From Aliiroseovarius sediminilitoris (GTDB lineage Bacteria > Pseudomonadota > Alphaproteobacteria > Rhodobacterales > Rhodobacteraceae): a stretch of DNA of 64,000 bases. The notes beneath the pieces are model-generated. The model was given only the letters and a program-made list of their open reading frames with translations, ran no database searches and was not told the DNA's origin. Positions 1-64,000 of the stretch are shown piece after piece. The position numbers were made by a program, and so were the translations under genes. How positions within the stretch are numbered: the stretch's first letter is position 1; every line of letters begins with the position of its first letter. The stretch is taken from positions 2,852,001-2,916,000 of the forward strand of contig NZ_FOJB01000001.1 in NCBI RefSeq assembly GCF_900109955.1, given 5' to 3'.

Positions 1-6
1 ACAAGG

Positions 7-83
7 GGCAATTGAATCATTTGAGGCAAAGGCTGCCACACAACGCCCTTGGGTCTAAACATCTGAAAAGGCGATTGAATCAT
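7..83. repeat. Pair of 14-bp direct repeats with GANTC sites
   Basis: GGCAATTGAATCAT at 7-20 recurs as GGCGATTGAATCAT at 70-83, one mismatch in 14, 63 bases apart. Each copy carries GAATC, a site for the alphaproteobacterial CcrM adenine methylase (GANTC). The copies lie in the gap upstream of the first gene, just before a terminator-like hairpin. Function is unknown; they may be the 3' part of a neighbouring transcript or a regulator-binding pair. Confidence 0.4.
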
Positions 84-113
84 GGGGTCATCCGCAAGGT
101 TGGCCCCATTTTT
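83..113 (+). terminator. Probable rho-independent terminator of the gene upstream of the window
   Basis: TGGGGTC (83-89) pairs with GGCCCCA (102-108) over seven positions including one G-T, with a 13-base loop and a following TTTTT (109-113). It would end a plus-strand transcript that begins outside the window, probably another leucine-pathway gene given leuB downstream. Bases 114-316 hold no gene; a short inverted repeat TGGTGC/GCACCA lies at 123-140. Confidence 0.5.
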
Positions 114-316
114 ACCTTAATTTGGTGCAAAGTCGCACCAGTTTCCCCTTAAATCGACCACATTTGGCAACGCATTTTAGGCACAACTTGAAGTGGGACT
201 AATATGCGACGCAGTATGTTGCAATAAGAAGCAGTGACCCGCTGAATGAGGAAACGCTGACATGGATAAAGGGTGCGGCAGGTAACAGCACCCGTCCAGG
301 TGGAAGGATTAAGGTA

Positions 317-1159
317 GTGGTAAGCCGAATGATTGGCGCAATAGCGCGAGCATTCCTGATGGTGATTTTGATTGCAACGCCATCCATTTTGGTGCCGGGT
401 GTCAGTCAGGAATCCGGCCAGATCGTGACCATCGTTGCATTGTTTGCGGCGGCGTTGACCATCTTCGAATATGCTTCGACCTATCCCGGACTTGTCGAAT
501 TTCGCGATGCCCCCCCGTTCAACCGCATCCGCTTCGCCGCCCTGTTCGTAACGGTGTTCAGCCTGTCTGTGATCGTTCGTGGACAGACCGACCATTCGAC
601 CGCAACCCAGTTCATGACGTCGGTCGGGATGCTGATTGGCCAGGCCATCGACTTCCCCTATAGCCCAGTGCGCTTCGTTGTCTCGATGCTGCCAGACACG
701 GCCAGCTTCAACGATATGGCACTGCTGCGCGCCGCTGCCGGGATGAGCTATCTGATCTCTCTACTGTCTATGGCTGTGTTCCTGATGGCGCTGCGCTTCA
801 CCGAATGGCCGTCGAAATCGACGGGTGCGTTCAACGTGTGGGTCAACCTGCCCACGTTTGACCCCACTACCGGAGGCGATGTTGTCCGCCGCCTGGTGCG
901 CGACGCCCGGTTCAACATTGCACTTGGGTTCCTGTTGCCCTTCGCCACGCCAATCATCATCACCGCCGCCGTGTCGCTGTTTGGTTCGGTATCGGTGGAA
1001 AACCATCAAACCATGATCTGGACGGTTGCCGCATGGGCCTTTCTTCCCGCAAGCCTTTTCATGCGCGGCATTGCCATGTTGCGCGTCGCCCTGATGATCA
1101 ACAGCGAGCGCAAGCGCAACAAGCGTCGCGCCGGCGATGGTGGATTGGCCCACGCCTGA
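317..1159 (+). CDS. Conserved multi-pass membrane protein of unknown function
   Basis: A 280-residue protein with about six hydrophobic spans (roughly residues 5-25, 33-50, 73-90, 135-156, 198-222, 234-257) and a basic tail ending in RKRNKRRAGDGG. I do not recognise a catalytic motif, so no function is assigned. The start is GTG at 317 behind a purine-rich GGAAGGATTAAGG; an internal ATG at 329 is the alternative. The last bases overlap the next gene, and both lie directly before leuB. I recall uncharacterised membrane proteins at this place in leucine loci of related Rhodobacteraceae, which suggests co-transcription but says nothing of the role. Confidence 0.8.
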   Translation: MVSRMIGAIARAFLMVILIATPSILVPGVSQESGQIVTIVALFAAALTIFEYASTYPGLVEFRDAPPFNRIRFAALFVTVFSLSVIVRGQTDHSTATQFMTSVGMLIGQAIDFPYSPVRFVVSMLPDTASFNDMALLRAAAGMSYLISLLSMAVFLMALRFTEWPSKSTGAFNVWVNLPTFDPTTGGDVVRRLVRDARFNIALGFLLPFATPIIITAAVSLFGSVSVENHQTMIWTVAAWAFLPASLFMRGIAMLRVALMINSERKRNKRRAGDGGLAHA

Positions 1160-2277
1160 TCGACGCTGAGGGTCGGCCCACACGTCCTTTCAACTGGATC
1201 GTTACCGTGGCGCTTGCCCTGATGGCGAGCGCCGCGCCCGTTACTGCACAGTCGATGACCCTGCGCGTCGCCACCTATAATGCCGAGCTGGATCGAAAAG
1301 GCCCGGGTCTTTTGCTGCGCGACATCTTGGCGGGGACGGACGACCAGATCACCGCCGCGCTGACCGTGATCGCCACAGCAAAACCCGACATCCTGACCCT
1401 TCAGGGCTTTGACAACGACGTCGAAGGACATGCCCTGCGTGCTTTCCAATCCGCACTGGCTGAAAAAGATCATGCCATGCCATACGCATTTGCGGCCATG
1501 CCGAATGCCGGGCTTGTTACGGGGTTGGACATGGATGGCGACGGTCGCACCGGCGAGCCCCGGGACGCCCAAGGATATGGGCGGTTCACCGGTCAGGGCG
1601 GCATGGCGGTCCTGTCCCGCTATCCGCTGGGAGAGGCGCGGGATTTCGCACCCTTTCTGTGGAAAGACCTGCCGGGCGCCATCCCTCCTAGCCGTGATGG
1701 CATCCCCTTCCCCACGGCTGGCGCCTTTGCCATTCAGCGGCTGAGCAGCGTGGCCCATTGGGATGTGCCAGTGCAGTTGCCCAATGGCACAAACCTGCAC
1801 CTGCTGACATTTCATGCGACCACGCCTGTCTTCGATGGTGACGAAGACCGCAACGGGCGGCGCAACCATGATGAGATCGCATTTTGGCAACGGTATCTGG
1901 ATGGCGCGCTCCCCTTCCCGGCCCCGGACGGACCGGTGATCATAGCGGGTGTCGCCAATCTCGATCCAGTCGACGGCGAGGGCCGCCGTGCCGCTATTCA
2001 AAGACTACTGAACGACCCTCGGCTGCAAGACCCCGAACCCCGTCGGACGGGCAAGATCGCGGTAGGCGACACCGGTCAAGCGGGCGAACCGGCGCTGGAC
2101 ACGGTCGACTGGCCGGAACCATCCCCGGGCGACTTGCGGGTCAGCTATGTCCTGCCTGCAAGCGACCTTGATGTGATCAGCGCAGGCGTGTTCTGGCCTG
2201 CGGATGGCGACCCGATGCTGGATACGGTCAACACTGCATCGCGCCATCGGCTGGTCTGGGTCGATCTGCGCTTCTGA
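1156..2277 (+). CDS. Endonuclease/exonuclease/phosphatase (EEP) family protein, probably exported
   Basis: The mature part opens with RVATYNAELDRKGPG, the usual beta-strand and Asn of the EEP (DNase I-like) fold, and later shows FHATTPVFDG and ANLDPVDGEGR, matching the family's catalytic Asn/Asp region. A hydrophobic stretch ending in ASAAPVTAQS looks like a Sec signal with an AxA-type cleavage site, so the enzyme is probably periplasmic; substrate unknown. The start is uncertain. The frame is open from an ATG at 1033, deep inside the upstream gene; CTG at 1156 would give a CTGA stop/start overlap with that gene and a normal-length signal peptide; GTG at 1207 would leave a very short one. I chose 1156 for context. 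Lies directly before leuB. Confidence 0.75.
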   Translation: MIDAEGRPTRPFNWIVTVALALMASAAPVTAQSMTLRVATYNAELDRKGPGLLLRDILAGTDDQITAALTVIATAKPDILTLQGFDNDVEGHALRAFQSALAEKDHAMPYAFAAMPNAGLVTGLDMDGDGRTGEPRDAQGYGRFTGQGGMAVLSRYPLGEARDFAPFLWKDLPGAIPPSRDGIPFPTAGAFAIQRLSSVAHWDVPVQLPNGTNLHLLTFHATTPVFDGDEDRNGRRNHDEIAFWQRYLDGALPFPAPDGPVIIAGVANLDPVDGEGRRAAIQRLLNDPRLQDPEPRRTGKIAVGDTGQAGEPALDTVDWPEPSPGDLRVSYVLPASDLDVISAGVFWPADGDPMLDTVNTASRHRLVWVDLRF

Positions 2278-2351
2278 CCCTTCATTTCTTGACGGAACAT
2301 CCCTGACAGGCTAGGCCGATCCGCGATGTATTTCTCAGCAAGGACAGACCC

Positions 2352-3455
2352 ATGACCAACCCCTCCCTCCTTATCCTGCCCGGTGACGGCATTGGCCCCG
2401 AAGTCATGGCCGAGGTGCGCAAGATCATCGGCTGGATGGGCGATAAGCGCGGCGTAACATTTGATGTGAGCGAGGATTTGGTGGGCGGTGCTGCCTATGA
2501 CAAACACGGCGTCCCACTTGCCGACGAAACCATGGCCAAAGCGCAAAAGGTTGATGCTGTGCTGCTGGGGGCGGTTGGCGGCCCGAAATACGACGATCTG
2601 GATTTCTCGGTGAAGCCCGAACGCGGGCTGTTGCGCCTGCGCAAGGAAATGGATCTGTATTCGAACCTGCGCCCGGCGCAGTGTTTTGACGCGCTGGCCG
2701 ATTTTTCGTCGCTGAAGAAAGACATCGTGTCGGGTCTTGATATCATGATTGTTCGCGAACTGACCTCGGGCGTTTATTTTGGCGAACCCCGCGGGATCTT
2801 TGAAGAAGGCAACGAGCGTGTGGGCATCAACACGCAACGCTACACCGAAAGCGAGATTGAGCGCGGTGCGCGCTCGGCTTTTGAACTGGCGATGAAGCGC
2901 AGCAAGCGGCTGTGCTCGATGGAGAAGGCCAACGTGATGGAAAGCGGCATCCTGTGGCGTGAAGTCGTGACGCATGTGGGGAAAGACTATCCTGAGGTCG
3001 AGCTGTCCCACATGTATGCCGATAACGGAGCCATGCAGCTGGTCCGCGCGCCCAAACAATTCGACGTGATCTACACCGACAACCTGTTCGGCGACATCCT
3101 GTCAGATTGCGCCGCGATGTTGACCGGATCGCTGGGCATGCTGCCGTCGGCGTCGCTTGGCGCCCCGATGGCCAATGGCCGTCCCAAGGCGCTTTACGAA
3201 CCCGTCCACGGCTCGGCCCCAGATATCGCGGGGGAAGGCAAGGCCAACCCCTGCGCATGCATCCTCAGCTTTGCAATGGCGCTGCGCTACAGCTTCGACA
3301 TGGGCGAAGAAGCTGATCGTCTGGAAGCTGCTGTCGAAAAGGTTCTGGCCGATGGCATTCGCACCGGCGACCTTCTGAACGACGCGGGCGTGACACCCGC
3401 GTCGACATCGGAAATGGGCAACGCGGTGATTGCGGCGTTGGACGCCAGCCTTTAA
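2352..3455 (+). CDS. leuB: 3-isopropylmalate dehydrogenase
   Basis: Oxidises and decarboxylates 3-isopropylmalate to 2-oxoisocaproate with NAD+ in leucine synthesis; cytosolic homodimer. The 367 residues are the normal length. Motifs run in family order: [12 protein letters not shown] near the N-terminus, [25 protein letters not shown] (substrate arginines), [16 protein letters not shown], and the metal-site segment [11 protein letters not shown], followed by the NAD-loop [18 protein letters not shown]. The ATG follows AAGGACAGACCC, a good ribosome site. leuC and leuD are not in the window and probably lie upstream. A strong terminator follows. Confidence 0.97.
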
Positions 3456-3480
3456 GCCCGCGCGGCATCGTTTTCGGAAG

Positions 3481-3514
3481 CCGGCCCACCACCTTTGCGG
3501 GCCGGTTTTCTTTT
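3481..3514 (+). terminator. Rho-independent terminator after leuB
   Basis: CCGGCCC (3481-3487) pairs perfectly with GGGCCGG (3499-3505) around an 11-base loop, followed by TTTTCTTTT. It lies 25 bases after the leuB stop and closes the leucine transcript. Confidence 0.85.
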
Positions 3515-3540
3515 GCGAAGACAGGCCCCATATTCCCCTT

Positions 3541-4134
3541 ATGAGCACCATCACCCTGCATTCCCGACTGCCGGATGGCCTGGAGCCGGCAGCGGCCGCC
3601 TTGTACTGGGAGGCCTTCGGCGAAAAGCTGGGTAAACTGTTGGGGCCGGATGACAAAGCGCGCAGGTTCTTTGCAGACACTGTCAATCCGGACGCGGTGA
3701 TCGCGGCCACGGATGATGCGGGCAACCTTTTGGGGATTGCGGCCCACAAGGCGGGCAGTCAGGGGTTTTCGACAGCGACAACCACGGACTTGTTTCAACA
3801 CTATGGGCTGGGGGCACTATGGCGATTGATCCCATTGGCGATGCTAGAACGGGACGCGCCGAAAGACACGCTTCAGATGGACGGCATCTGCGTTGCGGGC
3901 GCCGCACGCGGTCAAGGCGTTGGGTCGGCTCTTTTTGACGCAATGTTCACCTTTGCGCGGCACCAAGGCTTCAAACGCGTGACGCTTGATGTGATCGACA
4001 CGAACCCCCGTGCCAAGGCGCTTTATGAACGGCTTGGCTTCGTCGCAACGGGCAGGGAAATGACCGGGCCATTGCGACCGCTTCTGGGGTTCAACAGCGC
4101 CACCAAAATGGTCCTGACCCTTTGCACACGGTAA
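3541..4134 (+). CDS. GNAT family N-acetyltransferase
   Basis: A 197-residue acetyl-CoA-dependent acyltransferase. The acetyl-CoA loop GAARGQGVGSALFDA (Q/RxxGxG/A motif) and the closing NPRAKALYERLGFVATGREM are diagnostic of the GNAT fold; the acceptor substrate cannot be read from sequence. The N-terminal half is less conserved, as usual. The frame is open further upstream through the leuB terminator, but the ATG at 3541 lies beyond that terminator and gives a normal GNAT length. It stands alone between the terminator and tRNA-Pro. Confidence 0.88.
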   Translation: MSTITLHSRLPDGLEPAAAALYWEAFGEKLGKLLGPDDKARRFFADTVNPDAVIAATDDAGNLLGIAAHKAGSQGFSTATTTDLFQHYGLGALWRLIPLAMLERDAPKDTLQMDGICVAGAARGQGVGSALFDAMFTFARHQGFKRVTLDVIDTNPRAKALYERLGFVATGREMTGPLRPLLGFNSATKMVLTLCTR

Positions 4135-4183
4135 TTTGGGTCTTGCTCTTACGCCCGGTTGAGGATATCCCGCGCGTCACGGT

Positions 4184-4260
4184 CGGGCTGTAGCGCAGCC
4201 TGGTAGCGCACCTGCTTCGGGAGCAGGGGGTCGGAGGTTCGAATCCTCTCAGCCCGACCA
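4184..4260 (+). tRNA. tRNA-Pro (anticodon CGG)
   Basis: A 77-base cloverleaf: acceptor CGGGCTG (4184-4190) pairs with CAGCCCG before A and an encoded CCA (4258-4260). The anticodon stem CCTGC/GCAGG encloses loop TTCGGGA with anticodon CGG, reading CCG proline codons. The T arm contains GGTTCGAATCC. C1-G72 is typical of bacterial tRNA-Pro. Confidence 0.97.
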
Positions 4261-4543
4261 AGTCCTTCAATCAATTTGTCTCTCAGGCGAGCCGACGCCC
4301 CCATGTCGTCCCCTATCGCCCTGCGCACCGATCAGGCCCGGCAGGTCAATCGCGAAAATGTTGGAAAAGACCAATATGCAGCGACCAGCGGCGGGGACCG
4401 AAAACTTTTTTGTTTGTTTTCCCGCAACAGTTCGTAACAACAAGACCCATTGATACCAGTCTGTAATCTGCTGACATTGACAAGCTGCCCGTCGGGGCGC
4501 TTGATCAGCGAAGGCGAATTTTACCGGCAGACAGGTTGGATTT
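4261..4543. other. Non-coding gap with an imperfect inverted repeat
   Basis: This gap of 283 bases between tRNA-Pro and the next gene holds no convincing ORF. It is more A+T-rich than its surroundings. GAAAAC (4400-4405) and GTTTTC (4416-4421) form a 6-bp repeat around a T-rich loop, with outer CGGG/CCCG arms (4392-4395, 4421-4424). This could be the tRNA terminator or a regulatory hairpin for the gene at 4544. Confidence 0.35.
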
Positions 4544-5965
4544 ATGAAAGGAACAAGATCGCATCGACTGGCATGGTCTATTGTATCGGTTCTGTTCATT
4601 GCGGGCGGGCTGTTCGTATCCTTGGCAATCTATGCGTCAAAACTGATCTGGCCGAACCCACAGAATTTCGCGCAAGAATTTGCTTCCGACAAATTAATCG
4701 CGGACCACTTGTCTGCTGCCGAACGGCCCAGTCCTATGTCGACCCCAAACAATCCGCCGCTTTCTTCCCATATCCCGGATTTGGTTGCCGCGCTCGACAT
4801 GCTTGAGATGCCAAATTCCGGTGGCGATCCGCATCCAGCCATTACTTCTCAAGTTTCAGATACGCCGTTGCGCGCACCGACCGCATTGATTGACCCGCAC
4901 AGTTTTGGGCCGCCCCTGATGCCAGGCAATGACACAGCCGATTTACTCCCTGTCCTCATCGCGCAGGCAACACCGTCTGAGGTGGGGGAACACGCCGAAG
5001 ATGATGAGGCGGTATCGGTCTTCTCCATGGGGACACCGGTTGCAGACATCCCCGCCGACCCCTCGGACGATCCGTTCGCAGATTTGACTGCGTCAGTGGC
5101 CAGTGAATCCGTTCCAGCCATGGATGATGCCGAATATCAACTGGACATGCGGATTGCCGCCTTGGCCCAGCCGATTGACACGCCGATCCCACCTCCGCTT
5201 CCGGTTGAGGTATTTGCCTTGGCCAGCAACGCGCCCGAACCTTTGCCCGAGATTGTATTTGTCATGTCTGAACCTGACATTTGGCCACAAAGGGTCGACC
5301 AAGCTGCGGTGCAGTCCGTGTCGCAATCGCTGAGCACGCCGGACCTTGCCTCTGTCCCTGCGCCCTCACCCGCTGCGATTGTCCGCCAACAGTCACCGCA
5401 AAAATCGCCAACGCCAATGATCGCCCCGACGATACAGTTGGCCGCGGTTTCAGACGATCTGCACCTTCCGCCACCTTCGGCTGTTTCGCTTGAAAACGAC
5501 GATGATCTGGTCCTTCAGATCGCAAAGGTTCTGGCCGCGGCGCCTCTTCCTTTGCCCGGCGCAGAGGACAGCGTTCGACCACTTTATGCACCAACCGCTT
5601 CCCCGCGCCCGCAGCAAAGACAGCGCATCGACCCGACGCCGCCACGTGCCGCAGATCAGATCGCCGAACCGTCACCCCCGTCAACCGTGCCGACAGTTGC
5701 CGTGGTCACGCCCGCATCAGCGCCCGTGACCGCGCCGACAAGGTCGGATGACGGGCGCGACCGGATGTCGGTTGTCGGAATATACGACACGGACACAGCC
5801 CCATGGGCGCTTCTGGAAACGAGTGACGGGCGCATTATCAAGGCCACCAAAGGCACCAGCTTTTACGGCATGCGGGTGGCCCGCATTCGCGGCAACAAGA
5901 TCTGGATACGCGACGGCGGTATGGAAAAGGGTTTAACGACAGGTCAGGTTATCGTGCTGGACTAG
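4544..5965 (+). CDS. Membrane-anchored, proline/alanine-rich protein with a small C-terminal periplasmic domain
   Basis: 473 residues: a basic N-terminus, one membrane span at about 10-33 (RLAWSIVSVLFIAGGLFVSL), a long acidic Pro/Ala-rich linker to about residue 400, and a compact C-terminal domain (about 405-473) including SVVGIYDTDTAPWALLETSDG, RIIKATKGTSFYGM and GQVIVLD. That last part resembles the short beta-rich periplasmic domain of PilP/GspC-type secretion proteins, in which a single-pass anchor and a flexible linker precede such a domain. The match is by pattern only; no pilus or type II secretion genes are near, so function is unassigned. Transcription is toward, but convergent with, the glycosylation operon. 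Confidence 0.7.
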   Translation: MKGTRSHRLAWSIVSVLFIAGGLFVSLAIYASKLIWPNPQNFAQEFASDKLIADHLSAAERPSPMSTPNNPPLSSHIPDLVAALDMLEMPNSGGDPHPAITSQVSDTPLRAPTALIDPHSFGPPLMPGNDTADLLPVLIAQATPSEVGEHAEDDEAVSVFSMGTPVADIPADPSDDPFADLTASVASESVPAMDDAEYQLDMRIAALAQPIDTPIPPPLPVEVFALASNAPEPLPEIVFVMSEPDIWPQRVDQAAVQSVSQSLSTPDLASVPAPSPAAIVRQQSPQKSPTPMIAPTIQLAAVSDDLHLPPPSAVSLENDDDLVLQIAKVLAAAPLPLPGAEDSVRPLYAPTASPRPQQRQRIDPTPPRAADQIAEPSPPSTVPTVAVVTPASAPVTAPTRSDDGRDRMSVVGIYDTDTAPWALLETSDGRIIKATKGTSFYGMRVARIRGNKIWIRDGGMEKGLTTGQVIVLD

Positions 5966-5981
5966 TGGGTCACATGCCACA

Positions 5982-7829
5982 CTACTCTTCGTTGCGCCGG
6001 TAAAAGTCAAACCGCTCGGCCTTGTAAACCAGCGTGTAGTTCTTCATTTCTTCTACAAATCGCGGATCGGCTTTCATGAAGGTCATCCAGGTAAACGGGT
6101 TCACCATAAAAATCGTGACGGCCCGATCTGAGACGATCAGATCAGGTTTGTGGTCGAGGATATCATTCAGGTTGTCTGTTCGATTACGCTCCACAATCGC
6201 TTGCAGATCTGCACAAAGCTCTGCTTCCTTTGCGCAATCGGTGTTCGCAAGCTTGTTAGTCGCACCGGGATACAGCCAATTGGCAGGATAGCGGCTGACC
6301 CAATCAATCCCCAGGCGCAGTGCGACGGGCGCACCGATATCCAATTGCATGGAACCGGCCATCATGCTGTCGATTGGCCCAAATTTCTGAGCAATATAGA
6401 GCACTTCGTCAGTTGTCTTGTTACGATACCTTCCACGCTCATACAGCCCGGCCATCAACAGCGCGCTGGCCAGGGATGTCAGGACGACGCCCAACGACAA
6501 GGTTCGTGCATTGATCAACCACCATGCACCCGCCAGCAATGAATATATGATGAATGGGACCAGTTGATATCCAAAGCCAGTGCTTTGCACGACGTAGCTG
6601 AACAAGGCCGCAGCCGCCGCCAAGGCAAATGTCGTGTCGCCGACATCCTGCCGTTTCGTGAAAACAAGCGGCATCATGATGATCAGACCCAGTATCTTCG
6701 GCGGTAACGAAATGACCAAGACACCCCAGAAGGTGTTCTTGTATGCCGCATAGACCTGTCCCGCCATCGGAACGATATCATCCAGGTATTCAGGATGCCA
6801 AGCGACGACAAGTGCCACATAGATCACGCCAATCGCGAGCATCAACAGATTGCGGAGATACAGAATGGGTGCAAACGATCGCGTGCGCCACATATCTCGA
6901 ATCAGAAAAGCAATTGGAAAGACCAGAAAAAATGGCTTTATGCAGATCCCAATCGCGCCGAAAGCGCTGCTGGCCAATGACGGACCTTTCTCTGGGCGAA
7001 CCAGATACCACATCAACCACGGGGACAGAAACAGCACCAATAGATGTTCGCGCTGCGCGATATTATTTGCTGCGCCTAAAACAAAGACCAATGCCATGAA
7101 CGCGAAGAACACGGTGCGGCGCAGAGCGCTTATATCAGCAGCACCGCGCAGAATGGCGCCGGACCACAACAAGCTGACGCCATACAGCAGTGCCACAAAG
7201 AAGTATTGACCGTTGGCGTCGCTGATCTTCAGGAAATCGGCGATCAGAATGGCCGGAATGGTCAGATAGAAGTTCAGGGGCGGGTTGACCTCGATCAGGT
7301 CGACGTAAAGCTGTGCACCACCGAGCATCTTGCGCGTCGCAACAAGGTACCACGCCGTATCGTGATTGGCCGGCCAGTTCCAATAGATGCCGATAAACAA
7401 GAACATTCCGCCAAGCGTGATAAAGACCATCTGCCAGGTCGGCAAAAATGGCGTACCACGATGCGAAAATACCCAAAATCTTAACGCCAGAAATGTGGCC
7501 AACGGTACCATCAGCGCGACCAACACCATCGCCAGATAGAAGCTGCCTTCTGTGAACGTGCTGATCAGCCAGACAATGAAACTGCTGGCCGCCAAACCGG
7601 TCAGCGATACAAAAATGAATCTTGGCAAATGCTGCTTATGGTTTGGTTCAGCGGCGAATGTGAAGTTTGAGTGGCCGAAATACGAGATCAGTACCGAAGC
7701 ACAAAACCCACTGAAATTGGACCACATTTCCGGCATGGAAAACAGTTTGTGGACGATGGTTGCCACGAGTACATGTGTGATCGTCGCCAATCCGCCGACG
7801 CCAATGAAACGAAGCAATTGGGCAAACAA
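5982..7829 (-). CDS. GtrA-like flippase domain fused to a GT-C-type membrane glycosyltransferase
   Basis: 615 residues in two parts. Residues 1 to about 130 form a GtrA domain: four hydrophobic spans beginning LLRFIGVGGLATITHVLVA and containing SYFGHSNFTF, the family's conserved aromatic/Asn patch; GtrA proteins move undecaprenyl-phosphate-sugar across the inner membrane. The rest is a polytopic domain whose first large loop carries NHDTAWYLVATRKMLGG and EVNPPLNFYL, the layout of PMT/ArnT-type GT-C transferases with an acidic catalytic residue, then about nine spans and a soluble tail. It is the third gene of an operon, three bases after the methyltransferase, with a GtrB-like enzyme first. 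The whole gene is visibly poorer in G+C than housekeeping genes nearby. The acceptor is unknown. Confidence 0.8.
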   Translation of the reverse strand: MFAQLLRFIGVGGLATITHVLVATIVHKLFSMPEMWSNFSGFCASVLISYFGHSNFTFAAEPNHKQHLPRFIFVSLTGLAASSFIVWLISTFTEGSFYLAMVLVALMVPLATFLALRFWVFSHRGTPFLPTWQMVFITLGGMFLFIGIYWNWPANHDTAWYLVATRKMLGGAQLYVDLIEVNPPLNFYLTIPAILIADFLKISDANGQYFFVALLYGVSLLWSGAILRGAADISALRRTVFFAFMALVFVLGAANNIAQREHLLVLFLSPWLMWYLVRPEKGPSLASSAFGAIGICIKPFFLVFPIAFLIRDMWRTRSFAPILYLRNLLMLAIGVIYVALVVAWHPEYLDDIVPMAGQVYAAYKNTFWGVLVISLPPKILGLIIMMPLVFTKRQDVGDTTFALAAAAALFSYVVQSTGFGYQLVPFIIYSLLAGAWWLINARTLSLGVVLTSLASALLMAGLYERGRYRNKTTDEVLYIAQKFGPIDSMMAGSMQLDIGAPVALRLGIDWVSRYPANWLYPGATNKLANTDCAKEAELCADLQAIVERNRTDNLNDILDHKPDLIVSDRAVTIFMVNPFTWMTFMKADPRFVEEMKNYTLVYKAERFDFYRRNEE

Positions 7830-7832
7830 GGG

Positions 7833-8561
7833 TCAGACCTTCTCAAGCACGGCGCCAAGCGACAGGCCAACCGGAAGAGGTATTCGCCCCAGCACAAACC
7901 GTTCTGCCCCGAATATCTGCCGCATCAACCTGTTCAGCCATCTGGGCGGCATACTATCGTCCGGCGCATCGCTTCCCGTGATCTTCTTGATAGCGCGTGC
8001 GGTGATGGCAAGCGGGAACAGCAATGTGTTGAAATAACTGCTATAGGTCACTTTCAAGCCCGCTTCTGCCGCGACCTTGGCCAGGCTGGTGCGGGTATAG
8101 CGACGATAATGGTGATGCGCTTCATCATGTTTGGACCACAGGAAGGGAAAGGCAGGTACGGTGACAAGCAGCTTGCCGCCGGGGCGCAGGTGGTGTGAAA
8201 GCGCGCGCAGCGATGCCACATCAGGCTCGACATGTTCCAGCACATCAAAAAGGCCGATCAGATCGTATTCCTGACCCTCGAACGGCACCTCATCCGGCAA
8301 TGCCCCAAAGACGAGACCGAGACCCGATTTCCTGATCGCATCCGCGCGGGCGGTGTCATCAAACTCGAATCCATCGACTTTGCCAAATTGCTGAAGCAAC
8401 GCCAAATTTCCGCCGCTTCCGCACCCGGCTTCCAGTATCCGAGCATCCGCCGGAAGATTGGTGCGACGGCGGATGAGCGTCTCGATCATATCCCGGCGTG
8501 CGACAAACCACCAATGATGCGCCTCCAACTCGTTCATACGCTCATAGACATCACGATCCAT
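7833..8561 (-). CDS. Class I SAM-dependent methyltransferase of the glycosylation operon
   Basis: 242 residues. ILEAGCGSGGNLALL is SAM motif I, FDVLEHVEPD follows as motif II/post-I, and LRPGGKLLVTVPAFPFLWS is the usual motif III region. The N-terminal ELEAHHWWFVARR is typical of methyltransferases found beside membrane glycosyltransferases. The ATG at 8561 is preceded by GAGGGGGAACAAG, far better than upstream alternatives, and gives an 11-base overlap with the preceding gene, implying translational coupling. It may methylate a lipid-linked sugar or the glycan product; that is inference from context. Confidence 0.85.
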   Translation of the reverse strand: MDRDVYERMNELEAHHWWFVARRDMIETLIRRRTNLPADARILEAGCGSGGNLALLQQFGKVDGFEFDDTARADAIRKSGLGLVFGALPDEVPFEGQEYDLIGLFDVLEHVEPDVASLRALSHHLRPGGKLLVTVPAFPFLWSKHDEAHHHYRRYTRTSLAKVAAEAGLKVTYSSYFNTLLFPLAITARAIKKITGSDAPDDSMPPRWLNRLMRQIFGAERFVLGRIPLPVGLSLGAVLEKV

Positions 8562-9570
8562 CTTGTTCCCCCTCGCCGGTGTCCAGCTGGATATATGAAC
8601 GCACAATATAGAGCGGGCGCTGGCGCACTTCCGTATAGATGCGACCGACATATTCCCCGATAATCCCCAGTGCGAACATGTTCATGCCGCCGAAGGTCAG
8701 GATCAGAATGGCGGTCGACGCATAGCCGGGCGTGTCGACCCCGAACAAAAGGGTCCGGAAGAACAGGAAAGCGGAATAGAGCAACGAGGCCACAGCCATC
8801 GACAGGCCAACATAGGTCCATATTCTAAGCGGCGTGGTGGACGAGGCAAAAATCCCGTCGAGCGCCAGTTTCCACAGCTTCCAGTATGACCATTGGCTGC
8901 CACCCTCGGCGCGAGCGGGTCGATCATATTCGATCTCGGCCGTTTCAAATCCGACCCAACTGAAGATGGCCTTGTTGAAGCGTGACCGCTCTCCCATCGC
9001 GCAGATCGCATCCACCACTTCACGGTCCAGAAGGCGGAAATCGCCAACACCGCTGGGAATGGGATGATCGGCCAGCGTGTTGAACAGGCGATAGAACAGG
9101 CCCGCGCTGGTGCGCTTGGCCCATGTATCTGCATCACGTCGCGCGCGACGGGCATTGACTACCTTGGCCCCTTGCTGCCAATGCGCGATCATCTGCACGA
9201 TCACCTCGGGCGGGTCTTGCAGGTCCACATCGATGGGGATCGCGACATCACCGCTTGCATGGTTCAGACCAGCAGACAAGGCGGCCTCTTTGCCGAAATT
9301 GCGCGACAAGTTCACCAGGGAAATCTCGGGCCACTCTTCTCGGCAGGTCATGATCGTCCGTTCGGTCGCGTCGCGGCTGCCATCATTGACAAACAGATAT
9401 TCAATATCGAACGCATTCCGCAGCGAAACCAGCGCATCGGCTGTGCGTTCCAGAAAGACACGAATGCTATTTTCTTCGTTGAAGACAGGAATGATCAACG
9501 AGATCAGGGGCCGACCCTTTTGAACCGGGCCGCTGTCATCCAGCAGCATGTCGCGGCTTGATCCTGCCAT
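8551..9570 (-). CDS. GtrB/DPM1-like polyprenyl-phosphate glycosyltransferase (GT2)
   Basis: 339 residues. The N-terminal GT-A domain shows IPVFNEENSIRVFLERT, FVNDGSRDATERT and IDVDLQDPPE (the DxD-like sugar-nucleotide site), then the amphipathic RTSAGLFYRLFNTLADHPIP and GVGDFRLLDREV typical of GtrB/dolichol-phosphate mannose synthase relatives. Two C-terminal membrane spans (about 235-257 and 270-295) anchor it. Members load a hexose from UDP- or GDP-sugar onto undecaprenyl phosphate on the cytosolic face. It is first in the operon with the methyltransferase and the GtrA/GT-C fusion, which together would make, flip and transfer the sugar. Confidence 0.9.
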   Translation of the reverse strand: MAGSSRDMLLDDSGPVQKGRPLISLIIPVFNEENSIRVFLERTADALVSLRNAFDIEYLFVNDGSRDATERTIMTCREEWPEISLVNLSRNFGKEAALSAGLNHASGDVAIPIDVDLQDPPEVIVQMIAHWQQGAKVVNARRARRDADTWAKRTSAGLFYRLFNTLADHPIPSGVGDFRLLDREVVDAICAMGERSRFNKAIFSWVGFETAEIEYDRPARAEGGSQWSYWKLWKLALDGIFASSTTPLRIWTYVGLSMAVASLLYSAFLFFRTLLFGVDTPGYASTAILILTFGGMNMFALGIIGEYVGRIYTEVRQRPLYIVRSYIQLDTGEGEQDGS

Positions 9571-9707
9571 ACAAATTACGCCTCAAATAACTGCCCGCCA
9601 CCGTGCGAGTGGCAGGCTTATTCTATTGGGGGCAGATTATGACAGCCCGGAGTCACGTGGCAAGCCGCACATCGGATTAAATGCAACTCTGCCCGCAAGC
9701 GCGGCGC

Positions 9708-9792
9708 TGACGCTACGTTTGTAGCGGTCACAGGGGGCCACCAGCCGTCGATTCCTGGACTTTCTCGACAATCGCCTTGGCGGCTGTTTTTT
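9708..9792 (+). ncRNA. Candidate structured RNA or orphan terminator in the gap 9571-9878
   Basis: No gene fits in 9571-9878. On the plus strand TGACGCTAC (9708-9716) pairs with GTAGCGGTCA (9721-9730) in nine base pairs with one bulge and a GTTT loop. A second stem, CAGCCG (9742-9747) with CGGCTG (9781-9786), encloses a 33-base region with its own TCGA/TCGA pairing and is followed at once by six T. That is the shape of a small RNA ending in an intrinsic terminator. Both flanking genes are on the other strand, so no known plus-strand transcript needs it. No clear promoter was identified. Confidence 0.35.
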
Positions 9793-9878
9793 GGTAGTTG
9801 GAGCCAGTCAAATTATCGCGGTCGGCACACACCCTGTTCCCCACTCTACGGGCTGACCGTATCAAGTCTTGACCCGGA

Positions 9879-11085
9879 TCACTCTGCTGCGTGCTGCATC
9901 GCGGGGGGCAAGGCTGCATCAAGATCAGCCAGGATGTCCTCGATCTCTTCCAGCCCGACGGACAAGCGGATCAACCCGTCCGAGATACCATGCTCGGCGC
10001 GTTCCTCGGGCGTATAGGTCGAATGTGTCATCGAGGCTGGGTGCTGGATCAGCGATTCAGCATCGCCCAGAGAGACGGCACGCTGGACCATCGACAACCG
10101 GTTCATCACGGCAATTCCGCCGGCAAGTCCTCCTTCGACCTCGAACGCGATCATGGCGCCCGGTTGCGCCATCTGGCCATTGGCGACCGAATGTTGCGGG
10201 AAGCTTTCCAGCCCGGGAAAGTGAACGGTGCCAACGGCTGGATGGGCTTCCAGCCAGCGCGCGATCACCATAGCCGACGCACAGTGCCGGTCCATCCGCA
10301 GGGCCAAGGTTTTCAGACCGCGCAGGATCAGCATCGCGTTAAACGGGGCCATTACCGCACCGGTCATGTCTTTCATGCCCACAAGACGGATTTCGGTAAT
10401 CTGCTCCAACGTGCCAACCACCAGTCCGGCCACAACGTCGCCATGGCCGCCCAGATACTTGGTGGCAGAGTGCAGCACGATGTCCGCGCCATGCTCAATC
10501 GGTCGGGTCAGGTAAGGTGTGGCATAGGTGTTGTCCACCACCACCGTCGCCCCTGCCCCATGGGCGATGTCCGACACGGCGGCAATATCCACCAGACGCA
10601 TGTTCGGGTTGGCCGGGGTTTCGAAATACACCACGCGGGTCTTGTCACTGATCACATCACGCAGGTTTTCCGGGTCGCTCATATCCATGGGTAATCATTA
10701 CGCCCCATTTCGTCAGCCCATGCTGCATGAAGGCGAAGGTGCAGCCGTAAAGCGTCTTGTCCACGATCACCTCGTCGCCCGGCGACAACAGAGTCCACAA
10801 TGTTGCAGTAATCGCGCCCATGCCAGAGGACAAAGCCAACCCGGCCTCAGCCCCTTCCAACGTCGCGATGCGTTGCTCAAGCAAATCACAGGTCGGGTTC
10901 GAGATGCGCGAATATATGTGGCCGGGGCACTCGCCCGCGAACATCTCTCCCCCGTGTTCGGCAGTTTCAAACGCGAAGGTCGAGGTCAGGTGAAGCGGCG
11001 GCGTCAGCGCGCCTTGGTTGTCCTGCGGTTCATAGGCGTGATGGATGGCGCGGGTGGCAAAACCGGATGTGGGGGACGAGGTCAT
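9879..11085 (-). pseudogene. megL: Methionine gamma-lyase, broken by a frameshift
   Basis: Two overlapping reading frames together make a complete PLP-dependent Cys/Met-metabolism enzyme of about 400 residues. The 5' part (11085 to about 10687) has FATRAIHHAYEPQDNQGAL, YSRISNPTCDLLE, SSGMGAITATLWTLL and TLYGCTFAF, where the Tyr-x-Cys is characteristic of methionine gamma-lyase. The 3' part (about 10685 to 9879) has VVDNTYATPYL, the PLP lysine in HSATKYLGGHGD, and AVSLGDAESLIQHPASMTHS. They join at CCCATGGAT (10683-10691 on the plus strand reads ATCCATGGG), where relatives have His-Val-Asp; loss of two bases from a TGTG run explains it. The ATG at 11085 follows AAGGAAG. An Lrp regulator faces it. 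A sequencing error is the alternative to a real mutation. Confidence 0.88.
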
Positions 11086-11200
11086 GGCAAACTTCCTTTT
11101 CGAATCCTGCCCGTAGAATGACGCATCCAGGCTTTCAGAAGATTGCAAAACATGCCACGATAGCCTCACATATTAGCAGATTATGCCAAGGGAGGCGCGC

Positions 11201-11659
11201 TTGGACCAAAAAGATCGCCAGATCATCCGTGCCTTGCAGCAGAATGGGCGCATGACCAATCAGGATCTGGCCGAGGCCGTGAACCTATCGCCATCCCCCT
11301 GCCTGCGGCGCTTGCGCAATCTTGAAACTTCTGGGGCCATTCGGGGTTTTTCCGTGGACGCCGATGCCGCCGCCTATGGCCTTCCGATCACGGTGTTCGT
11401 GCGCATCCGGCTGGAGCGTCACAACGCAGAAGACGTGCAGCATTTCGAACGGCGCATCCTGTCAATCGACGAGGTGTTGGAATGCCACGTGCTGACCGGC
11501 GCAACCGATTACCAACTGCGTGTGGTCGTGTCCGATCTGGAGGCGTATGAGGATTTCATCCGCAACCGCATCCACCCGATCGGTGGCATTGGATCAATCG
11601 ACACCAGCTTCGTCTATGGCACAGTCAAGAAAACGGCGGTGTTTCCCCGGCTGGACTAA
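11201..11659 (+). CDS. Lrp/AsnC family regulator facing megL
   Basis: 152 residues: an N-terminal helix-turn-helix (DQKDRQIIRALQQNGRMTNQ to SPSPCLRRLRNLE) and a RAM/AsnC effector domain ending FVYGTVKKTAVFPRLD. It is divergent from the methionine gamma-lyase, 115 bases apart, so it likely controls that gene in response to an amino acid, probably methionine or a relative (inference). TTG at 11201 is preferred as start because GGGAGG lies six bases before it and the protein then begins at the usual LDxxD position; an in-frame ATG at 11183 lacks a good ribosome site. Its stop overlaps the tail of the convergent gene. Confidence 0.88.
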   Translation: MDQKDRQIIRALQQNGRMTNQDLAEAVNLSPSPCLRRLRNLETSGAIRGFSVDADAAAYGLPITVFVRIRLERHNAEDVQHFERRILSIDEVLECHVLTGATDYQLRVVVSDLEAYEDFIRNRIHPIGGIGSIDTSFVYGTVKKTAVFPRLD

Positions 11660-12636
11660 CCCAGCGCTGCACGGTCATGTGGCGTGTCGAAGTCGATTAC
11701 CGGCCCTTTCGGCACCACACCGCTGGGATTGATGGTCTCATGACTACCATAATAGTGGTTCTTGATATGCGTCATGTTGACCGTCGCTGCGATGCCCGTC
11801 TGTTGATACAGGTCGCGCAGATACCCCCACAGGTTCGGATAATCGACGATCCGGCGCAGGTTGCACTTGAAATGACCCACGTAGACAGGATCGAACCGCA
11901 CGAGCGTCGTGAACAGGCGCCAGTCGGCCTCGGTAATTGTGGTTCCGGTCAGGTATCGCTGCGTGGCCAGCCGTTCTTCAAGACCGTCGAGCGTTTCAAA
12001 CAGCGGCACGACCGCTTCTTCATACGCGTCCTGCGTGGTCGCGAAACCCGCCTTGTAGACACCGTTGTTGACGGTGTCATAGATCCGGTCATTCAGCGCG
12101 TCGATCTCATCGCGCAGCGGCGCGGGATGGAAATCACCACCTTTCGCCCCGACGCCATCGAAGGCCGAGTTGAACATGCGGATGATTTCCGAGCTTTCGT
12201 TGGACACGATGGTGCTGGTTTTCTTGTCCCACAGAACCGGCACCGTCACCCGGCCCGAATAATCGGCCTGTGCGGTGGTATAGATCTGGTGCAGGAACTC
12301 GGCGCCATTCACCGTGTCTGGCATCGCGCCGTCGACCGGATGAAAGGTCCAGCCATCCTGAGCCATGTGCCAGTGCACAACTGAAATCGGGATCATTTCC
12401 TCCAACCCTTTCAGGGCGCGGAAGATCAGCGTCCGATGTGCCCAAGGGCAGGCGAGCGAGACATAGAGGTGATAGCGATCCGGTTCCGCCTTGAACCCGG
12501 CTTTGCCGCTGGGGCCGGCCGATCCATCGGGAGTGATCCAGTTGCGAAACTGCGCGTCTTTCCGTTTGAAACGCCCGCCGCTGGATTTCGTATCATACCA
12601 TTTATCGACCCATTTGCCGTCTTGCAGCAATCCCAT
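11656..12636 (-). CDS. Glutathionyl-hydroquinone reductase (Xi-class GST, YqjG/EcM4 type)
   Basis: 326 residues, the family's usual length. YHLYVSLACPWAHRTLIFR places the catalytic cysteine at residue 63, the same number as in E. coli YqjG; the thioredoxin-like domain is followed by an all-helical domain with FDPVYVGHFKCNLRRI and YPNLWGYLRDLYQ, family hallmarks. These enzymes reduce glutathionyl-quinones and -hydroquinones using glutathione. The ATG at 12636 has AAAGGA nine bases upstream, so it is preferred to a start nine codons earlier. It is convergent with the Lrp gene and overlaps it by four bases. Confidence 0.92.
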   Translation of the reverse strand: MGLLQDGKWVDKWYDTKSSGGRFKRKDAQFRNWITPDGSAGPSGKAGFKAEPDRYHLYVSLACPWAHRTLIFRALKGLEEMIPISVVHWHMAQDGWTFHPVDGAMPDTVNGAEFLHQIYTTAQADYSGRVTVPVLWDKKTSTIVSNESSEIIRMFNSAFDGVGAKGGDFHPAPLRDEIDALNDRIYDTVNNGVYKAGFATTQDAYEEAVVPLFETLDGLEERLATQRYLTGTTITEADWRLFTTLVRFDPVYVGHFKCNLRRIVDYPNLWGYLRDLYQQTGIAATVNMTHIKNHYYGSHETINPSGVVPKGPVIDFDTPHDRAALG

Positions 12637-12738
12637 GCCATGTTCCTTTGTGTTTGTGGACACATGATAAGTCTTACGCGAACGGCAACAAGGGTGGACC
12701 AGACAAAACTGAAAACCCTCAACACATGATGGGGTGGA

Positions 12739-15700
12739 TCAACCCGCCAGAACCCGGCCAAGCGCGGCCTCCGCTTTGGGTTTCACCTCGGCCACGGCAT
12801 CTCGTTTGACCGGGCCATAGCCGCGCATTTCAAGCGGGGCCGACAGAAAAGCAATCACGTCATCAATATTGTCCTCGGTGATCTTACCAGTCAGTTGCGC
12901 AAGGCCGTTTTCATACCAGCCGATCAACGCCACTTCTTCACGGCGCTCGGCGGTATAGCCAAACGGGTCGAACATGGTGCCGCGCAAGCGTTTCAACCGC
13001 GCCAGCCGGGTCAAAACCGGTGTCACCCACGGGCCGAAGGCCCGTTTGCGCGGCCGTCCCCGCGCGTCCTTTCCCAAGGGCAGCAGCGGCGGAGCGAAAT
13101 GGTATTTGACCGAGAAACCGGGTTCAAACTCCTGTTCCAACTGCTGACCGAACCCCATTTGAGTGTGCAACCGTGCAACCTCGTATTCATCCTTATAGGC
13201 CATCAATTTGAACAGGCTTTTTGCCGCGATGGTCAACGCTTCGTCCCGCATCCTTTCGGGCAACCGCGCCGCAAACCCGGACAGCGTTTTGCAAAAGCGG
13301 TCTGCGTAAGCCGCATCCTGATATCCGGTCAGGAAGTCCGCGCGCACCGCAATCAGATCCTCTGGCGTCTGTCCTTCGGCGGGTTTCGGATCGGTCAAAG
13401 CGACCCGATCCGGTACAGCGGCCAATACGCGGCCAAGATCAAAGGCACGGCAGTTTTCGGGTATCTTCACACCATTCAACCGAATGGCCTGTTTCAGCGT
13501 GGTTTCCGAGACCGGCACCAACCCCATTTGCCACGCATAACCCAGCATGATGACATTGGCATAAACGGCGTCACCCAAAAGGGTTTCGGCAGCATGGTTG
13601 GCATCAAGACCCGACACATTGTCTGACCCGACTGCTGCCCTGACCGCTTGTTCACGCGCGTCGATCCGCAGGCTGGCGTCGCGCGACAGGACAAGATCGC
13701 CGGTCGGCATCTCTGCCCGGTTCAGCACAACCTTGCTACCAGCGCGATAATGCACGGACGCCTTGGGCGAGGACGACACGACCATATCGCAGCCAATCAC
13801 CGCATCGGCCGAACCGGTATCAATCCGCACCTGATGCACTTGATCTGGCGACGCACCCAGCCGGATATAGCTGAGCACCGTGCCAAACTTCTGCGCAAAC
13901 CCAGTGAAATCCAGCACGCTGGAGCCTTTGCCCTCCAAATGTGCGGCCATGGTGATCAGGGCGCCAACAGTCACGACGCCCGTGCCACCGACGCCCGTGA
14001 CCAAAAGGTCATAAGGGTCGTCCATGTCCGGTAGCTTCGGCGGCTCCACATCGCCCAGCAACGCCGCCAGATCCAGCCCCGAGGTGTCCCGCTTGCGCCG
14101 GTTTGCACCTTCGATGGTCACGAAACTGGGACAGAATCCCTTCAGGCAGGACATATCCTTGTTACAACTGGATTGGTTGATTTTGCGCTTGCGACCAAAC
14201 TCGGTTTCCAGCGGTTCGACACTCAGACAGTTGCTTTCGACCGAACAATCGCCGCAACCCTCGCAAACCAGTGGGTTGATATAGGGCACGGTTTTAGGGT
14301 CTTCCATCGTGCCACGTTTGCGGCGGCGGCGCTTTTCGGTGGCGCAGGCCTGTTCATAGACCAGCACCGTTACACCGGACATGTCACGCAACTCGCGCTG
14401 CACCTGATCCATCTCGGACCGATCGTGGAAGGTCACGCCGCCCGGAAACTCGGCGCGGGTGAACTTCCCGATATCATCGGACACAAGTGCGATCCGCTGG
14501 ACTCCTTCGGCACGGCAGGTCTGAATGATACCCGCCACGCTGACCGGCCCATCCACCGGCTGCCCGCCGGTCATAGCCACCGCATCATTATAGAGGATCT
14601 TATAAGTGATGTTCGTGCCCGCCGCGATGGCCTGTCGGATCGCCAGCGAGCCTGAGTGATACCATGTGCCCTCGCCCAAATTTTGGAAGATGTGCTTGCC
14701 GCCATTGAAGCGAGACCGGGCGACCCATGGCACGCCCTCGCCCCCCATTTGTGCATAGCCGGTGGTGTTTCGGTCCATCCAGCTTGCCATAACGTGACAG
14801 CCGATGCCGGACGCCGCAACGCTGCCATCAGGAACCTTGGTCGAGGTGTTGTGCGGGCAGCCGGAGCAAAAATACGGCGTGCGGGTCGCGGCATCGGTCT
14901 TGAGGATGCACGGGGGCTGCGCCGTCAGCGCCTTGGCCCGCGCGGTGAAGTTTTCGCCGGAAAACACCTTGTCCAGACGGGCCGCCACGATAGGGACCAG
15001 CATAAGCGGGCTCAGCTCGCCCGTCCATGGGATCAGCGGCTCGCCCTGACTGTCGTATTTGCCCACCATACGGTTGGGTTTGGTGCCGGGCCAATCATAG
15101 AAATACTCCTTGAACTGGCTTTCGATAATGCCGCGCTTTTCCTCGACCACCAGCACCTCGGTCTTGCCACGCACAAAGCGCAGCGCATCACGGCGATCCA
15201 GCGGCCAGACCATCCCGATCTTGTAGATGTCGATGCCCAGCGCGCGGCATTTGGCCTGGTCCACGCCCAGCAGCCGCAGGACTTCCATCAGGTCCAGATG
15301 ACCCTTGCCAGTGGTCACGAACCCGAAGGTCGCATCGGCGAGGTCGTAGATGGCTTTGTCAATCGGGTTGGCCTCGACAAAGGCGCGCACAGCGTTGAGC
15401 TTGTGACCGATCCGTGTCTCGATCTCGGGGCTGGGAAGATCAGCCAGCCGAACATGCAATCCACCGGGCGGCACCTCGATCTCGGGATACGTGAACTGAC
15501 GATCCGGCAGCAGATCGACCGATTGACCGGATTCGACCGTTTCAGAAATGGCCTTGAACCCGACCCATGTGCCGCTGAACCGCGACAGCGCGATGCCGTA
15601 TTCCCCAAAAGCCAGATATTCCGCCACAGAAGCCGGGTTCAGCGTCGGCATGAACCATGACATGAATGCCACGTCGGACTGATGCGGCATGGATGAGGAC

Positions 15701-16167
15701 ACACAGCCATGGTCATCCCCCGCCACGACCAGGACCCCGCCCTTCGGGGCCGATCCATAGGCGTTACCGTGTTTCAGCGCATCGCCCGACCGATCCACCC
15801 CCGGCCCTTTACCATACCACATGGAAAACACGCCCTCGACCTCGCAATCGGGGTCAAGGCTGGCCTGTTGCGCGCCGAGCACCGCCGTTGCACCAAGGTC
15901 TTCGTTTACGGCGGGCAGAAAGGTGATGTTGTGATCTGCCACCCGCTTGTCCTCGCGCCACAACTCAAGGTCCAGCCCGCCAAGGGGCGACCCGCGATAG
16001 CCGGATATGAAGCCCGCCGTGTTCAACCCCGCCGCCCGGTCGCGTTGCGCCTGATCCAGCATGATGCGCACCAACGCCTGCGTGCCGGTCAGAAAGACAC
16101 GGCCCGTTTTGCGGGCGTAGCGATCTGCAAGTTGATAGGTTGAAAAGTCGGGGTCTTGGCGGGTCAT
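12739..16167 (-). CDS. Indolepyruvate ferredoxin oxidoreductase, fused alpha and gamma/beta parts
   Basis: A 1142-residue single-chain enzyme that oxidatively decarboxylates aryl or branched 2-oxoacids to acyl-CoA, passing electrons to a carrier. The N-terminal thiamine-diphosphate part includes FLTGTQALVRIMLDQ, SGYRGSPLGGLD and FCSGCPHNTSTKVPDGS; an iron-sulfur segment CEGCGDCSVESNC and further cysteines (SSCNKDMSCLKGFC) follow; from about residue 700 an IorB-type domain opens with LLVTGVGGTGVVTVGALI. ATG at 16167 follows GTGGAGCCAGCC; an ATG at 16203 has a poorer site. Amino-acid catabolism is the expected role, and an Lrp regulator is divergent from it. 102 bases separate it from the next minus-strand gene. 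Confidence 0.92.
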   Translation of the reverse strand: MTRQDPDFSTYQLADRYARKTGRVFLTGTQALVRIMLDQAQRDRAAGLNTAGFISGYRGSPLGGLDLELWREDKRVADHNITFLPAVNEDLGATAVLGAQQASLDPDCEVEGVFSMWYGKGPGVDRSGDALKHGNAYGSAPKGGVLVVAGDDHGCVSSSMPHQSDVAFMSWFMPTLNPASVAEYLAFGEYGIALSRFSGTWVGFKAISETVESGQSVDLLPDRQFTYPEIEVPPGGLHVRLADLPSPEIETRIGHKLNAVRAFVEANPIDKAIYDLADATFGFVTTGKGHLDLMEVLRLLGVDQAKCRALGIDIYKIGMVWPLDRRDALRFVRGKTEVLVVEEKRGIIESQFKEYFYDWPGTKPNRMVGKYDSQGEPLIPWTGELSPLMLVPIVAARLDKVFSGENFTARAKALTAQPPCILKTDAATRTPYFCSGCPHNTSTKVPDGSVAASGIGCHVMASWMDRNTTGYAQMGGEGVPWVARSRFNGGKHIFQNLGEGTWYHSGSLAIRQAIAAGTNITYKILYNDAVAMTGGQPVDGPVSVAGIIQTCRAEGVQRIALVSDDIGKFTRAEFPGGVTFHDRSEMDQVQRELRDMSGVTVLVYEQACATEKRRRRKRGTMEDPKTVPYINPLVCEGCGDCSVESNCLSVEPLETEFGRKRKINQSSCNKDMSCLKGFCPSFVTIEGANRRKRDTSGLDLAALLGDVEPPKLPDMDDPYDLLVTGVGGTGVVTVGALITMAAHLEGKGSSVLDFTGFAQKFGTVLSYIRLGASPDQVHQVRIDTGSADAVIGCDMVVSSSPKASVHYRAGSKVVLNRAEMPTGDLVLSRDASLRIDAREQAVRAAVGSDNVSGLDANHAAETLLGDAVYANVIMLGYAWQMGLVPVSETTLKQAIRLNGVKIPENCRAFDLGRVLAAVPDRVALTDPKPAEGQTPEDLIAVRADFLTGYQDAAYADRFCKTLSGFAARLPERMRDEALTIAAKSLFKLMAYKDEYEVARLHTQMGFGQQLEQEFEPGFSVKYHFAPPLLPLGKDARGRPRKRAFGPWVTPVLTRLARLKRLRGTMFDPFGYTAERREEVALIGWYENGLAQLTGKITEDNIDDVIAFLSAPLEMRGYGPVKRDAVAEVKPKAEAALGRVLAG

Positions 16168-16251
16168 GGCTGGCTCCACAGATTCCAGGTCAATATATTT
16201 CATCCCGCGTGGTGTTTTATACCTTTCAGCACCGGCTATAATGCGATAATT

Positions 16252-16264
16252 GGTAAGATTAACC
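16252..16264. promoter_or_regulatory. Possible Lrp-type operator between iorAB-like gene and its Lrp regulator
   Basis: The divergent gap 16168-16295 is A+T-rich and includes GGTAAGATTAACC, an imperfect dyad with GGT/ACC ends and an A/T core, the general form of Lrp/AsnC sites. It lies about 30 bases before the regulator's ATG. This is suggestive only. Confidence 0.25.
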
Positions 16265-16295
16265 GAAGGCAGGCAGCTATAATGATATTTTTACC

Positions 16296-16754
16296 ATGAA
16301 GCTGGACAGCAAAGACCGTCGTATTCTGGATATGCTGCAACGCGACAGCACAATCTCGAACGCAGAGCTTGCCAATGCCGTGGGGATGTCAACCTCGGCC
16401 TGCTGGCGCAAGGTGCGTGCCTTGGAGGACGCGAAGATCATCGAACGCTACGGTGCCTATCTTAACCCCGCCAAGGCTGGGCTAAGTTTTCAGGCGATTG
16501 TGCACGTGCAACTGACCCGCCATGACCCCGACAAGGTCGAGGATTTCATTCAGGCGGTGAACCGTCGCCCGGATGTGGTGGAATGCTTCGCCACCACGGG
16601 TCAGGCGGATTATCATCTTCGGGTGCTGTGTCGTGATCTGGTGGCCTTTAACGCGTTTCTGGAGGGGTTCCTGTTCAAACAGACTGCGGTGGAAAGCGCG
16701 CAGACCAATGTGGTGCTGCGCGATATCAAGAAACACTCACCCATTCCGGTGTGA
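16296..16754 (+). CDS. Lrp/AsnC family regulator facing the indolepyruvate oxidoreductase gene
   Basis: 152 residues with the standard layout: helix-turn-helix from KLDSKDRRILDMLQRD to SACWRKVRALE, then the ligand-binding domain with VECFATTGQADYHLRVL and a C-terminal NVVLRDIKKHSPIP. The divergent placement makes local control of the oxidoreductase likely, with an aromatic or branched amino acid as a plausible effector (inference). It is a different paralogue from the one at 11201, with limited similarity outside the family motifs. Confidence 0.92.
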   Translation: MKLDSKDRRILDMLQRDSTISNAELANAVGMSTSACWRKVRALEDAKIIERYGAYLNPAKAGLSFQAIVHVQLTRHDPDKVEDFIQAVNRRPDVVECFATTGQADYHLRVLCRDLVAFNAFLEGFLFKQTAVESAQTNVVLRDIKKHSPIPV

Positions 16755-16762
16755 CCCAAGGG

Positions 16763-17479
16763 TCAGGCCGCCCTGACACCGGACACCGTGCGCCAACCCA
16801 GAAGCAAAATGCCAAGCGTCGCCACCCCGATCACCGACCAGTTCTGCGATGGCCAATTGGCGGCAATCACGCCAGACAAGGCCCAGATGATCGCAGCGGG
16901 ATAGGCCCAGGCATCCGGTCGCAGCGCCTGCACGGAAAGCGCGGCGATCAGCACGACGACCAACATCACCAAGGCTGCGGTCTGATGGGATAAAATCTCG
17001 TAACCGCCCAGCACCACCCCGGTGCCCACGCCCGTCGCGGCGGTCAACCAACCGGCATAAAGCGCCACGGGCCGCAACTGCCACCACGGATCTTGGTTGC
17101 CCGCACGCAGCATCGACAAAATGGCAGTCACAGCCATCACGAATATCATCACCGTCGCCCAGACCGGCGAGGCATTGGCCGCCGCGATCCAGAAACAGCC
17201 CAACAGCAAGCTGATCGCCAGTGGGCGGCGCATCCGCTGCCAGTCCCTTTCCTGTGGCGCTTTCCAAAGGCCCCAAGCCGCCCCGACAATCAGCCACAGA
17301 TAGATCAGCCCCCAGATCCCGAAGGCCCAGCCCGCGGGCTGCACGGGCCAAAAGGTTTCGACGCTGGGAAACTGGTCGGGCGAATACCCGGCGAAATTGC
17401 TGCTGAACCACGGGGACGCCGCGAAAAGGACCGACAAAAGCAAAACGGCGATGGCCAAATAGGGGACTTGACGGGACAT
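16763..17479 (-). CDS. Tryptophan-rich membrane protein, TspO/MBR-like
   Basis: 238 residues with roughly seven hydrophobic spans and many tryptophans. FWPVQPAGWAFGIWGLIYLW near residue 45 resembles the TspO/MBR family signature (PPxWxFGxxWxxLY), though the protein is longer than the classical 150-170-residue TspO. TspO proteins are linked to porphyrin and oxidative stress. It is the last gene of a six-gene minus-strand operon that starts at an RpoE-type promoter, 48 bases after the DUF3833 gene, so control with the singlet-oxygen set is plausible. The family call is by motif and is moderately sure. Confidence 0.65.
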   Translation of the reverse strand: MSRQVPYLAIAVLLLSVLFAASPWFSSNFAGYSPDQFPSVETFWPVQPAGWAFGIWGLIYLWLIVGAAWGLWKAPQERDWQRMRRPLAISLLLGCFWIAAANASPVWATVMIFVMAVTAILSMLRAGNQDPWWQLRPVALYAGWLTAATGVGTGVVLGGYEILSHQTAALVMLVVVLIAALSVQALRPDAWAYPAAIIWALSGVIAANWPSQNWSVIGVATLGILLLGWRTVSGVRAA

Positions 17480-17527
17480 GAGATACTTTCTGTTTTGGCT
17501 GTTCTTCTGTGCTGATCAACGCAAATA

Positions 17528-18088
17528 TCAGGGATTCGTTCCTTCAACCGGGCGCATTGTGGCGATCAGTTCAGCCACTTTCAGTCCATATTTACGCATC
17601 TCGGACTTGTTGATGATAACGCCATCCTTGGTCAGATACAGCCAGTCGGTGGCGCTGAGCGTGTGGCTGCCAGCCTCGGGTGGCAGAACAATCTTGTATC
17701 TGATCGACACGGTTGACCCGGACACAACGCCCTTCGCCTGACCTACGATGTCATCGGCGGTGGCGGTGAACCTGTTGCCTTCGCCCAGTTTCAAAAACCA
17801 CTTCCGGTTCTGGGTGCGACCATTGGAATAGGTGAACGTCTCGGTCAATGTGCCCGTATCGCCGTCCCATTCCCCAACCATTTGGGCAACGAAGCTGTTG
17901 GACATCTTTCCGGTGGGTCCAAAGATCATCCCCTCGGACGTAAATGTGCCGGACAGATGCTCTTTCAACGAAAAAGCGGGGCTGGTTCCGGTATAGTCGT
18001 CCGGGCTTTGGGCGCGGAAGCTGAGCAGGACGGTCTTGGCAAACGTGGCAACCAGGATCAGAAGCAAAAATGCGGTTAAAAGTTTCAT
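17528..18088 (-). CDS. DUF3833 family protein, exported or membrane-anchored
   Basis: 186 residues: a hydrophobic N-terminal segment (LLTAFLLLILVATFAKTV) and a DUF3833 domain with DDYTGTSPAFSLKEHLSG, TADDIVGQAKGVVSG and SATDWLYLTKDGVIINKSEM in family order. Its biochemical role is unknown. It overlaps the MFS gene by ATGA, so the two are translationally coupled. DUF3833 genes recur beside cyclopropane-synthase-like, FAD oxidoreductase and DUF1365 genes in many Proteobacteria, the same neighbourhood as here. Confidence 0.85.
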   Translation of the reverse strand: MKLLTAFLLLILVATFAKTVLLSFRAQSPDDYTGTSPAFSLKEHLSGTFTSEGMIFGPTGKMSNSFVAQMVGEWDGDTGTLTETFTYSNGRTQNRKWFLKLGEGNRFTATADDIVGQAKGVVSGSTVSIRYKIVLPPEAGSHTLSATDWLYLTKDGVIINKSEMRKYGLKVAELIATMRPVEGTNP

Positions 18089-19311
18089 TGGGGTCCGTCC
18101 TCTGTTGGAAGCGCCAGCACAAGGCCGAAAGCGCAGAGTTTCAGGATGCTGGGCACAATGGCATAGGAGATATTGAGCGTGGTCAGGGCGCCCTCGCTGT
18201 TGGCCTGCCCGGGCTGGAAGCCTTGGCTTTCAAGCAGCGGCAAGACGGCAAATGCCGCCAGCGCCAACCCCAGCTTTCCTGCAAATGACCAGATGCCAAA
18301 TGCGGCCGACGCGTTCAGCCCCGCTTTCGTCAACACGACGGAAAACATGGCGGGCAGAACCACCATATCCGCGCCCAATGCCGCACCCGATGCCACGCAG
18401 ATAAGCGCAAATCCCATAAGGCTGCCAGGGGCAAGAAACGCGGCCCCGATGAAGCCAAGGATCGCAAGCGGCATGGAAATGACCAGTGTCATTTTGGGGC
18501 CCACCCGACGGCTGAGCCGCGTCCAAATCGGCACGCTCAGCCCGGCGCTCAGGAAAAACAGGATCAACAATGGGCCCGCCTTGCCGGGCAATTGCAGCCG
18601 GTCTTCGACGAAGAACAGAAACAAGGTGGATGTCACCGCGACGGGCAGACTGTTGATCAATGCCAGCACCAGAAGGCGCAAGGCCCCGGCACCGATCAAA
18701 CCGGAAAAGGACAGCCCTTCGCCCATGACCGGCGTGCGCCGCCAGATCGGAAAGCTGACCAACGCGACGGTCACGGCAACCACGCCCAAGAACCATCCAA
18801 AGGCGGGATAGCCCTGCCCGCTCGCCCCCAGGCCCATAAACATCGCCGGTGCGATGGCGGCAACGATGACGCCCGCCAGCATCCCGGCTTCACGAAACCC
18901 GGCAAGGGTCATCAAGTCATCCGCATTCGTTGATTTCGCAAGCGTCGCACTGCGGCCATACAGCAGGATCATTCCCAGACTATAGGCCGAAAACAGAAAG
19001 ATCAGAATCGCCAACAACCTGATCGCAACAGCCCCACCCGGTTCGAGTGAGAACAGGATGGGAAATCCGACGGCCAGCCCGGCGGCGGCCAGCATCGCAA
19101 ACAGCGGCTGCGCCTTTGGCCAGTGGTCAATCGCCCACCCCAGCACAGGATCCTGCACCAGATCGACCAGCCGGATGAACAGCAAGATCACCCCGATCAC
19201 ACCCAGTTCAACACCCAGATTGACCGACGCAAACCGCGGCAAATGGATATACAGCGGAATGCCAGCCGCGGCCAGCATCAGGGCATAAAGGCTGACGCGC
19301 GGATAGACCAT
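18085..19311 (-). CDS. MFS transporter, GPH (sugar:cation symporter)-like
   Basis: 408 residues with about twelve membrane spans. The opening SLYALMLAAAGIPLYIHLPR and the loop RLVDLVQDPVLGWAIDHWPK match the GPH/COG2211 branch, where RxxDxxxDPxxGxxxD is the signature. The substrate here is unlikely to be a sugar; members in this gene neighbourhood may move a lipid or lipid precursor (inference). It abuts the chalcone-isomerase-like gene with no gap and overlaps DUF3833 by four bases. Confidence 0.88.
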   Translation of the reverse strand: MVYPRVSLYALMLAAAGIPLYIHLPRFASVNLGVELGVIGVILLFIRLVDLVQDPVLGWAIDHWPKAQPLFAMLAAAGLAVGFPILFSLEPGGAVAIRLLAILIFLFSAYSLGMILLYGRSATLAKSTNADDLMTLAGFREAGMLAGVIVAAIAPAMFMGLGASGQGYPAFGWFLGVVAVTVALVSFPIWRRTPVMGEGLSFSGLIGAGALRLLVLALINSLPVAVTSTLFLFFVEDRLQLPGKAGPLLILFFLSAGLSVPIWTRLSRRVGPKMTLVISMPLAILGFIGAAFLAPGSLMGFALICVASGAALGADMVVLPAMFSVVLTKAGLNASAAFGIWSFAGKLGLALAAFAVLPLLESQGFQPGQANSEGALTTLNISYAIVPSILKLCAFGLVLALPTEDGPQ

Positions 19312-19815
19312 CTAGCCCCCCGTCAGCCTTCGTGTGAACGATCTAGAACGCGTGTTATCACCCACAAATATCCCCATGAAGCGGGTTTTGATTTGCGGAT
19401 AAGCCAATGTGCAGCTGCGTTGTCCATTGCGCCAGAACCCGATTTTGTCGGCCCCGTCAGAGATGGCCAGATAACGATCGCCTTTGGTCACAGCGTCGAA
19501 ACAGCCGCTCAACTGCACCTCAAGCGGCAATGCCCCGCCGGTGCGTTTGAATTCGCGCATCGTGGCTTCGACCAGATCATATTGCGTCAGATCGCGCAGA
19601 TAGGTCAGTTCGATCCCAAAATCCTGCCTCCAATCCAGCGCCGCACCACCAACAGTGAAAAGACGGGCTTGATACAGGGGCAGGCCAAGAAAGCGGAGCG
19701 TCGCCGTGCCGCGCACTTCTGCCCCCGGAAGAGCAGCGGCGGCAACATTGCTCTGCGCCAAAGCGGGTGTCGCGGCCATACTGGTCAGCGTCAGAAGAAC
19801 GTTAAGCGCGTGCAT
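19312..19815 (-). CDS. Chalcone isomerase-like periplasmic protein
   Basis: 167 residues. The N-terminus to about residue 21 (LLTLTSMAATPALAQS) is a Sec signal peptide. The mature part has GTATLRFLGLPLYQARLF and IELTYLRDLTQYDLVEATMREF, features of the bacterial chalcone-isomerase-like fold (a fatty-acid-binding fold; enzymatic activity is not implied). A periplasmic lipid-binding role in the operon's lipid modification is plausible. It overlaps the upstream methyltransferase gene by 14 bases. Confidence 0.8.
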   Translation of the reverse strand: MHALNVLLTLTSMAATPALAQSNVAAAALPGAEVRGTATLRFLGLPLYQARLFTVGGAALDWRQDFGIELTYLRDLTQYDLVEATMREFKRTGGALPLEVQLSGCFDAVTKGDRYLAISDGADKIGFWRNGQRSCTLAYPQIKTRFMGIFVGDNTRSRSFTRRLTGG

Positions 19816-20965
19816 GGGCCAGTTCCACCTGCACGACGTTGGTGTGTCCGATAGCGAAGGACGCGGCGCATATCTCTAGATAGTATTGCCAGTTGCGCAG
19901 GAACGTTTCGCCATAACCCATTTCGGCGATCTTGCGCTTCTGCGCGGTGAATCGTTCAGCCCAGATGCGGCAGGTCTTGGCGTAATCATGACCAAAGGCG
20001 AAGTTGTCCTGCACCTGCAAACCCGCCTGGCGCGCTTGGTCGTCGATCACGCTGTCCGACAACAGCATCCCGCCGGGGAAGACATACTGTCGGATATAGT
20101 CAGACGAAGCTTTATAGGTTTCAAAGAAGCTGTCCTTGACCGTAATCGCCTGCAATAAAACGCGTCCGCCTTCCGCAAGATTATCCTTAAGGACCGAGAA
20201 ATAGCTCGGCCAGTATCGCGCACCCACGGCCTCGATCATTTCGATCGAGACGATATTGTCGTATTTGCCGTTGATGTCGCGATAGTCGCGCAGTTGAATA
20301 TCAGCCCGCCCATCCAAACGGCATTCCGCATAGCTGTGCTGGTTGCGCGAGATCGTGACACCAGTCACATCGCGCCCTTGATGGGTTGCATGTTCTGCAA
20401 ACCCGCCCCAGCCACAGCCGATTTCCAACACGCGTTCTCCGCCACCCAGCCGGGACAGGGCGCGCGCGTTTTTGCGCGTCTGCGCATCACTCAGGTCATC
20501 ACTTCCATTGGCAAACAGGCCCGAGGAATAGGTCATGCCCTCGTCCAGCCATAGCTGATAAAACTCGTTGCCGACATCATAGTGCGACCGGATGTTCTTG
20601 CGCGACCCGCGACGGGAATTGGCGCGCAACATCGTATCGACCAGACGAAACTTTGCCCTGTTGAACACGCTGGCCTGATCATAGCTGCCAAGGTAATCCC
20701 GATTGCGCATGGCAACCGACATCAGTGTTTCAATTGACGGGGTGTCCCACATGCCCTGCACATAGGTTTCACCCAAACCGACCTGCCCATGCGCAGCCAT
20801 GGCCGACACAGCGGCCCAATCATTGATCTGCATTTCTGCTGCCGGGCCTGTGGAGCCAAAGTGGTAGGTCGCTCCCTCTGGCGTGTGCAGGGTCAACTGC
20901 CCGTCGCGCAGTCGCTCACAGGTGGACAGGAACTCCGACTTCAGGGCTTTGTTCGTCAAATACAA
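19802..20965 (-). CDS. Cyclopropane-fatty-acyl-phospholipid synthase family methyltransferase
   Basis: 387 residues. It transfers a methyl(ene) group from SAM to an unsaturated acyl chain of membrane phospholipid. VLEIGCGWGGFAEHA is the SAM site; SIEMIEAVGARYWPSYF and YIRQYVFPGGMLLSD are conserved CFA-family segments. In Rhodobacter sphaeroides, as I recall, relatives in the RpoE regulon methylate vaccenoyl chains on the way to furan fatty acids, which scavenge singlet oxygen; whether this protein makes a cyclopropane or a methylated product cannot be told. The start at 20965 follows AAAGGATCGGACATT and overlaps the upstream FAD gene by 50 bases, an unusually long overlap. Confidence 0.9.
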   Translation of the reverse strand: MYLTNKALKSEFLSTCERLRDGQLTLHTPEGATYHFGSTGPAAEMQINDWAAVSAMAAHGQVGLGETYVQGMWDTPSIETLMSVAMRNRDYLGSYDQASVFNRAKFRLVDTMLRANSRRGSRKNIRSHYDVGNEFYQLWLDEGMTYSSGLFANGSDDLSDAQTRKNARALSRLGGGERVLEIGCGWGGFAEHATHQGRDVTGVTISRNQHSYAECRLDGRADIQLRDYRDINGKYDNIVSIEMIEAVGARYWPSYFSVLKDNLAEGGRVLLQAITVKDSFFETYKASSDYIRQYVFPGGMLLSDSVIDDQARQAGLQVQDNFAFGHDYAKTCRIWAERFTAQKRKIAEMGYGETFLRNWQYYLEICAASFAIGHTNVVQVELAHARA

Positions 20966-22247
20966 TGTCCGATCCTTTCACTAAGTGGTCTTGGTTGATC
21001 ATCCGCACGATCCGCATCGCGCTGGCGATGCCGTCCTCATGAAACCCGTGCCGGTGATAAGCGCCGGCAAACCATGTACGGTTCATACCCTGCATCGCAC
21101 GCAACTCTTGCTGCGCGCGCAGGGCAGCGTTGTCGAAGACAGGGTGGGCAAACTCTACCTCGTCATAAATTTTGTCCGCCGCTATGGGAGTAGAGGGATT
21201 CAGCGTGACGAAAAGCGGATCATCATCGGGGATGTTTTGCAGCTTGTTCATCCAATAGGTGACGCCAATCGCTCCGTCCTGGGACCGATAGGCCCAACTG
21301 GACCACGCCGCACGCCGCTTCGGCATCTGGCCATCGTCGCAATGCAACACTGCCTTGTTCGGTTGATATCGGATGCGGCCCAGTGCGCTGGCTTCAAGTT
21401 CGGTCGCGCCATCGCCCAGCATCGCAAGTGCCTGATCGGAGTGGCAGGCAAGGATGATGTCATCATAACCCTTATCCTGGGCCTCGGCGGTTCGCACTGT
21501 GACACCGTATGGCATCCGCGCGACGCGGATGACTGGGGCACCAAGACGAATATCGACCTCACGCGTCCGCAGCGCAGCCTCCAGCCGGTTCACATATTCG
21601 ATGCTGCCGCCTTTGACGGTCCACCATTGGTGCTCGCCCAACCCCGCCAGAAGCGCGTGGTTGCGGAAGAACTGCACAAGCGACCGGGCTGGAAACTGAT
21701 CAACCTCCTTCAGGGGCGTCGACCAGATCGCACCACACATCGGCATCAGATAATTGTTGCGAAACCACTCTCCAAGGCCCAACTCGTCCACCAACTCGGC
21801 GATGGTCTTGTCGTCGTCGTTCGCGGCTGCCTCGGCATGTTTTCCGAACCGCAGGATATCCGCGATCATCTTGTAGAACTGGGGGCGCAGAAGGTTGCGT
21901 TTTTGCGCCGTAATACATTTCAGATTACTCAAACCATATTCCAACCAGCCATCGTCGATGCTCGCCCCAAAACTCATCTCGCTTTTGATAACCGGCACAT
22001 CCAGTTCTCGAAACAGACGCGTGAGATTAGGGTAGGTGACGTAATTGAACACAATGAAACCGGTATCGACTGGCTGATCGCCATGCTTGCCCGCCATGAC
22101 CGTGCGGGCGTGCCCACCCAGACGGGGTGCAGCCTCATAGATCGTCACGTCATGGTGCGGTGACAGGTAATAGGCCGCGGACAGGCCGGAAATACCTCCG
22201 CCGACAATCGCAATCTTCCTACGCGGGCCGAGCTGTTGATCAAGCAT
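20916..22247 (-). CDS. FAD-dependent amine-oxidase-like oxidoreductase, first gene of an RpoE-type operon
   Basis: 443 residues. KIAIVGGGISGLSAAYYL followed by TIYEAAPRLGGHARTV is the Rossmann GxGxxG and GG motif of flavin amine-oxidase/phytoene-desaturase-like proteins (COG2907 type). In related bacteria these are found with CFA-family methyltransferases, and I recall a related flavoprotein acting as a methyl-fatty-acid desaturase in furan fatty acid synthesis. The ATG at 22247 follows AGAGGCATCA and lies about 26 bases after the expected transcription start of the TGATCC/CGTAAT promoter; an upstream start at 22271 would fall at that start site and is rejected. Confidence 0.9.
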   Translation of the reverse strand: MLDQQLGPRRKIAIVGGGISGLSAAYYLSPHHDVTIYEAAPRLGGHARTVMAGKHGDQPVDTGFIVFNYVTYPNLTRLFRELDVPVIKSEMSFGASIDDGWLEYGLSNLKCITAQKRNLLRPQFYKMIADILRFGKHAEAAANDDDKTIAELVDELGLGEWFRNNYLMPMCGAIWSTPLKEVDQFPARSLVQFFRNHALLAGLGEHQWWTVKGGSIEYVNRLEAALRTREVDIRLGAPVIRVARMPYGVTVRTAEAQDKGYDDIILACHSDQALAMLGDGATELEASALGRIRYQPNKAVLHCDDGQMPKRRAAWSSWAYRSQDGAIGVTYWMNKLQNIPDDDPLFVTLNPSTPIAADKIYDEVEFAHPVFDNAALRAQQELRAMQGMNRTWFAGAYHRHGFHEDGIASAMRIVRMINQDHLVKGSDIVFDEQSPEVGVPVHL

Positions 22248-22279
22248 TGATGCCTCTTTTTTCCAAACCACATGAATGG

Positions 22280-22307
22280 ATTACGGAGCGTGGAACGACT
22301 TGGATCA
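22280..22307 (-). promoter_or_regulatory. RpoE (ECF)-type promoter for the FAD/CFA operon
   Basis: On the minus strand TGATCC (22307-22302) and CGTAAT (22285-22280) are separated by exactly 16 bases. The same two hexamers with the same spacing face the other way at 22380-22407 and, as CGTATT, precede rpoE at 25755-25782. TGATCC as a -35 element fits RpoE/ChrR-controlled promoters of Rhodobacter as I recall them. Confidence 0.8.
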
Positions 22308-22379
22308 GTAAGAACGACAGAAATAGTGCTTAACATGATTAAGCCGTTCAGTTTTTTTGTGCCGCCAAGACAATAATCG

Positions 22380-22407
22380 TGATCCAGAAGCAAAGATGGT
22401 GCGTAAT
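22380..22407 (+). promoter_or_regulatory. RpoE (ECF)-type promoter for DUF1365-SDR
   Basis: TGATCC (22380-22385), 16 bases, CGTAAT (22402-22407). The DUF1365 start codon at 22416 is only nine bases after the -10 element, so transcription should begin almost at the ATG and the mRNA may be leaderless. The 72 bases between this promoter and the divergent one hold no other feature I recognise. Confidence 0.8.
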
Positions 22408-22415
22408 CGAAACAA

Positions 22416-23186
22416 ATGGTCGAACATGTCCAAGCCCACACGCTGCACGCAAGACGTGGCAAGCTGAAGAACGCCTTCACTTACGGCGTTGATTATGTGT
22501 TGTGTGATCTGGAAAAGGACCAAGCGCCAACCCTGCTCTCGCGCAATCACTTCAACCTCTGGTCGCTGTGGGACAAACACCATGGCGGCCCGCGCGGCGA
22601 TGGGCGCGGTGTGGCATGGTTTCGCGACGAATTGAGCGCGCGCGGTTTGCCAGACGATGGTCTGGACCTGTGCCTGCTGACACAACCCAGCTTTCTTGGT
22701 TTTCACTTCAACCCGGTCAGTTTCTGGATCGCCACCAAGAACGGCACCCCCCGCGCATTCATCGCCGAGGTGAACAACACTTTCGGGCACCGTCACTGCT
22801 ATTTCTGCGCCCATGATGATTTCCGGCCCATCGAAAAGCGTGATGCGATCTTTGCCGAGAAGCTGATGCACGTATCCCCCTTCCAGAAGGTCGAAGGCCA
22901 GTATCGGTTTAACTTTGGCATGACCGAGGGGCAATTCGACATCCGTATTCTGTATGAAAACGGGGATGACGGTGTATTGGCCACGCTGGCCGGCGACCGG
23001 AGGCCAGCCACCAACCGATCGCTGGCTTGGGCTGCTGTGCGTCGCCCTTTTGGCGCGCTGCGCGTTGTGGCACTGATCTATTGGCAGGCCTTGATCCTGT
23101 ATCTCAAGTGCGCTCCCTTCCTGCGCAAACCCGCCCCGCCCGAGCCTCTGATCTCTGACAGCAAGACGTATCGAGGCACCGAGTGA
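22416..23186 (+). CDS. DUF1365 family protein
   Basis: 256 residues. HARRGKLKNAFTYGVDYVL and LLTQPSFLGFHFNPVSFWIA, then AEVNNTFGHRHCY and LMHVSPFQKVEGQYRFNF, are the DUF1365 (COG3496) hallmarks. Biochemical role unknown, but the family co-occurs with CFA-type methyltransferases and FAD oxidoreductases, so lipid modification is likely. The frame begins at ATG 22416, which has no Shine-Dalgarno sequence and lies at the predicted transcript start. It overlaps the SDR gene by four bases. Confidence 0.88.
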   Translation: MVEHVQAHTLHARRGKLKNAFTYGVDYVLCDLEKDQAPTLLSRNHFNLWSLWDKHHGGPRGDGRGVAWFRDELSARGLPDDGLDLCLLTQPSFLGFHFNPVSFWIATKNGTPRAFIAEVNNTFGHRHCYFCAHDDFRPIEKRDAIFAEKLMHVSPFQKVEGQYRFNFGMTEGQFDIRILYENGDDGVLATLAGDRRPATNRSLAWAAVRRPFGALRVVALIYWQALILYLKCAPFLRKPAPPEPLISDSKTYRGTE

Positions 23187-23911
23187 TGATTGATTTCAAG
23201 GGTAAAACCTATTGGTTGATCGGCGCGAGCGAAGGTCTTGGCCGCGCATTGGCGCATGATCTGGACACGGACGGGGCCAGGCTGGTGTTGTCCGCGCGCA
23301 GCCAAGATCGCCTGCAACAGCTGGCCGATGAGTTGACCGACGCCCGTGTTGTTCCGATCGACGTGACGGACGCGAAAATGGTGCAGAGCGCGGTCGAACA
23401 GGTCGGTGAGGTTGATGGCGTTGTCTATATTGCAGGCGCTTATGACCCGATGCGCGCCACCGAATGGGACAGCAAATCTGCGATGATGATGTGCAACGTC
23501 AACTTCATCGGCGCGATGCATGTGCTGGGGCATATGGTGCCTGCGCTGGTCGCGAAAGGACGGGGGGACATCACCCTGATCGGATCGCTGGCAGGCTATC
23601 GCGGCCTGCCAGCGTCCATCGGATACAGCGCCAGCAAAGCCGCCCTTGTCAGCCTGGCCGAGACCTTGCGGTTTGATCTGAAAGACACCGGCGTCGTGGT
23701 CAGGGTCGTCAATCCGGGTTTCATCGAGACCCGCCTGACGCAGAAGAACACGTTCAAGATGCCGATGCTGATGACGCCCGAGGAAGCTGCGAAACATGTG
23801 CTGAAAGCAATGCGGACAACGCGGTTCCGCACCGATTTCCCAGCCCCTTTTTCCTGGGGCATTCGTCTGTTGGAGTATCTTCCCGACCTCGTCGTCTATC
23901 GCGGGAAATAG
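23183..23911 (+). CDS. Short-chain dehydrogenase/reductase in the RpoE island
   Basis: 242 residues. WLIGASEGLGRALAHDL is the TGxxxGxG nucleotide loop (here GASEGLG), VYIAGAYDP replaces NNAG, and SLAGYRGLPASIGYSASKAA supplies the catalytic Ser-Tyr-Lys. The substrate is unknown. It is coupled to DUF1365 by an ATGA overlap and shares its promoter, so it belongs to the singlet-oxygen response set. Downstream it faces the fasciclin relic. Confidence 0.9.
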   Translation: MMIDFKGKTYWLIGASEGLGRALAHDLDTDGARLVLSARSQDRLQQLADELTDARVVPIDVTDAKMVQSAVEQVGEVDGVVYIAGAYDPMRATEWDSKSAMMMCNVNFIGAMHVLGHMVPALVAKGRGDITLIGSLAGYRGLPASIGYSASKAALVSLAETLRFDLKDTGVVVRVVNPGFIETRLTQKNTFKMPMLMTPEEAAKHVLKAMRTTRFRTDFPAPFSWGIRLLEYLPDLVVYRGK

Positions 23912-23970
23912 TTGCGCGCCACATCGGCCTGACCAAGAAGGTAGTGCCGCCCAAACCGGGTAACATTTTC

Positions 23971-24002
23971 GTCGGTAACGTGTTTTTTTGAGGCTTACCG
24001 AC
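23971..24002. repeat. Perfect 8-bp inverted repeat with T7 loop
   Basis: GTCGGTAA (23971-23978) and TTACCGAC (23995-24002) are exact inverse copies around 16 bases that include TTTTTTT. It lies between the convergent SDR gene and fasciclin relic. It could serve as a terminator-like structure or be a scar; the T run is inside the loop rather than after the stem, so ordinary intrinsic termination is doubtful. Confidence 0.4.
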
Positions 24003-24022
24003 TGGTTGCAGGCAGGACGCGC

Positions 24023-24268
24023 ACCCGGCAACAGGAGTTTGCCGATCACGTGGATCATGCCGGCCGTCAGTTTGCGGTCATCAACGTGATACAGCAGAAT
24101 ATCCGTCAGCCTACCCCTGTTCTCAGGCTTTAGCAGGGTTTCGACCGTGACGACCGCGACGAGGGTCGAGAAGCGATCGTCTGCGACTGCAATTTCGACG
24201 ATAGTATCCGCGTGTGCGGCGTTTGCGGCAAGGGTCATTGCAAGCGCAGCAGCGGTGGTTATGAACAA
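24023..24268 (-). pseudogene. Relic of a fasciclin-domain exported protein
   Basis: The first 82 codons give a signal peptide (FITTAAALAMTLAANAAHA), then TIVEIAVADDRFSTLVAVVT, the N-terminus of a FAS1 domain. The next residues, VETLLKPENRGRLTDILLYH, belong further along that domain, and MIHVIGKLLLPGA is its last strand. The stretches between (the usual FTVFAPTDEAFAALP block, and about 30 residues before GxIHVID) are missing, so the gene has two in-frame deletions. The frame begins only with TTG, and at the place where an ATG before Lys-Lys would be expected the sequence is CTT. Past 24023 the frame runs on antisense to the SDR gene and is meaningless. It sits beside chrR, where intact fasciclin genes occur in relatives. 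Confidence 0.75.
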
Positions 24269-24417
24269 CGATTTCTTAAGTTGATCTCTTTGTTGGCTGG
24301 CAAAATGTCCGTTGGTTAACTCGTACCTATGACAGGATTACGGGTGGCCTGCACCTGCGGTTCACCGTATTTTGGAAGATCACACAAACGACAGCAATAT
24401 TCCTCCAACCGCTTGAT

Positions 24418-24438
24418 AAAAAAAGGATCCAGAGGATC
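24418..24438 (-). terminator. Short terminator after rpoE-chrR
   Basis: Read on the minus strand, GATCC-TCT-GGATC is followed by C and a run of seven T. The stem is only five pairs, but position (about 45 bases after the chrR stop) and T run fit an intrinsic terminator. The remaining gap 24269-24480 shows no gene. Confidence 0.5.
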
Positions 24439-24480
24439 AATGCTGGTTCCGTTTCGTCAAACTGGTGGTGGTGAGGTGAC

Positions 24481-25116
24481 TTAAATCCGAAACAGCGGCT
24501 GCAACAGGCGTGGCACGAAAGCGTTGAACCGTAACGGTGCATCTGTGGCGGCAAGGCAGATACATGGGTCGCCGGGATCGGCAATTGGCGTATGTTCAAG
24601 ATCTTCATTCGCGATCTCGATGTCACCAACGCCGAAGCGACCCGTGTCGTCACTGAAACTGCCCTGAAGCACCAGCGTCATTTCAAGCCCGTTATGCCCG
24701 TGATCGGGCACGGCCTGCCCGCCGGGGATGTAAAGCAAGCGGACCGATCCTTGCTTGTCTTGCGACAAGATCGACTGGCGCACCCCCATGCCAAGGGATT
24801 TCCACTTCGGCTCCTGCCCTTTCAATGCCGCGACCACCGGGCCAGGATAAATCCCGCGGCGGGTATATACCGGCTCGGATTTTACCGGCGCATCCAGTTG
24901 CGCCATAAGATCGGCCTTCATATTTCCCGAGACTGCCACACGCTCGGTCACTTCCAGCAACGCTCCACCCATGGTCTGATGGGCTTCCAGCGATGCGCGG
25001 CACTGCACGCACAGTGACACATGGCTGGCAACGGCCACCGCATAGTGATGCTGCAAGCTGCCCGAGGCATAGGCGGCCAGAATGGCATCGGGGATATGAT
25101 GGGTGATTGCGGTCAT
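24481..25116 (-). CDS. chrR: ChrR-type zinc anti-sigma factor with cupin domain
   Basis: 211 residues. The N-terminal anti-sigma domain carries the zinc ligands H7, H32, C36 and C39 (SHVSLCVQC), and the C-terminal cupin carries H139, H141, E145 and H175 (DHGHNGLE, EDLEH); these correspond in order and spacing to R. sphaeroides ChrR, whose cupin is needed to sense singlet oxygen. A Cys pair, C185 and C187, lies near the end. ChrR holds RpoE inactive until singlet oxygen triggers release and degradation. It overlaps rpoE by four bases (ATGA), giving balanced synthesis. Confidence 0.95.
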   Translation of the reverse strand: MTAITHHIPDAILAAYASGSLQHHYAVAVASHVSLCVQCRASLEAHQTMGGALLEVTERVAVSGNMKADLMAQLDAPVKSEPVYTRRGIYPGPVVAALKGQEPKWKSLGMGVRQSILSQDKQGSVRLLYIPGGQAVPDHGHNGLEMTLVLQGSFSDDTGRFGVGDIEIANEDLEHTPIADPGDPCICLAATDAPLRFNAFVPRLLQPLFRI

Positions 25117-25673
25117 TCGCGCAGTCCCTTCAACTCGTGTCTCAACCGCTCCAAGCCAAGTCGGATGCGGGATTTGATTGTTCCAAGTGGCAGGCCGGTC
25201 TGGTCGCTGATCTCTTGATGGGTCAACTCGCCCAGATAGGCCTTTTCGATCATTTCTCGCTGCTCTGGCCGCAGCGATGACAGAGCAAATTTCAGTTTTG
25301 CAGCCTCCTGCTCGACCGCAAGGATCTGGCTGGCATCTGGTTCGGCTCCGGGGTCTTCAGCCAGTTCGTCCGGCACCGGGCGACTTTCCTTGCGCATGAT
25401 GTCGATGTGCCGGTTGCGGGCGATCTGATAGATCCAGGCCGACACCTGCGCCCGGTGGGGATCGAACATCGACGCCTTGCGCCAAACAGTCAGCATGACA
25501 TCTTGCACGATCTCTTCGGCTTGCGGTGCCGAACACCCCGTCCGCATGATGAACCCTTTCAGACGCGGTGCGAAGTGATCAAATAGCGCGCAAAACGCGT
25601 CTCGATCCTGCTTGTCCCGAACGGCGAGCATCCAGATGGTTTGCTCTGAAATTTCGGTCTTGGTATGCGGCAC
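25113..25673 (-). CDS. rpoE: ECF sigma factor RpoE, partner of ChrR
   Basis: 186 residues with sigma region 2 (AFCALFDHFAPRLKGFIMR, EEIVQDVMLTVWRK, SAWIYQIARNRHID) and region 4 (LRPEQREMIEKAYLGELTHQ, LPLGTIKSRIRLGLERLRHE). It directs transcription of singlet-oxygen response genes. The frame is open to an ATG at 25748, but the GTG at 25673 has AAGGAAAA just upstream, and the TGATCC/CGTATT promoter places the transcript start at about 25748, so the GTG is the real start with a leader of about 75 bases. It is probably autoregulated through that promoter. Confidence 0.95.
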   Translation of the reverse strand: MPHTKTEISEQTIWMLAVRDKQDRDAFCALFDHFAPRLKGFIMRTGCSAPQAEEIVQDVMLTVWRKASMFDPHRAQVSAWIYQIARNRHIDIMRKESRPVPDELAEDPGAEPDASQILAVEQEAAKLKFALSSLRPEQREMIEKAYLGELTHQEISDQTGLPLGTIKSRIRLGLERLRHELKGLRE

Positions 25674-25754
25674 CGGTTTTCCTTCAAGACGACGCACTGG
25701 TGGCGCAGGGGGCCGGGTGCTCGGGTGGTCAAGGGTCAGTGTCAACATAACCTC

Positions 25755-25782
25755 AATACGAGGCGCTTTGTAAACTGGATCA
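25755..25782 (-). promoter_or_regulatory. Autoregulatory RpoE (ECF)-type promoter of rpoE-chrR
   Basis: On the minus strand TGATCC (25782-25777), 16 bases, CGTATT (25760-25755). Spacing and both hexamers agree with the two promoters at 22280 and 22380. Confidence 0.8.
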
Positions 25783-25816
25783 CTTCGAACGACATTTTTC
25801 GCCGCCCGTTTTTTCC

Positions 25817-26506
25817 CTATCGACGCGACACCCGATGGAACAGATGGGTAAAGGTGGCCGCCCCCAGAATGGGGATCAGTAAGTTCACCAATGGGATCGA
25901 CAGCGGTATTGCCATCAGTGTGCCCGCCAGCCAGATTTGCACGTTGTTGCGCGACCGCAAACGGTTTGCTTCCGCCCGCCCCACACGGCGCATGGCCGCA
26001 AGCTGGAAATACTCGCGCCCCAGAAGATAGCCATTCACCGCCCAGAACAAAATGGGCGCAAGCGGACCGACAAAGAAAAACAAGATCAGGGCAATCAGGT
26101 TAACCCCGAGAATGACGCCCAGAAAGCCAAGGCTGTCGCGGATGGTTTCGACCATCGGGACATCTGGCGCAGGCGGCAATTCGGGATAATGCCGCGCCTC
26201 GACCGCGTCGGCCACATCGTCCAGAAAGATGCCGGTGAAGGCACCCGCCACGGGCACCATCAACACAACCGACAGGACGATCATAAGCAAAAACGACGCC
26301 CACCACGCAAGGCCGTCCACCCAGGACACATCGCCGATAAAGGGGAGCGACAGCGTATCAGGCACCAAAAAACCGACAAGCCATGTCATCGCGACCGTTA
26401 CAGCAATCAAAAGGCCGATGGTCAGCGCCAAACCTTTCATCAGAACGCTGCGAAACCGCGGATCGCTCATCTGTCCGACCGAGCGGAAAAAATCGTCCAG
26501 GATCAT
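25817..26506 (-). CDS. EI24/CysZ-like membrane protein
   Basis: 229 residues with about five to six membrane spans. An N-terminal DDFFRSVGQMSDPRFRSVL precedes long hydrophobic segments, then VNGYLLGREYFQLAAMRR and a final IPLVNLLIPILGAATFTHLFH, a typical EI24-domain order. CysZ proteins import sulfate, but this alphaproteobacterial branch is not characterised, so substrate is open. It overlaps the nitroreductase gene by ATGA and ends just before the rpoE promoter. Confidence 0.8.
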   Translation of the reverse strand: MILDDFFRSVGQMSDPRFRSVLMKGLALTIGLLIAVTVAMTWLVGFLVPDTLSLPFIGDVSWVDGLAWWASFLLMIVLSVVLMVPVAGAFTGIFLDDVADAVEARHYPELPPAPDVPMVETIRDSLGFLGVILGVNLIALILFFFVGPLAPILFWAVNGYLLGREYFQLAAMRRVGRAEANRLRSRNNVQIWLAGTLMAIPLSIPLVNLLIPILGAATFTHLFHRVSRR

Positions 26507-27081
26507 GTTTCAACCCACGTTGTGATCGCTGCAACATCCGGGCGGGGCCGTTCAGGCGGCGCGCTTGTTTCGGTGCCGATATGGATGATTCCCGCCACCA
26601 TTTCGTGATCCCCCAGCCCCAATCCGTCACGCATGAATTGCCGATCATGGCTGGCCCAACCGGTCAGCCAATTTGCCCCCCAGCCCGAGGCCAACGCGGC
26701 ATTTAACAGCGACAGACAGACTGCTCCGGCGGACAGGGTCTGTTCGATCTGTGGAACTTTGGGCGAGTCGACGGGTGATGACACCACCACCACAGCCAGC
26801 GGGCTGTCGGCGAACGCCGATTGCGCTTTGGTGATCTGTTCCGGTGGCTCACCCAGCGCCACACCCCGTTCGCCGACCAATTCCGCCAGCCGAGCCATGG
26901 CCCCGCGTTCCAGCACGATAAACCGCCATGGCTCCAGTTTTCCATGGTCCGGACTGCGCGCCGCAGCGGTCAAAACAGGGTCAAGCGCAGTGCGATCAGG
27001 GGCCGGTCCGGTCAGGGTCTTGGCGGGACGCGAACGGCGGGTCAGCAGGAAATCCAGCGCAGCTTGATTGCGGTCAGGCAT
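26503..27081 (-). CDS. Nitroreductase family protein (small YdjA-like type)
   Basis: 192 residues of the FMN-dependent nitroreductase fold: LLTRRSRPAKTLTGPAPDR, AARSPDHGKLEPWRFIVLE (FMN-binding region), and GWGANWLTGWASHDRQFM with GLGDHEMVAGIIHIGT near the end. Such proteins use NAD(P)H to reduce nitro compounds or quinones; the physiological substrate is unknown. ATG 27081 follows GAGGACAGAACC and is preferred over an upstream ATG at 27144. Coupled to the EI24 gene. Confidence 0.9.
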   Translation of the reverse strand: MPDRNQAALDFLLTRRSRPAKTLTGPAPDRTALDPVLTAAARSPDHGKLEPWRFIVLERGAMARLAELVGERGVALGEPPEQITKAQSAFADSPLAVVVVSSPVDSPKVPQIEQTLSAGAVCLSLLNAALASGWGANWLTGWASHDRQFMRDGLGLGDHEMVAGIIHIGTETSAPPERPRPDVAAITTWVET

Positions 27082-27179
27082 GGTTCTGTCCTCGGTCTGG
27101 CAAAAGGCAGGCTTGGCCGCGAACGCGGCTGGCTTGGTGCACATGTCGGGTGTCGGGTGGTTCCCGTCAAGATGTTACA

Positions 27180-28292
27180 TCACTTAACATCGAAAAAATC
27201 TTGTAACCCGGCAATCAGATCGGAATACACGCCCAGCATATGCGTGTTGGGCTGGCGGGCAGCGAATGTTTCTGCCAGCGGATCGGGGGCGTGGATCTTC
27301 GCGCCGGACATTTCTTCAAGCACCGCGTGACCGCAGAAGGGCACGTAGACCTCGGAATATCCGCCCTCATGCGCCATCATCAGGCGTCCATTACACAGAT
27401 CATTTGCCAAATCCATGACCATGCGGGTCATTTGACGGAACGTGTCCGCCGTCGCAAGCATGCAGGACAGCGGATCAATCAGCGCTGCGTCATAGCCACA
27501 CGCGATCACAATTACCTCCGGTTCATGGGCACGGATGGCAGGTATCACCAGCCGCTCCATCGCTTCAAGATAAGTGGCGTGCCCTGCCCCCGGCGGCAGT
27601 GGAATGTTCATGTTCGCGCCCAGCCCATCCCCCTCACCGCGCATATCAGCATCGCCCGTGTCAGTCGGATAGTTGCGTTCCTGATGGATCGAGATGGTCA
27701 GGACTTCGGGGTCTTCGATAAAGATCGCTTCGGTCCCGTTGCCGTGATGCACGTCCCAATCCAGCACCACGAAACGTCTGGCCAACCCGTTGGCCCGCGC
27801 GCTGCGGATCGCAACAGCAAGGTTGGCAAGCAGGCAGAAACCGTTTGGAAACTCCGGCAGGCAATGATGCCCTGGCGGGCGCGACAGAGCATAAGCGTTG
27901 TCCACTTCACCCCGCAGAACGGCCTCAAGCGCCGCAACGGACAATCCTGCGGACAGGCACGCGATTTCATAGCCACCCTGCCCGAACGGTGTGCGCAGGC
28001 CAAGTTCGCCGCCGCCCGCATCAGACACCCGCTTGAACTTGTCCAGAAACAAGGTCGGATGGACCCGCGCCAACATCTCGCGCGTAGCTTCGGGTGCTGA
28101 TTGGGCGTGAAGCGCAGCGGTCAGGCCGGTTACATCCATCAGGTTCTTCAAGCGTCGTTTGGTTTCGGGGTTTTCGGGCAGTCCACCTGCCGCAAGGGGC
28201 TGCACCAGCCCGCCCACGGGCAGATTGCCCGCATAGTTGCCGCCAGAATGCCAAAAGCATTTCTCGTCCCAGAAAAAGCCGGTTTTCGCCAT
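27180..28292 (-). CDS. Class II histone deacetylase-like amidohydrolase
   Basis: 370 residues. RPPGHHCLPEFPNGFCLLAN holds the tandem catalytic histidines, FVVLDWDVHHGNGTEAIF the zinc Asp and His, and CGYDAALIDPLSCM the second zinc Asp; MAHEGGYSE closes the active site. In bacteria these deacetylate polyamines or related acetylated small molecules rather than histones. ATG 28292 follows AGGGAGACTGGC; upstream in-frame starts overlap the divergent DUF167 promoter region and are rejected. Confidence 0.93.
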   Translation of the reverse strand: MAKTGFFWDEKCFWHSGGNYAGNLPVGGLVQPLAAGGLPENPETKRRLKNLMDVTGLTAALHAQSAPEATREMLARVHPTLFLDKFKRVSDAGGGELGLRTPFGQGGYEIACLSAGLSVAALEAVLRGEVDNAYALSRPPGHHCLPEFPNGFCLLANLAVAIRSARANGLARRFVVLDWDVHHGNGTEAIFIEDPEVLTISIHQERNYPTDTGDADMRGEGDGLGANMNIPLPPGAGHATYLEAMERLVIPAIRAHEPEVIVIACGYDAALIDPLSCMLATADTFRQMTRMVMDLANDLCNGRLMMAHEGGYSEVYVPFCGHAVLEEMSGAKIHAPDPLAETFAARQPNTHMLGVYSDLIAGLQDFFDVK

Positions 28293-28366
28293 GCCAGTCT
28301 CCCTTACTTGAAGCAGAGTGACCCAGTGTGCTTGCATCGTCCAGCCCCACACGACAGGATTACGCC

Positions 28367-28621
28367 ATGAAGAAAGGCGACCTGTCATATCTGGCCAAAC
28401 CGGGCGCGCTGCTGTCGGTGCGTGTCACACCCAAGGCCGCGCGCAATCAAGTTGAAGAACGGGACGGTCAGATTCGCGTCTCGGTCACAACCGTCCCAGA
28501 GGACGGCAAGGCGACGAAAGCCGTCATCAAGCTGTTGGCACAGGTGCTGGGGATCGCGACATCGCGCCTTGTTCTGATCCAAGGCGCGAGATCCCGGGAC
28601 AAAGTGTTTCGGATTGATTAA
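28367..28621 (+). CDS. DUF167 (YggU) family protein
   Basis: 84 residues matching the compact YggU fold: LLSVRVTPKAARNQVE, QIRVSVTTVPEDGKATKAVI and LLAQVLGIATSRLVLIQGAR. Function unknown, though the family is widespread. Divergent from the HDAC-like gene; ATG 28367 follows AGGATTACGCC. Its stop overlaps the convergent DUF805 gene by four bases. Confidence 0.88.
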   Translation: MKKGDLSYLAKPGALLSVRVTPKAARNQVEERDGQIRVSVTTVPEDGKATKAVIKLLAQVLGIATSRLVLIQGARSRDKVFRID

Positions 28622-29085
28622 CCCTGATCACCCACACGCGGAATGGACGACGCGGCATAAGATCCCTCGTTTGGGTCATCATAGCCACCCCCACCCAACG
28701 GATCGGGGCCATATTTGTTGGCGCCATTCGTGCCCTTGCTGGCATACCAGACGATAAGGATGATGATACCGATCAGCGGGACCAGGGCCAGCCAATACCA
28801 CCAGCCGCTGCGATCTGTGTCATGCAGCCTGCGCACCGCCACCGAGATCATGGGCAGCAAGGTCGCCAAGCCAAACAGCCCGGACAATATCGGGGTGGAG
28901 GTTTGCGCTTCGAATCCGCCTTCCATGGTTGTCACGGTTCCGAACAGGAAGCTGTCAAAAATGCCAAGAATGATCTGCCCGGCAAAAACAAAAAGCGCGA
29001 AGAACCAGAACTCTGACCTTTGGGCGCGCCCGCTGAATGTAACGTATTTCGAAAAACACGCCCGAATTGATTCCATAAAGCTCAT
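28618..29085 (-). CDS. DUF805 family membrane protein
   Basis: 155 residues. KYVTFSGRAQRSEFWFFALF and SVAVRRLHDTDRSGWWYWL are the DUF805 signatures, in a protein with about four membrane spans and a Gly/Asp-rich hydrophilic tail. Role unknown. ATG 29085 follows AGGGGACAG. It lies just downstream of plsY on the same strand with a 19-base gap, so it may be the operon's last gene. Confidence 0.9.
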   Translation of the reverse strand: MSFMESIRACFSKYVTFSGRAQRSEFWFFALFVFAGQIILGIFDSFLFGTVTTMEGGFEAQTSTPILSGLFGLATLLPMISVAVRRLHDTDRSGWWYWLALVPLIGIIILIVWYASKGTNGANKYGPDPLGGGGYDDPNEGSYAASSIPRVGDQG

Positions 29086-29104
29086 GATCTGTCCCCTGTG
29101 CAGG

Positions 29105-29713
29105 TTACTTCTTGCCGCCGATACGGGGTTCGTCCCCGGCGATCAGTCGTTCGATGTTTGCGCGATGACGCAGGAAAATCAACAACGCAAGCGCGATCGA
29201 CAGAACCACGTAACTCGGAAAGCCCAGCAACATCGCCCAAATCGGCGACAAGGCAGCCGCCGCCAAGGCGGCAAGCGACGAGACGCGGAACAACAGGGCG
29301 ACCACAAGCCAAGTGATACAGGCGGTCAGCCCGACCGGCCAGGCCAGCGCCAACATCGTACCAAGCCAAGTGGCAACCCCCTTGCCACCGTTGAAACCCA
29401 GAAATATGGGGAAACAATGGCCCAGAAAGGCCGCGAACCCGGCGATTTGGGCAGCGTCATCCGCAAACAGCGCCCGTGCAATCAACACCGCCGCCGCCCC
29501 TTTTCCAGCATCACCCAGCAAGGTAAGCAAGGCAGCAGGCTTATTCCCGGTGCGCAGCACGTTGGTTGCGCCGATGTTGCCTGATCCGATTTGACGCAGA
29601 TCGCCCAGTCCAAACAGACGCGCCATGACGATGCCGAAAGGGATCGAGCCGAGAAGATAGCCCACGGCCGCGACTGCCACGAGCACGGGCAGTTGGGTGA
29701 GCAACTCAGGCAT
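29105..29713 (-). CDS. plsY: Acyl-phosphate:glycerol-3-phosphate acyltransferase
   Basis: 202 residues, about five to six membrane spans. GYLLGSIPFGIVMARLFGL, RQIGSGNIGATNVLRTGNK (the SGNxGATN loop) and LGHCFPIFLGFNGGKGVAT (phosphate and G3P site) identify PlsY, which makes lysophosphatidate from acyl phosphate, the first step of phospholipid synthesis. It overlaps the end of the dihydroorotase-like gene by eight bases, which indicates co-transcription with pyrimidine genes; this order recurs in related bacteria. Confidence 0.95.
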   Translation of the reverse strand: MPELLTQLPVLVAVAAVGYLLGSIPFGIVMARLFGLGDLRQIGSGNIGATNVLRTGNKPAALLTLLGDAGKGAAAVLIARALFADDAAQIAGFAAFLGHCFPIFLGFNGGKGVATWLGTMLALAWPVGLTACITWLVVALLFRVSSLAALAAAALSPIWAMLLGFPSYVVLSIALALLIFLRHRANIERLIAGDEPRIGGKK

Positions 29714-30977
29714 CGTCGCCCCCAAATACGCGTTCGCCGCCGACCCATGTGCCAAGCACCCGCCCCTCCATCCGCGCGCCGTCAAATGGCGTGTTCTTGG
29801 ATTTCGAGTTCAGCTTGAACCTGTCCAGCACGAAGGGCGCATCGGGGTCAAAGAGAACCAGATCAGCAGGGGCGCCCACGGACAGCTCGCCACCCGGCAG
29901 GCTGAAACGACGCGCAGGGTTCAGGGACAGCGCACACCAGAGTGTCGGCAGGTCAATCAATCCAGCATGGACCAACCGCATGGCTGCGGGCAGAAGCGTT
30001 TCCAAGGCCACTGCGCCCGAGGCCGCTTCTTCAAACGGCAGGCGTTTGCTTTCCTCGTCCTGCGGCGTGTGCATGGACGAGATGACGTCAATCAGACCCA
30101 TCGCCACGGCTTCGGCCATCGCCAGCCGGTCTTCTTCGGATCGCAGAGGTGGTTTGACCTTGAAGAAGGTGCGATAGTCGCCCACGTCCAACTCGTTCAG
30201 CGTCAGGTGGTGGATGTTGACACCGGCGGTCACGTCCAGCCCGGCGGCTTTGGCACGCTCCAAAGCAGGCAACGCATGGGCGGTGGACAGGTTATCGGCG
30301 TGGTAGGAGACGCCGGTCATTTCGACCAAGGCCAGATCACGTTCCAGCCCCATCCGCTCGGCCATGGGGTTGACGGCGGGCAAACCGCGCAACGACGCGA
30401 ACTTGCCCGAGGTCACAGCGGCCCCCTTGGACATGTTCGGGTCTTGGGGGTGGCCGATGATCAATGCGCCAAGACTGCGCGCATAAGTCATGGCGCGGGA
30501 ATACACCTTGTTGTCGGTGACGACATGATCGCAATCGGTGAAGGCGACAGCACCGGCATCCAGCATAAACCCCATTTCAACCATCTCGCGGCCTGCGCGC
30601 CCCTTGGTCAGTGCGGCCATGGAATGCACGTTGACGGGTGCAGCCTGCGAAGCCCGCCGCGCCACGAATGCCAGCGCTTCAGGGGTGTCCACGGCCGGTG
30701 TCGTATCCGGGCGAATGACCATTGTCGTGACTCCGCCCGCCGCCGCCGCCAGCCCCGCACTGCGAAAACTCTCCTTGTGGCGTTCCCCCGGCTCACCGAT
30801 CTTTACGCCGATATCGACAATGCCGGGGGCAAGACATTTTCCGCCACAGTCGAACACCTCGCCGTTTTCCCCATCATTTACACCGGTGATCAAGCCATCC
30901 TCGATGGTCAGACAGCCCAGCGCGTCAGTGCCAGTATCAGGATCAATCAGGCGCGCATTGGTGAAAGTCGTTGTCAT
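29706..30977 (-). CDS. Dihydroorotase homologue lacking metal ligands (PyrC'-like, probably non-catalytic)
   Basis: 423 residues of the amidohydrolase fold. In active dihydroorotases the segment after PGxxD reads HxH; here PGIVDIGVKIGEPG has Gly57 and Lys59 instead. Other active-site places are also altered: GHPQDPNMS, SYHADNLSTA and ISSMHTPQDEESKRLPF, where the usual catalytic DHAP is gone. By analogy with Pseudomonas, where a dead PyrC' is needed to assemble aspartate transcarbamoylase, this protein probably partners the PyrB encoded two genes upstream. A true dihydroorotase should lie elsewhere in the genome. It overlaps its neighbours on both sides (ATGA with the PH-like gene, eight bases with plsY). 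Confidence 0.9.
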   Translation of the reverse strand: MTTTFTNARLIDPDTGTDALGCLTIEDGLITGVNDGENGEVFDCGGKCLAPGIVDIGVKIGEPGERHKESFRSAGLAAAAGGVTTMVIRPDTTPAVDTPEALAFVARRASQAAPVNVHSMAALTKGRAGREMVEMGFMLDAGAVAFTDCDHVVTDNKVYSRAMTYARSLGALIIGHPQDPNMSKGAAVTSGKFASLRGLPAVNPMAERMGLERDLALVEMTGVSYHADNLSTAHALPALERAKAAGLDVTAGVNIHHLTLNELDVGDYRTFFKVKPPLRSEEDRLAMAEAVAMGLIDVISSMHTPQDEESKRLPFEEAASGAVALETLLPAAMRLVHAGLIDLPTLWCALSLNPARRFSLPGGELSVGAPADLVLFDPDAPFVLDRFKLNSKSKNTPFDGARMEGRVLGTWVGGERVFGGDDA

Positions 30978-31447
30978 GCAGTGTCCCCCATCACCCCGCG
31001 CGCGCGGTCAATCGCGGCTTGAGTGGCCTTGGTGTCGGCCTGATATTTCAACATGTACTTGTCGCCGGTCCGCGTCACCACCTGAGCGGCCGAGAAGATG
31101 ACATTCACCTTTTGAACATTGCCCAGAAGGATCGTCCGATTGCCCGGCCCGATCAGCCGCCGGTTGGTCAGATACCACGTAAATCCCAACTGCTCGCGGG
31201 CGACATAGAGCCCCCGCACAGCGATGGCTGCGACGGCCCCGACAACACCGGTCCAGGCATGGGGATTGCCCAGATAGATCAGGATGCCTGACATCAGCAC
31301 CGACCCCAGCGCAGCCAGCAGAACATGTTCTTTGACATAGGTGGTCAGGTTGCCGGAAAAACTTTCGATCAGGCGCTCGCCCGGCTCAAGCTCGGGGCCG
31401 GTCTGATTTTCCAAACGGGGTTCCAATTCGAAGTCATGATCAGACAT
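30974..31447 (-). CDS. Small membrane protein with PH-like domain
   Basis: 157 residues: an acidic N-terminus ([18 protein letters not shown]), two hydrophobic spans (about 45-62 and 68-85) and a C-terminal domain with [20 protein letters not shown] and [13 protein letters not shown], the pattern of bacterial PH domains (YdbS/YdbT type). Role unknown. ATG 31447 has CGAGG six bases upstream; the ATG at 31453 would leave no spacing. It sits between pyrB and the dead pyrC homologue with overlaps on both sides, so it is part of that operon though no link to pyrimidines is evident. Confidence 0.8.
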
Positions 31448-32402
31448 AGACATCCTCGGGTTGGGCGGCACGTTCGGCACGCAGGTTCCGGGCCAGAAGG
31501 TCCATGGCCGCCATGCGCACGGCAACCCCCATTTCGACCTGTTCCTGAATGACAGACCGGTTGATGTCGTCGGCGATTGTGCCGTCAATTTCGACCCCCC
31601 GGTTCATGGGGCCGGGATGCATGACAATCGCATCGGGCCTGGCATGGGCCAGCTTCTCGGCGTCCAGACCAAAGCGGTGATAGTATTCACGCTCGGACGG
31701 GATGAAGCCGCCGTCCATCCGTTCACGCTGTAGGCGCAACATCATGACCACGTCGGCGTCTCTCAGACCTTCCTCCATGTCGCCATAAACCTCGACCCCG
31801 AACTGGTCGATTTGCGAGGGCATCAGCGTGGGCGGACCGACAAGGCGCACGCGGTTCTCCATCTTGCCCAGAAGGATAAGGTTGGATCGCGCCACCCGGC
31901 TGTGGGCGATGTCGCCACAGATTGCAATGGTCAGGCGATGCAGCCGTCCCTTTTCGCGCCGGATCGTCAGCGCATCCAGCAACGCCTGCGTCGGGTGTTC
32001 GTGCTTGCCGTCACCTGCGTTCAAGACTGCGCAATTCACCTTTTCAGCCAACAGGTTCACCGCACCCGAATGGGGGTGACGCACGACCAGCAGGTCGGGG
32101 TGCATCGCGTTCAGCGTCAGCGCCGTATCAATCAACGTCTCGCCCTTTTTGATCGACGACGCCTGCATTGCCATGTTCATCACATCCGCGCCCAGACGCT
32201 TGCCCGCTATCTCGAACGACGCCTGTGTGCGGGTCGAGTTTTCGAAGAACATGTTGATCTGGGTAAGACCCGCCAAAACGTCCGAGCGTTTCTGCGTCGA
32301 GCGGTTCAGATCCACATAGCTGTCGGCCAGATCGAGAACGGTTTTTATCTCTTCCGGGCGAAGCTGTTCGATGCCCAGAAGATGGCGCTGGCGGAATGTC
32401 AT
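31440..32402 (-). CDS. pyrB: Aspartate carbamoyltransferase catalytic subunit
   Basis: 320 residues. It joins carbamoyl phosphate and aspartate, the committed step of pyrimidine synthesis. [13 protein letters not shown] is the carbamoyl-phosphate loop, [18 protein letters not shown] and [14 protein letters not shown] are conserved, and MLRLQRER and MHPGPMNRG complete the aspartate site. ATG 32402 follows GGAGG. First gene of the pyrB, PH-like, pyrC', plsY operon. No regulatory pyrI gene is present, consistent with a PyrB/PyrC' complex. Confidence 0.96.
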
Positions 32403-32524
32403 ACGGGCCTCCGTCCTGTTTCCATGCGCTTATAGGATCGGGCGGGCGTCGCGTCCATCCCCTGCGCGCCGGAATGCATATCGCCCCGTTTACCTTCCCC
32501 GCGCCCGGACATAGGCTGTGAGCC

Positions 32525-33325
32525 ATGGAATCGGCACAAGACTGGCACAGCGCAAAAGCGCTTCTGGAATGGTATATCGAACTGGGTGCGGTGGACGCGA
32601 TCAGCGATACGCCTGTGGACCGCTACGCGCTTGAACCGACCTTGCCGAAACCCCGCATGGCAGCACCGGACGGATCGACCCCCGTCACCGCGGCAAAACC
32701 GCCCGCCGCCCCGCGGCGCGACCATGTCGCGTCGGCGAAACAAGCGGCGGCGGCGGTCAAAGATCTGGACGCGCTGCGGGGCGCCATCGAAGCGTTCGAT
32801 GGCTGCGAGATGAAACGCGGCGCACGGAACACGGTGATTGCCGATGGAAACCCCGCCGCGCGTGTGATGATCATCGGCGAGGCCCCCGGACGGGACGAGG
32901 ACATTGCAGGAAAACCCTTTGTCGGGCGCGCAGGCCAGCTTCTGGACAAGATGTTCGCCGCCATCGGTATGGGGCGCGACGCGCCGCTGTCGAAAGACGC
33001 GATTTACATCACCAACGTGATGCCATGGCGCCCGCCCAACAACCGTGACCCCAGCCCTGACGAAATTGCGATGATGGTCCCATTTGTGGAACGCCACGTC
33101 CAACTGGTGGCCCCTGATGTGCTTGTCTTGATGGGCAACACACCGTGTCAGGCAGTGTTGGGGCGTAAAGGTATCATGCGTATGCGCGGCAGGTGGGAGG
33201 AGGCATGGAGCAAACCCGTAATGCCAATGACCCACCCCGCCTATCTGTTGCGCACGCCCGCCGCCAAACGTGAAGCGTGGGCCGATCTTTTGTCCATTCA
33301 GGCAAAACTCCGGGACCTGGCATGA
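32525..33325 (+). CDS. Uracil-DNA glycosylase, family 4-like, lacking most iron-sulfur cysteines
   Basis: 266 residues. An N-terminal extension of about 90 residues precedes a UDG domain: IIGEAPGRDEDIAGKPFVG (motif A with water-activating region), NVMPWRPPNNRDPSPDE, and MTHPAYLLRTPAAKRE (motif B His). It removes uracil from DNA. Classical family 4 enzymes bind a 4Fe-4S cluster by four cysteines; here only C94 of the first pair is kept, Trp168 and Met183/184 occupy the other places, and the only other cysteine is C208. So a cluster is unlikely. Divergent from pyrB; possibly co-transcribed with the metallophosphoesterase that follows. Confidence 0.9.
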   Translation: MESAQDWHSAKALLEWYIELGAVDAISDTPVDRYALEPTLPKPRMAAPDGSTPVTAAKPPAAPRRDHVASAKQAAAAVKDLDALRGAIEAFDGCEMKRGARNTVIADGNPAARVMIIGEAPGRDEDIAGKPFVGRAGQLLDKMFAAIGMGRDAPLSKDAIYITNVMPWRPPNNRDPSPDEIAMMVPFVERHVQLVAPDVLVLMGNTPCQAVLGRKGIMRMRGRWEEAWSKPVMPMTHPAYLLRTPAAKREAWADLLSIQAKLRDLA

Positions 33326-33341
33326 AAGACCTGGCATGAAA
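33314..33341 (+). repeat. 14-bp perfect tandem duplication at a stop/start junction
   Basis: GACCTGGCATGAAA occurs at 33314-33327 and again at 33328-33341. The first copy contains the glycosylase stop and the second the ATG of the next gene. With a single copy the two genes would overlap by ATGA. Confidence 0.9.
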
Positions 33342-33938
33342 ATCCTCGCCTTTTCAGACCTGCACCTGAGCAACCTTGCGGCAAGAAACCTGTTGGATGC
33401 CGCAAGCGACGCCGATCTGATCCTTGGCGTCGGCGATTATGCGCATCGGCGCGACGGGCTGGTGGACTATGTCGCCCCATTCGCCGATTGGGGCACACGT
33501 GCGGTGTTCGTGCCCGGCAACAACGAAACGGAAACCGAGCTTCGCGCCGCATTCACGGGAAGCGACGTGACGATATTGCACGGCGAAACCGCAACGATTG
33601 GCGGTTTGACCATCGCCGGTATCGGCGCGGCCATCCCACCACCGCCCGCGATCCCCTGGCGTTCGTTCGACCTGACCGAGGACGAAGCCCGGTCGATGCT
33701 GACACCCATCACAGGTGCCGATATCCTGATCTCGCACTCCCCACCCAAAGGTGTGGCGGATCAGCATTCCGAACTGGGGTCGCTTGGTTCGCACGCTGTG
33801 TTGGAGGCGGTGACGCGACTGGCACCCAAATGGGTGCTGTGCGGTCACATTCACGATGCGTGGGGCGCGCGCGGCCAGATCGGGGCATCGAAGGTCATGA
33901 ACCTCGGCCCGACGCCCAACTGGATTACACTCAACTAG
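33336..33938 (+). CDS. Calcineurin-like metallophosphoesterase
   Basis: 200 residues. Metal-binding motifs in family order: FSDLHLSN (DxH), GVGDYAHR (GD), VPGNNETE (GNxE/D), SHSPPKGVAD (H) and CGHIHDAWG (GHxH). Substrate unknown; the compact size fits the YfcE-like group. ATG 33336 gives a normal N-terminus (MKILAFSDLHLS). The start is set off from the upstream stop by a 14-bp duplication. Confidence 0.92.
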   Translation: MKILAFSDLHLSNLAARNLLDAASDADLILGVGDYAHRRDGLVDYVAPFADWGTRAVFVPGNNETETELRAAFTGSDVTILHGETATIGGLTIAGIGAAIPPPPAIPWRSFDLTEDEARSMLTPITGADILISHSPPKGVADQHSELGSLGSHAVLEAVTRLAPKWVLCGHIHDAWGARGQIGASKVMNLGPTPNWITLN

Positions 33939-33947
33939 GATCATCCC

Positions 33948-34502
33948 ATGTCCCACATCACACCCGCCCAAGCCGCCACGCGTGATTTCATTCCGGTGCG
34001 GATCGCCATCCTGACGGTTTCCGATACCCGCAAGATGGAGCAGGATCGATCTGGCGACGCGCTGGTAACGCGTTTGGAACAAGCGGGCCACATTCTGGCG
34101 GACCGTAAGATCTGCCCCGATGAACGCGACCAGATCGCGGATCAACTGCGCGCCTGGTCACTGGACCCTGACATTGATGTAGTCATCTCGACCGGTGGCA
34201 CCGGGCTGACGGGGCGCGATGTCTCGGTCGAGGCGCATCGCGATGTCTATGAAAAGGAAATCGAGGCGTTTTCGACTGTGTTCACAATCATCTCGATGAA
34301 CAAGATCGGAACATCTGCGGTGCAAAGCCGCGCCACAGGTGGCGTTGCCAATGGAACTTACCTGTTTGCACTGCCCGGAAGCACCGGTGCCTGCAAGGAC
34401 GCGTGGGACGACATTTTGGTGCATCAGCTGGATTATCGTCACATGCCGTGCAATTTCGTCGAAATTTTTCCGCGATTGGACGAACATAAGCGACGGAAAT
34501 GA
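33948..34502 (+). CDS. moaB: Molybdenum cofactor biosynthesis protein B
   Basis: 184 residues. VRIAILTVSDTRKMEQDRSG, DVVISTGGTGLTGRDVSVEA and FALPGSTGACKDAWDDILV are MoaB/MogA hallmarks. These proteins adenylylate molybdopterin before metal insertion. Nine bases after the metallophosphoesterase, likely same transcript. A 125-base gap (34503-34627) without evident features follows. Confidence 0.94.
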   Translation: MSHITPAQAATRDFIPVRIAILTVSDTRKMEQDRSGDALVTRLEQAGHILADRKICPDERDQIADQLRAWSLDPDIDVVISTGGTGLTGRDVSVEAHRDVYEKEIEAFSTVFTIISMNKIGTSAVQSRATGGVANGTYLFALPGSTGACKDAWDDILVHQLDYRHMPCNFVEIFPRLDEHKRRK

Positions 34503-34627
34503 TCTTCTCGTTCGTTTGAAGCTTACTAGAAATGCACACCGTCGACGTGCCGAAACTGTGACTACGCGCCACTTGCCTGTAAAGGCAGAGCAGGACAGGA
34601 TGTTTTGGCGATCAGTGGAGTAGTAAC

Positions 34628-36088
34628 ATGCGATTTTTGGGCCGCAGCCTGACCGGATTGTTCCTTCTGGCCTTAACCGTCGGGTTGCTTGCGTTGGCTG
34701 CCGGCATGGTAACTTCAGCCTTCAAGGCTCGGGCTGAACGCGACAGCGCAGAACCGAGCGCGAGCGAGCGGGTGTTTTCGGCCAATGTCATGACGGTCAC
34801 GGCGCAAACCATAGCGCCAAAGTTAACCGCCTATGGCGAGCTGTCATCGCGGCGCGCACTGGACGTGCGCGCCCTGACCGGGGGCACCGTGACCGAGATC
34901 GCACCGAATTTCGAAACCGGCGGGGCGGTGCGCGAAGGCGATCCGCTTCTGCGGATTGACCCGACAGATTTCGAATTTGCGCTGGAACTGGCAAAAACCG
35001 ACGTGTCACAGGCCGAGGCAGAGCTGCGGGACGCACGCGCGGCACTGGAACTGGCGCGGGACGATCTGGACAATGCCACACGGCAGGCCGATCTGCGCGA
35101 AGCCGCCCTGACCCGACAGCGCGATCTGGTCGAACGTGGCGTGGGCACTGAAGCGGCGGTTGAAACGGCAGCACTTGCGGCATCGGCTGCACAGCAGGCG
35201 GTGCTGGGCAAGCGTCAATCGGTGATCACGGCGCAGGCCCGCGTCTCGACCGCAGAGGCGGCCTTGCGACGCAGCGAAATCCAGCTGGACGAAGCCGAGC
35301 GGCGTCTTGAAGAAACACAGATTACGGCAGAAATCAGCGGCATTCTGACGGACGTCACAGTGTTGCGCGGCGGAGTCGTAGCCGCGAACGAAAAGATCGG
35401 GCGCATCATTGACCCTTCAGCACTTGAGGTTCGGTTCCGTGTCTCGGCGGCCCAGTATGCGCGCCTGCTTGGGGCCGATGGTCGGTTGGCAAACACTGAT
35501 GTAACCGTCCGGCTGGCGGCCGCTGGCCTGAACCTGACCGCAACCGGACGGATTGACCGCGAAAGCGCGGATGTCGGCGAAGGCCAGACCGGGCGCCAGA
35601 TATTTGCCACGCTTGAACCCTCGCCCGGTATGCGACCGGGCGACTTTGTCACCGTTATCGTGGCCGAACCTGCCTTGCCGGACACTGTCCTGATGCCGGC
35701 ATCGGCGCTGAGCGCCCAGAACGAGGTTCTGGTATTGGGGCCAGAGGATCGCCTGAGCAGCGCGAAGGTCGAGCTTTTGCGCCGTCAGGACAATGACGTA
35801 ATCGTGCGCGCGACGGCGCTTGAGGGGCAGGAAATCGTGGTCGAACGCACCCCTGCGTTGGGGGCTGGCATCCGTGTCCGTCCCGTCCGTTCAGGCGAAG
35901 GCATTGCACCCGAGCCTCAGGCCGAGATGGTCACGCTTGCCCCCGAACGGGTCGCACTTCTGCGCAGCTTTGTGGAAAGCAATGACCGGATGCCCGAAGA
36001 TGCACGGGAACGCATTCTGGCCCAATTGGATACTGGCATCCTGCCCGCAGACACGCTTGCGCGGCTGGAACAGCGGATGGGACACTAG
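34628..36088 (+). CDS. RND efflux periplasmic adaptor (membrane fusion protein)
   Basis: 486 residues. An N-terminal membrane span (about 8-29) precedes the biotinyl/lipoyl half-motif (ALDVRALTGGTVTEIAPNFE, VREGDPLLRIDPTDFEFALE), a long helical coiled-coil hairpin rich in Ala/Glu/Arg (about 110-215), the second lipoyl half (EISGILTDVTVLRGGVVAAN) and beta-barrel domains; the C-terminal extension after residue 400 is acidic and helical. It links the pump encoded three bases downstream to an outer-membrane channel, which is not in the window. Confidence 0.92.
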   Translation: MRFLGRSLTGLFLLALTVGLLALAAGMVTSAFKARAERDSAEPSASERVFSANVMTVTAQTIAPKLTAYGELSSRRALDVRALTGGTVTEIAPNFETGGAVREGDPLLRIDPTDFEFALELAKTDVSQAEAELRDARAALELARDDLDNATRQADLREAALTRQRDLVERGVGTEAAVETAALAASAAQQAVLGKRQSVITAQARVSTAEAALRRSEIQLDEAERRLEETQITAEISGILTDVTVLRGGVVAANEKIGRIIDPSALEVRFRVSAAQYARLLGADGRLANTDVTVRLAAAGLNLTATGRIDRESADVGEGQTGRQIFATLEPSPGMRPGDFVTVIVAEPALPDTVLMPASALSAQNEVLVLGPEDRLSSAKVELLRRQDNDVIVRATALEGQEIVVERTPALGAGIRVRPVRSGEGIAPEPQAEMVTLAPERVALLRSFVESNDRMPEDARERILAQLDTGILPADTLARLEQRMGH

Positions 36089-36091
36089 ATA

Positions 36092-39000
36092 ATGGGGCGC
36101 GATCTGAACCTTCTGTCTTATTTCACGCGCCACGCCACAGTGGCGAACCTTCTTCTGGTGGTGCTGATCGCCCTTGGCCTGTTCGCCTACCCCCGGATGC
36201 GGGCGCAGTTCTTTCCCGATGTGGTGATCGAAAGCGTCTCGGTGCAGACCACGTGGCAGGGCGCTGGTGCCGAAGACGTGGACGAGGCGATTGTGCAGGT
36301 CATGGAACCCGCCCTTCTGGCGGTCGAAGGCGTGGAAAGCGTCAGCTCACGATCCTTCGAAGGCAGCGCCAGTATCACGCTGGAGTTTGAACCCGGCTGG
36401 GATGTCGCCCGTGCGGCCGATGATGTGCAAACCGCCGTGGATGAACTGTCAGACTTGCCGGAAGATGCCGACACACCGCAGGTCAGGCGCGGCGCGTGGC
36501 GCGACAGTGTGACGGATGTTGTCATTTCCGGCCCTGTCGGGATCGAACAACTTGGGCGTTTCGCCGATGAGATGATCATCCGCCTGTTCGAACGTGGCGT
36601 CACACGGACCGGTATTCGCGGGTTCGAAGCGCCACGAACGGTAGTCGAAGTGACTTCATTGTCGCTGATCGAGCACGACGTTACCATGGCCCAAATCGCC
36701 GAGGCCATCGCGGGCGAAGTGAGCGCCGCCCCGGCGGGCGACGTGGCGTCCGGTGCTGCGCGTGTGCGCACAGGCGTTGCCAAACGCAGCGCCGACCAGA
36801 TCGAGGCGATTGTTCTAAGGTCAAACCCCGACGGATCGAAACTGACCGTTGGTGACGTGGCTCAGGTGAATGTTGAAGGTGTTGACCGCAACCGATCCTA
36901 TTTCGTCGGCGACGATGCGGCGATTGCGCTGAACGTGTCCCGCTCGGCCCAGGGCGATGCCATCCGAATGCAGGAAATTGTCGAAGAGGTCCGCGCCGAA
37001 CTGCTGCCCACGCTGCCCGATGGGGTGAAAATCTCGCTGGTGCGCACCCGGTCCGATTTGATCACGGCCCGGATCAACATCTTGATGAAAAACGGCTTGC
37101 AGGGGCTGGCCCTTGTGCTTTTGCTGCTGTTCCTGTTTCTGAACGCCCGCACCGCGTTTTGGGTGGCAGCGGGTATTCCTGTCGCGATGACCACCGCGAT
37201 CTTCCTGATGTATATGTCGGGGTTGACGCTGAACATGATCTCGCTGTTCGCGCTGATCATCACGCTGGGGATCGTGGTCGATGATGCCATCGTGGTAGGC
37301 GAACACGCAGATTTTCGCGCCCGCAGGCTGGGTGAAGGCCCGATCGAGGCGGCGGAAAATGCAGCCAAACGCATGTTTCCGCCGGTGTTTTCTGCAACTC
37401 TGACCACGGTGATCGCATTTTTTGGCCTGACCGCCATTGGCGGACGGTTTGGCGATATGATCGCCGATATTCCCTTTACCGTGATCGTGGTGCTGGTGGC
37501 GTCGCTGGTCGAATGTTTCCTGATCCTGCCACACCACATGGCGCACGCCCTGACCCACACCGTGAAGGAACATTGGTACGACTGGCCGTCGCGTCAGGTG
37601 AACAAAGGGTTTCGGTGGGTGCGTGATCACGCATTCCGGCGTGTGATGGGCTGGGTGATCAAGGCCCGCTATCCGGTAATTGCCATGGCACTGATGATCC
37701 TTGCCAGCCAGACGTCGATCTTTATCCGCGGTGATCTGGCGTTCCGCTTCTTCAACGCCCCTGAACAGTCATCTGTCACGGGGAACTTTGCGATGGTGTC
37801 CGGCGCGACGAAGGATGACACGCTCGACATGATGCGGCTTGTTCAGGACGCGGTCGAGAATACGGCAGCCGAGTTTGAAAGCAAATACGGCCGTAACCCG
37901 GTGGTGCATGCTTTGGCACAAATTGGCGGCAATGCCGGGCGCGGACTGTCCGGCGTGGATGGCAAAGATACCGATCTGCTTGGATCCGTGTCGGTCGAAC
38001 TGATTGATGCGGACCTGCGCCCCTATAGTGCGTTTGCCTTTGTCGGTGCGCTGCAAGAAGCGGTTGCAAGCCACCCTCTGCTTGAGGTGTTGTCATTCCG
38101 TGGCAACCGCCATGGCCCAGGTGGCGATAGTCTGGATGTCGAGTTTTACGGCGCGACATCTGACCAGCTGAAAGCCGCATCCGAGGCGTTTATCACCCGT
38201 ATGTCGGCCTTTCCCGAAGTCTCGGCGCTGGAGGACAGCCTGTCTTATGACAAAGAGGAGTTGATCCTTGATCTGACGGCGCAGGGGCAGGCGCTTGGCT
38301 TTACCATCGACGGTCTGGGGCGCGTGCTGCGCAACCGCCTGAACGGGATCGAGGCGGCCAGCTATCCCGATGGCACCCGGTCGGCTGAGATCCGGGTGCA
38401 ATTGCCCGAAACCGAACAGACGTCGGACTTCCTGGAACGCACACAGCTGCGCACGGACAGCGGCACCTATGTGAACCTGGCTGATCTCGTCTCGGTCCGA
38501 TCACGCACCGGGTTTGCCAGCGTTCAGCGCGAAAACGGCATCCGTCTGGTCAATGTGACCGGCGATATCGACGAAAACAACGCCGCCCGCGCCGAGGAAA
38601 TCCAACGCACCATTGAAACCGAAATCCTGCCAGAACTGGCCGAGGATTTTGGCATCGCCTTCCAACTGGGCGGCTTGGCCGAGCAACAGCAGGAATTCCT
38701 GTCGGACGCGAAATCCGGCCTGATCCTGGTGCTGTTGGGTATATTTCTGACACTGGCGTGGATTTTTTCCAGCTGGACGCGGCCGTTGGTGGTCATGGCG
38801 ATCATCCCCTTCGGTCTGGTCGGTGCCATTTTCGGCCACGTGCAATGGGGGGTGCCCTTGTCCATGTTCTCGGTCGTCGGGTTGATTGGCATGACGGGCA
38901 TCATCATCAACGATTCAATCGTGTTGGTGACGACCATAGATGAATACGCACGTGAACGCGGATTGGTGCCTGCCATCATTGACGGGGCGGCAGACCGGTT

Positions 39001-39418
39001 GCGGCCTGTGATGCTGACCACGATGACGACAGTGCTGGGGCTTGGGCCGTTGCTTTATGAAACATCGCGACAAGCTCAATTCCTGAAACCCACTGTGATC
39101 ACGCTGACCTATGGGCTGGGCTTTGGCATGGTGCTTGTGCTGCTGGTGGTGCCCGCGCTGGTGGCCATACAGGCAGATATGAGCAGAATGGTTCATGCCC
39201 TGAAACGGGTGTGGCGGGGGCGTGCACGCAAGGGGCTGAAACCGGCAACCTTGCTGGTCGCTGGTGCAGCACTGGCGATGCTGGCCGCCTTCGCGCTGGC
39301 AGTGATGTTCTGGGGGCTAAGCGCGCAAAGCATCGCGGGTTTCGTACTGATCAGTGCAGGTATCGCGGTTCTGGGTTATCTGGCCGGTGCGGTCGCGTTG
39401 CGTGGACGCAGGGCCTAG
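36092..39418 (+). CDS. RND family efflux permease with extra C-terminal membrane segments
   Basis: 1108 residues, longer than the usual 1020-1050. Starts with NLLLVVLIALGLFAYPRMRA and QFFPDVVIESV (first span and porter domain), and has the TM4 proton-relay aspartates in TLGIVVDDAIVVGEHADF, plus the second-half copy including MTGIIINDSIVLVTTIDEY. The substrate is not predictable; the sequence is nearer the heavy-efflux/AcrB-like drug exporters than to metal pumps (judgement). After the expected last span it adds about 70 residues with two more hydrophobic segments (ATLLVAGAALAMLAAFALAV and SIAGFVLISAGIAVLGYLAG). Operon with the adaptor. Confidence 0.92.
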   Translation: MGRDLNLLSYFTRHATVANLLLVVLIALGLFAYPRMRAQFFPDVVIESVSVQTTWQGAGAEDVDEAIVQVMEPALLAVEGVESVSSRSFEGSASITLEFEPGWDVARAADDVQTAVDELSDLPEDADTPQVRRGAWRDSVTDVVISGPVGIEQLGRFADEMIIRLFERGVTRTGIRGFEAPRTVVEVTSLSLIEHDVTMAQIAEAIAGEVSAAPAGDVASGAARVRTGVAKRSADQIEAIVLRSNPDGSKLTVGDVAQVNVEGVDRNRSYFVGDDAAIALNVSRSAQGDAIRMQEIVEEVRAELLPTLPDGVKISLVRTRSDLITARINILMKNGLQGLALVLLLLFLFLNARTAFWVAAGIPVAMTTAIFLMYMSGLTLNMISLFALIITLGIVVDDAIVVGEHADFRARRLGEGPIEAAENAAKRMFPPVFSATLTTVIAFFGLTAIGGRFGDMIADIPFTVIVVLVASLVECFLILPHHMAHALTHTVKEHWYDWPSRQVNKGFRWVRDHAFRRVMGWVIKARYPVIAMALMILASQTSIFIRGDLAFRFFNAPEQSSVTGNFAMVSGATKDDTLDMMRLVQDAVENTAAEFESKYGRNPVVHALAQIGGNAGRGLSGVDGKDTDLLGSVSVELIDADLRPYSAFAFVGALQEAVASHPLLEVLSFRGNRHGPGGDSLDVEFYGATSDQLKAASEAFITRMSAFPEVSALEDSLSYDKEELILDLTAQGQALGFTIDGLGRVLRNRLNGIEAASYPDGTRSAEIRVQLPETEQTSDFLERTQLRTDSGTYVNLADLVSVRSRTGFASVQRENGIRLVNVTGDIDENNAARAEEIQRTIETEILPELAEDFGIAFQLGGLAEQQQEFLSDAKSGLILVLLGIFLTLAWIFSSWTRPLVVMAIIPFGLVGAIFGHVQWGVPLSMFSVVGLIGMTGIIINDSIVLVTTIDEYARERGLVPAIIDGAADRLRPVMLTTMTTVLGLGPLLYETSRQAQFLKPTVITLTYGLGFGMVLVLLVVPALVAIQADMSRMVHALKRVWRGRARKGLKPATLLVAGAALAMLAAFALAVMFWGLSAQSIAGFVLISAGIAVLGYLAGAVALRGRRA

Positions 39419-39455
39419 TCAAACCGGGCCTAGTCAAACCGGGCTTAGTCGAACG
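39411..39455. repeat. Three tandem 15-bp units across convergent stop codons
   Basis: GGGCCTAGTCAAACC at 39411-39425 and 39426-39440 are identical; GGGCTTAGTCGAACG at 39441-39455 is a diverged third unit. The first contains the stop of the RND gene; the third contains the stop of the convergent gene. Being 15 bases long, each unit repeats an in-frame stop for the minus-strand gene. Confidence 0.85.
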
Positions 39456-40512
39456 TCCCGGTCACGCGCCCCAGCAACATGAAGGCCCGCGCTGTGCGTG
39501 TGTCGGCCAAAGCCGCAATATCCGCGTCAGAGGCATTCTTTTCAAAGCCCGCAAAGGTCTGATCGAACCGACGCAGAAAATGGTGAGCCGCATCGCGGAA
39601 GATCGGGTCTTGCTTCATGCGCCCGGCGGTCAGGGCCAAAGAAGACCTGTCTCGAACGCCACCCAGCGCGGCCACACTGCGCCCACGTTCCCCCGCCGCA
39701 AACTTGCGCCAGATTTCGGGGCGCGCACGGTCGGGGCGCAGGTCGTCCATATATATCCCATCCTGCGACAACAGGGTCAGCACATCTTGCGAAGCTTGCA
39801 CCAGCCCGGCGACCTGTCGGTCATCCAGTGCGCGGCGCAATGCCCGGAACCCATCCGCATCTTCAGCGGTTTCGGGGAAATGCAGCGCGCGGATAAAATC
39901 CTCGATCGACAGGGGTGGGTTCAGGTCTTCGACCGGGGTGCCAAGCGCAAGGCTTGTTTGGTCCGCAGTGGTCTGACCCACCGCATCGGACGCAATGGCG
40001 GGGCTTGGATTGACGGGTGTTGGGTTGGCCAGCGTCGGCATGCCGGGCCGGATCGAGGTAAAAGTCGCAAGCGCGCTTTCGGTCTTGCGGCTGACCTTTG
40101 CAATCTCTTCCAGCTTTTGTTCGACCTTAGACGCCTGAGCAGGCGTGCCGGTGAAACCCTGCTGTTGCTGGATATAGGCCGTGCGCATTGCGTCAATCGC
40201 GGCGCTCAGGCGGACGCTTTCCTCGCGCATGATCCGTGCCGACCGCAGCGCGGCAACCGCGACCCAGATCACGGCAACAGGCATAATCACCGCCACCAGC
40301 GTCATCAGAAATTGCAACGGTTGGGACAAGCCTTCGCCATCACTGCTGCCGAATCCCAGAACCAGAAAGAACAGGATGCACCCGGCCAGCCACAGGCCGG
40401 ACAGCAAAAGGCCGATGACCTCGCCCCCGCTGAGCGACGGAACCTGTGCGTTCAGCGCACTCATACGTCCCGTTCCCAGACTTCCGGATCCGCTTTTCGT
40501 CTTGTCGTTCAT
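39445..40512 (-). CDS. Conserved membrane protein of unknown function
   Basis: 355 residues. Two membrane spans (about 32-54 and 66-90) lie near the N-terminus, followed by a helical segment with RIMREESVRLSAAIDAMRTA and QKLEEIAKVSRKTESALATF likely to form a coiled coil, a Pro/Thr-rich linker and a C-terminal soluble region (LSIEDFIRALHFPETAEDAD to the end). I do not recognise a named domain. ATG 40512 follows GAGGGACAGG. It lies 29 bases after greA on the same strand, so it probably shares greA's transcript. Confidence 0.78.
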   Translation of the reverse strand: MNDKTKSGSGSLGTGRMSALNAQVPSLSGGEVIGLLLSGLWLAGCILFFLVLGFGSSDGEGLSQPLQFLMTLVAVIMPVAVIWVAVAALRSARIMREESVRLSAAIDAMRTAYIQQQQGFTGTPAQASKVEQKLEEIAKVSRKTESALATFTSIRPGMPTLANPTPVNPSPAIASDAVGQTTADQTSLALGTPVEDLNPPLSIEDFIRALHFPETAEDADGFRALRRALDDRQVAGLVQASQDVLTLLSQDGIYMDDLRPDRARPEIWRKFAAGERGRSVAALGGVRDRSSLALTAGRMKQDPIFRDAAHHFLRRFDQTFAGFEKNASDADIAALADTRTARAFMLLGRVTGTFD

Positions 40513-40541
40513 CCTGTCCCTCGTGTCCGCAACGCGCGGCG

Positions 40542-41012
40542 TCAGATCCATTCGATCTTCAGGATCTCATAAGCCTTTTCGCCACCGGGTGTGCGCACTT
40601 CAACGCTGTCGCCTTCTTCCTTGCCGATCAATCCACGCGCCAGCGGGGACTTGATGTTCAGCTTTCCGTTCTCGATGTCGGCTTCCGGTTCGCCCACGAT
40701 CTGATAGGTCTTTTCTTCGTCCGTGTCTTCGTCGACGATCGTCACGGTGGCCGAAAACTTCACCGCGCCTGACAAGGTCGCAGGGTCAATCACCTCGGCC
40801 AGCGACAAGACGCCTTCCAATTCCTTGATCCGACCTTCAATGAAGCTCTGTTTTTCGCGGGCGGAATGGTATTCTGCGTTCTCGGATAAATCACCATGCT
40901 CGCGCGCTTCCGCAATCGCGCGGATGATGGCCGGGCGTTCCTCGGATTTGAGCTGCTTCAATTCATCGTTCAGCGCAGTGTGACCCGCGCGCGTCAGCGG
41001 TATCTTATCCAT
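40542..41012 (-). CDS. greA: Transcription elongation factor GreA
   Basis: 156 residues. The N-terminal coiled coil ([39 protein letters not shown]) carries the acidic tip DLSENAEY that stimulates transcript cleavage in stalled RNA polymerase; the C-terminal FKBP-like domain includes [20 protein letters not shown] and [14 protein letters not shown]. Normal family length. ATG 41012 preferred over an upstream in-frame ATG at 41051. Confidence 0.96.
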
Positions 41013-41326
41013 GAGACCTATCGTTCTGCCGTGGCCAATGCGTATAGACACATTGACAGTGTTATTATCGGATCGTCTTGATCATTCTGGCGGGCAATCG
41101 ACCCGGTTGTGCCGAAAATCTAGCAAACACGCGCGATTTGCAACGGCATTATTCAGCAAAGTGGTCGCAAATGGGCACGACATTGCCGAATGGGAATGTC
41201 AGCGCAAACAGGTGGAAAATCGGTGCAAAACACTCCTTGGATGCGGTTGTAACGCAGTGTCCCGATTGACCCGCCGGGTGGGCCAAGCTAACGATCTTGC
41301 GAAACGGACCATCCGGGGAAAAGAAA
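41013..41326. other. Divergent intergenic region between greA and the ETF dehydrogenase gene
   Basis: 314 bases without a gene. Two dyads stand out on the ETF side: GACATT/AATGTC (41179-41184 and 41195-41200) and the odd palindrome ACCCG-C-CGGGT (41269-41279), either of which could bind a regulator. No clear sigma-70 pair was found with confidence. Confidence 0.4.
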
Positions 41327-42979
41327 ATGAGCGACATTGAACGCGAAAGCATGGAATACGATGTGGTCATCGTGGGCGCAGGCCCGGCTGGCCTGTCAGC
41401 GGCCATACGCCTGAAGCAACAAAACGCCGATCTGAATGTGGTTGTGCTGGAAAAAGGGTCCGAGGTCGGGGCGCACATCCTGTCTGGCGCGGTGCTGGAT
41501 ACCTGTGGGTTGGACAAGCTGATCCCGGATTGGAAAGACAAGGGCGCACCGATCAATGTGCCGGTTAAGAAAGACAATTTCCTTGTACTTGGCCCGGCAG
41601 GCCACCTGCGCGTGCCCAACTGGCCAATGCCGCCCCTGATGAACAACCACGGCAACTATATCGTCTCAATGGCGAATGTCTGCCGCTGGATGGCCGGGCA
41701 AGCCGAAGAGCTGGGTGTCGAGATCTTTCCCGGCATGGCTTGCTCTGATCTGGTCTTCGGCGACAACGGCGAAGTCAAAGGCGTTGTCGCCGGTGTCTTC
41801 GGGCTGGAAGAAGACGGCAGCTATGGCCCCAACACCGAACCGGGGATGGAACTGCACGGCAAATATGTCTTCATTTCGGAAGGGGTGCGTGGGTCGTTGG
41901 CGAAAGAGATTATTGCCAAGTATGACCTGCAAGCGGGGCGCGACGCGCCGAAATTCGGCCTTGGCATGAAAGAGATCTGGGAGATCGATCCAGAAAAGCA
42001 CCACGAAGGCACCGTGACCCACACAATGGGCTGGCCCTTGGGTAAGAATGCCGGTGGCGGTTCGTTCATCTATCACCTTGAGAACAATCAGGTGTTCGTG
42101 GGCTTCGTGGTTCACTTGAACTACAAGAACCCGCATTTGTATCCCTATATGGAATTCCAGCGTTTCAAGCATCACCCCGAGATCGCAAAGCTGCTTGAGG
42201 GCGGCAAACGCGTGGCATACGGCGCGCGCGCAATATCCGAAGGTGGTTATCAGTCGATGCCCAAAGCCTCGTTCCCCGGCGGTGCTCTGCTGGGCTGTTC
42301 GGTCGGGCTGGTGAACGTGCCGCGCATCAAGGGCAACCACAACGCCATGTTGTCGGGGATTGCTGCTGCGGATGCTGCCGTGAAAGCCATTGCTGCCGGC
42401 CGTTCAGGCGACGAGCTTGCCGAATACGAAGACGAACTGCGCACAGGTGACGTTGCCAAAGACTTGAAAAAGGTGCGTAACGTCAAACCGCTCTGGTCGA
42501 AATTTGGTCTGACCGCATCGCTGGTGCTGGGCGGGTTTGACATGTGGGTTCAGTCGCTTTTGGGCTTCTCGCCCTTCGGCACGGTCAAGCACGGCAAGAA
42601 CGACGCACAGGCCACCGGCAAGGCGGCCGATTTTCCGATCATCGACTATCCGAAACCTGACGGCAAACTGTCATTTGATCGCCTGACCAACGTTTCCTTT
42701 TCGGCGACCAACCACGAAGAAAGCCAGCCCTGTCACCTGAAGCTGACCAACCCCGATCTGCCAATCAAGGTCAACCTGCCCGAATACGCCGAACCTGCGC
42801 AGCGATATTGCCCGGCAGGCGTGTACGAAGTGGTCGAGGAAGACGGCAAAGACCCGCGCTTCGTCATCAACTTTCAGAACTGCGTGCACTGCAAAACCTG
42901 TGACATCAAAGACCCAAGCCAGAACATCACCTGGACTGTTCCGCAGGGTGGCGATGGGCCGAATTATCCGAACATGTAA
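41327..42979 (+). CDS. Electron transfer flavoprotein:ubiquinone oxidoreductase
   Basis: 550 residues, the usual size. YDVVIVGAGPAGLSAAIRL is the FAD loop; VVLEKGSEVGAHILSGAV is highly characteristic; the C-terminus carries the 4Fe-4S cysteines in YCPAGVYE and INFQNCVHCKTCDIKDP. It passes electrons from ETF (fatty and amino acid oxidation) to the quinone pool at the inner membrane. ATG 41327 follows GGGGAAAAG. A strong terminator follows, so it is monocistronic. Confidence 0.96.
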   Translation: MSDIERESMEYDVVIVGAGPAGLSAAIRLKQQNADLNVVVLEKGSEVGAHILSGAVLDTCGLDKLIPDWKDKGAPINVPVKKDNFLVLGPAGHLRVPNWPMPPLMNNHGNYIVSMANVCRWMAGQAEELGVEIFPGMACSDLVFGDNGEVKGVVAGVFGLEEDGSYGPNTEPGMELHGKYVFISEGVRGSLAKEIIAKYDLQAGRDAPKFGLGMKEIWEIDPEKHHEGTVTHTMGWPLGKNAGGGSFIYHLENNQVFVGFVVHLNYKNPHLYPYMEFQRFKHHPEIAKLLEGGKRVAYGARAISEGGYQSMPKASFPGGALLGCSVGLVNVPRIKGNHNAMLSGIAAADAAVKAIAAGRSGDELAEYEDELRTGDVAKDLKKVRNVKPLWSKFGLTASLVLGGFDMWVQSLLGFSPFGTVKHGKNDAQATGKAADFPIIDYPKPDGKLSFDRLTNVSFSATNHEESQPCHLKLTNPDLPIKVNLPEYAEPAQRYCPAGVYEVVEEDGKDPRFVINFQNCVHCKTCDIKDPSQNITWTVPQGGDGPNYPNM

Positions 42980-43005
42980 CACCCTGTTCCGAAAAAACGC
43001 AAAAG

Positions 43006-43039
43006 TGAGGGGTGGCCATGTGCCACCCCTCATTGTTTT
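43006..43039 (+). terminator. Strong rho-independent terminator
   Basis: TGAGGGGTGGC (43006-43016) pairs perfectly with GCCACCCCTCA (43022-43032) around CATGT, followed by TTGTTTT. It ends the ETF oxidoreductase transcript. Confidence 0.92.
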
Positions 43040-43109
43040 CGCCGTGCTTGCCGATTAGGTTCCAACTCAATGCTTCGACCTGCGAAGCCATCTAATATGA
43101 AAGTTGTCC

Positions 43110-44834
43110 GTGGTGCCCCTTAGATTTTCCGCCTCTCGCCAACTTGTCGCCGCCATGGCGGCAGCAATCTATCTTTCCGGTTTCACGCCCCTCATGGCGC
43201 AGGCCAATGCGGCGGGGCCCTATCTGGCGGCGCGGCAGGCCGACCTGTCCGGCGATTTCGCCAAAGTGGTCGAATATGGAACGCGCGCGCTGGTGGAAAA
43301 CCCGGACCGCGCAGATGTGTTGGAAGGGTTGGTTGTCTCGCATACGGCCTTGGGCGAAGTTGACAAGGCCTTGCCGTATGCACACCGCTTGGCCTCGATC
43401 AATCCCGACAATCAACTGGCGGGCCTTGTTCTTCTGGGCGATGCACTGGCCAGCGAAAAATGGGCAGAAGCAATTGCTCTGCTGGAAAGCGGTATTTCAG
43501 TGGCCGGCGTGGTCGACCAGATGATCACGGCCTGGGCCAATCTGGGCCAAGGCCAGATGTCACAGGCGCTTGAGGTGTTCGACGCCTTGTCGCAAGATCC
43601 CAACAGCCGTTCTTTCGCCCAATTCCAGAAGGCGCTCGCGCTGGCTCATGTCGGCGATTTTGAAGGCGCCGCAAGCATTCTTGGAGGTGATCAAGGTGCA
43701 TTGCAACTGAACCGCGGCGGTATTCTGGCTTATGCACAGGTGTTGAGCCAGCTTGATCGCCACGCCGATGCCTTGGAGCTTTTGAAGGCCAATGCCTCTC
43801 CGCTGGTCGACCCGGAGGTCGACGACATCATCGCCCGGCTGGAAGCGGGCGAAGTATTGCCATTCACCGGAATCACCTCGCCGAATGACGGGGTTGCGGA
43901 ACTGTTTTTCGCGGTGGCCGAAAGTCGCAGTGTCGACAGCGACCCGACCATCGCGCTGATCTTCAGCCGCCTTGCAGAACACCTGAATCCGAAAAACGCC
44001 ACGGCCACCTTGCTGTCTGCACGACTGTTGGAGCAGTTGGAGCGTCACGACCTCGCGGTCGAGGCTTACGGTCGCGTCCCGAAGGACAGTCTTCTGTATC
44101 AGGAGGCCGCATTGGGGCGCACCGATGTCCTGCGCCGATCCGAGAAATTTGATGAAGCCATCGAAGAGCTAAGCGCCCTGGCCGATGCCTATCCCGAGAC
44201 GTTACGGTTCAGGGTTGCCTTGGGTGATACGCTGATGCAACTGGACCGTTTCAAAGAGGCGCGTGCGGCCTATGATCAGGCCATCGCCGAATTCTCGGAA
44301 GACTTGCCTGGTCAGTGGGCCACCTATTTCCAGCGCGCGATAGCGCTGTCCAAACTTGACGAATGGCCGGCTGCCGAGGCTGATTTCCGCAAGGCACTGG
44401 AACTTAGCCCCGACGAGCCGAATGTCCTGAACTATCTTGGCTACACCTATGTTGAGCGACAAGAAAATCTGGACGAGGCGCTGGACATGATCGAACGCGC
44501 CGTCGCCGCACGCCCCGACAGCGGCTATATCGTTGACAGCCTGGGATGGGTGTTTTTCCGTTTGGGGCGCTATGACGAAGCCGTCGAACAGATGGAACGT
44601 GCGGTCGAACTTATTCCCGTTGATCCGATCCTGAATGACCATCTGGGCGACACCTATTGGGCGGTGGGGCGCCAACGCGAAGCCGAGTTCCAGTGGAGCC
44701 GCGCCTTGAGCTTTGTCACCGACGATACGGATCTGGAAGAAATGAACCCCGATCGAGTCCGCCGCAAGCTTGAGGTCGGGTTGGACGTAGTGTTGGAAGA
44801 AGAAGGGGCGCCCCCCCTTAACGCCGCCGAATGA
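43110..44834 (+). CDS. Exported TPR-repeat protein
   Basis: 574 residues. A signal peptide (about 1-33, ending FTPLMAQANA) is followed by at least eight TPR-like helix pairs, clearest near the C-terminus: NYLGYTYVERQENLDEALDM, YIVDSLGWVFFRLGRYDEAV and LNDHLGDTYWAVGRQREAEF. Such proteins scaffold envelope complexes; the partner here is unknown. The start is uncertain: GTG at 43110 is chosen, with GTG 43113 and TTG 43104 as alternatives. Coupled by ATGA to ispE. Confidence 0.85.
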   Translation: MVPLRFSASRQLVAAMAAAIYLSGFTPLMAQANAAGPYLAARQADLSGDFAKVVEYGTRALVENPDRADVLEGLVVSHTALGEVDKALPYAHRLASINPDNQLAGLVLLGDALASEKWAEAIALLESGISVAGVVDQMITAWANLGQGQMSQALEVFDALSQDPNSRSFAQFQKALALAHVGDFEGAASILGGDQGALQLNRGGILAYAQVLSQLDRHADALELLKANASPLVDPEVDDIIARLEAGEVLPFTGITSPNDGVAELFFAVAESRSVDSDPTIALIFSRLAEHLNPKNATATLLSARLLEQLERHDLAVEAYGRVPKDSLLYQEAALGRTDVLRRSEKFDEAIEELSALADAYPETLRFRVALGDTLMQLDRFKEARAAYDQAIAEFSEDLPGQWATYFQRAIALSKLDEWPAAEADFRKALELSPDEPNVLNYLGYTYVERQENLDEALDMIERAVAARPDSGYIVDSLGWVFFRLGRYDEAVEQMERAVELIPVDPILNDHLGDTYWAVGRQREAEFQWSRALSFVTDDTDLEEMNPDRVRRKLEVGLDVVLEEEGAPPLNAAE

Positions 44835-45661
44835 CGATCACCAAGGTTTTCGCCCCCGCGAAGGTGAACCTGACGCTGCATGTGACGGGTCAGCGCAAGG
44901 ATGGCTATCACTTGCTGGACAGTCTGGTGATGTTCGCCGATGTCGGCGACCGGGTGACGGTCATGTCCGCACCGAAACCATTGTTCGAGGTCACAGGACC
45001 ACGCGCCACAGGTGTACCGACGGATGACACCAATCTTGTGGTGCGTGCCGCCGCGCTGTTCGACATCCCGGCTCACATCATCCTGTCCAAATACCTTCCC
45101 GCCTCTGCCGGGATCGGGGGCGGCAGCTCAGACGCCGCTGCGACCATCCTCGCGCTGTCCGAAATCACTGGCGACACCTGTTTGCCCGAAGGCGTCACCG
45201 ATTTGGGAGCAGATGTGCGGGTATGTCTGATGCGGCAGGCGGCGCGGATGCGCGGCATTGGCGAGGATGTGATACCCTGCCCCGGTCTGCCGCCGCTCTT
45301 CGCCGTCCTTGCCAATCCCGGCATCGAGGTGCCGACGCCTGCGGTCTTCAAGGCGCTTGCAAACAAGGCAAACCCACCCATGCCCAAGCGCCTGCCGCAC
45401 GGCATTAAGACACGCGAGTTCATCGATTGGCTGGCCAGCCAACGCAACGACCTGGAGCCTCCGGCTCTTTCGACAGCCCCGGTGATTGCTGACGTATTGC
45501 AAGCGCTTGCGTCGTTGCCCGAGGCTCGACTTGCGCGCATGTCCGGGTCAGGGGCAACCTGTTTTGCCTTGTTTGAAACTGACAAGGCCGCAAAAGGCGC
45601 GGCCCAATTGCTATCGGATCAACAGCCAGCTTGGTGGATCGAACCCGCCCGCCTCAGCTGA
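44831..45661 (+). CDS. ispE: 4-diphosphocytidyl-2-C-methyl-D-erythritol kinase
   Basis: 276 residues. It phosphorylates CDP-methylerythritol in the MEP isoprenoid pathway. APAKVNLTLHVTGQRKDGYH (catalytic Lys and substrate loop) and LPASAGIGGGSSDAAATI (GHMP ATP loop) are diagnostic, and RLARMSGSGATCFALFE is GHMP motif 3. Overlaps the TPR gene by ATGA and the convergent prenyl synthase by eight bases, placing two isoprenoid genes tail to tail. Confidence 0.96.
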   Translation: MTITKVFAPAKVNLTLHVTGQRKDGYHLLDSLVMFADVGDRVTVMSAPKPLFEVTGPRATGVPTDDTNLVVRAAALFDIPAHIILSKYLPASAGIGGGSSDAAATILALSEITGDTCLPEGVTDLGADVRVCLMRQAARMRGIGEDVIPCPGLPPLFAVLANPGIEVPTPAVFKALANKANPPMPKRLPHGIKTREFIDWLASQRNDLEPPALSTAPVIADVLQALASLPEARLARMSGSGATCFALFETDKAAKGAAQLLSDQQPAWWIEPARLS

Positions 45662-46649
45662 TCCGCGCCACCACATAGTCCGCGATGTCGTGCAGCATGT
45701 CGCGAATGGGATCATCCGGTAGCACCGCCAACGCCGCCTTTGCCTTGTCAGCCCAGACCATCGCATCTGCGCGCGTGTCTTCCAAAGCGCCATGCTGGTG
45801 CATCAGTGCCAGCGCATGATCCAGATCCCCATCTTGCTGTCGGCCTTTTTCGATGGTCCGGGTCCAGAACGCACGTTCCTCTGCATCCGCCTTGGCAATG
45901 GCCTTGATCAAGGGAAGCGTCAGCTTGCGTTCGCGGAAATCGTCACCGATGTTCTTGCCAATCGCATCGCCGCCCGTGAAATCCAGCAAGTCATCGACGA
46001 TCTGGAATGACACCCCCAGCGCATCGCCATAACCGAACAGCGCCTTGACCTGCGCCTCGCCTGCGCCGGCAATCACGCCGCCCACCTCGGTTGCTGCGGA
46101 AAACAGCGCGGCGGTCTTGCCGCGCACCACTTGCAGATAAATCGCCTCGTCCGTGGCCAGATCCTGTGCGGCGGTCAGTTGCAGCACTTCACCTTCCGCA
46201 ATCGTGGCCGAAGCGTTGGCCAGAATATCCAGCACCCGCAAATTACCTGTCTCGACCATCAATTGGAAACTACGCGAGAACAGATAGTCGCCAACCAGAA
46301 CGCTGGACTTGTTGTCCCACAACAGATTGGCGGTGGGTCGTCCGCGACGCTGGCCGCTTTCGTCCACAACATCGTCATGCAACAGCGTGGCGGTGTGAAT
46401 AAACTCGACCGTTGCGGCCAGATGAATGTGGTAAGGCCCCCTATAGCCACACAACTTCGCCGCCGCCAATGTCAGCATGGGGCGCAGCCGTTTGCCGCCC
46501 GCGTCCACCAGATGTGCTGTCACCTCGGGAATGCGTGGCGCGTTTTTCGATGCCATACGCTGACTGATCAGGGCATTCACTGCTGCCATCTCGTCCTTGA
46601 GATACGCGCCCAAACGTTCGTGCGGTTTATGTGCAGCTTCGATCAGCAT
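45654..46649 (-). CDS. Long-chain trans-polyprenyl diphosphate synthase (ubiquinone side chain)
   Basis: 331 residues. GGKRLRPMLTLAAAKL, the first aspartate-rich motif TATLLHDDVVDESGQRRGRP and the second IVDDLLDFTGGDAIGKN identify an IspB/DdsA-type enzyme that extends farnesyl diphosphate to octa- or decaprenyl chains. Chain length cannot be told; alphaproteobacteria usually make Q10. ATG 46649 has AAGG before it and is preferred to GTG 46655. Confidence 0.94.
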   Translation of the reverse strand: MLIEAAHKPHERLGAYLKDEMAAVNALISQRMASKNAPRIPEVTAHLVDAGGKRLRPMLTLAAAKLCGYRGPYHIHLAATVEFIHTATLLHDDVVDESGQRRGRPTANLLWDNKSSVLVGDYLFSRSFQLMVETGNLRVLDILANASATIAEGEVLQLTAAQDLATDEAIYLQVVRGKTAALFSAATEVGGVIAGAGEAQVKALFGYGDALGVSFQIVDDLLDFTGGDAIGKNIGDDFRERKLTLPLIKAIAKADAEERAFWTRTIEKGRQQDGDLDHALALMHQHGALEDTRADAMVWADKAKAALAVLPDDPIRDMLHDIADYVVARIS

Positions 46650-46720
46650 GATCACCTTCCCGTCAACTTGCCCGACAACCGGCTCGACAAATCCGTGGCC
46701 CTGTCATTAAGTCCATATCT

Positions 46721-46936
46721 ATGAGAGAGCTTCTTCGGACAACAGACCCAACATTGATCCCTTTTGTCACAGCCCTGCTTGATGGCGAGGATATAGACTG
46801 CTTTACGATGGACGTCCATATGAGCGCGCTGGAAGGTTCGATCGGAATACTGCCGCGGCGCCTGATGGTTCTTGAGCGGGATCTGTTCCGGGCACGTGCC
46901 GTTTTGCGCGACAACGGTGTGGACTTCGAAGGCTGA
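46721..46936 (+). CDS. DUF2007 family small protein
   Basis: 71 residues: MRELLRTTDPTLIPFVTALL, then IDCFTMDVHMSALEGSIGI and RLMVLERDLFRARAVL, the DUF2007 (putative signal-transducing protein) pattern. Function unknown. Three bases before trmN6, so probably co-transcribed; divergent from the prenyl synthase. Confidence 0.9.
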   Translation: MRELLRTTDPTLIPFVTALLDGEDIDCFTMDVHMSALEGSIGILPRRLMVLERDLFRARAVLRDNGVDFEG

Positions 46937-46939
46937 CCC

Positions 46940-47698
46940 ATGACCTCTGCCACCTCAGATCTGACGAATGACGCGTTTCTGGGCGGACAACTGACATTGA
47001 CGCAGCCTGCGTCCGGTTATCGTGCTGGCGTTGATCCGGTGTTTCTGGCCGCTGCCGCTCCCGCTCGATCCGGACAATCGGTTTTGGAACTGGGTTGCGG
47101 GGCGGGTGCGGCAAGTCTTTGCCTTGGACGACGCGTGGCTGGGCTGCGCATGGTAGGGCTTGAGCAGCAAGCAATCTATGCCGATCTGGCCCAGCGCAAT
47201 GCGCTACAGAATGCCATTCCACTGACCATCTATCAAGGTGATCTGGAAAACATGCCCGCGGACCTTCGGCAGGACCGGTTCGATCATGTCATCATGAACC
47301 CCCCTTATTTTCGGCGCGACCGCGGCACGTCATCGCCCGACGGGATCCGCGAAGGCGCATTGGGCGAGGTTACACCGCTGACCGCGTGGCTTGATCACGC
47401 CACCCGCCGCTTGCTGCCCGGCGGTTATTTGACGCTGATCCAGAACGCTGAGCGTTTGCCCGAGGTTCTGTGCGCGATGGACAGCAGGCTCGGGTCAATC
47501 GTGGTAAAGCCCCTGTGTCCCCGGATCGGACGCGCAGCATCGCTGGTGATCGTGCAGGCGCGCAAGGGTGCGCGCGGAGCGTTTCGTCTGGCAGCGCCTC
47601 TTGTCGTGCACGAAGGATCTCATCACACGGAGGATCACGAGCACTACACGCCGGAAGTCGCTGCGATTTTGCGCAAGGGTGGCGCCTTGCCTCTTTGA
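46940..47698 (+). CDS. tRNA1(Val) A37 N6-methyltransferase-like
   Basis: 252 residues. TLTQPASGYRAGVDPVFLAA, the SAM motif VLELGCGAGAASLCLG and HVIMNPPYFRRDRGTSSPDG (NPPY, an N6-adenine methyltransferase hallmark) identify the TrmN6/YfiC family. In E. coli it methylates A37 of tRNA1Val; the alphaproteobacterial target is inferred from the family. Confidence 0.9.
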   Translation: MTSATSDLTNDAFLGGQLTLTQPASGYRAGVDPVFLAAAAPARSGQSVLELGCGAGAASLCLGRRVAGLRMVGLEQQAIYADLAQRNALQNAIPLTIYQGDLENMPADLRQDRFDHVIMNPPYFRRDRGTSSPDGIREGALGEVTPLTAWLDHATRRLLPGGYLTLIQNAERLPEVLCAMDSRLGSIVVKPLCPRIGRAASLVIVQARKGARGAFRLAAPLVVHEGSHHTEDHEHYTPEVAAILRKGGALPL

Positions 47699-47820
47699 TA
47701 AACACGCGATTTTGCGCCGCTTGCTGAATGTTTTTTCACCAACACCCCTTCACTCTTAGTGACAAGCCACCAAATATATGGTGCACTTAACCTGTCCATA
47801 CACATCAGAGGAGGAGCGCC

Positions 47821-47988
47821 ATGAGCATGAGTTCGCATCTTGAAGAGCTGCGGAGAAAACACGAGGTTCTCTCTGAAAAGGTCGAGGCGATACAACGGTC
47901 GCCCGGCAGCAGCGACCACGAGATTACTGAGCTTAAGAAGCAGAAACTCCTGCTCAAAGAGGAAATTGAGCGTCTCGCAACCGCCTAA
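47821..47988 (+). CDS. DUF465 (YdcH-like) small coiled-coil protein
   Basis: 55 residues reading MSMSSHLEELRRKHEVLSEK at the start and ending LKKQKLLLKEEIERLATA, with two charged helices separated by RSPGSSDHEI. This is the DUF465 pattern, a helical hairpin of unknown role. A very strong ribosome site (GAGGAGGAGCGCC) precedes the ATG, suggesting high expression. Confidence 0.92.
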   Translation: MSMSSHLEELRRKHEVLSEKVEAIQRSPGSSDHEITELKKQKLLLKEEIERLATA

Positions 47989-48004
47989 GGCCAATCAGAC
48001 CGGG

Positions 48005-48880
48005 TCAGTTGCCTGCGCTTCGTGCCGAACTGGCCCGCGCGGCCATCGCCGCGCCGAATGTGATAAGAACACCGGCAAGAATCAATGACGGTCGGGGGTC
48101 TGCCACACCGGCAACGATAAGGACGAGCGTCGACAACAAGGGCGCGCCATAGCTGGCGACGCCCAACAGTTGGATGTCGCCCTGCTTTACCCCAACATCC
48201 CAAACATAGAACGCCAGCCCAACCGGGCCCAGCCCAAGCCCCAGAACGGCAGTCCATCCCAGTGCATTGGGCGGCCATACCGTTGTTTCCCAAAGCAAAT
48301 GCGCGCCCGTCGAAAGAACCGCCGTCATAAGACAAAACACAGTGACAGAGGCTGTCGGTGTGTTGCCCAACCGGCGCGACAAGACGGAATAGCCAGACCA
48401 CGTTAGCGCACCTAGAAAGGCCAAACCAAACCCCGGAAGCGCATCGGTGGCAAACCCGGTGGCACCACCAAGCACGAGGATCGCCGCGCCGATGAACGAG
48501 ATCACTGCGCCTAAAATGTGCAGAGGTTCGAGCCGCTCCCCTGGTAAGAGGCCAGAGAACAAAACGATCAACAACGGCCACAGATAGGCAATCAGCCCAG
48601 CCTCGGCCGCGGGCGCCATGCGCAACGCCGAGAAATACAGCGCGTGATAGCCAAACAGGCCCAGCGTGCCGAACAGATAGACGCGCCAACTGATCTGGCG
48701 CAACACGCGGAACTCACCCGCCCAACCGATCCAAACCAGCCCGACCGCGCTGCCAACCAGAAACGTCATCGCGGCCAGTTGGAACGGCGGCACCGGCACG
48801 GTTCCCACGGTGAACAAGGCCAGCAGCGACCACAGCAGCACAGCCACAAACCCGATCGCAGTCGCCTTTCCTTTTGTCAT
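48005..48880 (-). CDS. EamA/DMT family transporter
   Basis: 291 residues with about ten membrane spans in two EamA repeats: AIGFVAVLLWSLLALFTVGT to LFSGLLPGERLEP, then GFGLAFLGALTWSGYSVLSR to a final SLILAGVLITFGAAMAARAS. Likely exports a small metabolite. It overlaps the LysR regulator by ATGA, so both come from one transcript, and the regulator likely governs it. Confidence 0.9.
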   Translation of the reverse strand: MTKGKATAIGFVAVLLWSLLALFTVGTVPVPPFQLAAMTFLVGSAVGLVWIGWAGEFRVLRQISWRVYLFGTLGLFGYHALYFSALRMAPAAEAGLIAYLWPLLIVLFSGLLPGERLEPLHILGAVISFIGAAILVLGGATGFATDALPGFGLAFLGALTWSGYSVLSRRLGNTPTASVTVFCLMTAVLSTGAHLLWETTVWPPNALGWTAVLGLGLGPVGLAFYVWDVGVKQGDIQLLGVASYGAPLLSTLVLIVAGVADPRPSLILAGVLITFGAAMAARASSARSAGN

Positions 48881-49818
48881 GCCAGGTCCTCGACCGGAAT
48901 GACCGTCATATCCGTCGCGCAGGAGGCCGTCTTGGTCATCTCAGCCAGGATCCAATCTCGGAAGGCTGCTATGTCTGGTCGGCTCTCCTGCCCAAGACGG
49001 CATAGGAATCGAAATTTCGCTGCTGTCCCCAACGCTATCTTGAAAGGTGCCACCAGTCGCCCATCCGCAAGATATTTTACGACAAATGCCCGGCGTCCCA
49101 GCACCACACCAGCGCCGGACAAAGCAGCGTCCAGAGCGTGATCGAACTGTGAAAAACTCGACGAAATTCGCGGCACTCCTTCGATACCAACCGCCTTGAA
49201 CCAAGCCTGCCAGTCGCACGCGGGATTTAGAAAATCATCTGAGCTGTTGTGGATCAACGGCGCTTGCAGCAATTCTTGCGGTGTCGTGAACCGTTTGGCA
49301 AATTCGGGCAGCATGACCGGCGCCAACCACTCCGGCTCAAGAGGTTGCGAAAAAAGTCCATCGTCAGGGCCATACCCGAAACGGATGGCCACATCCACTT
49401 CGTCCGTGTTCAGATCCATCATTCGTAAACCGGCGGTGAACCTTAGCTCAATGTCCGGGTGGGCTTGGGCGAAGGCAAACATGCGCGGCGCAAGCCATTT
49501 GGCCGTGAAGGCCGGTCCAGCCGTCACCGTCAGAACATCAGCTTCTACGCTGCGGCGGGCCGCACGCCATGCCGCTGTCAGCGCCCCAAACCCCTCGGCT
49601 GCACCGGGGGCCAGGATGCGTCCTGCTTCGGTCAACTCGACCGCGCGATTCAACCGGTTGAACAGCGGTGCACCAAAATGCTCTTCAAGTGATTTGATCT
49701 GGAACGACAACGCTGCCGGGGTCACGTTCAATTCAGCCGCCGCACGTTGAAACGACATGTGGCGCGCAGCCGCATCAAAGGCGCGCAAGGCGGTCAGTGG
49801 TGGCAGTCGATCAGTCAT
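48877..49818 (-). CDS. LysR family regulator (GcvA-like)
   Basis: 313 residues. The winged HTH reads ALRAFDAAARHMSFQRAAAE, LNVTPAALSFQIKSLEEHFG and LFNRLNRAVELTEAG; the effector domain has AFTAKWLAPRMFAFAQAHPD, a GcvA-branch signature. The targets are unknown; divergent gene at 49924 and the coupled transporter are candidates. The gap 49819-49923 carries the promoters. Confidence 0.92.
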   Translation of the reverse strand: MTDRLPPLTALRAFDAAARHMSFQRAAAELNVTPAALSFQIKSLEEHFGAPLFNRLNRAVELTEAGRILAPGAAEGFGALTAAWRAARRSVEADVLTVTAGPAFTAKWLAPRMFAFAQAHPDIELRFTAGLRMMDLNTDEVDVAIRFGYGPDDGLFSQPLEPEWLAPVMLPEFAKRFTTPQELLQAPLIHNSSDDFLNPACDWQAWFKAVGIEGVPRISSSFSQFDHALDAALSGAGVVLGRRAFVVKYLADGRLVAPFKIALGTAAKFRFLCRLGQESRPDIAAFRDWILAEMTKTASCATDMTVIPVEDLA

Positions 49819-49923
49819 TCAGTTAAGTATCGCTTATGCGAAAGCATCGAAAGTCTCATTTGTGCATTTCTTTCAAGCACCAGATACTTGGTCAAGTCAA
49901 AATAGCTTATCAAGGACAAGGCC

Positions 49924-50106
49924 ATGTTAGAGACAGCCACAAACGATCCGAACCTTCGCCGTGCCTATGATCGCGCACATGCACAACGTGCAGAATATGT
50001 CACAGCAGCCCTTCGACGGATGCACGCGGTTTTGTGGCGGCCTTGGCCAAATGCAAACGGGGCCAGCCAACTCAGCCAGCCCCTGAATTGCGATTGTCCG
50101 GCGTGA
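49924..50106 (+). CDS. Small hypothetical protein, 60 residues
   Basis: Starts MLETATNDPNLRRAYDRAHA and continues QRAEYVTAALRRMHAVLWRP, a probable amphipathic helix with many Arg/Ala; the end is irregular (LNCDCPA). I do not recognise it. It is supported by a good ribosome site (AAGGACAAGGCC) and its position divergent from lysR, where a regulated small gene is common. Its stop directly abuts the phaB stop (no spare base). Confidence 0.55.
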   Translation: MLETATNDPNLRRAYDRAHAQRAEYVTAALRRMHAVLWRPWPNANGASQLSQPLNCDCPA

Positions 50107-50829
50107 TCAGACGAAGAATTGCGCGCCATTGGCCGAGATGGTCGACCCGTTTATGAATTGCGCATCATCTGATGCCAGGAAGGTCACGCAGCGCGCGATT
50201 TCTTCGGGCTCGCCAAGCCGCCCCGCCGGGATGCCCGAGATGATAGACTCGCGCACTTTTTCCGGCACAGCCATCACCATTTCGGTGGCGATGTAGCCGG
50301 GGCAAATTGCGTTGGCCGTGATGCCCGCGCGCGCACCTTCCTGGGCCAGCGACTTAACGATCCCCAGATCGCCCGCCTTGGTCGCGGCATAATTCACCTG
50401 ACCAAACTGACCTTTCTGCCCATTGATCGAGCTGATCACGATGATCCGGCCAAACTTGCGTTCGCGCATACCGGGCCAAACGGGGTGAACCGTATTGAAC
50501 ACACCCGTCAGGTTGGTGTCGATCACCTCTTGCCACTGTTCGGGCGTCATCTTGTGAAACGGAGCGTCCCGCGTGATGCCCGCGTTGGCGACCACGACAT
50601 CAATCGGCCCGACCTCCGCTTCGACCTGCGCCAACCCGTTCTTGGAGGCTTCGTAGTCGCCGACGTTCCATTTATATGTCTTGATGCCAGTTTCTTTGGT
50701 GAAGGCCGCGGCCTTTTCGTCGTTGCCTGCATAAGTGGCAGCCACGTCGTAGCCGTCTGCTTTCAGGGCTTTGGAAATTGCCGCGCCAATGCCGCGCGAC
50801 CCACCTGTGACCAGTGCAACTCGAGCCAT
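50107..50829 (-). CDS. phaB: Acetoacetyl-CoA reductase
   Basis: 240 residues of the SDR fold. VALVTGGSRGIGAAISKAL is the NADPH loop, VVVANAGITRD the NNAG-equivalent, and SSINGQKGQFGQVNYAATKA gives Ser-Tyr-Lys; the sequence is close to PhaB/PhbB throughout (DVAATYAGNDEKA, GYIATEMVMAVP). It reduces acetoacetyl-CoA to (R)-3-hydroxybutyryl-CoA for PHB. ATG 50829 follows GGAGGATTAC. Downstream of phaA but separated by a hairpin. Confidence 0.95.
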   Translation of the reverse strand: MARVALVTGGSRGIGAAISKALKADGYDVAATYAGNDEKAAAFTKETGIKTYKWNVGDYEASKNGLAQVEAEVGPIDVVVANAGITRDAPFHKMTPEQWQEVIDTNLTGVFNTVHPVWPGMRERKFGRIIVISSINGQKGQFGQVNYAATKAGDLGIVKSLAQEGARAGITANAICPGYIATEMVMAVPEKVRESIISGIPAGRLGEPEEIARCVTFLASDDAQFINGSTISANGAQFFV

Positions 50830-50955
50830 GTAATCCTCCGTTATAGAATCTAGGTATGGAAACACTGTTACCTTTTACATACCCGCTGCGCAATATTGTT
50901 GCGCAAACATTTTGCCGCAATGCAGATATATTTTCCGGCATAACCGCAATCTGAC

Positions 50956-50979
50956 AAAAAAGACGCCCGAAGGCGCCTT
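50956..50979 (-). terminator. Hairpin with UUCG loop between phaA and phaB
   Basis: On the minus strand AAGGCGCC-TTCG-GGCGTCTT (eight pairs, one G-T) is followed by a T run (plus-strand AAAAAA at 50956-50961). It would terminate or attenuate phaA transcription before phaB. The rest of gap 50830-51001 shows nothing else clear. Confidence 0.75.
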
Positions 50980-51001
50980 TTCTTCAATTTGTTTCGATGT
51001 T

Positions 51002-52177
51002 TTACGGGCGCTCAAGGCACATGGCCACACCCATACCGCCACCGATACACAGGGTCGCCAGACCTTTCTTGGCATCGCGGCGCTTCATCTCGAACAGAAG
51101 TGTATTCAAGATGCGGCAGCCAGACGCGCCAATCGGGTGGCCGATGGCAATCGCGCCGCCGTTCACGTTCACGATGGAAGTATCCCAGTCCATTTCCTTG
51201 TTAACGGCGCAGGCCTGAGCCGCAAATGCCTCGTTCGCTTCCACAAGGTCAAGATCCTGCGCTTTCCAGCCCGCCTTTTCCAACGCCTTGGTCGAGGCGT
51301 GGATCGGGCCGACACCCATGATCGACGGGTCCAGCCCGGCGGTCGCATAGGAGGCAATGCGCGCCAACGGCTCCAACCCGCGTTTTTCGGCTTCATCGGC
51401 GGTCATCAGCAACACAGCCGCTGCACCGTCATTGATGCCCGAAGCGTTTGCCGCTGTGACCGAACCGTCTTTGGTAAACGCCGGGCGCAGCTTCTGCATG
51501 GCATCCATCGTTGCGCCATGACGGATGTATTCGTCCTGATCGACAACGGTCTCTCCCTTGCGGGTCTTCACTGTGAACGGAATGATTTCATCGGCGAACT
51601 TGCCCGCCTTCTGGGCGGCTTCCGCCTTGTTTTGCGATGCAACCGCAAATTCATCCTGCATATCGCGGGTGATTTGCCATTGCTGGGCAACATTCTCGGC
51701 GGTTTGACCCATGTGATAGCCGTTGAAGGCATCCCACAGACCGTCTTTGATCATGCAATCGATGAATTTCATATCGCCCATCTTGTGACCGGAACGCAAG
51801 TGCGCCACGTGGGGGCTGAGCGACATGTTTTCCTGTCCTCCAGCGGCGACGATGGCCGCATCCCCAAGCATCACATGCTGGGCACCAAGGGCCACGGTGC
51901 GCAGACCAGACCCGCAAACCTGGTTGATCCCCCAGGCCGAGCTTTCCTTGGGAAGCCCTGCATTGATATGTGCCTGACGCGCGGGGTTCTGACCCTGACC
52001 GGCTTGCAGCACCTGGCCCAAAATGGTCTCGCTGACTTCGGACTTGTCGATTCCGGCGCGGGCGACGATGGCCTCAAGCACAGCGGCACCAAGATCGTGG
52101 GCAGGTGTGTTGGCAAATGAGCCCGAGAAGCTGCCGACGGCAGTCCGCGCGGCGGATACGATTACAACGTTGGTCAT
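51002..52177 (-). CDS. phaA: Acetyl-CoA C-acetyltransferase (beta-ketothiolase)
   Basis: 391 residues. It condenses two acetyl-CoA into acetoacetyl-CoA, the first step of PHB synthesis. [20 protein letters not shown] carries the acyl-accepting cysteine, [20 protein letters not shown] the catalytic His, and [16 protein letters not shown] the proton-transfer Cys. ATG 52177 follows AAAAGGACCCATC. Upstream of phaB on the same strand; phaC is not in the window. Confidence 0.96.
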
Positions 52178-52341
52178 GATGGGTCCTTTTCCTCCGAACT
52201 GACGGTTCCATGCTTTCAAGTCGTCGCCAAGGGACGGTTTTCAAGCGGGAAACCGATGTTGGACGTATCCTGTGCTGCATCGCAGAGGAAATCAAGTCGC
52301 ACGCGCGGGTTGCGACCGTAAGGACCAATTGCGCCCTTGGA

Positions 52342-53166
52342 TCAGGCCACCTTTTGCCAATAGGGATTTATCGTCGGGGCACCGAAATAATACCCCTGCA
52401 TGCAATCCACACCGATCGAGGCCAGATAGGCGGCATCCAGATGGTTTTCGACGCTTTCCGCCACGGTGAACATGTCGAAATGCCTGGCCAGCGACAGCAT
52501 AGCTTCGGTCAGGATTTGATTGTCTGCGTTTTGGTGAATGCCGCGGATGAACTCGCCGTCAATCTTAAGGATGTCAAAATAGAAGTCTTTGAGATACCGG
52601 AAAGAAGTGAACCCAGCGCCGAAGTCGTCCAGCGCGAAGCTGATCCCCTTTTTTTGCAGGTCGGCCATGAATACCTGCACCAGATCGGGCATGGTGATCG
52701 CAGTGCGTTCGGTGATTTCAAGGATCAACCGTTCGCCCACCGTCGAATTGTCCTGCAAACCGCGTTCCAGAACGCGTGTCCAGCCCGGATAGGCGATGGA
52801 ACGGGCCGACATATTGATGGCCAGCCGCAATCCCGGTTCGGCCGCCAGAACCTCCAGCCCCTTTTCCAGAGCCAGCGCGTCCAGAATGCGCCCCATCTCG
52901 GTGTCTTCGACGGCATCTATGAAACTTTTGGCGGGAATCACCCGGCCCGAGGCGTCATGCACGCGCAGCAAGCCTTCATAGAACGCCATTCGGTCGGGAT
53001 TGGCCGTCTGCACCACAGGCTGATAGGCCAGTTTGACCTGTTTGTGGCGCAATGCGTGGCGCACAAGGTCCAATGCCTCGCTATCGCGCAATTCGACCGC
53101 GACGGACAGTGGATCGCTCATCGGTGCCGATACTGGCATCTCGTCCCGTTTCAGGTGTTGCATCAT
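52342..53166 (-). CDS. EAL-domain cyclic-di-GMP phosphodiesterase, stand-alone
   Basis: 274 residues, essentially one EAL domain without GGDEF or sensor parts. The signature is YEGLLRV; metal and catalytic residues are retained in NMSARS, LILEITERTAI, ALDDFGAGFTSFRYL, LKIDGEFIRG, TVAESVEN and GYYFGAP, so activity on c-di-GMP is likely. ATG 53166 follows GGAGATTCA. Divergent from tag. The gap 52178-52341 ahead of phaA's start holds no gene. Confidence 0.9.
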   Translation of the reverse strand: MMQHLKRDEMPVSAPMSDPLSVAVELRDSEALDLVRHALRHKQVKLAYQPVVQTANPDRMAFYEGLLRVHDASGRVIPAKSFIDAVEDTEMGRILDALALEKGLEVLAAEPGLRLAINMSARSIAYPGWTRVLERGLQDNSTVGERLILEITERTAITMPDLVQVFMADLQKKGISFALDDFGAGFTSFRYLKDFYFDILKIDGEFIRGIHQNADNQILTEAMLSLARHFDMFTVAESVENHLDAAYLASIGVDCMQGYYFGAPTINPYWQKVA

Positions 53167-53271
53167 TGAATCTCCGTCGCAGCGATGGGACATTGATGCG
53201 TCACATATGCTAACAAGCTGTAAAATCCCGGATTTGTGGATAATTTTACTGATGATCAGACAGGAGCTGCC

Positions 53272-53871
53272 ATGACCCAACGCTGCACGTGGTGCGGAGA
53301 CGATCCGCTTTATGTCGCCTATCACGATACCGAATGGGGGGTGCCGGAATCTGACGGGCGGGCGCTGTGGGAGAAGTTGATCCTTGACGGGTTTCAGGCC
53401 GGGCTGAGCTGGATCACCATCCTGCGCAAGCGCGATGCGTTTCGCGATGCCTTTCAGGGGTTTGACCCTGAAAAGATTGCCCGGTGGGACGATGATGATG
53501 TGGCCCGTCTGCTGGGCAATCCCGGTATCGTCCGTCATCGCGGCAAGATCGTGGCGACCATTGGTAATGCGCAAGCCTATCTTGATCTTGGCGGATCACA
53601 GGCCTTCGCAGATTGGATTTGGGGATATGTCGATGGAACGCCGGTGGTTGGGCACTATGCCAGCCTGGCCGATATCCCCGCCTCGACCCCTTTGACCACG
53701 CAGATCTCAAAAGACCTGAAGAAAGCCGGGTTCAAATTTTGTGGCCCCACCATCGTTTATGCGTGGATGCAGGCCTGTGGGTTGTTCAACGACCATGTCA
53801 CCGGGTGTTTTCGGTTCGATCAGGTCGCTAGCGAAGTGCCACCAACAAGTCCCGGCTGGGAACGCCTGTAA
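53272..53871 (+). CDS. tag: DNA-3-methyladenine glycosylase I
   Basis: 199 residues. RCTWCGDDPLYVAYHDTEWG and NDHVTGCFRF supply the Cys/His/His/Cys zinc snap typical of Tag; LILDGFQAGLSWITILRKRD and FKFCGPTIVYAWMQACGLFN are family blocks. It removes 3-methyladenine from DNA. Its last 44 bases overlap the end of the convergent transglycosylase gene, an unusually long tail overlap. Confidence 0.95.
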   Translation: MTQRCTWCGDDPLYVAYHDTEWGVPESDGRALWEKLILDGFQAGLSWITILRKRDAFRDAFQGFDPEKIARWDDDDVARLLGNPGIVRHRGKIVATIGNAQAYLDLGGSQAFADWIWGYVDGTPVVGHYASLADIPASTPLTTQISKDLKKAGFKFCGPTIVYAWMQACGLFNDHVTGCFRFDQVASEVPPTSPGWERL

Positions 53872-55045
53872 CCGGCACACCACGCGCGGATTCATAAGAC
53901 CTGATCGCCGCGCGACCCATCTCGCCGATCACGCCATCGGGGCGCCCGGCCTTGAAGCCCAGCGCGTTCAGACGCTTCTGAAGCTCCTGCCGTTCGGCGG
54001 TGGTCATGCCCCAGGGGTTGCCGGGAAATTTTGCAACTATCGGCGCGCCACCCGCCAAACGGTCAGACAGATGGCCCACGCCGATCGCATAGCTGTCAGC
54101 GTAATTATAGGTTTTCAACACATGGAAATTGTCGAAAACCATGAACACGGGACCAGTGGGACCGGCAGGCAGGATCAGCGCCCCCATGGCCGCCCCGCCG
54201 AGTTTCTTGCCCGAGGCATGTGTTACACCAAGCTGCGCCCATTCGCGCAGGCGTCGCGCATACACACGCCCCGTGCGGGCCAGATCAAACCCTTTCGGCA
54301 GGTGCACCTCGTATGCCCATGGCTGACCCTCTTGCCATCCTTTCATCCGCAGATAAGCCGCAGTCGACGCCAACGCATCCGTCGGATCATCGGCCCAGAT
54401 GTCGCGCCGCCCATCACGGTTGAAATCGACGGCATAGCGCAAAAACGAAGTTGGCATGAATTGGGTATGTCCCATGGCCCCGGCATAGGAACCGGTCAAC
54501 CGTGAAGGCGAGGTATCGCCATCCGCAAGGATCTGCAAGGCGGCCAGAAGTTCGTTTTCGAACAAGGCGCGACGGCGTCCTTCAAAAGCCAGTGATGCCA
54601 AGGTCGACAAAACCGGTGCCGACCCGCGCACGGCACCAAAGCTGCTTTCCATCCCCCAGATGGCAACAATGATTTCGCGCGCCACGCCGTATTCCCGTTC
54701 GATCCGTCCCAGAAGGGTCGGATAGCGCGTCATCATGACCTGCCCGGCCTTGATTCGCTGCGGCGAGGCCGCCGACGCAACATAATCGCCTAATGTTCTG
54801 GTGGTTTCTGCGGGGGCATTATCCGATGCGACGACCTTGGGCAGGAACCGCACCTCGTCCAGCGCCCGCAATGTGTCAGAGGGCACACCCGACGCCGCAG
54901 CGCGGGCACGGAAATCAGCGCGCCATGCGTCAAACCCTGCATTGGCCATCACCGCCTTGGGCGTAAAGCTCGCGGCCAAAAGCAGCCCCGCTGCTTGCCG
55001 CCGAGTGTATGTTCCTGTGTGCATGTCTTTCGACACCCCTGTCAT
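53828..55045 (-). CDS. Lytic murein transglycosylase (MltB-like) with peptidoglycan-binding domain
   Basis: 405 residues. The N-terminus has TYTRRQAAGLLLAASF, a possible twin-arginine or Sec signal. The SLT_2 domain shows IVAIWGMESSFGAVRGSAPV with the catalytic Glu, and YAGAMGHTQFMPTSFLRYAV; the C-terminal PG_binding_1 domain (about 340-403) ends LQKRLNALGFKAGRPDGVIG and AAIRSYESARGVP. It cleaves glycan strands forming anhydro-muramyl ends. ATG 55045 has GAGG upstream; 55024 is an alternative. Confidence 0.93.
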   Translation of the reverse strand: MTGVSKDMHTGTYTRRQAAGLLLAASFTPKAVMANAGFDAWRADFRARAAASGVPSDTLRALDEVRFLPKVVASDNAPAETTRTLGDYVASAASPQRIKAGQVMMTRYPTLLGRIEREYGVAREIIVAIWGMESSFGAVRGSAPVLSTLASLAFEGRRRALFENELLAALQILADGDTSPSRLTGSYAGAMGHTQFMPTSFLRYAVDFNRDGRRDIWADDPTDALASTAAYLRMKGWQEGQPWAYEVHLPKGFDLARTGRVYARRLREWAQLGVTHASGKKLGGAAMGALILPAGPTGPVFMVFDNFHVLKTYNYADSYAIGVGHLSDRLAGGAPIVAKFPGNPWGMTTAERQELQKRLNALGFKAGRPDGVIGEMGRAAIRSYESARGVPVTGVPSRDLLVALR

Positions 55046-55268
55046 CGCAGCCTCATCCGCGCACCCTCACTGTGCATCGGTGGCGCACAATACGCTTGTT
55101 TAAGCGCACCACAAAGCGGCACGGTTCGGATCGGCAATCTGACGCTGACGCAGCGAAAACCGTGTTTATCGCAACAGCGGCGCAGGCCAAACAACGCTGC
55201 CCAATTGCGCCTTTGTCCCGCGCCGCGTATAGCAGGCAAAACAAGACCCAAGTCCCGAAAGGCCGACC

Positions 55269-56666
55269 ATGAGTGACGACAGCAAATCAGCCAACGCCAT
55301 GTGGGGCGGCCGCTTTTCAGCAGGCCCCGACGCGATTATGGAGGCGATCAATGCCTCGATCGGCTATGACCAACGCATGGCGCAGCAGGATATTGACGGC
55401 TCGCGCGCGCATGCCTCGATGCTGGCGGCGGTTGGCGTCATCACCGATAAGGATGCCGAAGCGATCCGCGAAGGACTGTCGCAAGTGTTGACCGAAATCG
55501 AGGGCGGCAGCTTCGCCTTCTCGACCACGCTTGAGGACATTCATATGAATGTCGAAGCCCGGCTAAAAGAGATCGTGGGCGAACCGGCGGGCCGCCTGCA
55601 CACAGCCCGGTCGCGCAACGATCAGGTCGCTACCGATTTCCGCCTTTGGGTCCGCGACCAGATGGACGCCGCAATTGACGGGTTGGAGGCACTGATGCGC
55701 GCGTTGTTGGGGCAGGCCGAGGCGGGTGCCGATTGGGTCATGCCCGGCTTCACCCATCTGCAAACCGCGCAACCTGTGACATGGGGCCACCACATGATGG
55801 CCTATGTCGAGATGTTCGCCCGCGACATGTCGCGCTTTCGCGACGCGCGCACCCGGATGAACGAATGCCCGCTTGGGTCCGCCGCTCTGGCCGGCACGTC
55901 CTTCCCCATCGACCGGCACATGACGGCCGAAGCTCTGGGCTTTGACCGACCCACCGCCAATTCGTTGGACGCTGTCGCGGACCGTGATTTCGCGCTGGAG
56001 TTTCTCTCGTCTGCCACGATCTGCGCCATGCACCTCAGCCGGTTTGCCGAAGAACTGGTGATCTGGTCCTCGGCCCAGTTCCGGTTCGTGCGCATGTCGG
56101 ACAAATGGTCGACAGGTTCGTCGATCATGCCGCAAAAGCGCAACCCCGATGCCGCCGAACTGATCCGCGCCAAGATCGGGCGGATCATGGGCGCCAATAT
56201 CGGCTTGATGACCGTGATGAAGGGGCTGCCGCTGGCCTATTCCAAGGACATGCAGGAAGACAAGGAACAGGTGTTTGATGCCGCGGACAACCTGATGCTG
56301 GCACTGGCGGCGATGACCGGCATGGTGTCGGACATGGCAGCCAACACCGATGCGCTGGAGGCTGCGGCCTCGTCCGGCTTCTCGACCGCGACCGATCTTG
56401 CCGACTGGCTGGTGCGCGCATTGAACATGCCGTTCCGCGATGCCCATCATGTCACCGGATCGCTGGTCGCCATGGCCGAAGCACGCGACTGCGACCTGCC
56501 CAACCTGTCACTGGCAGACATGCAATCGGTTCATGCCGCCATCACCGACGAGGTGTTTGGCATATTGGGCGTGCATAACTCGGTCGCCAGCCGCACATCT
56601 TACGGCGGCACTGCCCCGTCCGAGGTCCGCAAACAAATCACTCGTTGGAAAGAGGCCTTGTCATGA
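55269..56666 (+). CDS. argH: Argininosuccinate lyase
   Basis: 465 residues. [57 protein letters not shown] and the family signature [20 protein letters not shown] (catalytic Ser loop) identify ArgH, which splits argininosuccinate into arginine and fumarate. It overlaps the small lipoprotein gene by ATGA, starting an arg/lys operon. The gap 55046-55268 shows no gene. Confidence 0.97.
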
Positions 56667-56779
56667 TCCGCGTCACCCTGATCCTTGCCGTTCTTGGTCT
56701 GGCCGCCTGCGGCGCAGATGGCGAACCCCTGCGCCCCGGCAGCCCCGAAGATATCGCCGAACAACAGGCCCGGCAGTAG
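56663..56779 (+). CDS. Small LptM/LppL-like lipoprotein
   Basis: Only 38 residues: [20 protein letters not shown] followed by [24 protein letters not shown] is a lipobox, so the mature protein begins at Cys16 with [10 protein letters not shown], matching the short CGxKGPLxxP family (LptM/YifL/LppL). In E. coli LptM helps LptD mature, and in Pseudomonas the homologue precedes lysA, as here. Overlaps argH by ATGA; lysA starts 24 bases later. Confidence 0.85.
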
Positions 56780-56803
56780 ACCCGCCGGCAGAAAGGCTCG
56801 CCC

Positions 56804-58069
56804 ATGGATCATTTTCTGTATCGCGATGGCATCCTGCATGCCGAAGACGTGGCCATTCCCCAAATCGCCCGCCGGGTCGGCACGCCCTTCTATGTCTATT
56901 CCGCCGCCACGCTGAGACGTCATATTGGATTGTTTGCCGAGGCGCTGGACTGGGCCGAACATCTGGTCTGCTTCGCGGTCAAATCGAACTCGAACCTTGC
57001 GGTTCTGAAGCTGCTGGGGGATATGGGTGCGGGCATGGACGTGGTGTCCGAAGGTGAATATCGCCGCGCCCTTGCCGCCGGCGTGCCCGGCGATCGGATC
57101 GTCTTTTCCGGTGTTGGCAAGACGCGCGCTGAGATGCGTCTGGCGCTGACCCACGGCATCCGTCAGTTCAATCTGGAAAGCGAGCCCGAGATGCGGGCAT
57201 TGTCACATGTCGCAACCGAGATGGGCGTGATTGCCCCCGTCACGGTGCGCGTGAACCCGAATGTGGATGCGAAAACCCACGCCAAGATCTCGACCGGAAA
57301 GTCGGAAAACAAGTTCGGCATCCCGATTGCCCGCGCCCGCGATGTGTATGCCGAGATTGCCACCCTGCCCGGCCTGAAAGCCGTCGGCATCGACGTGCAT
57401 ATCGGCAGCCAACTGACCGAACTGGAACCGTTCCGCCAAGCCTATCAGAAGGTCGCGGAACTGACCGAAGCCCTGCGGGCGGATGGCCACGACATCACGC
57501 GGCTTGATCTCGGCGGTGGGCTTGGTATTCCCTATGAACGCTCAAACTTCGCCCCGCCCCTGCCCCTCGAATACGGGCAGATGGTCCGTGAAACCGTGGG
57601 ACATTTGGGGTGTGAGATCGAGATTGAACCGGGGCGCTTGGTGTCTGGCAACGCTGGCCTGATGGTCACATCCGTCATCTATGTGAAAAAGGGCGAAGGT
57701 CAGGATTTCCTGATCGTCGATGCGGGGATGAATGATCTTGTGCGCCCTGCCATGTATGAAGCCCATCACGATATCATCCCGGTGATCGAGGCCACGCCGG
57801 GTCAGGAGAAAGCGCGCTATGACATTGTGGGACCGATCTGCGAAACAGGTGATACATTTGCCAAACGCCGTGATCTGGACAGCCTTGAAGCCGATGATCT
57901 GATCGCCTTCCGTTCGGCGGGGGCTTACGGCGCGGTTATGGCGTCGGAATACAATTCCCGGCCCTTGATCCCCGAGGTTCTGGTGATGGGCGATCAATTT
58001 GAAGTCATTCGCGCCCGCCCGACCTATGAAGATATGCTGGGACGCGATACCATACCTTCATGGCTGTGA
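56804..58069 (+). CDS. lysA: Diaminopimelate decarboxylase
   Basis: 421 residues. HLVCFAVKSNSNLAVLKLL carries the PLP lysine, VGIDVHIGSQLTELEPF and LDLGGGLGIPYERSN the phosphate-binding parts, EPGRLVSGNAGLMVT and GPICETGDTFAKRRDL the dimer-interface active-site residues. It decarboxylates meso-diaminopimelate to lysine. Follows argH and the lipoprotein. Confidence 0.97.
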   Translation: MDHFLYRDGILHAEDVAIPQIARRVGTPFYVYSAATLRRHIGLFAEALDWAEHLVCFAVKSNSNLAVLKLLGDMGAGMDVVSEGEYRRALAAGVPGDRIVFSGVGKTRAEMRLALTHGIRQFNLESEPEMRALSHVATEMGVIAPVTVRVNPNVDAKTHAKISTGKSENKFGIPIARARDVYAEIATLPGLKAVGIDVHIGSQLTELEPFRQAYQKVAELTEALRADGHDITRLDLGGGLGIPYERSNFAPPLPLEYGQMVRETVGHLGCEIEIEPGRLVSGNAGLMVTSVIYVKKGEGQDFLIVDAGMNDLVRPAMYEAHHDIIPVIEATPGQEKARYDIVGPICETGDTFAKRRDLDSLEADDLIAFRSAGAYGAVMASEYNSRPLIPEVLVMGDQFEVIRARPTYEDMLGRDTIPSWL

Positions 58070-58085
58070 ACCCATCGCGAGTCCA

Positions 58086-60659
58086 ATGACTCGCCCCACC
58101 TTACCCGACGAGGTGCAGCCGCACCTCAAATGGCCCTTGCGACTGACAGGGGCGGGTATGGTTTTGGAACGATTCTGGGGTGCCTTCTGGCCGCTTGCCT
58201 CGGTCCTTCTGACAGCATTCGCAGTGTGGAGCTTCTGGACCATTGGCTCGTCAGGCGTGGGGACTGGCGTGATGGTTCTGGGCATCATCGCCATGCTGAG
58301 CGCGTTGGTCTGGGGTGCGCGCAAATTTTCGTGGCCCAGCCAATCAGAGCAACTTGCCCGGCTGGATGACAGCCTGCCCGGCCACCCGATTGCCGCCTTG
58401 ATGGACGACCAGGCAACCGGGCGCGACGATATGGCATCGCGCCGTCTCTGGCAGGCGCACCTTGCGCGCATGGCCCAACGTCTTAAGGGTGTTCGCCCTA
58501 TTTCACCCAACCTGCGCGTGGCCCGCAACGACCCCTACGCCCTGCGTCTGATCGCGGCGACAGGGGCGGCGCTGGCGATCGGATTTACACCCTGGCTGGA
58601 CCGCATCGGCGCACCAACTGCGACCAGCGGTGACGCCAGCGCACAGCCCGTTGCCAGCGCGAGTTGGGAAGGCTGGATCGAACCGCCGGGCTATACCGGA
58701 CGTCCCAGCCTGTATCTGGCCGACCAGCCGCCGGGCCCATTGGCGGTGCCTGAAGGCAGCCGTCTGACATTGCGGCTTTACGGCGATCTTGACACGCTCG
58801 CGGTGACGGCTGATCTGTCAGATGCGCCGATCACCGGACCGACCCAGCAAAGTTATCTGCAAGTCATCACCAAAAGCGGCCCGTTGGACATCACCGGACC
58901 GGGTGCGGCGCGTTGGCAGATCACCGCGATTGGCGACACCCCGCCGACGGTCAACATCGAGGGTGAGTTAACCCGCCGCCTCGCTGGCGATTTCTCGCTG
59001 CCGTTCACGGCAACGGATGACTACGCCGTCACCCAAGGCAACGCCACAGCGAATCTTGGGTTGGAGCGTGTCGACCGCCGCCACGGGCTTGCGACGGCTC
59101 CCGAGGAACGTCCGCCGCTGATCGTTGACCTGCCTTTGCCCTATCGCGGCGCACGAACGCAAATCGACGGTCTGCTGGAAGAAAACCTGATTGAACATCC
59201 ATGGGCAGGGCTGCCGATTGACCTGATACTGAGGGTTGAGGACGGCGCCGAACAGTCCGGCACCACCCCGCCCCTCAACATGGTCCTGCCCGCACGCCGG
59301 TTTTTGCACCCGGTCGCCAAGGCGCTTATCGAACAGCGGCGTGATCTGTTATGGTCGCGCGACAATGGACGCCGTGTGGCGCAAATCCTGCGTGCCGTGT
59401 TGAACCGCCCGGATGATCTGGGCCTGCCCGAAGGCGTCTATCTGCGCCTGCGCAGTTCCATTCGGCGGTTGGAAAGCGGTCTGGCGTTTTCCGACCTGCC
59501 CTCGGGCCTGCCGGAAGAATTGCGGGACGAGGTCGCCAGGGTGTTGTGGGATGTTGCGGTTGAACTTGATGACGGTCGCCTGGCCGACGCGCTGGCCAGG
59601 ATGCAACAAGCGCAGGACCGGCTGGAACAAGCCATGCGCGACGGGGCCAGCGAAGAAGAACTGGCCGAACTGATGGACGAAGTGCGCGAAGCAATGCGCG
59701 ACTATCTGGAACAACTGGCCGAAAACCAGCAAAACGGCCCGCAATCCGATCAGCCCCCGGCCGAGAACGGGATCGAGATGAGCATGGCCGACATCGAAGA
59801 CATGATGGACCGCATCGAAGAGTTAATGCGTGAGGGACGCGAAGACGAGGCGATGCAGATGCTCGACCAATTGCGCCAGATGATGGAAAATATGCAGATG
59901 GCGCAGACCGGACCGTCGAACCAACCTGGCGAAAGCGCCCGCGAAGGTCTTCAGGAAACGCTGCGCCAGCAACAAGGCCTGTCGGATCAGGCGTTCCGTG
60001 ATCTTCAGGAACAAGGTCAGGGCTCGCAGGCGGGCGAGTCAGAAGGTAATGAAGGCCGCGATGGCGGTCAGGGACGTGGGCAAAGCCATGATGGCGCAGA
60101 CGGTCAGCAGGGGCAGGACGGCCAAGGCGCTGGCCCGGAACAAGGCAGCGGCAGCCAAGGCAGTGACCTGGCCCAACGCCAAAGCGAGTTGCAAAGACAA
60201 TTGGACGCCCAACGCCGCAACCTGCCCGGTGCCAGCGACGAAGCCGGACAAGCCGCCCGCGACGCGCTGGACGAGGCCGGGCGCGCAATGGGGGACGCCG
60301 CCGACGCGTTGGAACAAGACGATCTGCCCGAGGCGCTGGACCGCCAAGCCGACGCCATGGAAGCCTTGCGCGAAGGAATGCGCCAGTTCGACGAAGCGAT
60401 GGCGAACCAGCAAGCGCAGCGGCAAGGTGAACAGGGCAGCAATCCGGGCGAAGGTCGACGGTCAAGCCAGCGCGACCCGCTTGGTCGCAGCCCGGACGGT
60501 CAGAACGGCGCAACCGCGACAGACAGCCCACTGGAAGACGGGGAAGACGTCTATCGCCGCGCACAGGAATTGATGGAAGAATTGCGCCGCCGGTCAGGCG
60601 AGGGCGACCGCCCGGATCTGGAACGCGACTATTTGAAACGCCTGCTGGATCAGTTCTGA
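58086..60659 (+). CDS. DUF4175/TIGR02302 family large membrane protein
   Basis: 857 residues. Two or three hydrophobic spans near the N-terminus (WGAFWPLASVLLTAFAVWSF, GVMVLGIIAMLSALVW, IAATGAALAIGFTPWL), then a large soluble portion with beta-rich and helical parts, and from about 520 on a low-complexity acidic, Gln/Gly-rich region with repeated ALxxMQxAQ and EQGQG-like runs. The family is common in alphaproteobacteria and uncharacterised. ATG 58086 is preferred over a start inside lysA. The extreme composition explains large reading frames on the opposite strand. Confidence 0.88.
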   Translation: MTRPTLPDEVQPHLKWPLRLTGAGMVLERFWGAFWPLASVLLTAFAVWSFWTIGSSGVGTGVMVLGIIAMLSALVWGARKFSWPSQSEQLARLDDSLPGHPIAALMDDQATGRDDMASRRLWQAHLARMAQRLKGVRPISPNLRVARNDPYALRLIAATGAALAIGFTPWLDRIGAPTATSGDASAQPVASASWEGWIEPPGYTGRPSLYLADQPPGPLAVPEGSRLTLRLYGDLDTLAVTADLSDAPITGPTQQSYLQVITKSGPLDITGPGAARWQITAIGDTPPTVNIEGELTRRLAGDFSLPFTATDDYAVTQGNATANLGLERVDRRHGLATAPEERPPLIVDLPLPYRGARTQIDGLLEENLIEHPWAGLPIDLILRVEDGAEQSGTTPPLNMVLPARRFLHPVAKALIEQRRDLLWSRDNGRRVAQILRAVLNRPDDLGLPEGVYLRLRSSIRRLESGLAFSDLPSGLPEELRDEVARVLWDVAVELDDGRLADALARMQQAQDRLEQAMRDGASEEELAELMDEVREAMRDYLEQLAENQQNGPQSDQPPAENGIEMSMADIEDMMDRIEELMREGREDEAMQMLDQLRQMMENMQMAQTGPSNQPGESAREGLQETLRQQQGLSDQAFRDLQEQGQGSQAGESEGNEGRDGGQGRGQSHDGADGQQGQDGQGAGPEQGSGSQGSDLAQRQSELQRQLDAQRRNLPGASDEAGQAARDALDEAGRAMGDAADALEQDDLPEALDRQADAMEALREGMRQFDEAMANQQAQRQGEQGSNPGEGRRSSQRDPLGRSPDGQNGATATDSPLEDGEDVYRRAQELMEELRRRSGEGDRPDLERDYLKRLLDQF

Positions 60660-60681
60660 TCAACCCCGGTTCGCGACATGC

Positions 60682-61278
60682 TCAGAACCGCTTGCGCGCC
60701 GCCAAAGCCGCCGAAATCGTGCCTTCGTCCAGATAATCCAACTCGCCCCCAATGGGAACGCCTTGTGCCAGCGATGAAACCTCGCACCGCCCTTCCAGTT
60801 CTTCAGCAATATAATGCGCCGTGGTCTGACCATCGACAGTGGCGTTCAGCGCCAGGATCACTTCGGTGATGCCCTCATCCCGAACGCGCTGGATCAGGCG
60901 CGGGATGCCAAGATCGTCAGGGCCAACCGCGTCCAGTGCCGACAAGGTGCCACCCAACACGTGATACCGGCCCTTGAACCGACCCGCCCGCTCCATCGCC
61001 CACAGATCGGCAACATCTTCGACCACACAAATTTCACCCACCGCGCGCTTTTCCGACAGGCAGATATCGCAACGATCCGCAGTCGAGACATTGCCGCAGG
61101 TTACGCATTCACGCGCGGTTTCCGCCACGGCTTGCATTGCATCCGCCAACGGTATCAGCACCAGCGCCCGCTTGCGGATCAGATACAGCACCGCACGCCG
61201 AGCCGAACGTGGACCCAGCCCCGGCAACTTCGCCATCAGCTCGATCAGGTGCTCGATATCTCGCGGGGCTTCTGACAT
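60682..61278 (-). CDS. recR: Recombination protein RecR
   Basis: 198 residues. [20 protein letters not shown] is the HhH region; [16 protein letters not shown] the four-cysteine zinc finger; [20 protein letters not shown] and [20 protein letters not shown] the Toprim domain. It loads RecA with RecF/RecO at gaps. Follows ybaB with a short gap, the usual dnaX-ybaB-recR order except for an inserted gene upstream. Confidence 0.97.
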
Positions 61279-61291
61279 GCGGAGATCTGCC

Positions 61292-61636
61292 TTAGAACGG
61301 CAGGTTCATGTCCTTGGGCAGACCAAGCTCTTCTGTCAGGCGCGACATCTCGGTTTCGCTGCGGTCCTGTGCCTTGGCTTGCGCATCCTTGATCGCGGCC
61401 AGGATCAAATCCTCAACCACTTCCTTTTCGTCGGGATTGAAGATCGAGGGGTCGATGTCCAGCCCCGTCAACACCCCCTTGGCAGTGGCGGTGGCGCGCA
61501 CCAGACCAGCGCCGCTTTCACCCACCACGGTCATCGTGGACAGGCTGTCTTGCAGGTCCGACATCTTGGTCTGCATCTCTTGTGCGGCTTTCATCATCTT
61601 GGCCATATCGCCAAGACCACCCAGTCCCTTCAGCAT
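61292..61636 (-). CDS. YbaB/EbfC nucleoid-associated protein
   Basis: 114 residues. [40 protein letters not shown] and [19 protein letters not shown] are the YbaB features; it binds DNA as a dimer. Between recR and the inserted gene at 61696. Confidence 0.95.
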
Positions 61637-61695
61637 TTCATGCTCCTCGAAAAAATCTCATCGCTCCCGTCTTAGATACGGTCAGCGGGCGGGGC

Positions 61696-62166
61696 TTACA
61701 AGGCGTGGCTGGACCAGACGAGATCCGCGATGGTCTTGAACTGTGAAACCCCCATGGACCGGCGTTCATTGCGCGCCCTGGAACCAGGAGCATCAAGCCT
61801 TTCGACAATATCGCTCCGCGAGGCTTCCCAGATTTCAAAGACGTCGTAGTTTCCGTGCATTAACACAAGCTGAACGGCATCGAACTCCTGATCCGTGTTT
61901 ATCTTCGAAACTCTGCCCCAGGACGTCCCATCCTTCTTCCAGCGTCCCTTTATCTGAATCTTCTCCTTTCCGTCTTTTCTCGTGCGATACGCGTCAAAAC
62001 CGGCTGTGCGGGCTTCTGCAAGTTCCAGGCCAAGCAATCTGGCGGCTTCCATCTCGGCAATTTCGCCCGTTACACCAAGAGGCTTGCCGGTCAGTTGATA
62101 GTATTCAACGGCAAGGGATTTGACCTCTTCAAGTATTGCAATCTCGGAACGCGTCGATTTCGGCAT
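61696..62166 (-). CDS. Unknown protein with a possible restriction-endonuclease-like fold, inserted after dnaX
   Basis: 156 residues. GVTGEIAEMEAARLLGLELA, then TAGFDAYRTRKDGKEKIQIK followed by GRWKKDG, give the order Glu - Asp - QxK expected of a PD-(D/E)xK core (GExxA..., GxDA, IQxK). The second half has KINTDQEFDAVQLVLMHGNY. I am unsure of the family; DUF6998 is a candidate. The gene begins right at the dnaX stop with the ribosome site GAGGAAGAG inside dnaX's last codons, so it is coupled. Its base composition is visibly lower in G+C than dnaX and recR, which suggests acquisition. Confidence 0.75.
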   Translation of the reverse strand: MPKSTRSEIAILEEVKSLAVEYYQLTGKPLGVTGEIAEMEAARLLGLELAEARTAGFDAYRTRKDGKEKIQIKGRWKKDGTSWGRVSKINTDQEFDAVQLVLMHGNYDVFEIWEASRSDIVERLDAPGSRARNERRSMGVSQFKTIADLVWSSHAL

Positions 62167-63948
62167 CTACTCTTCCTCAAACGGATCCCATTCGTCTTCC
62201 ACCTCGGGCAACGCTTCGGTTGCGGCTTCGCCCACCATATCGTCCGCAGTGCGTATCTCGGTGATCCGCGCTTTCGGGAAGCTGGCAATCACCGCCTGAA
62301 CCAAGGGATGGGTCGCCGCTTCCTGCTCCAAAGCAAGTTTCTCACCATCCCGTGTTTCAGTGATGGTTGCCGCCTCACACCCGTTGACCAGCGTCACACC
62401 CCAGCGCACCCCGGTCCAGCCTTGCAGTCGCTGGGCCAGACGGGCGGCAAGATCGGACGGGGCATCGACACTGGGCGTAAATTCAATCCGCCCCGGCGCA
62501 TAAGAGGCCAGCCGAATGCCTCCTTCAACCTCGACCAGCAGCTTCACGTCCCGGTTGGCCCGGATCAGTTCGATCACATCCTCGAAGCGAGCAAAGCGCG
62601 CCAAGGCGTTTTCCGGCGCCTGCGACACGGCCAACGCCGTCGCGCCTGGTCCCGATCGGGGCGACCCGCCTGATATCCGAGGCGCAGCCGTCGACTTCTC
62701 CATTGCTCCGCTGCCATCCCCGGACGGTGCGGGTGCGCCACCCGACGGGCCTGCGGGCGGCACCGGCTGATCTTTCAACTTGCGCACCAGTTCCTCGGGC
62801 GACGGCAAATCCGCGACATGGGTCAATCGAATAACAGCCATCTCGGCCGCCATCATCGCGTTGGGTGCCACCGACACCTCTTCAATTGCTTTCAGCAGCA
62901 TTTGCCACATCCGCGACAAGACCCGCATTGGCAGCGCTTCCGCCATGGTCTGACCACGGCGGCGCTCGTCCGACGACACGGTGGGGTCTTCGACGGCCTC
63001 GGGCGTGATCTTGATCACGCTGACCCAATGAGACACCTCGGCCAGATCGCGCAGTACCGCCATGGGGTCAGCACCATCGGCGTATTGGCCACCAAGTTCG
63101 ACCAGCGCCCCAGCGGCATCGCCTTTCATAATGAAATCCATCAGGTCCAGCACCCGACCACGGTCAGCAAGCCCCAACATGGCGCGCACCTGCTCAGCAG
63201 TCGTTTCACCCGCCCCATGGCTGATCGCCTGATCCAGAAGCGATTGCGCATCCCGCGCCGACCCTTCCGCCGCACGTGTGATCAAGGCCAGCGCATCATC
63301 GGCAATCGCAGCCCCTTCTGCATCGGCGATCCGGCGCAGCATGGTCAGCATGTCCTCGGGCTCGATCCGGCGCAGGTCAAACCGCTGGCACCGGCTCAGA
63401 ACCGTGACCGGCACCTTGCGAATTTCGGTCGTCGCAAAGATGAACTTCACATGCTGCGGCGGTTCTTCCAGCGTCTTAAGAAGCGCGTTGAACGCGTTCT
63501 TCGACAGCATGTGCACCTCGTCGATGATGTATATCTTGTACCGCGCCGAAGCCGCACGATAATGCACGCTTTCAATGATCTCGCGAATGTCGTCCACCCC
63601 GGTGCGCGAGGCCGCGTCCATCTCCATCACGTCCACGTGCCGCCCTTCGGCAATGGCGACGCAATGCTCGCACTGACCGCATGGTTCGACCGTCGGGCCG
63701 CCCTGACCATCCAGGCCAATGCAATTCATGCCCTTGGCGATGATCCGTGCAGTCGTGGTCTTGCCGACCCCCCGAATACCCGTCATCACGAAGGCCTGCG
63801 CAATCCGGTCTGCTTCGAAGGCGTTTTTCAGCGTGCGCACCATCGCCTCTTGCCCGATCAGATCGGCGAATGTTTCGGGACGGTATTTCCGGGCGAGAAC
63901 CTGATAGGGCTTTGCCTTTGGCGTATCTGAGGAAGCTGCGTCTGACAT
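62167..63948 (-). CDS. dnaX: DNA polymerase III subunits gamma and tau
   Basis: 593 residues. LARKYRPETFADLIGQEAMV, Walker A GIRGVGKTTTARIIAKGMNC, the zinc cysteines CGQCEHC, KIYIIDEVHMLSKNAFNALL (Walker B) and FATTEIRKVPVTVLSRCQRF (sensor/Arg finger) define the clamp-loader ATPase; a Pro/Gly/Ser linker (about 390-440) joins the tau C-terminal domain. Start MSDAASSDTP at 63948. The last 52 bases of the window (63949-64000) contain no gene. Confidence 0.96.
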   Translation of the reverse strand: MSDAASSDTPKAKPYQVLARKYRPETFADLIGQEAMVRTLKNAFEADRIAQAFVMTGIRGVGKTTTARIIAKGMNCIGLDGQGGPTVEPCGQCEHCVAIAEGRHVDVMEMDAASRTGVDDIREIIESVHYRAASARYKIYIIDEVHMLSKNAFNALLKTLEEPPQHVKFIFATTEIRKVPVTVLSRCQRFDLRRIEPEDMLTMLRRIADAEGAAIADDALALITRAAEGSARDAQSLLDQAISHGAGETTAEQVRAMLGLADRGRVLDLMDFIMKGDAAGALVELGGQYADGADPMAVLRDLAEVSHWVSVIKITPEAVEDPTVSSDERRRGQTMAEALPMRVLSRMWQMLLKAIEEVSVAPNAMMAAEMAVIRLTHVADLPSPEELVRKLKDQPVPPAGPSGGAPAPSGDGSGAMEKSTAAPRISGGSPRSGPGATALAVSQAPENALARFARFEDVIELIRANRDVKLLVEVEGGIRLASYAPGRIEFTPSVDAPSDLAARLAQRLQGWTGVRWGVTLVNGCEAATITETRDGEKLALEQEAATHPLVQAVIASFPKARITEIRTADDMVGEAATEALPEVEDEWDPFEEE

Positions 63949-64000
63949 GTGACCCTTCGGTGCCGGATTCGTATCCGGGCCAGATTAAGCCGGGCATCAC

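Follow-up and report, generated by a model that had tools for sequence, protein, structure and literature searches.

A predicted GtrA flippase and GT-C-like transferase joined in one protein of a Gtr-type three-gene unit in Aliiroseovarius sediminilitoris

The gtrA-gtrB-gtr(type) cassettes of Shigella phages, which direct O-antigen glucosylation, combine, in the passages cited (PMC7389260, PMC11127046), proteins of the GtrB and GtrA families with a GT-C transferase. These components are common to them and to the locus analysed here. The same division of labour is described in cited parts of the literature for the multi-component transmembrane glycosylation systems GtcA/CsbB/YfhO and GtlA/GtcA/GtlB, and GtlB is given a PMT-2 domain in a review (PMC8035078, PMC7389260). 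As far as the cited sections go, direct evidence for flipping by GtrA-type proteins is lacking, and the choice between a flippase and an anchor is left open (PMC11127046, PMC5836110, PMC7389260). Among the matches listed, titles and abstract openings of the open-licence literature gave no account of a GtrA–GT-C fusion. We analysed a 64,000-nucleotide stretch of the A. sediminilitoris genome (hereafter the window) in which the two domains are encoded by a single reading frame.

Organization of the three-gene unit

The unit lies entirely on the minus strand, in the order gtrB, S-adenosylmethionine (SAM)-dependent methyltransferase gene, fused gtrA::GT-C gene. Its features are as follows.

9636..9663, minus: promoter-like hexamers 5' of gtrB, about as frequent as chance predicts (4 in the region against 3.1 expected)
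8551..9570, minus: gtrB, 339 aa, polyprenyl-phosphate glycosyltransferase (GT2), lipid carrier loading
7833..8561, minus: class I SAM-dependent methyltransferase, 242 aa (PF13489, 8e-19)
5982..7829, minus: fused gtrA::GT-C gene, 615 codons, TTG start, with full-length homologues
7467..7811, minus: GtrA domain, residues 7-121 (PF04138, 5.7e-18)
5985..7454, minus: GT-C-like half, residues 126-615 (95-97% between family profile and PMT_2, low values for controls)
7278..7361, minus: putative first periplasmic loop, containing D157 and N182-P183-P184 and aligning with the DE...KPP region of PMT_2 proteins
5985..6392, minus: alpha/beta domain at the C terminus (approximately residues 480-615), where two low-quality AlphaFold models score better than elsewhere

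The preliminary description had treated GtrB as a separate protein, and the gtrB frame bears this out: its product matches PF00535 (9e-27), the PHROG family of GtrB-like O-antigen conversion proteins (1.2e-105) and sll0501 in the PDB (5ekp and 5eke, 6e-98), and carries the DxD motif DVDLQDPPE. This neighbour of the fused gene is the only strong GtrB in the genome, the next-best match having an E-value of 6.7e-10. The methyltransferase contains a SAM motif I (EAGCGSG) and weakly matches a D-glucose O-methyltransferase in the PDB (6uv6, 2.4e-4). Its start is more likely the ATG at 8561, which overlaps the end of gtrB and gives 242 aa, than that of the listed 272-aa frame from 8651; 3 nucleotides separate its stop codon from the TTG of the fused gene. 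The methyltransferase had been described as coupled between the other two genes, which holds for the window, but it was intact in only 10 of the 19 fused loci examined and is therefore an optional part of such loci. Near stand-alone relatives of the GT-C half, a methyltransferase gene was adjacent in 19 of 40 loci, compared with none of 17 control loci.

We conclude that the operon is probably a three-component, Gtr-type system for periplasmic glycosylation in which flippase and transferase form one chain. GtrB would charge undecaprenyl phosphate with a sugar at the cytoplasmic face, and the methyltransferase, where present, would methylate that sugar or its nucleotide precursor ahead of export. 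The GtrA half of the fused protein would then bring the sugar on its lipid carrier to the periplasmic side, where the GT-C half, by means of D157 in its first periplasmic loop, would pass it to an acceptor predicted to be a surface glycan.

The lower G+C content of the region had been taken as a hint of acquisition. The fused gene has a G+C content of 0.519, with the shortfall in codon positions 1 and 2, and its GC3 of 0.638 compares with 0.679 +/- 0.046 for 43 window frames of at least 200 aa; composition is therefore no argument for acquisition, a reading of the base composition that we rejected on GC3. The fused locus is nonetheless patchily distributed, and this, together with two plasmid-borne copies and integrase- and resolvase-like frames, suggests mobility. 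The latter frames, identified by eye, adjoin one fused copy. A GST marker chosen for an empty-site comparison was present in 11 of the 13 genomes of the genus that were queried; its surroundings were unlike those in the window in 6 of these 11 (those opened), so that no empty-site reading is possible.

The GtrA half and the recurrence of the fusion

GtrA fused to a GT-C-type protein, as proposed in the preliminary description, is what the single 615-codon frame encodes, the GT-C part being assigned by profile and not by structure. The GtrA half scores 65.7 bits against PF04138 (cut-off 26.1) and matches its PHROG counterpart at 1.3e-4. The fused frame is retained in 12 aligned proteins with 33-79% identity to the window protein, all 12 with the GtrA domain, and dN/dS values across six pairs were 0.04-0.11 for the GtrA half and 0.09-0.17 for the GT-C half. 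Both halves are under purifying selection, and such retention with low dN/dS shows that the fused frame is not a chance one. Hydropathy analysis of the GtrA half gave three peaks (4-32, 68-94 and 84-123) rather than four, while a low-confidence AlphaFold model has four helices; either number fits the three to four transmembrane helices of the GtrA family. Four helices ahead of the GT-C half would place its first loop outside, an orientation weakly matched by the distribution of charge over the GtrA loops.

A search for the same fusion elsewhere, suggested at the outset, was successful. We examined 19 loci, 12 in the genus of the window, 5 in other genera of the family and 2 on plasmids of Novosphingobium and Sinorhizobium. 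gtrB was upstream in all 19, truncated in one (Z3) and about 0.7 kb distant in Sinorhizobium. A single origin that includes the Sinorhizobium fusion was disfavoured in a tree test (AU p = 0.001), and the Sinorhizobium protein looks like a second, independent fusion with the same domain order. Among the other long GtrA frames listed, those of G131 and G379 are GT2–GtrA fusions (loci L118 and L120). Our guess for G256 is that gtrA stands alone there and that its frame runs on upstream by chance. In G349, GtrA may be joined to a different polytopic protein, whose scores were 2% for the GT-C family, 9% for PMT_2 and 28% for Wzy_C. The GT-C family is encoded at none of the loci L200, L201, L202, L293 and L294, and searches of viral contigs, for which two relatives were used singly along with two degenerate motifs, yielded members on no contigs other than those of L053 and L054.

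It is quite possible that two neighbouring genes became joined neutrally and that their products work as before, an explanation that fits a Gtr-type system and opposes direct hand-over of the sugar within the chain. Unfused, adjacent gtrA and GT-C genes do occur (G007, G012 and G033), as do the row gtrB, GT-C, methyltransferase, gtrA in G235 and a divergent version of it in G355; such unfused equivalents also speak for the Gtr-type reading. In the best tree a stand-alone GT-C protein (G030) is nested within the fused clade; a tree without this nesting was not rejected (p 0.126). The two same-order fusions and the retention of the fusion down to 33% identity argue mildly for an advantage instead. 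We tentatively raise the converse idea, in line with the channelling suggested in the preliminary description, that flipping and transfer occur in a single chain: the GtrA half would hand the undecaprenyl-phosphate sugar directly to the GT-C half, and dimerization of GtrA would force the transferase into a dimer. Such a chain would have arisen two or more times, within a GT-C family that escapes Pfam recognition in the scanned proteins and that, in Alphaproteobacteria, frequently accompanies GtrB and what is likely a sugar methyltransferase.

The GtrA half might instead be a tether through which the GT-C enzyme binds GtrB or another partner, with the sugar moved by another protein or by none. 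An anchor role has been put forward for Rv3789, a GtrA protein of mycobacteria (PMC7389260, in the part cited), and flippase activity of GtrA proteins is without biochemical proof in the cited sections of three sources (PMC7389260, PMC5836110, PMC11127046). Fusion would also be expected of a partner that works by contact. In Listeria GtcA, R95 and N132 are described as essential in the cited passage (PMC7389260), and neither is clearly kept here: judged by spacing, GtcA itself being absent from the alignment, the place of N132 is taken by T112 and that of R95 holds no arginine. On the other hand, gtrA was detected near only 3 of the 40 stand-alone GT-C relatives sampled, a count from a fused-protein-derived profile that could miss distant GtrA proteins, which suggests that these enzymes can generally do without a GtrA tether. 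Nor does the genome have a GtrA match besides the one within the fused protein. We consider a tether unlikely, and retain the Gtr-type system as the preferred reading.

Assignment of the C-terminal half

Library searches with residues 126-615 gave no credible Pfam or NCBIfam match; 12 rows of fused proteins and 8 of C halves, that of the window among them, returned nothing but single-member matches at E 0.0057 or weaker. For PMT_2 (PF13231), the Pfam model missed its cut-off, with no match to the window protein at E up to 1 and none at 0.5 in the same 12 and 8 rows. Searches of PDB sequences with three fused- or GT-C-family profiles likewise found nothing credible (best E 0.42). AlphaFold was given the sequences from the window, L032 and the viral-contig loci L053 and L054; its two models of the fused protein had pLDDT values of 45.0 and 46.3, with block values of 34-79 in the C-terminal stretch from about residue 480, a domain that is probably periplasmic. 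With the second model, Foldseek returned 173 matches at an E-value limit of 10. The best had E 0.47, so that none reached 0.001, and the best 50 of the 173 included no GT-C enzyme; we set this search aside.

The GT-C assignment is therefore argued from profile–profile comparison. An hhalign comparison of a 64-row family profile with PMT_2 gave 96.6%, and 95.1% with query and target swapped, the similarity spanning 178-280 columns in the vicinity of the first-loop acid and of the PP motif. Controls for this profile were low (Wzy_C 0.5%, MFS 1.0%, reversed profiles 1.1% and 2.2%), and the highest of any control, other families and reversed profiles included, was at most 8%. The window half alone reached 10.8% and the 13 fused proteins 86.0%, so that the wider family profile is needed. 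D157 is conserved in 62 of the 64 rows, N182 in 62 and P184 in all 64, and NPP stands where PMT_2 proteins have KPP. These comparisons point to a GT-C fold for residues 126-615. That this half polymerizes or ligates O-antigen, or acts as a transporter, is very improbable: the missing library and PDB matches, the poor models and the 7.8% that the 13 fused rows gave with Wzy_C (0.9% for stand-alone rows) would allow it, but PMT_2 reached 86-97% against at most 7.8% for Wzy_C and 1.0% for MFS, and the conserved first-loop aspartate and NPP align with the DE and KPP region of PMT_2.

Comparison with described systems

The three-gene unit probably decorates surface sugars of this marine bacterium, and the fusion links a GT-C family that lacks a model with the enzyme that loads its carrier and with a methyltransferase, which offers a way into the question of how surface glycans of bacteria might acquire methylated sugars. 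A natural GtrA–GT-C chain also sets partner, stoichiometry and contact, so that flipping and transfer could be assayed and mutated in one protein.

The GT-C half shares profile similarity with PMT_2 GT-C enzymes, of which ArnT is an example, and lies below Pfam detection in the rows scanned. In GT2–GtrA fusions such as L118 and L120, GtrA is joined to a GT2 of the carrier-loading type, whereas here it is joined to the final transferase. The GtcA/CsbB/YfhO and GtlA/GtcA/GtlB systems, as presented in the cited passages, consist of separate proteins, have teichoic acid acceptors and belong to Gram-positive bacteria (PMC8035078, PMC7389260). Relative to the Shigella phage cassettes, the unit is part of an alphaproteobacterial genome rather than a phage cassette, includes a methyltransferase gene and has a GT-C half without a credible Pfam match; its predicted flippase and transferase, moreover, are one protein. 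Three separate polypeptides are usual in three-component Gtr systems but not essential, and here GtrA and GT-C share one frame.

Operon layout and likely GtrB partnership

The operon consists of three reading frames on the reverse strand of the window:

9570-8551 (-): gtrB, open reading frame
start most likely ATG 8561 (-): methyltransferase, beginning inside the gtrB end, with its stop 3 nt short of the TTG of the long gene
7829-5982 (-): fused gtrA::GT-C frame, 615 codons, TTG start

From its sequence, the product of 9570-8551 is clearly identified as GtrB. A GT2 domain is present (Pfam), and the strongest relatives were the PHROG family of GtrB-like O-antigen conversion proteins (1.2e-105) and, in the PDB, Synechocystis sll0501 (6e-98). 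The GtrA domain of the fused protein is significant over residues 7-121; past it, searches of the Pfam, NCBIfam and PHROG libraries gave no credible match. A genome-wide search of the window's own genome returned the fused protein as its single GtrA match, and the genome encodes a single strong GtrB; the two are therefore likely partners.

A 10-pair hairpin (9593-9617) lies between a promoter-like site and the gtrB start, in an attenuator-like position; terminator-like sites in the region occur at about the chance rate (5 found versus 4.1 expected). The convergent neighbour (4544-5965) codes for a protein of 473 aa that is rich in proline and whose C-terminus weakly resembles PilP (E 0.043). 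It diverges fast, with 37-59% identity within the genus compared with 94-96% for LeuB.

Proposed assignment of the second half to GT-C

Pfam, NCBIfam and PDB sequence searches did not support a GT-C identity for the second half (residues 126-615). A profile of its family, comprising fused and stand-alone relatives (64 rows, a few of them partial, with two proteins, L040/L141 and L041/L180, each entered twice), was compared with profiles built from genomic proteins for PMT_2 (PF13231; 28 of 30 loci with a usable frame), Wzy_C (29 of 30) and MFS (22 of 24). Profile-profile comparison scored PMT_2 against the family at 96.6% (E 6.9e-10), and at 95.1% with query and target swapped; Wzy_C scored 0.5%, MFS 1.0%, and reversed decoy profiles 1.1% and 2.2%. 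The 50 unfused rows alone gave 96.1% against PMT_2, and the 13 fused rows alone 86.0%, compared with 7.8% against Wzy_C. Since the window half by itself scored just 10.8% against PMT_2, the GT-C inference rests on the whole family. By Pfam's own sequence test the window half is not a PF13231 member.

The stretch aligned with PMT_2 includes the first-loop Asp and the PP motif. Several residues of the window protein are kept among the 64 family rows: D157, in the proposed first periplasmic loop (62/64), N182 (62/64), P184 (64/64), R260 (63/64) and K298 (64/64). AlphaFold models made from four sequences reached pLDDT values of 45.0 and 46.3 and did not resolve the fold.

Distribution, partners and origin of the fusion

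A search for the fusion elsewhere, proposed in the preliminary description, showed that it recurs: 19 fused loci were examined in total, including plasmids of Novosphingobium sp. MBES04 (616 aa, three-gene order identical to the window) and Sinorhizobium chiapasense (639 aa). Counting L032 (Aliiroseovarius sp. Z3) and G014 as one, full-length matches among 195 genomes came from the window's own genome, 11 of 20 others of the genus and one outside it (G056). Full or nearly full-length matches occurred in seven of 394 family genomes (own, G016, G056, G680, G888, G1035 and G1078), and full-length ones in two of 398 phylum genomes (own and G680). In 385 class genomes only the window's own matched across both halves, and the C-terminal family stood without a GtrA part at 41 places. 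The reading frame of the G002 gene (L050:6013-7869) is broken by a TAG some 500 codons in, which reflects either a pseudogene or a sequencing error. In six pairwise comparisons, several with dS near saturation, the GtrA half had dN/dS values of 0.04-0.11 and the GT-C half values of 0.09-0.17.

At each of the 19 fused loci gtrB lies upstream; the Z3 copy is truncated, and in Sinorhizobium the distance is about 0.7 kb. The proposed coupling of a methyltransferase to the fusion applied, with an intact gene, at 10/19 loci; it did not extend to the eight where the gene is absent or to Z3, where it is internally deleted. At the Z3 locus (L032:5281-5991), the first third of gtrB and a further internal part are missing, the methyltransferase deletion is large, and the fused gene is intact.

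We surveyed about 6 kb of flanks at 40 of the 41 C-terminal-family places; the remaining one, L039, had been taken earlier and carries both partners. A similar methyltransferase was found at 19, GtrB at 18, both at 16 and gtrA at 3, and none of the three was in reach at 19. In 14 of the 16 loci with both, GT-C, methyltransferase and gtrB form an uninterrupted run in which the methyltransferase is the closer neighbour of GT-C. None of the three partners was present in control stretches taken from these genomes (n=17; 20 were asked for, three of them nonexistent), a contrast that is qualitative because the 40 places include several close relatives or same-genome copies, several stretches end at contig ends, and the controls were unmatched for polysaccharide islands.

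Adjacent but separate gtrA and GT-C genes occur in G007, G012 and G033. The unfused pairs of G007 (L033:7112-10602) and G012 (L034:7353-10858) belong to the same family and have gtrB nearby; both genomes also hold the fused operon elsewhere. In G235, gtrB, GT-C, methyltransferase and gtrA follow one another as four genes, an arrangement that G355 shows in divergent form. A tree of 63 rows (with G680 added and two partial rows removed; G002, G888, G1035 and G1078 not in) placed the main fused proteins in one 15-row clade (support 100/96) with the stand-alone G030 protein inside, and grouped the Sinorhizobium fusion with the viral-contig GT-C L054 (100/98). Topology tests on 28 of these rows rejected a single group of all fused rows plus G030 (p 0.001); a group of the main fused rows that excludes G030 was not rejected (p 0.126). 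The Sinorhizobium grouping and the rejected single group suggest that GtrA probably joined a member of the GT-C family at least twice.

Directly after the fused operon, the Novosphingobium plasmid carries a stand-alone gtrA and a gene whose 605-aa product has no Pfam match (L085:7891-10169), perhaps another GtrA/transferase pair. In G349 (L119:2697-5207), roughly 460 residues of a different polytopic protein come after GtrA; they match neither PMT_2 nor the GT-C family, and the gene may be a GtrA fusion of another kind.

Lower G+C had been taken as a hint of acquisition, a reading the codon data do not bear out: the fused gene has a G+C of 0.519, its GC3 (0.638) is within one SD of 43 window frames (0.679 +/- 0.046), and the first two codon positions account for the deficit, as would be expected of a membrane protein. 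In eight genus genomes, own included, the fused gene is a neighbour of LeuB or of the 473-aa gene, and seven of them have GST on the opposite side; in G012 no gene of the GST side was found within 7 kb. Neither flank was seen at the fused locus in G002, G003, G005 and G019, where the GST gene is elsewhere. Presence of the fused gene is patchy, and two fused copies are plasmid-borne. By eye, integrase-like and serine-resolvase-like frames adjoin the complete operon of G680 (L318:1270-4495). Stand-alone GT-C relatives on viral contigs (L053:5815-7347, L054:5944-7272) have phage-structural-looking neighbours, also by eye, and no PHROG match; they look as if carried as phage cargo.

Proposed mechanism and relation to Gtr systems

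GtrB would charge undecaprenyl phosphate with a sugar, and the methyltransferase would be active at the cytoplasmic face (zero membrane segments were counted in its Novosphingobium relative). Exposing the sugar on the outside would fall to the GtrA half, and transferring it to the GT-C half. The observations behind this scheme extend to domains, gene order, conservation and linkage. GtrA-type proteins are thought to act as dimers (PMC8035078, in excerpt); on this basis, the fused protein may pair two transferases in a dimer. An excerpt of PMC7389260 describes biochemical proof of flipping by GtrA proteins as missing and an anchor role as suggested for Rv3789. The essential residues of GtcA are not clearly kept in the window's GtrA half, which disfavours equating the two.

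Among the matches listed in the literature searched, with subscription papers outside its scope, no published report of a GtrA::GT-C fusion was found. The window system works like the Gtr multi-component systems, as described in excerpts of PMC8035078 and PMC11127046, and belongs with them by its three components; its distinguishing features are the methyltransferase, the fused architecture and a GT-C half unrecognized by Pfam in the rows scanned.
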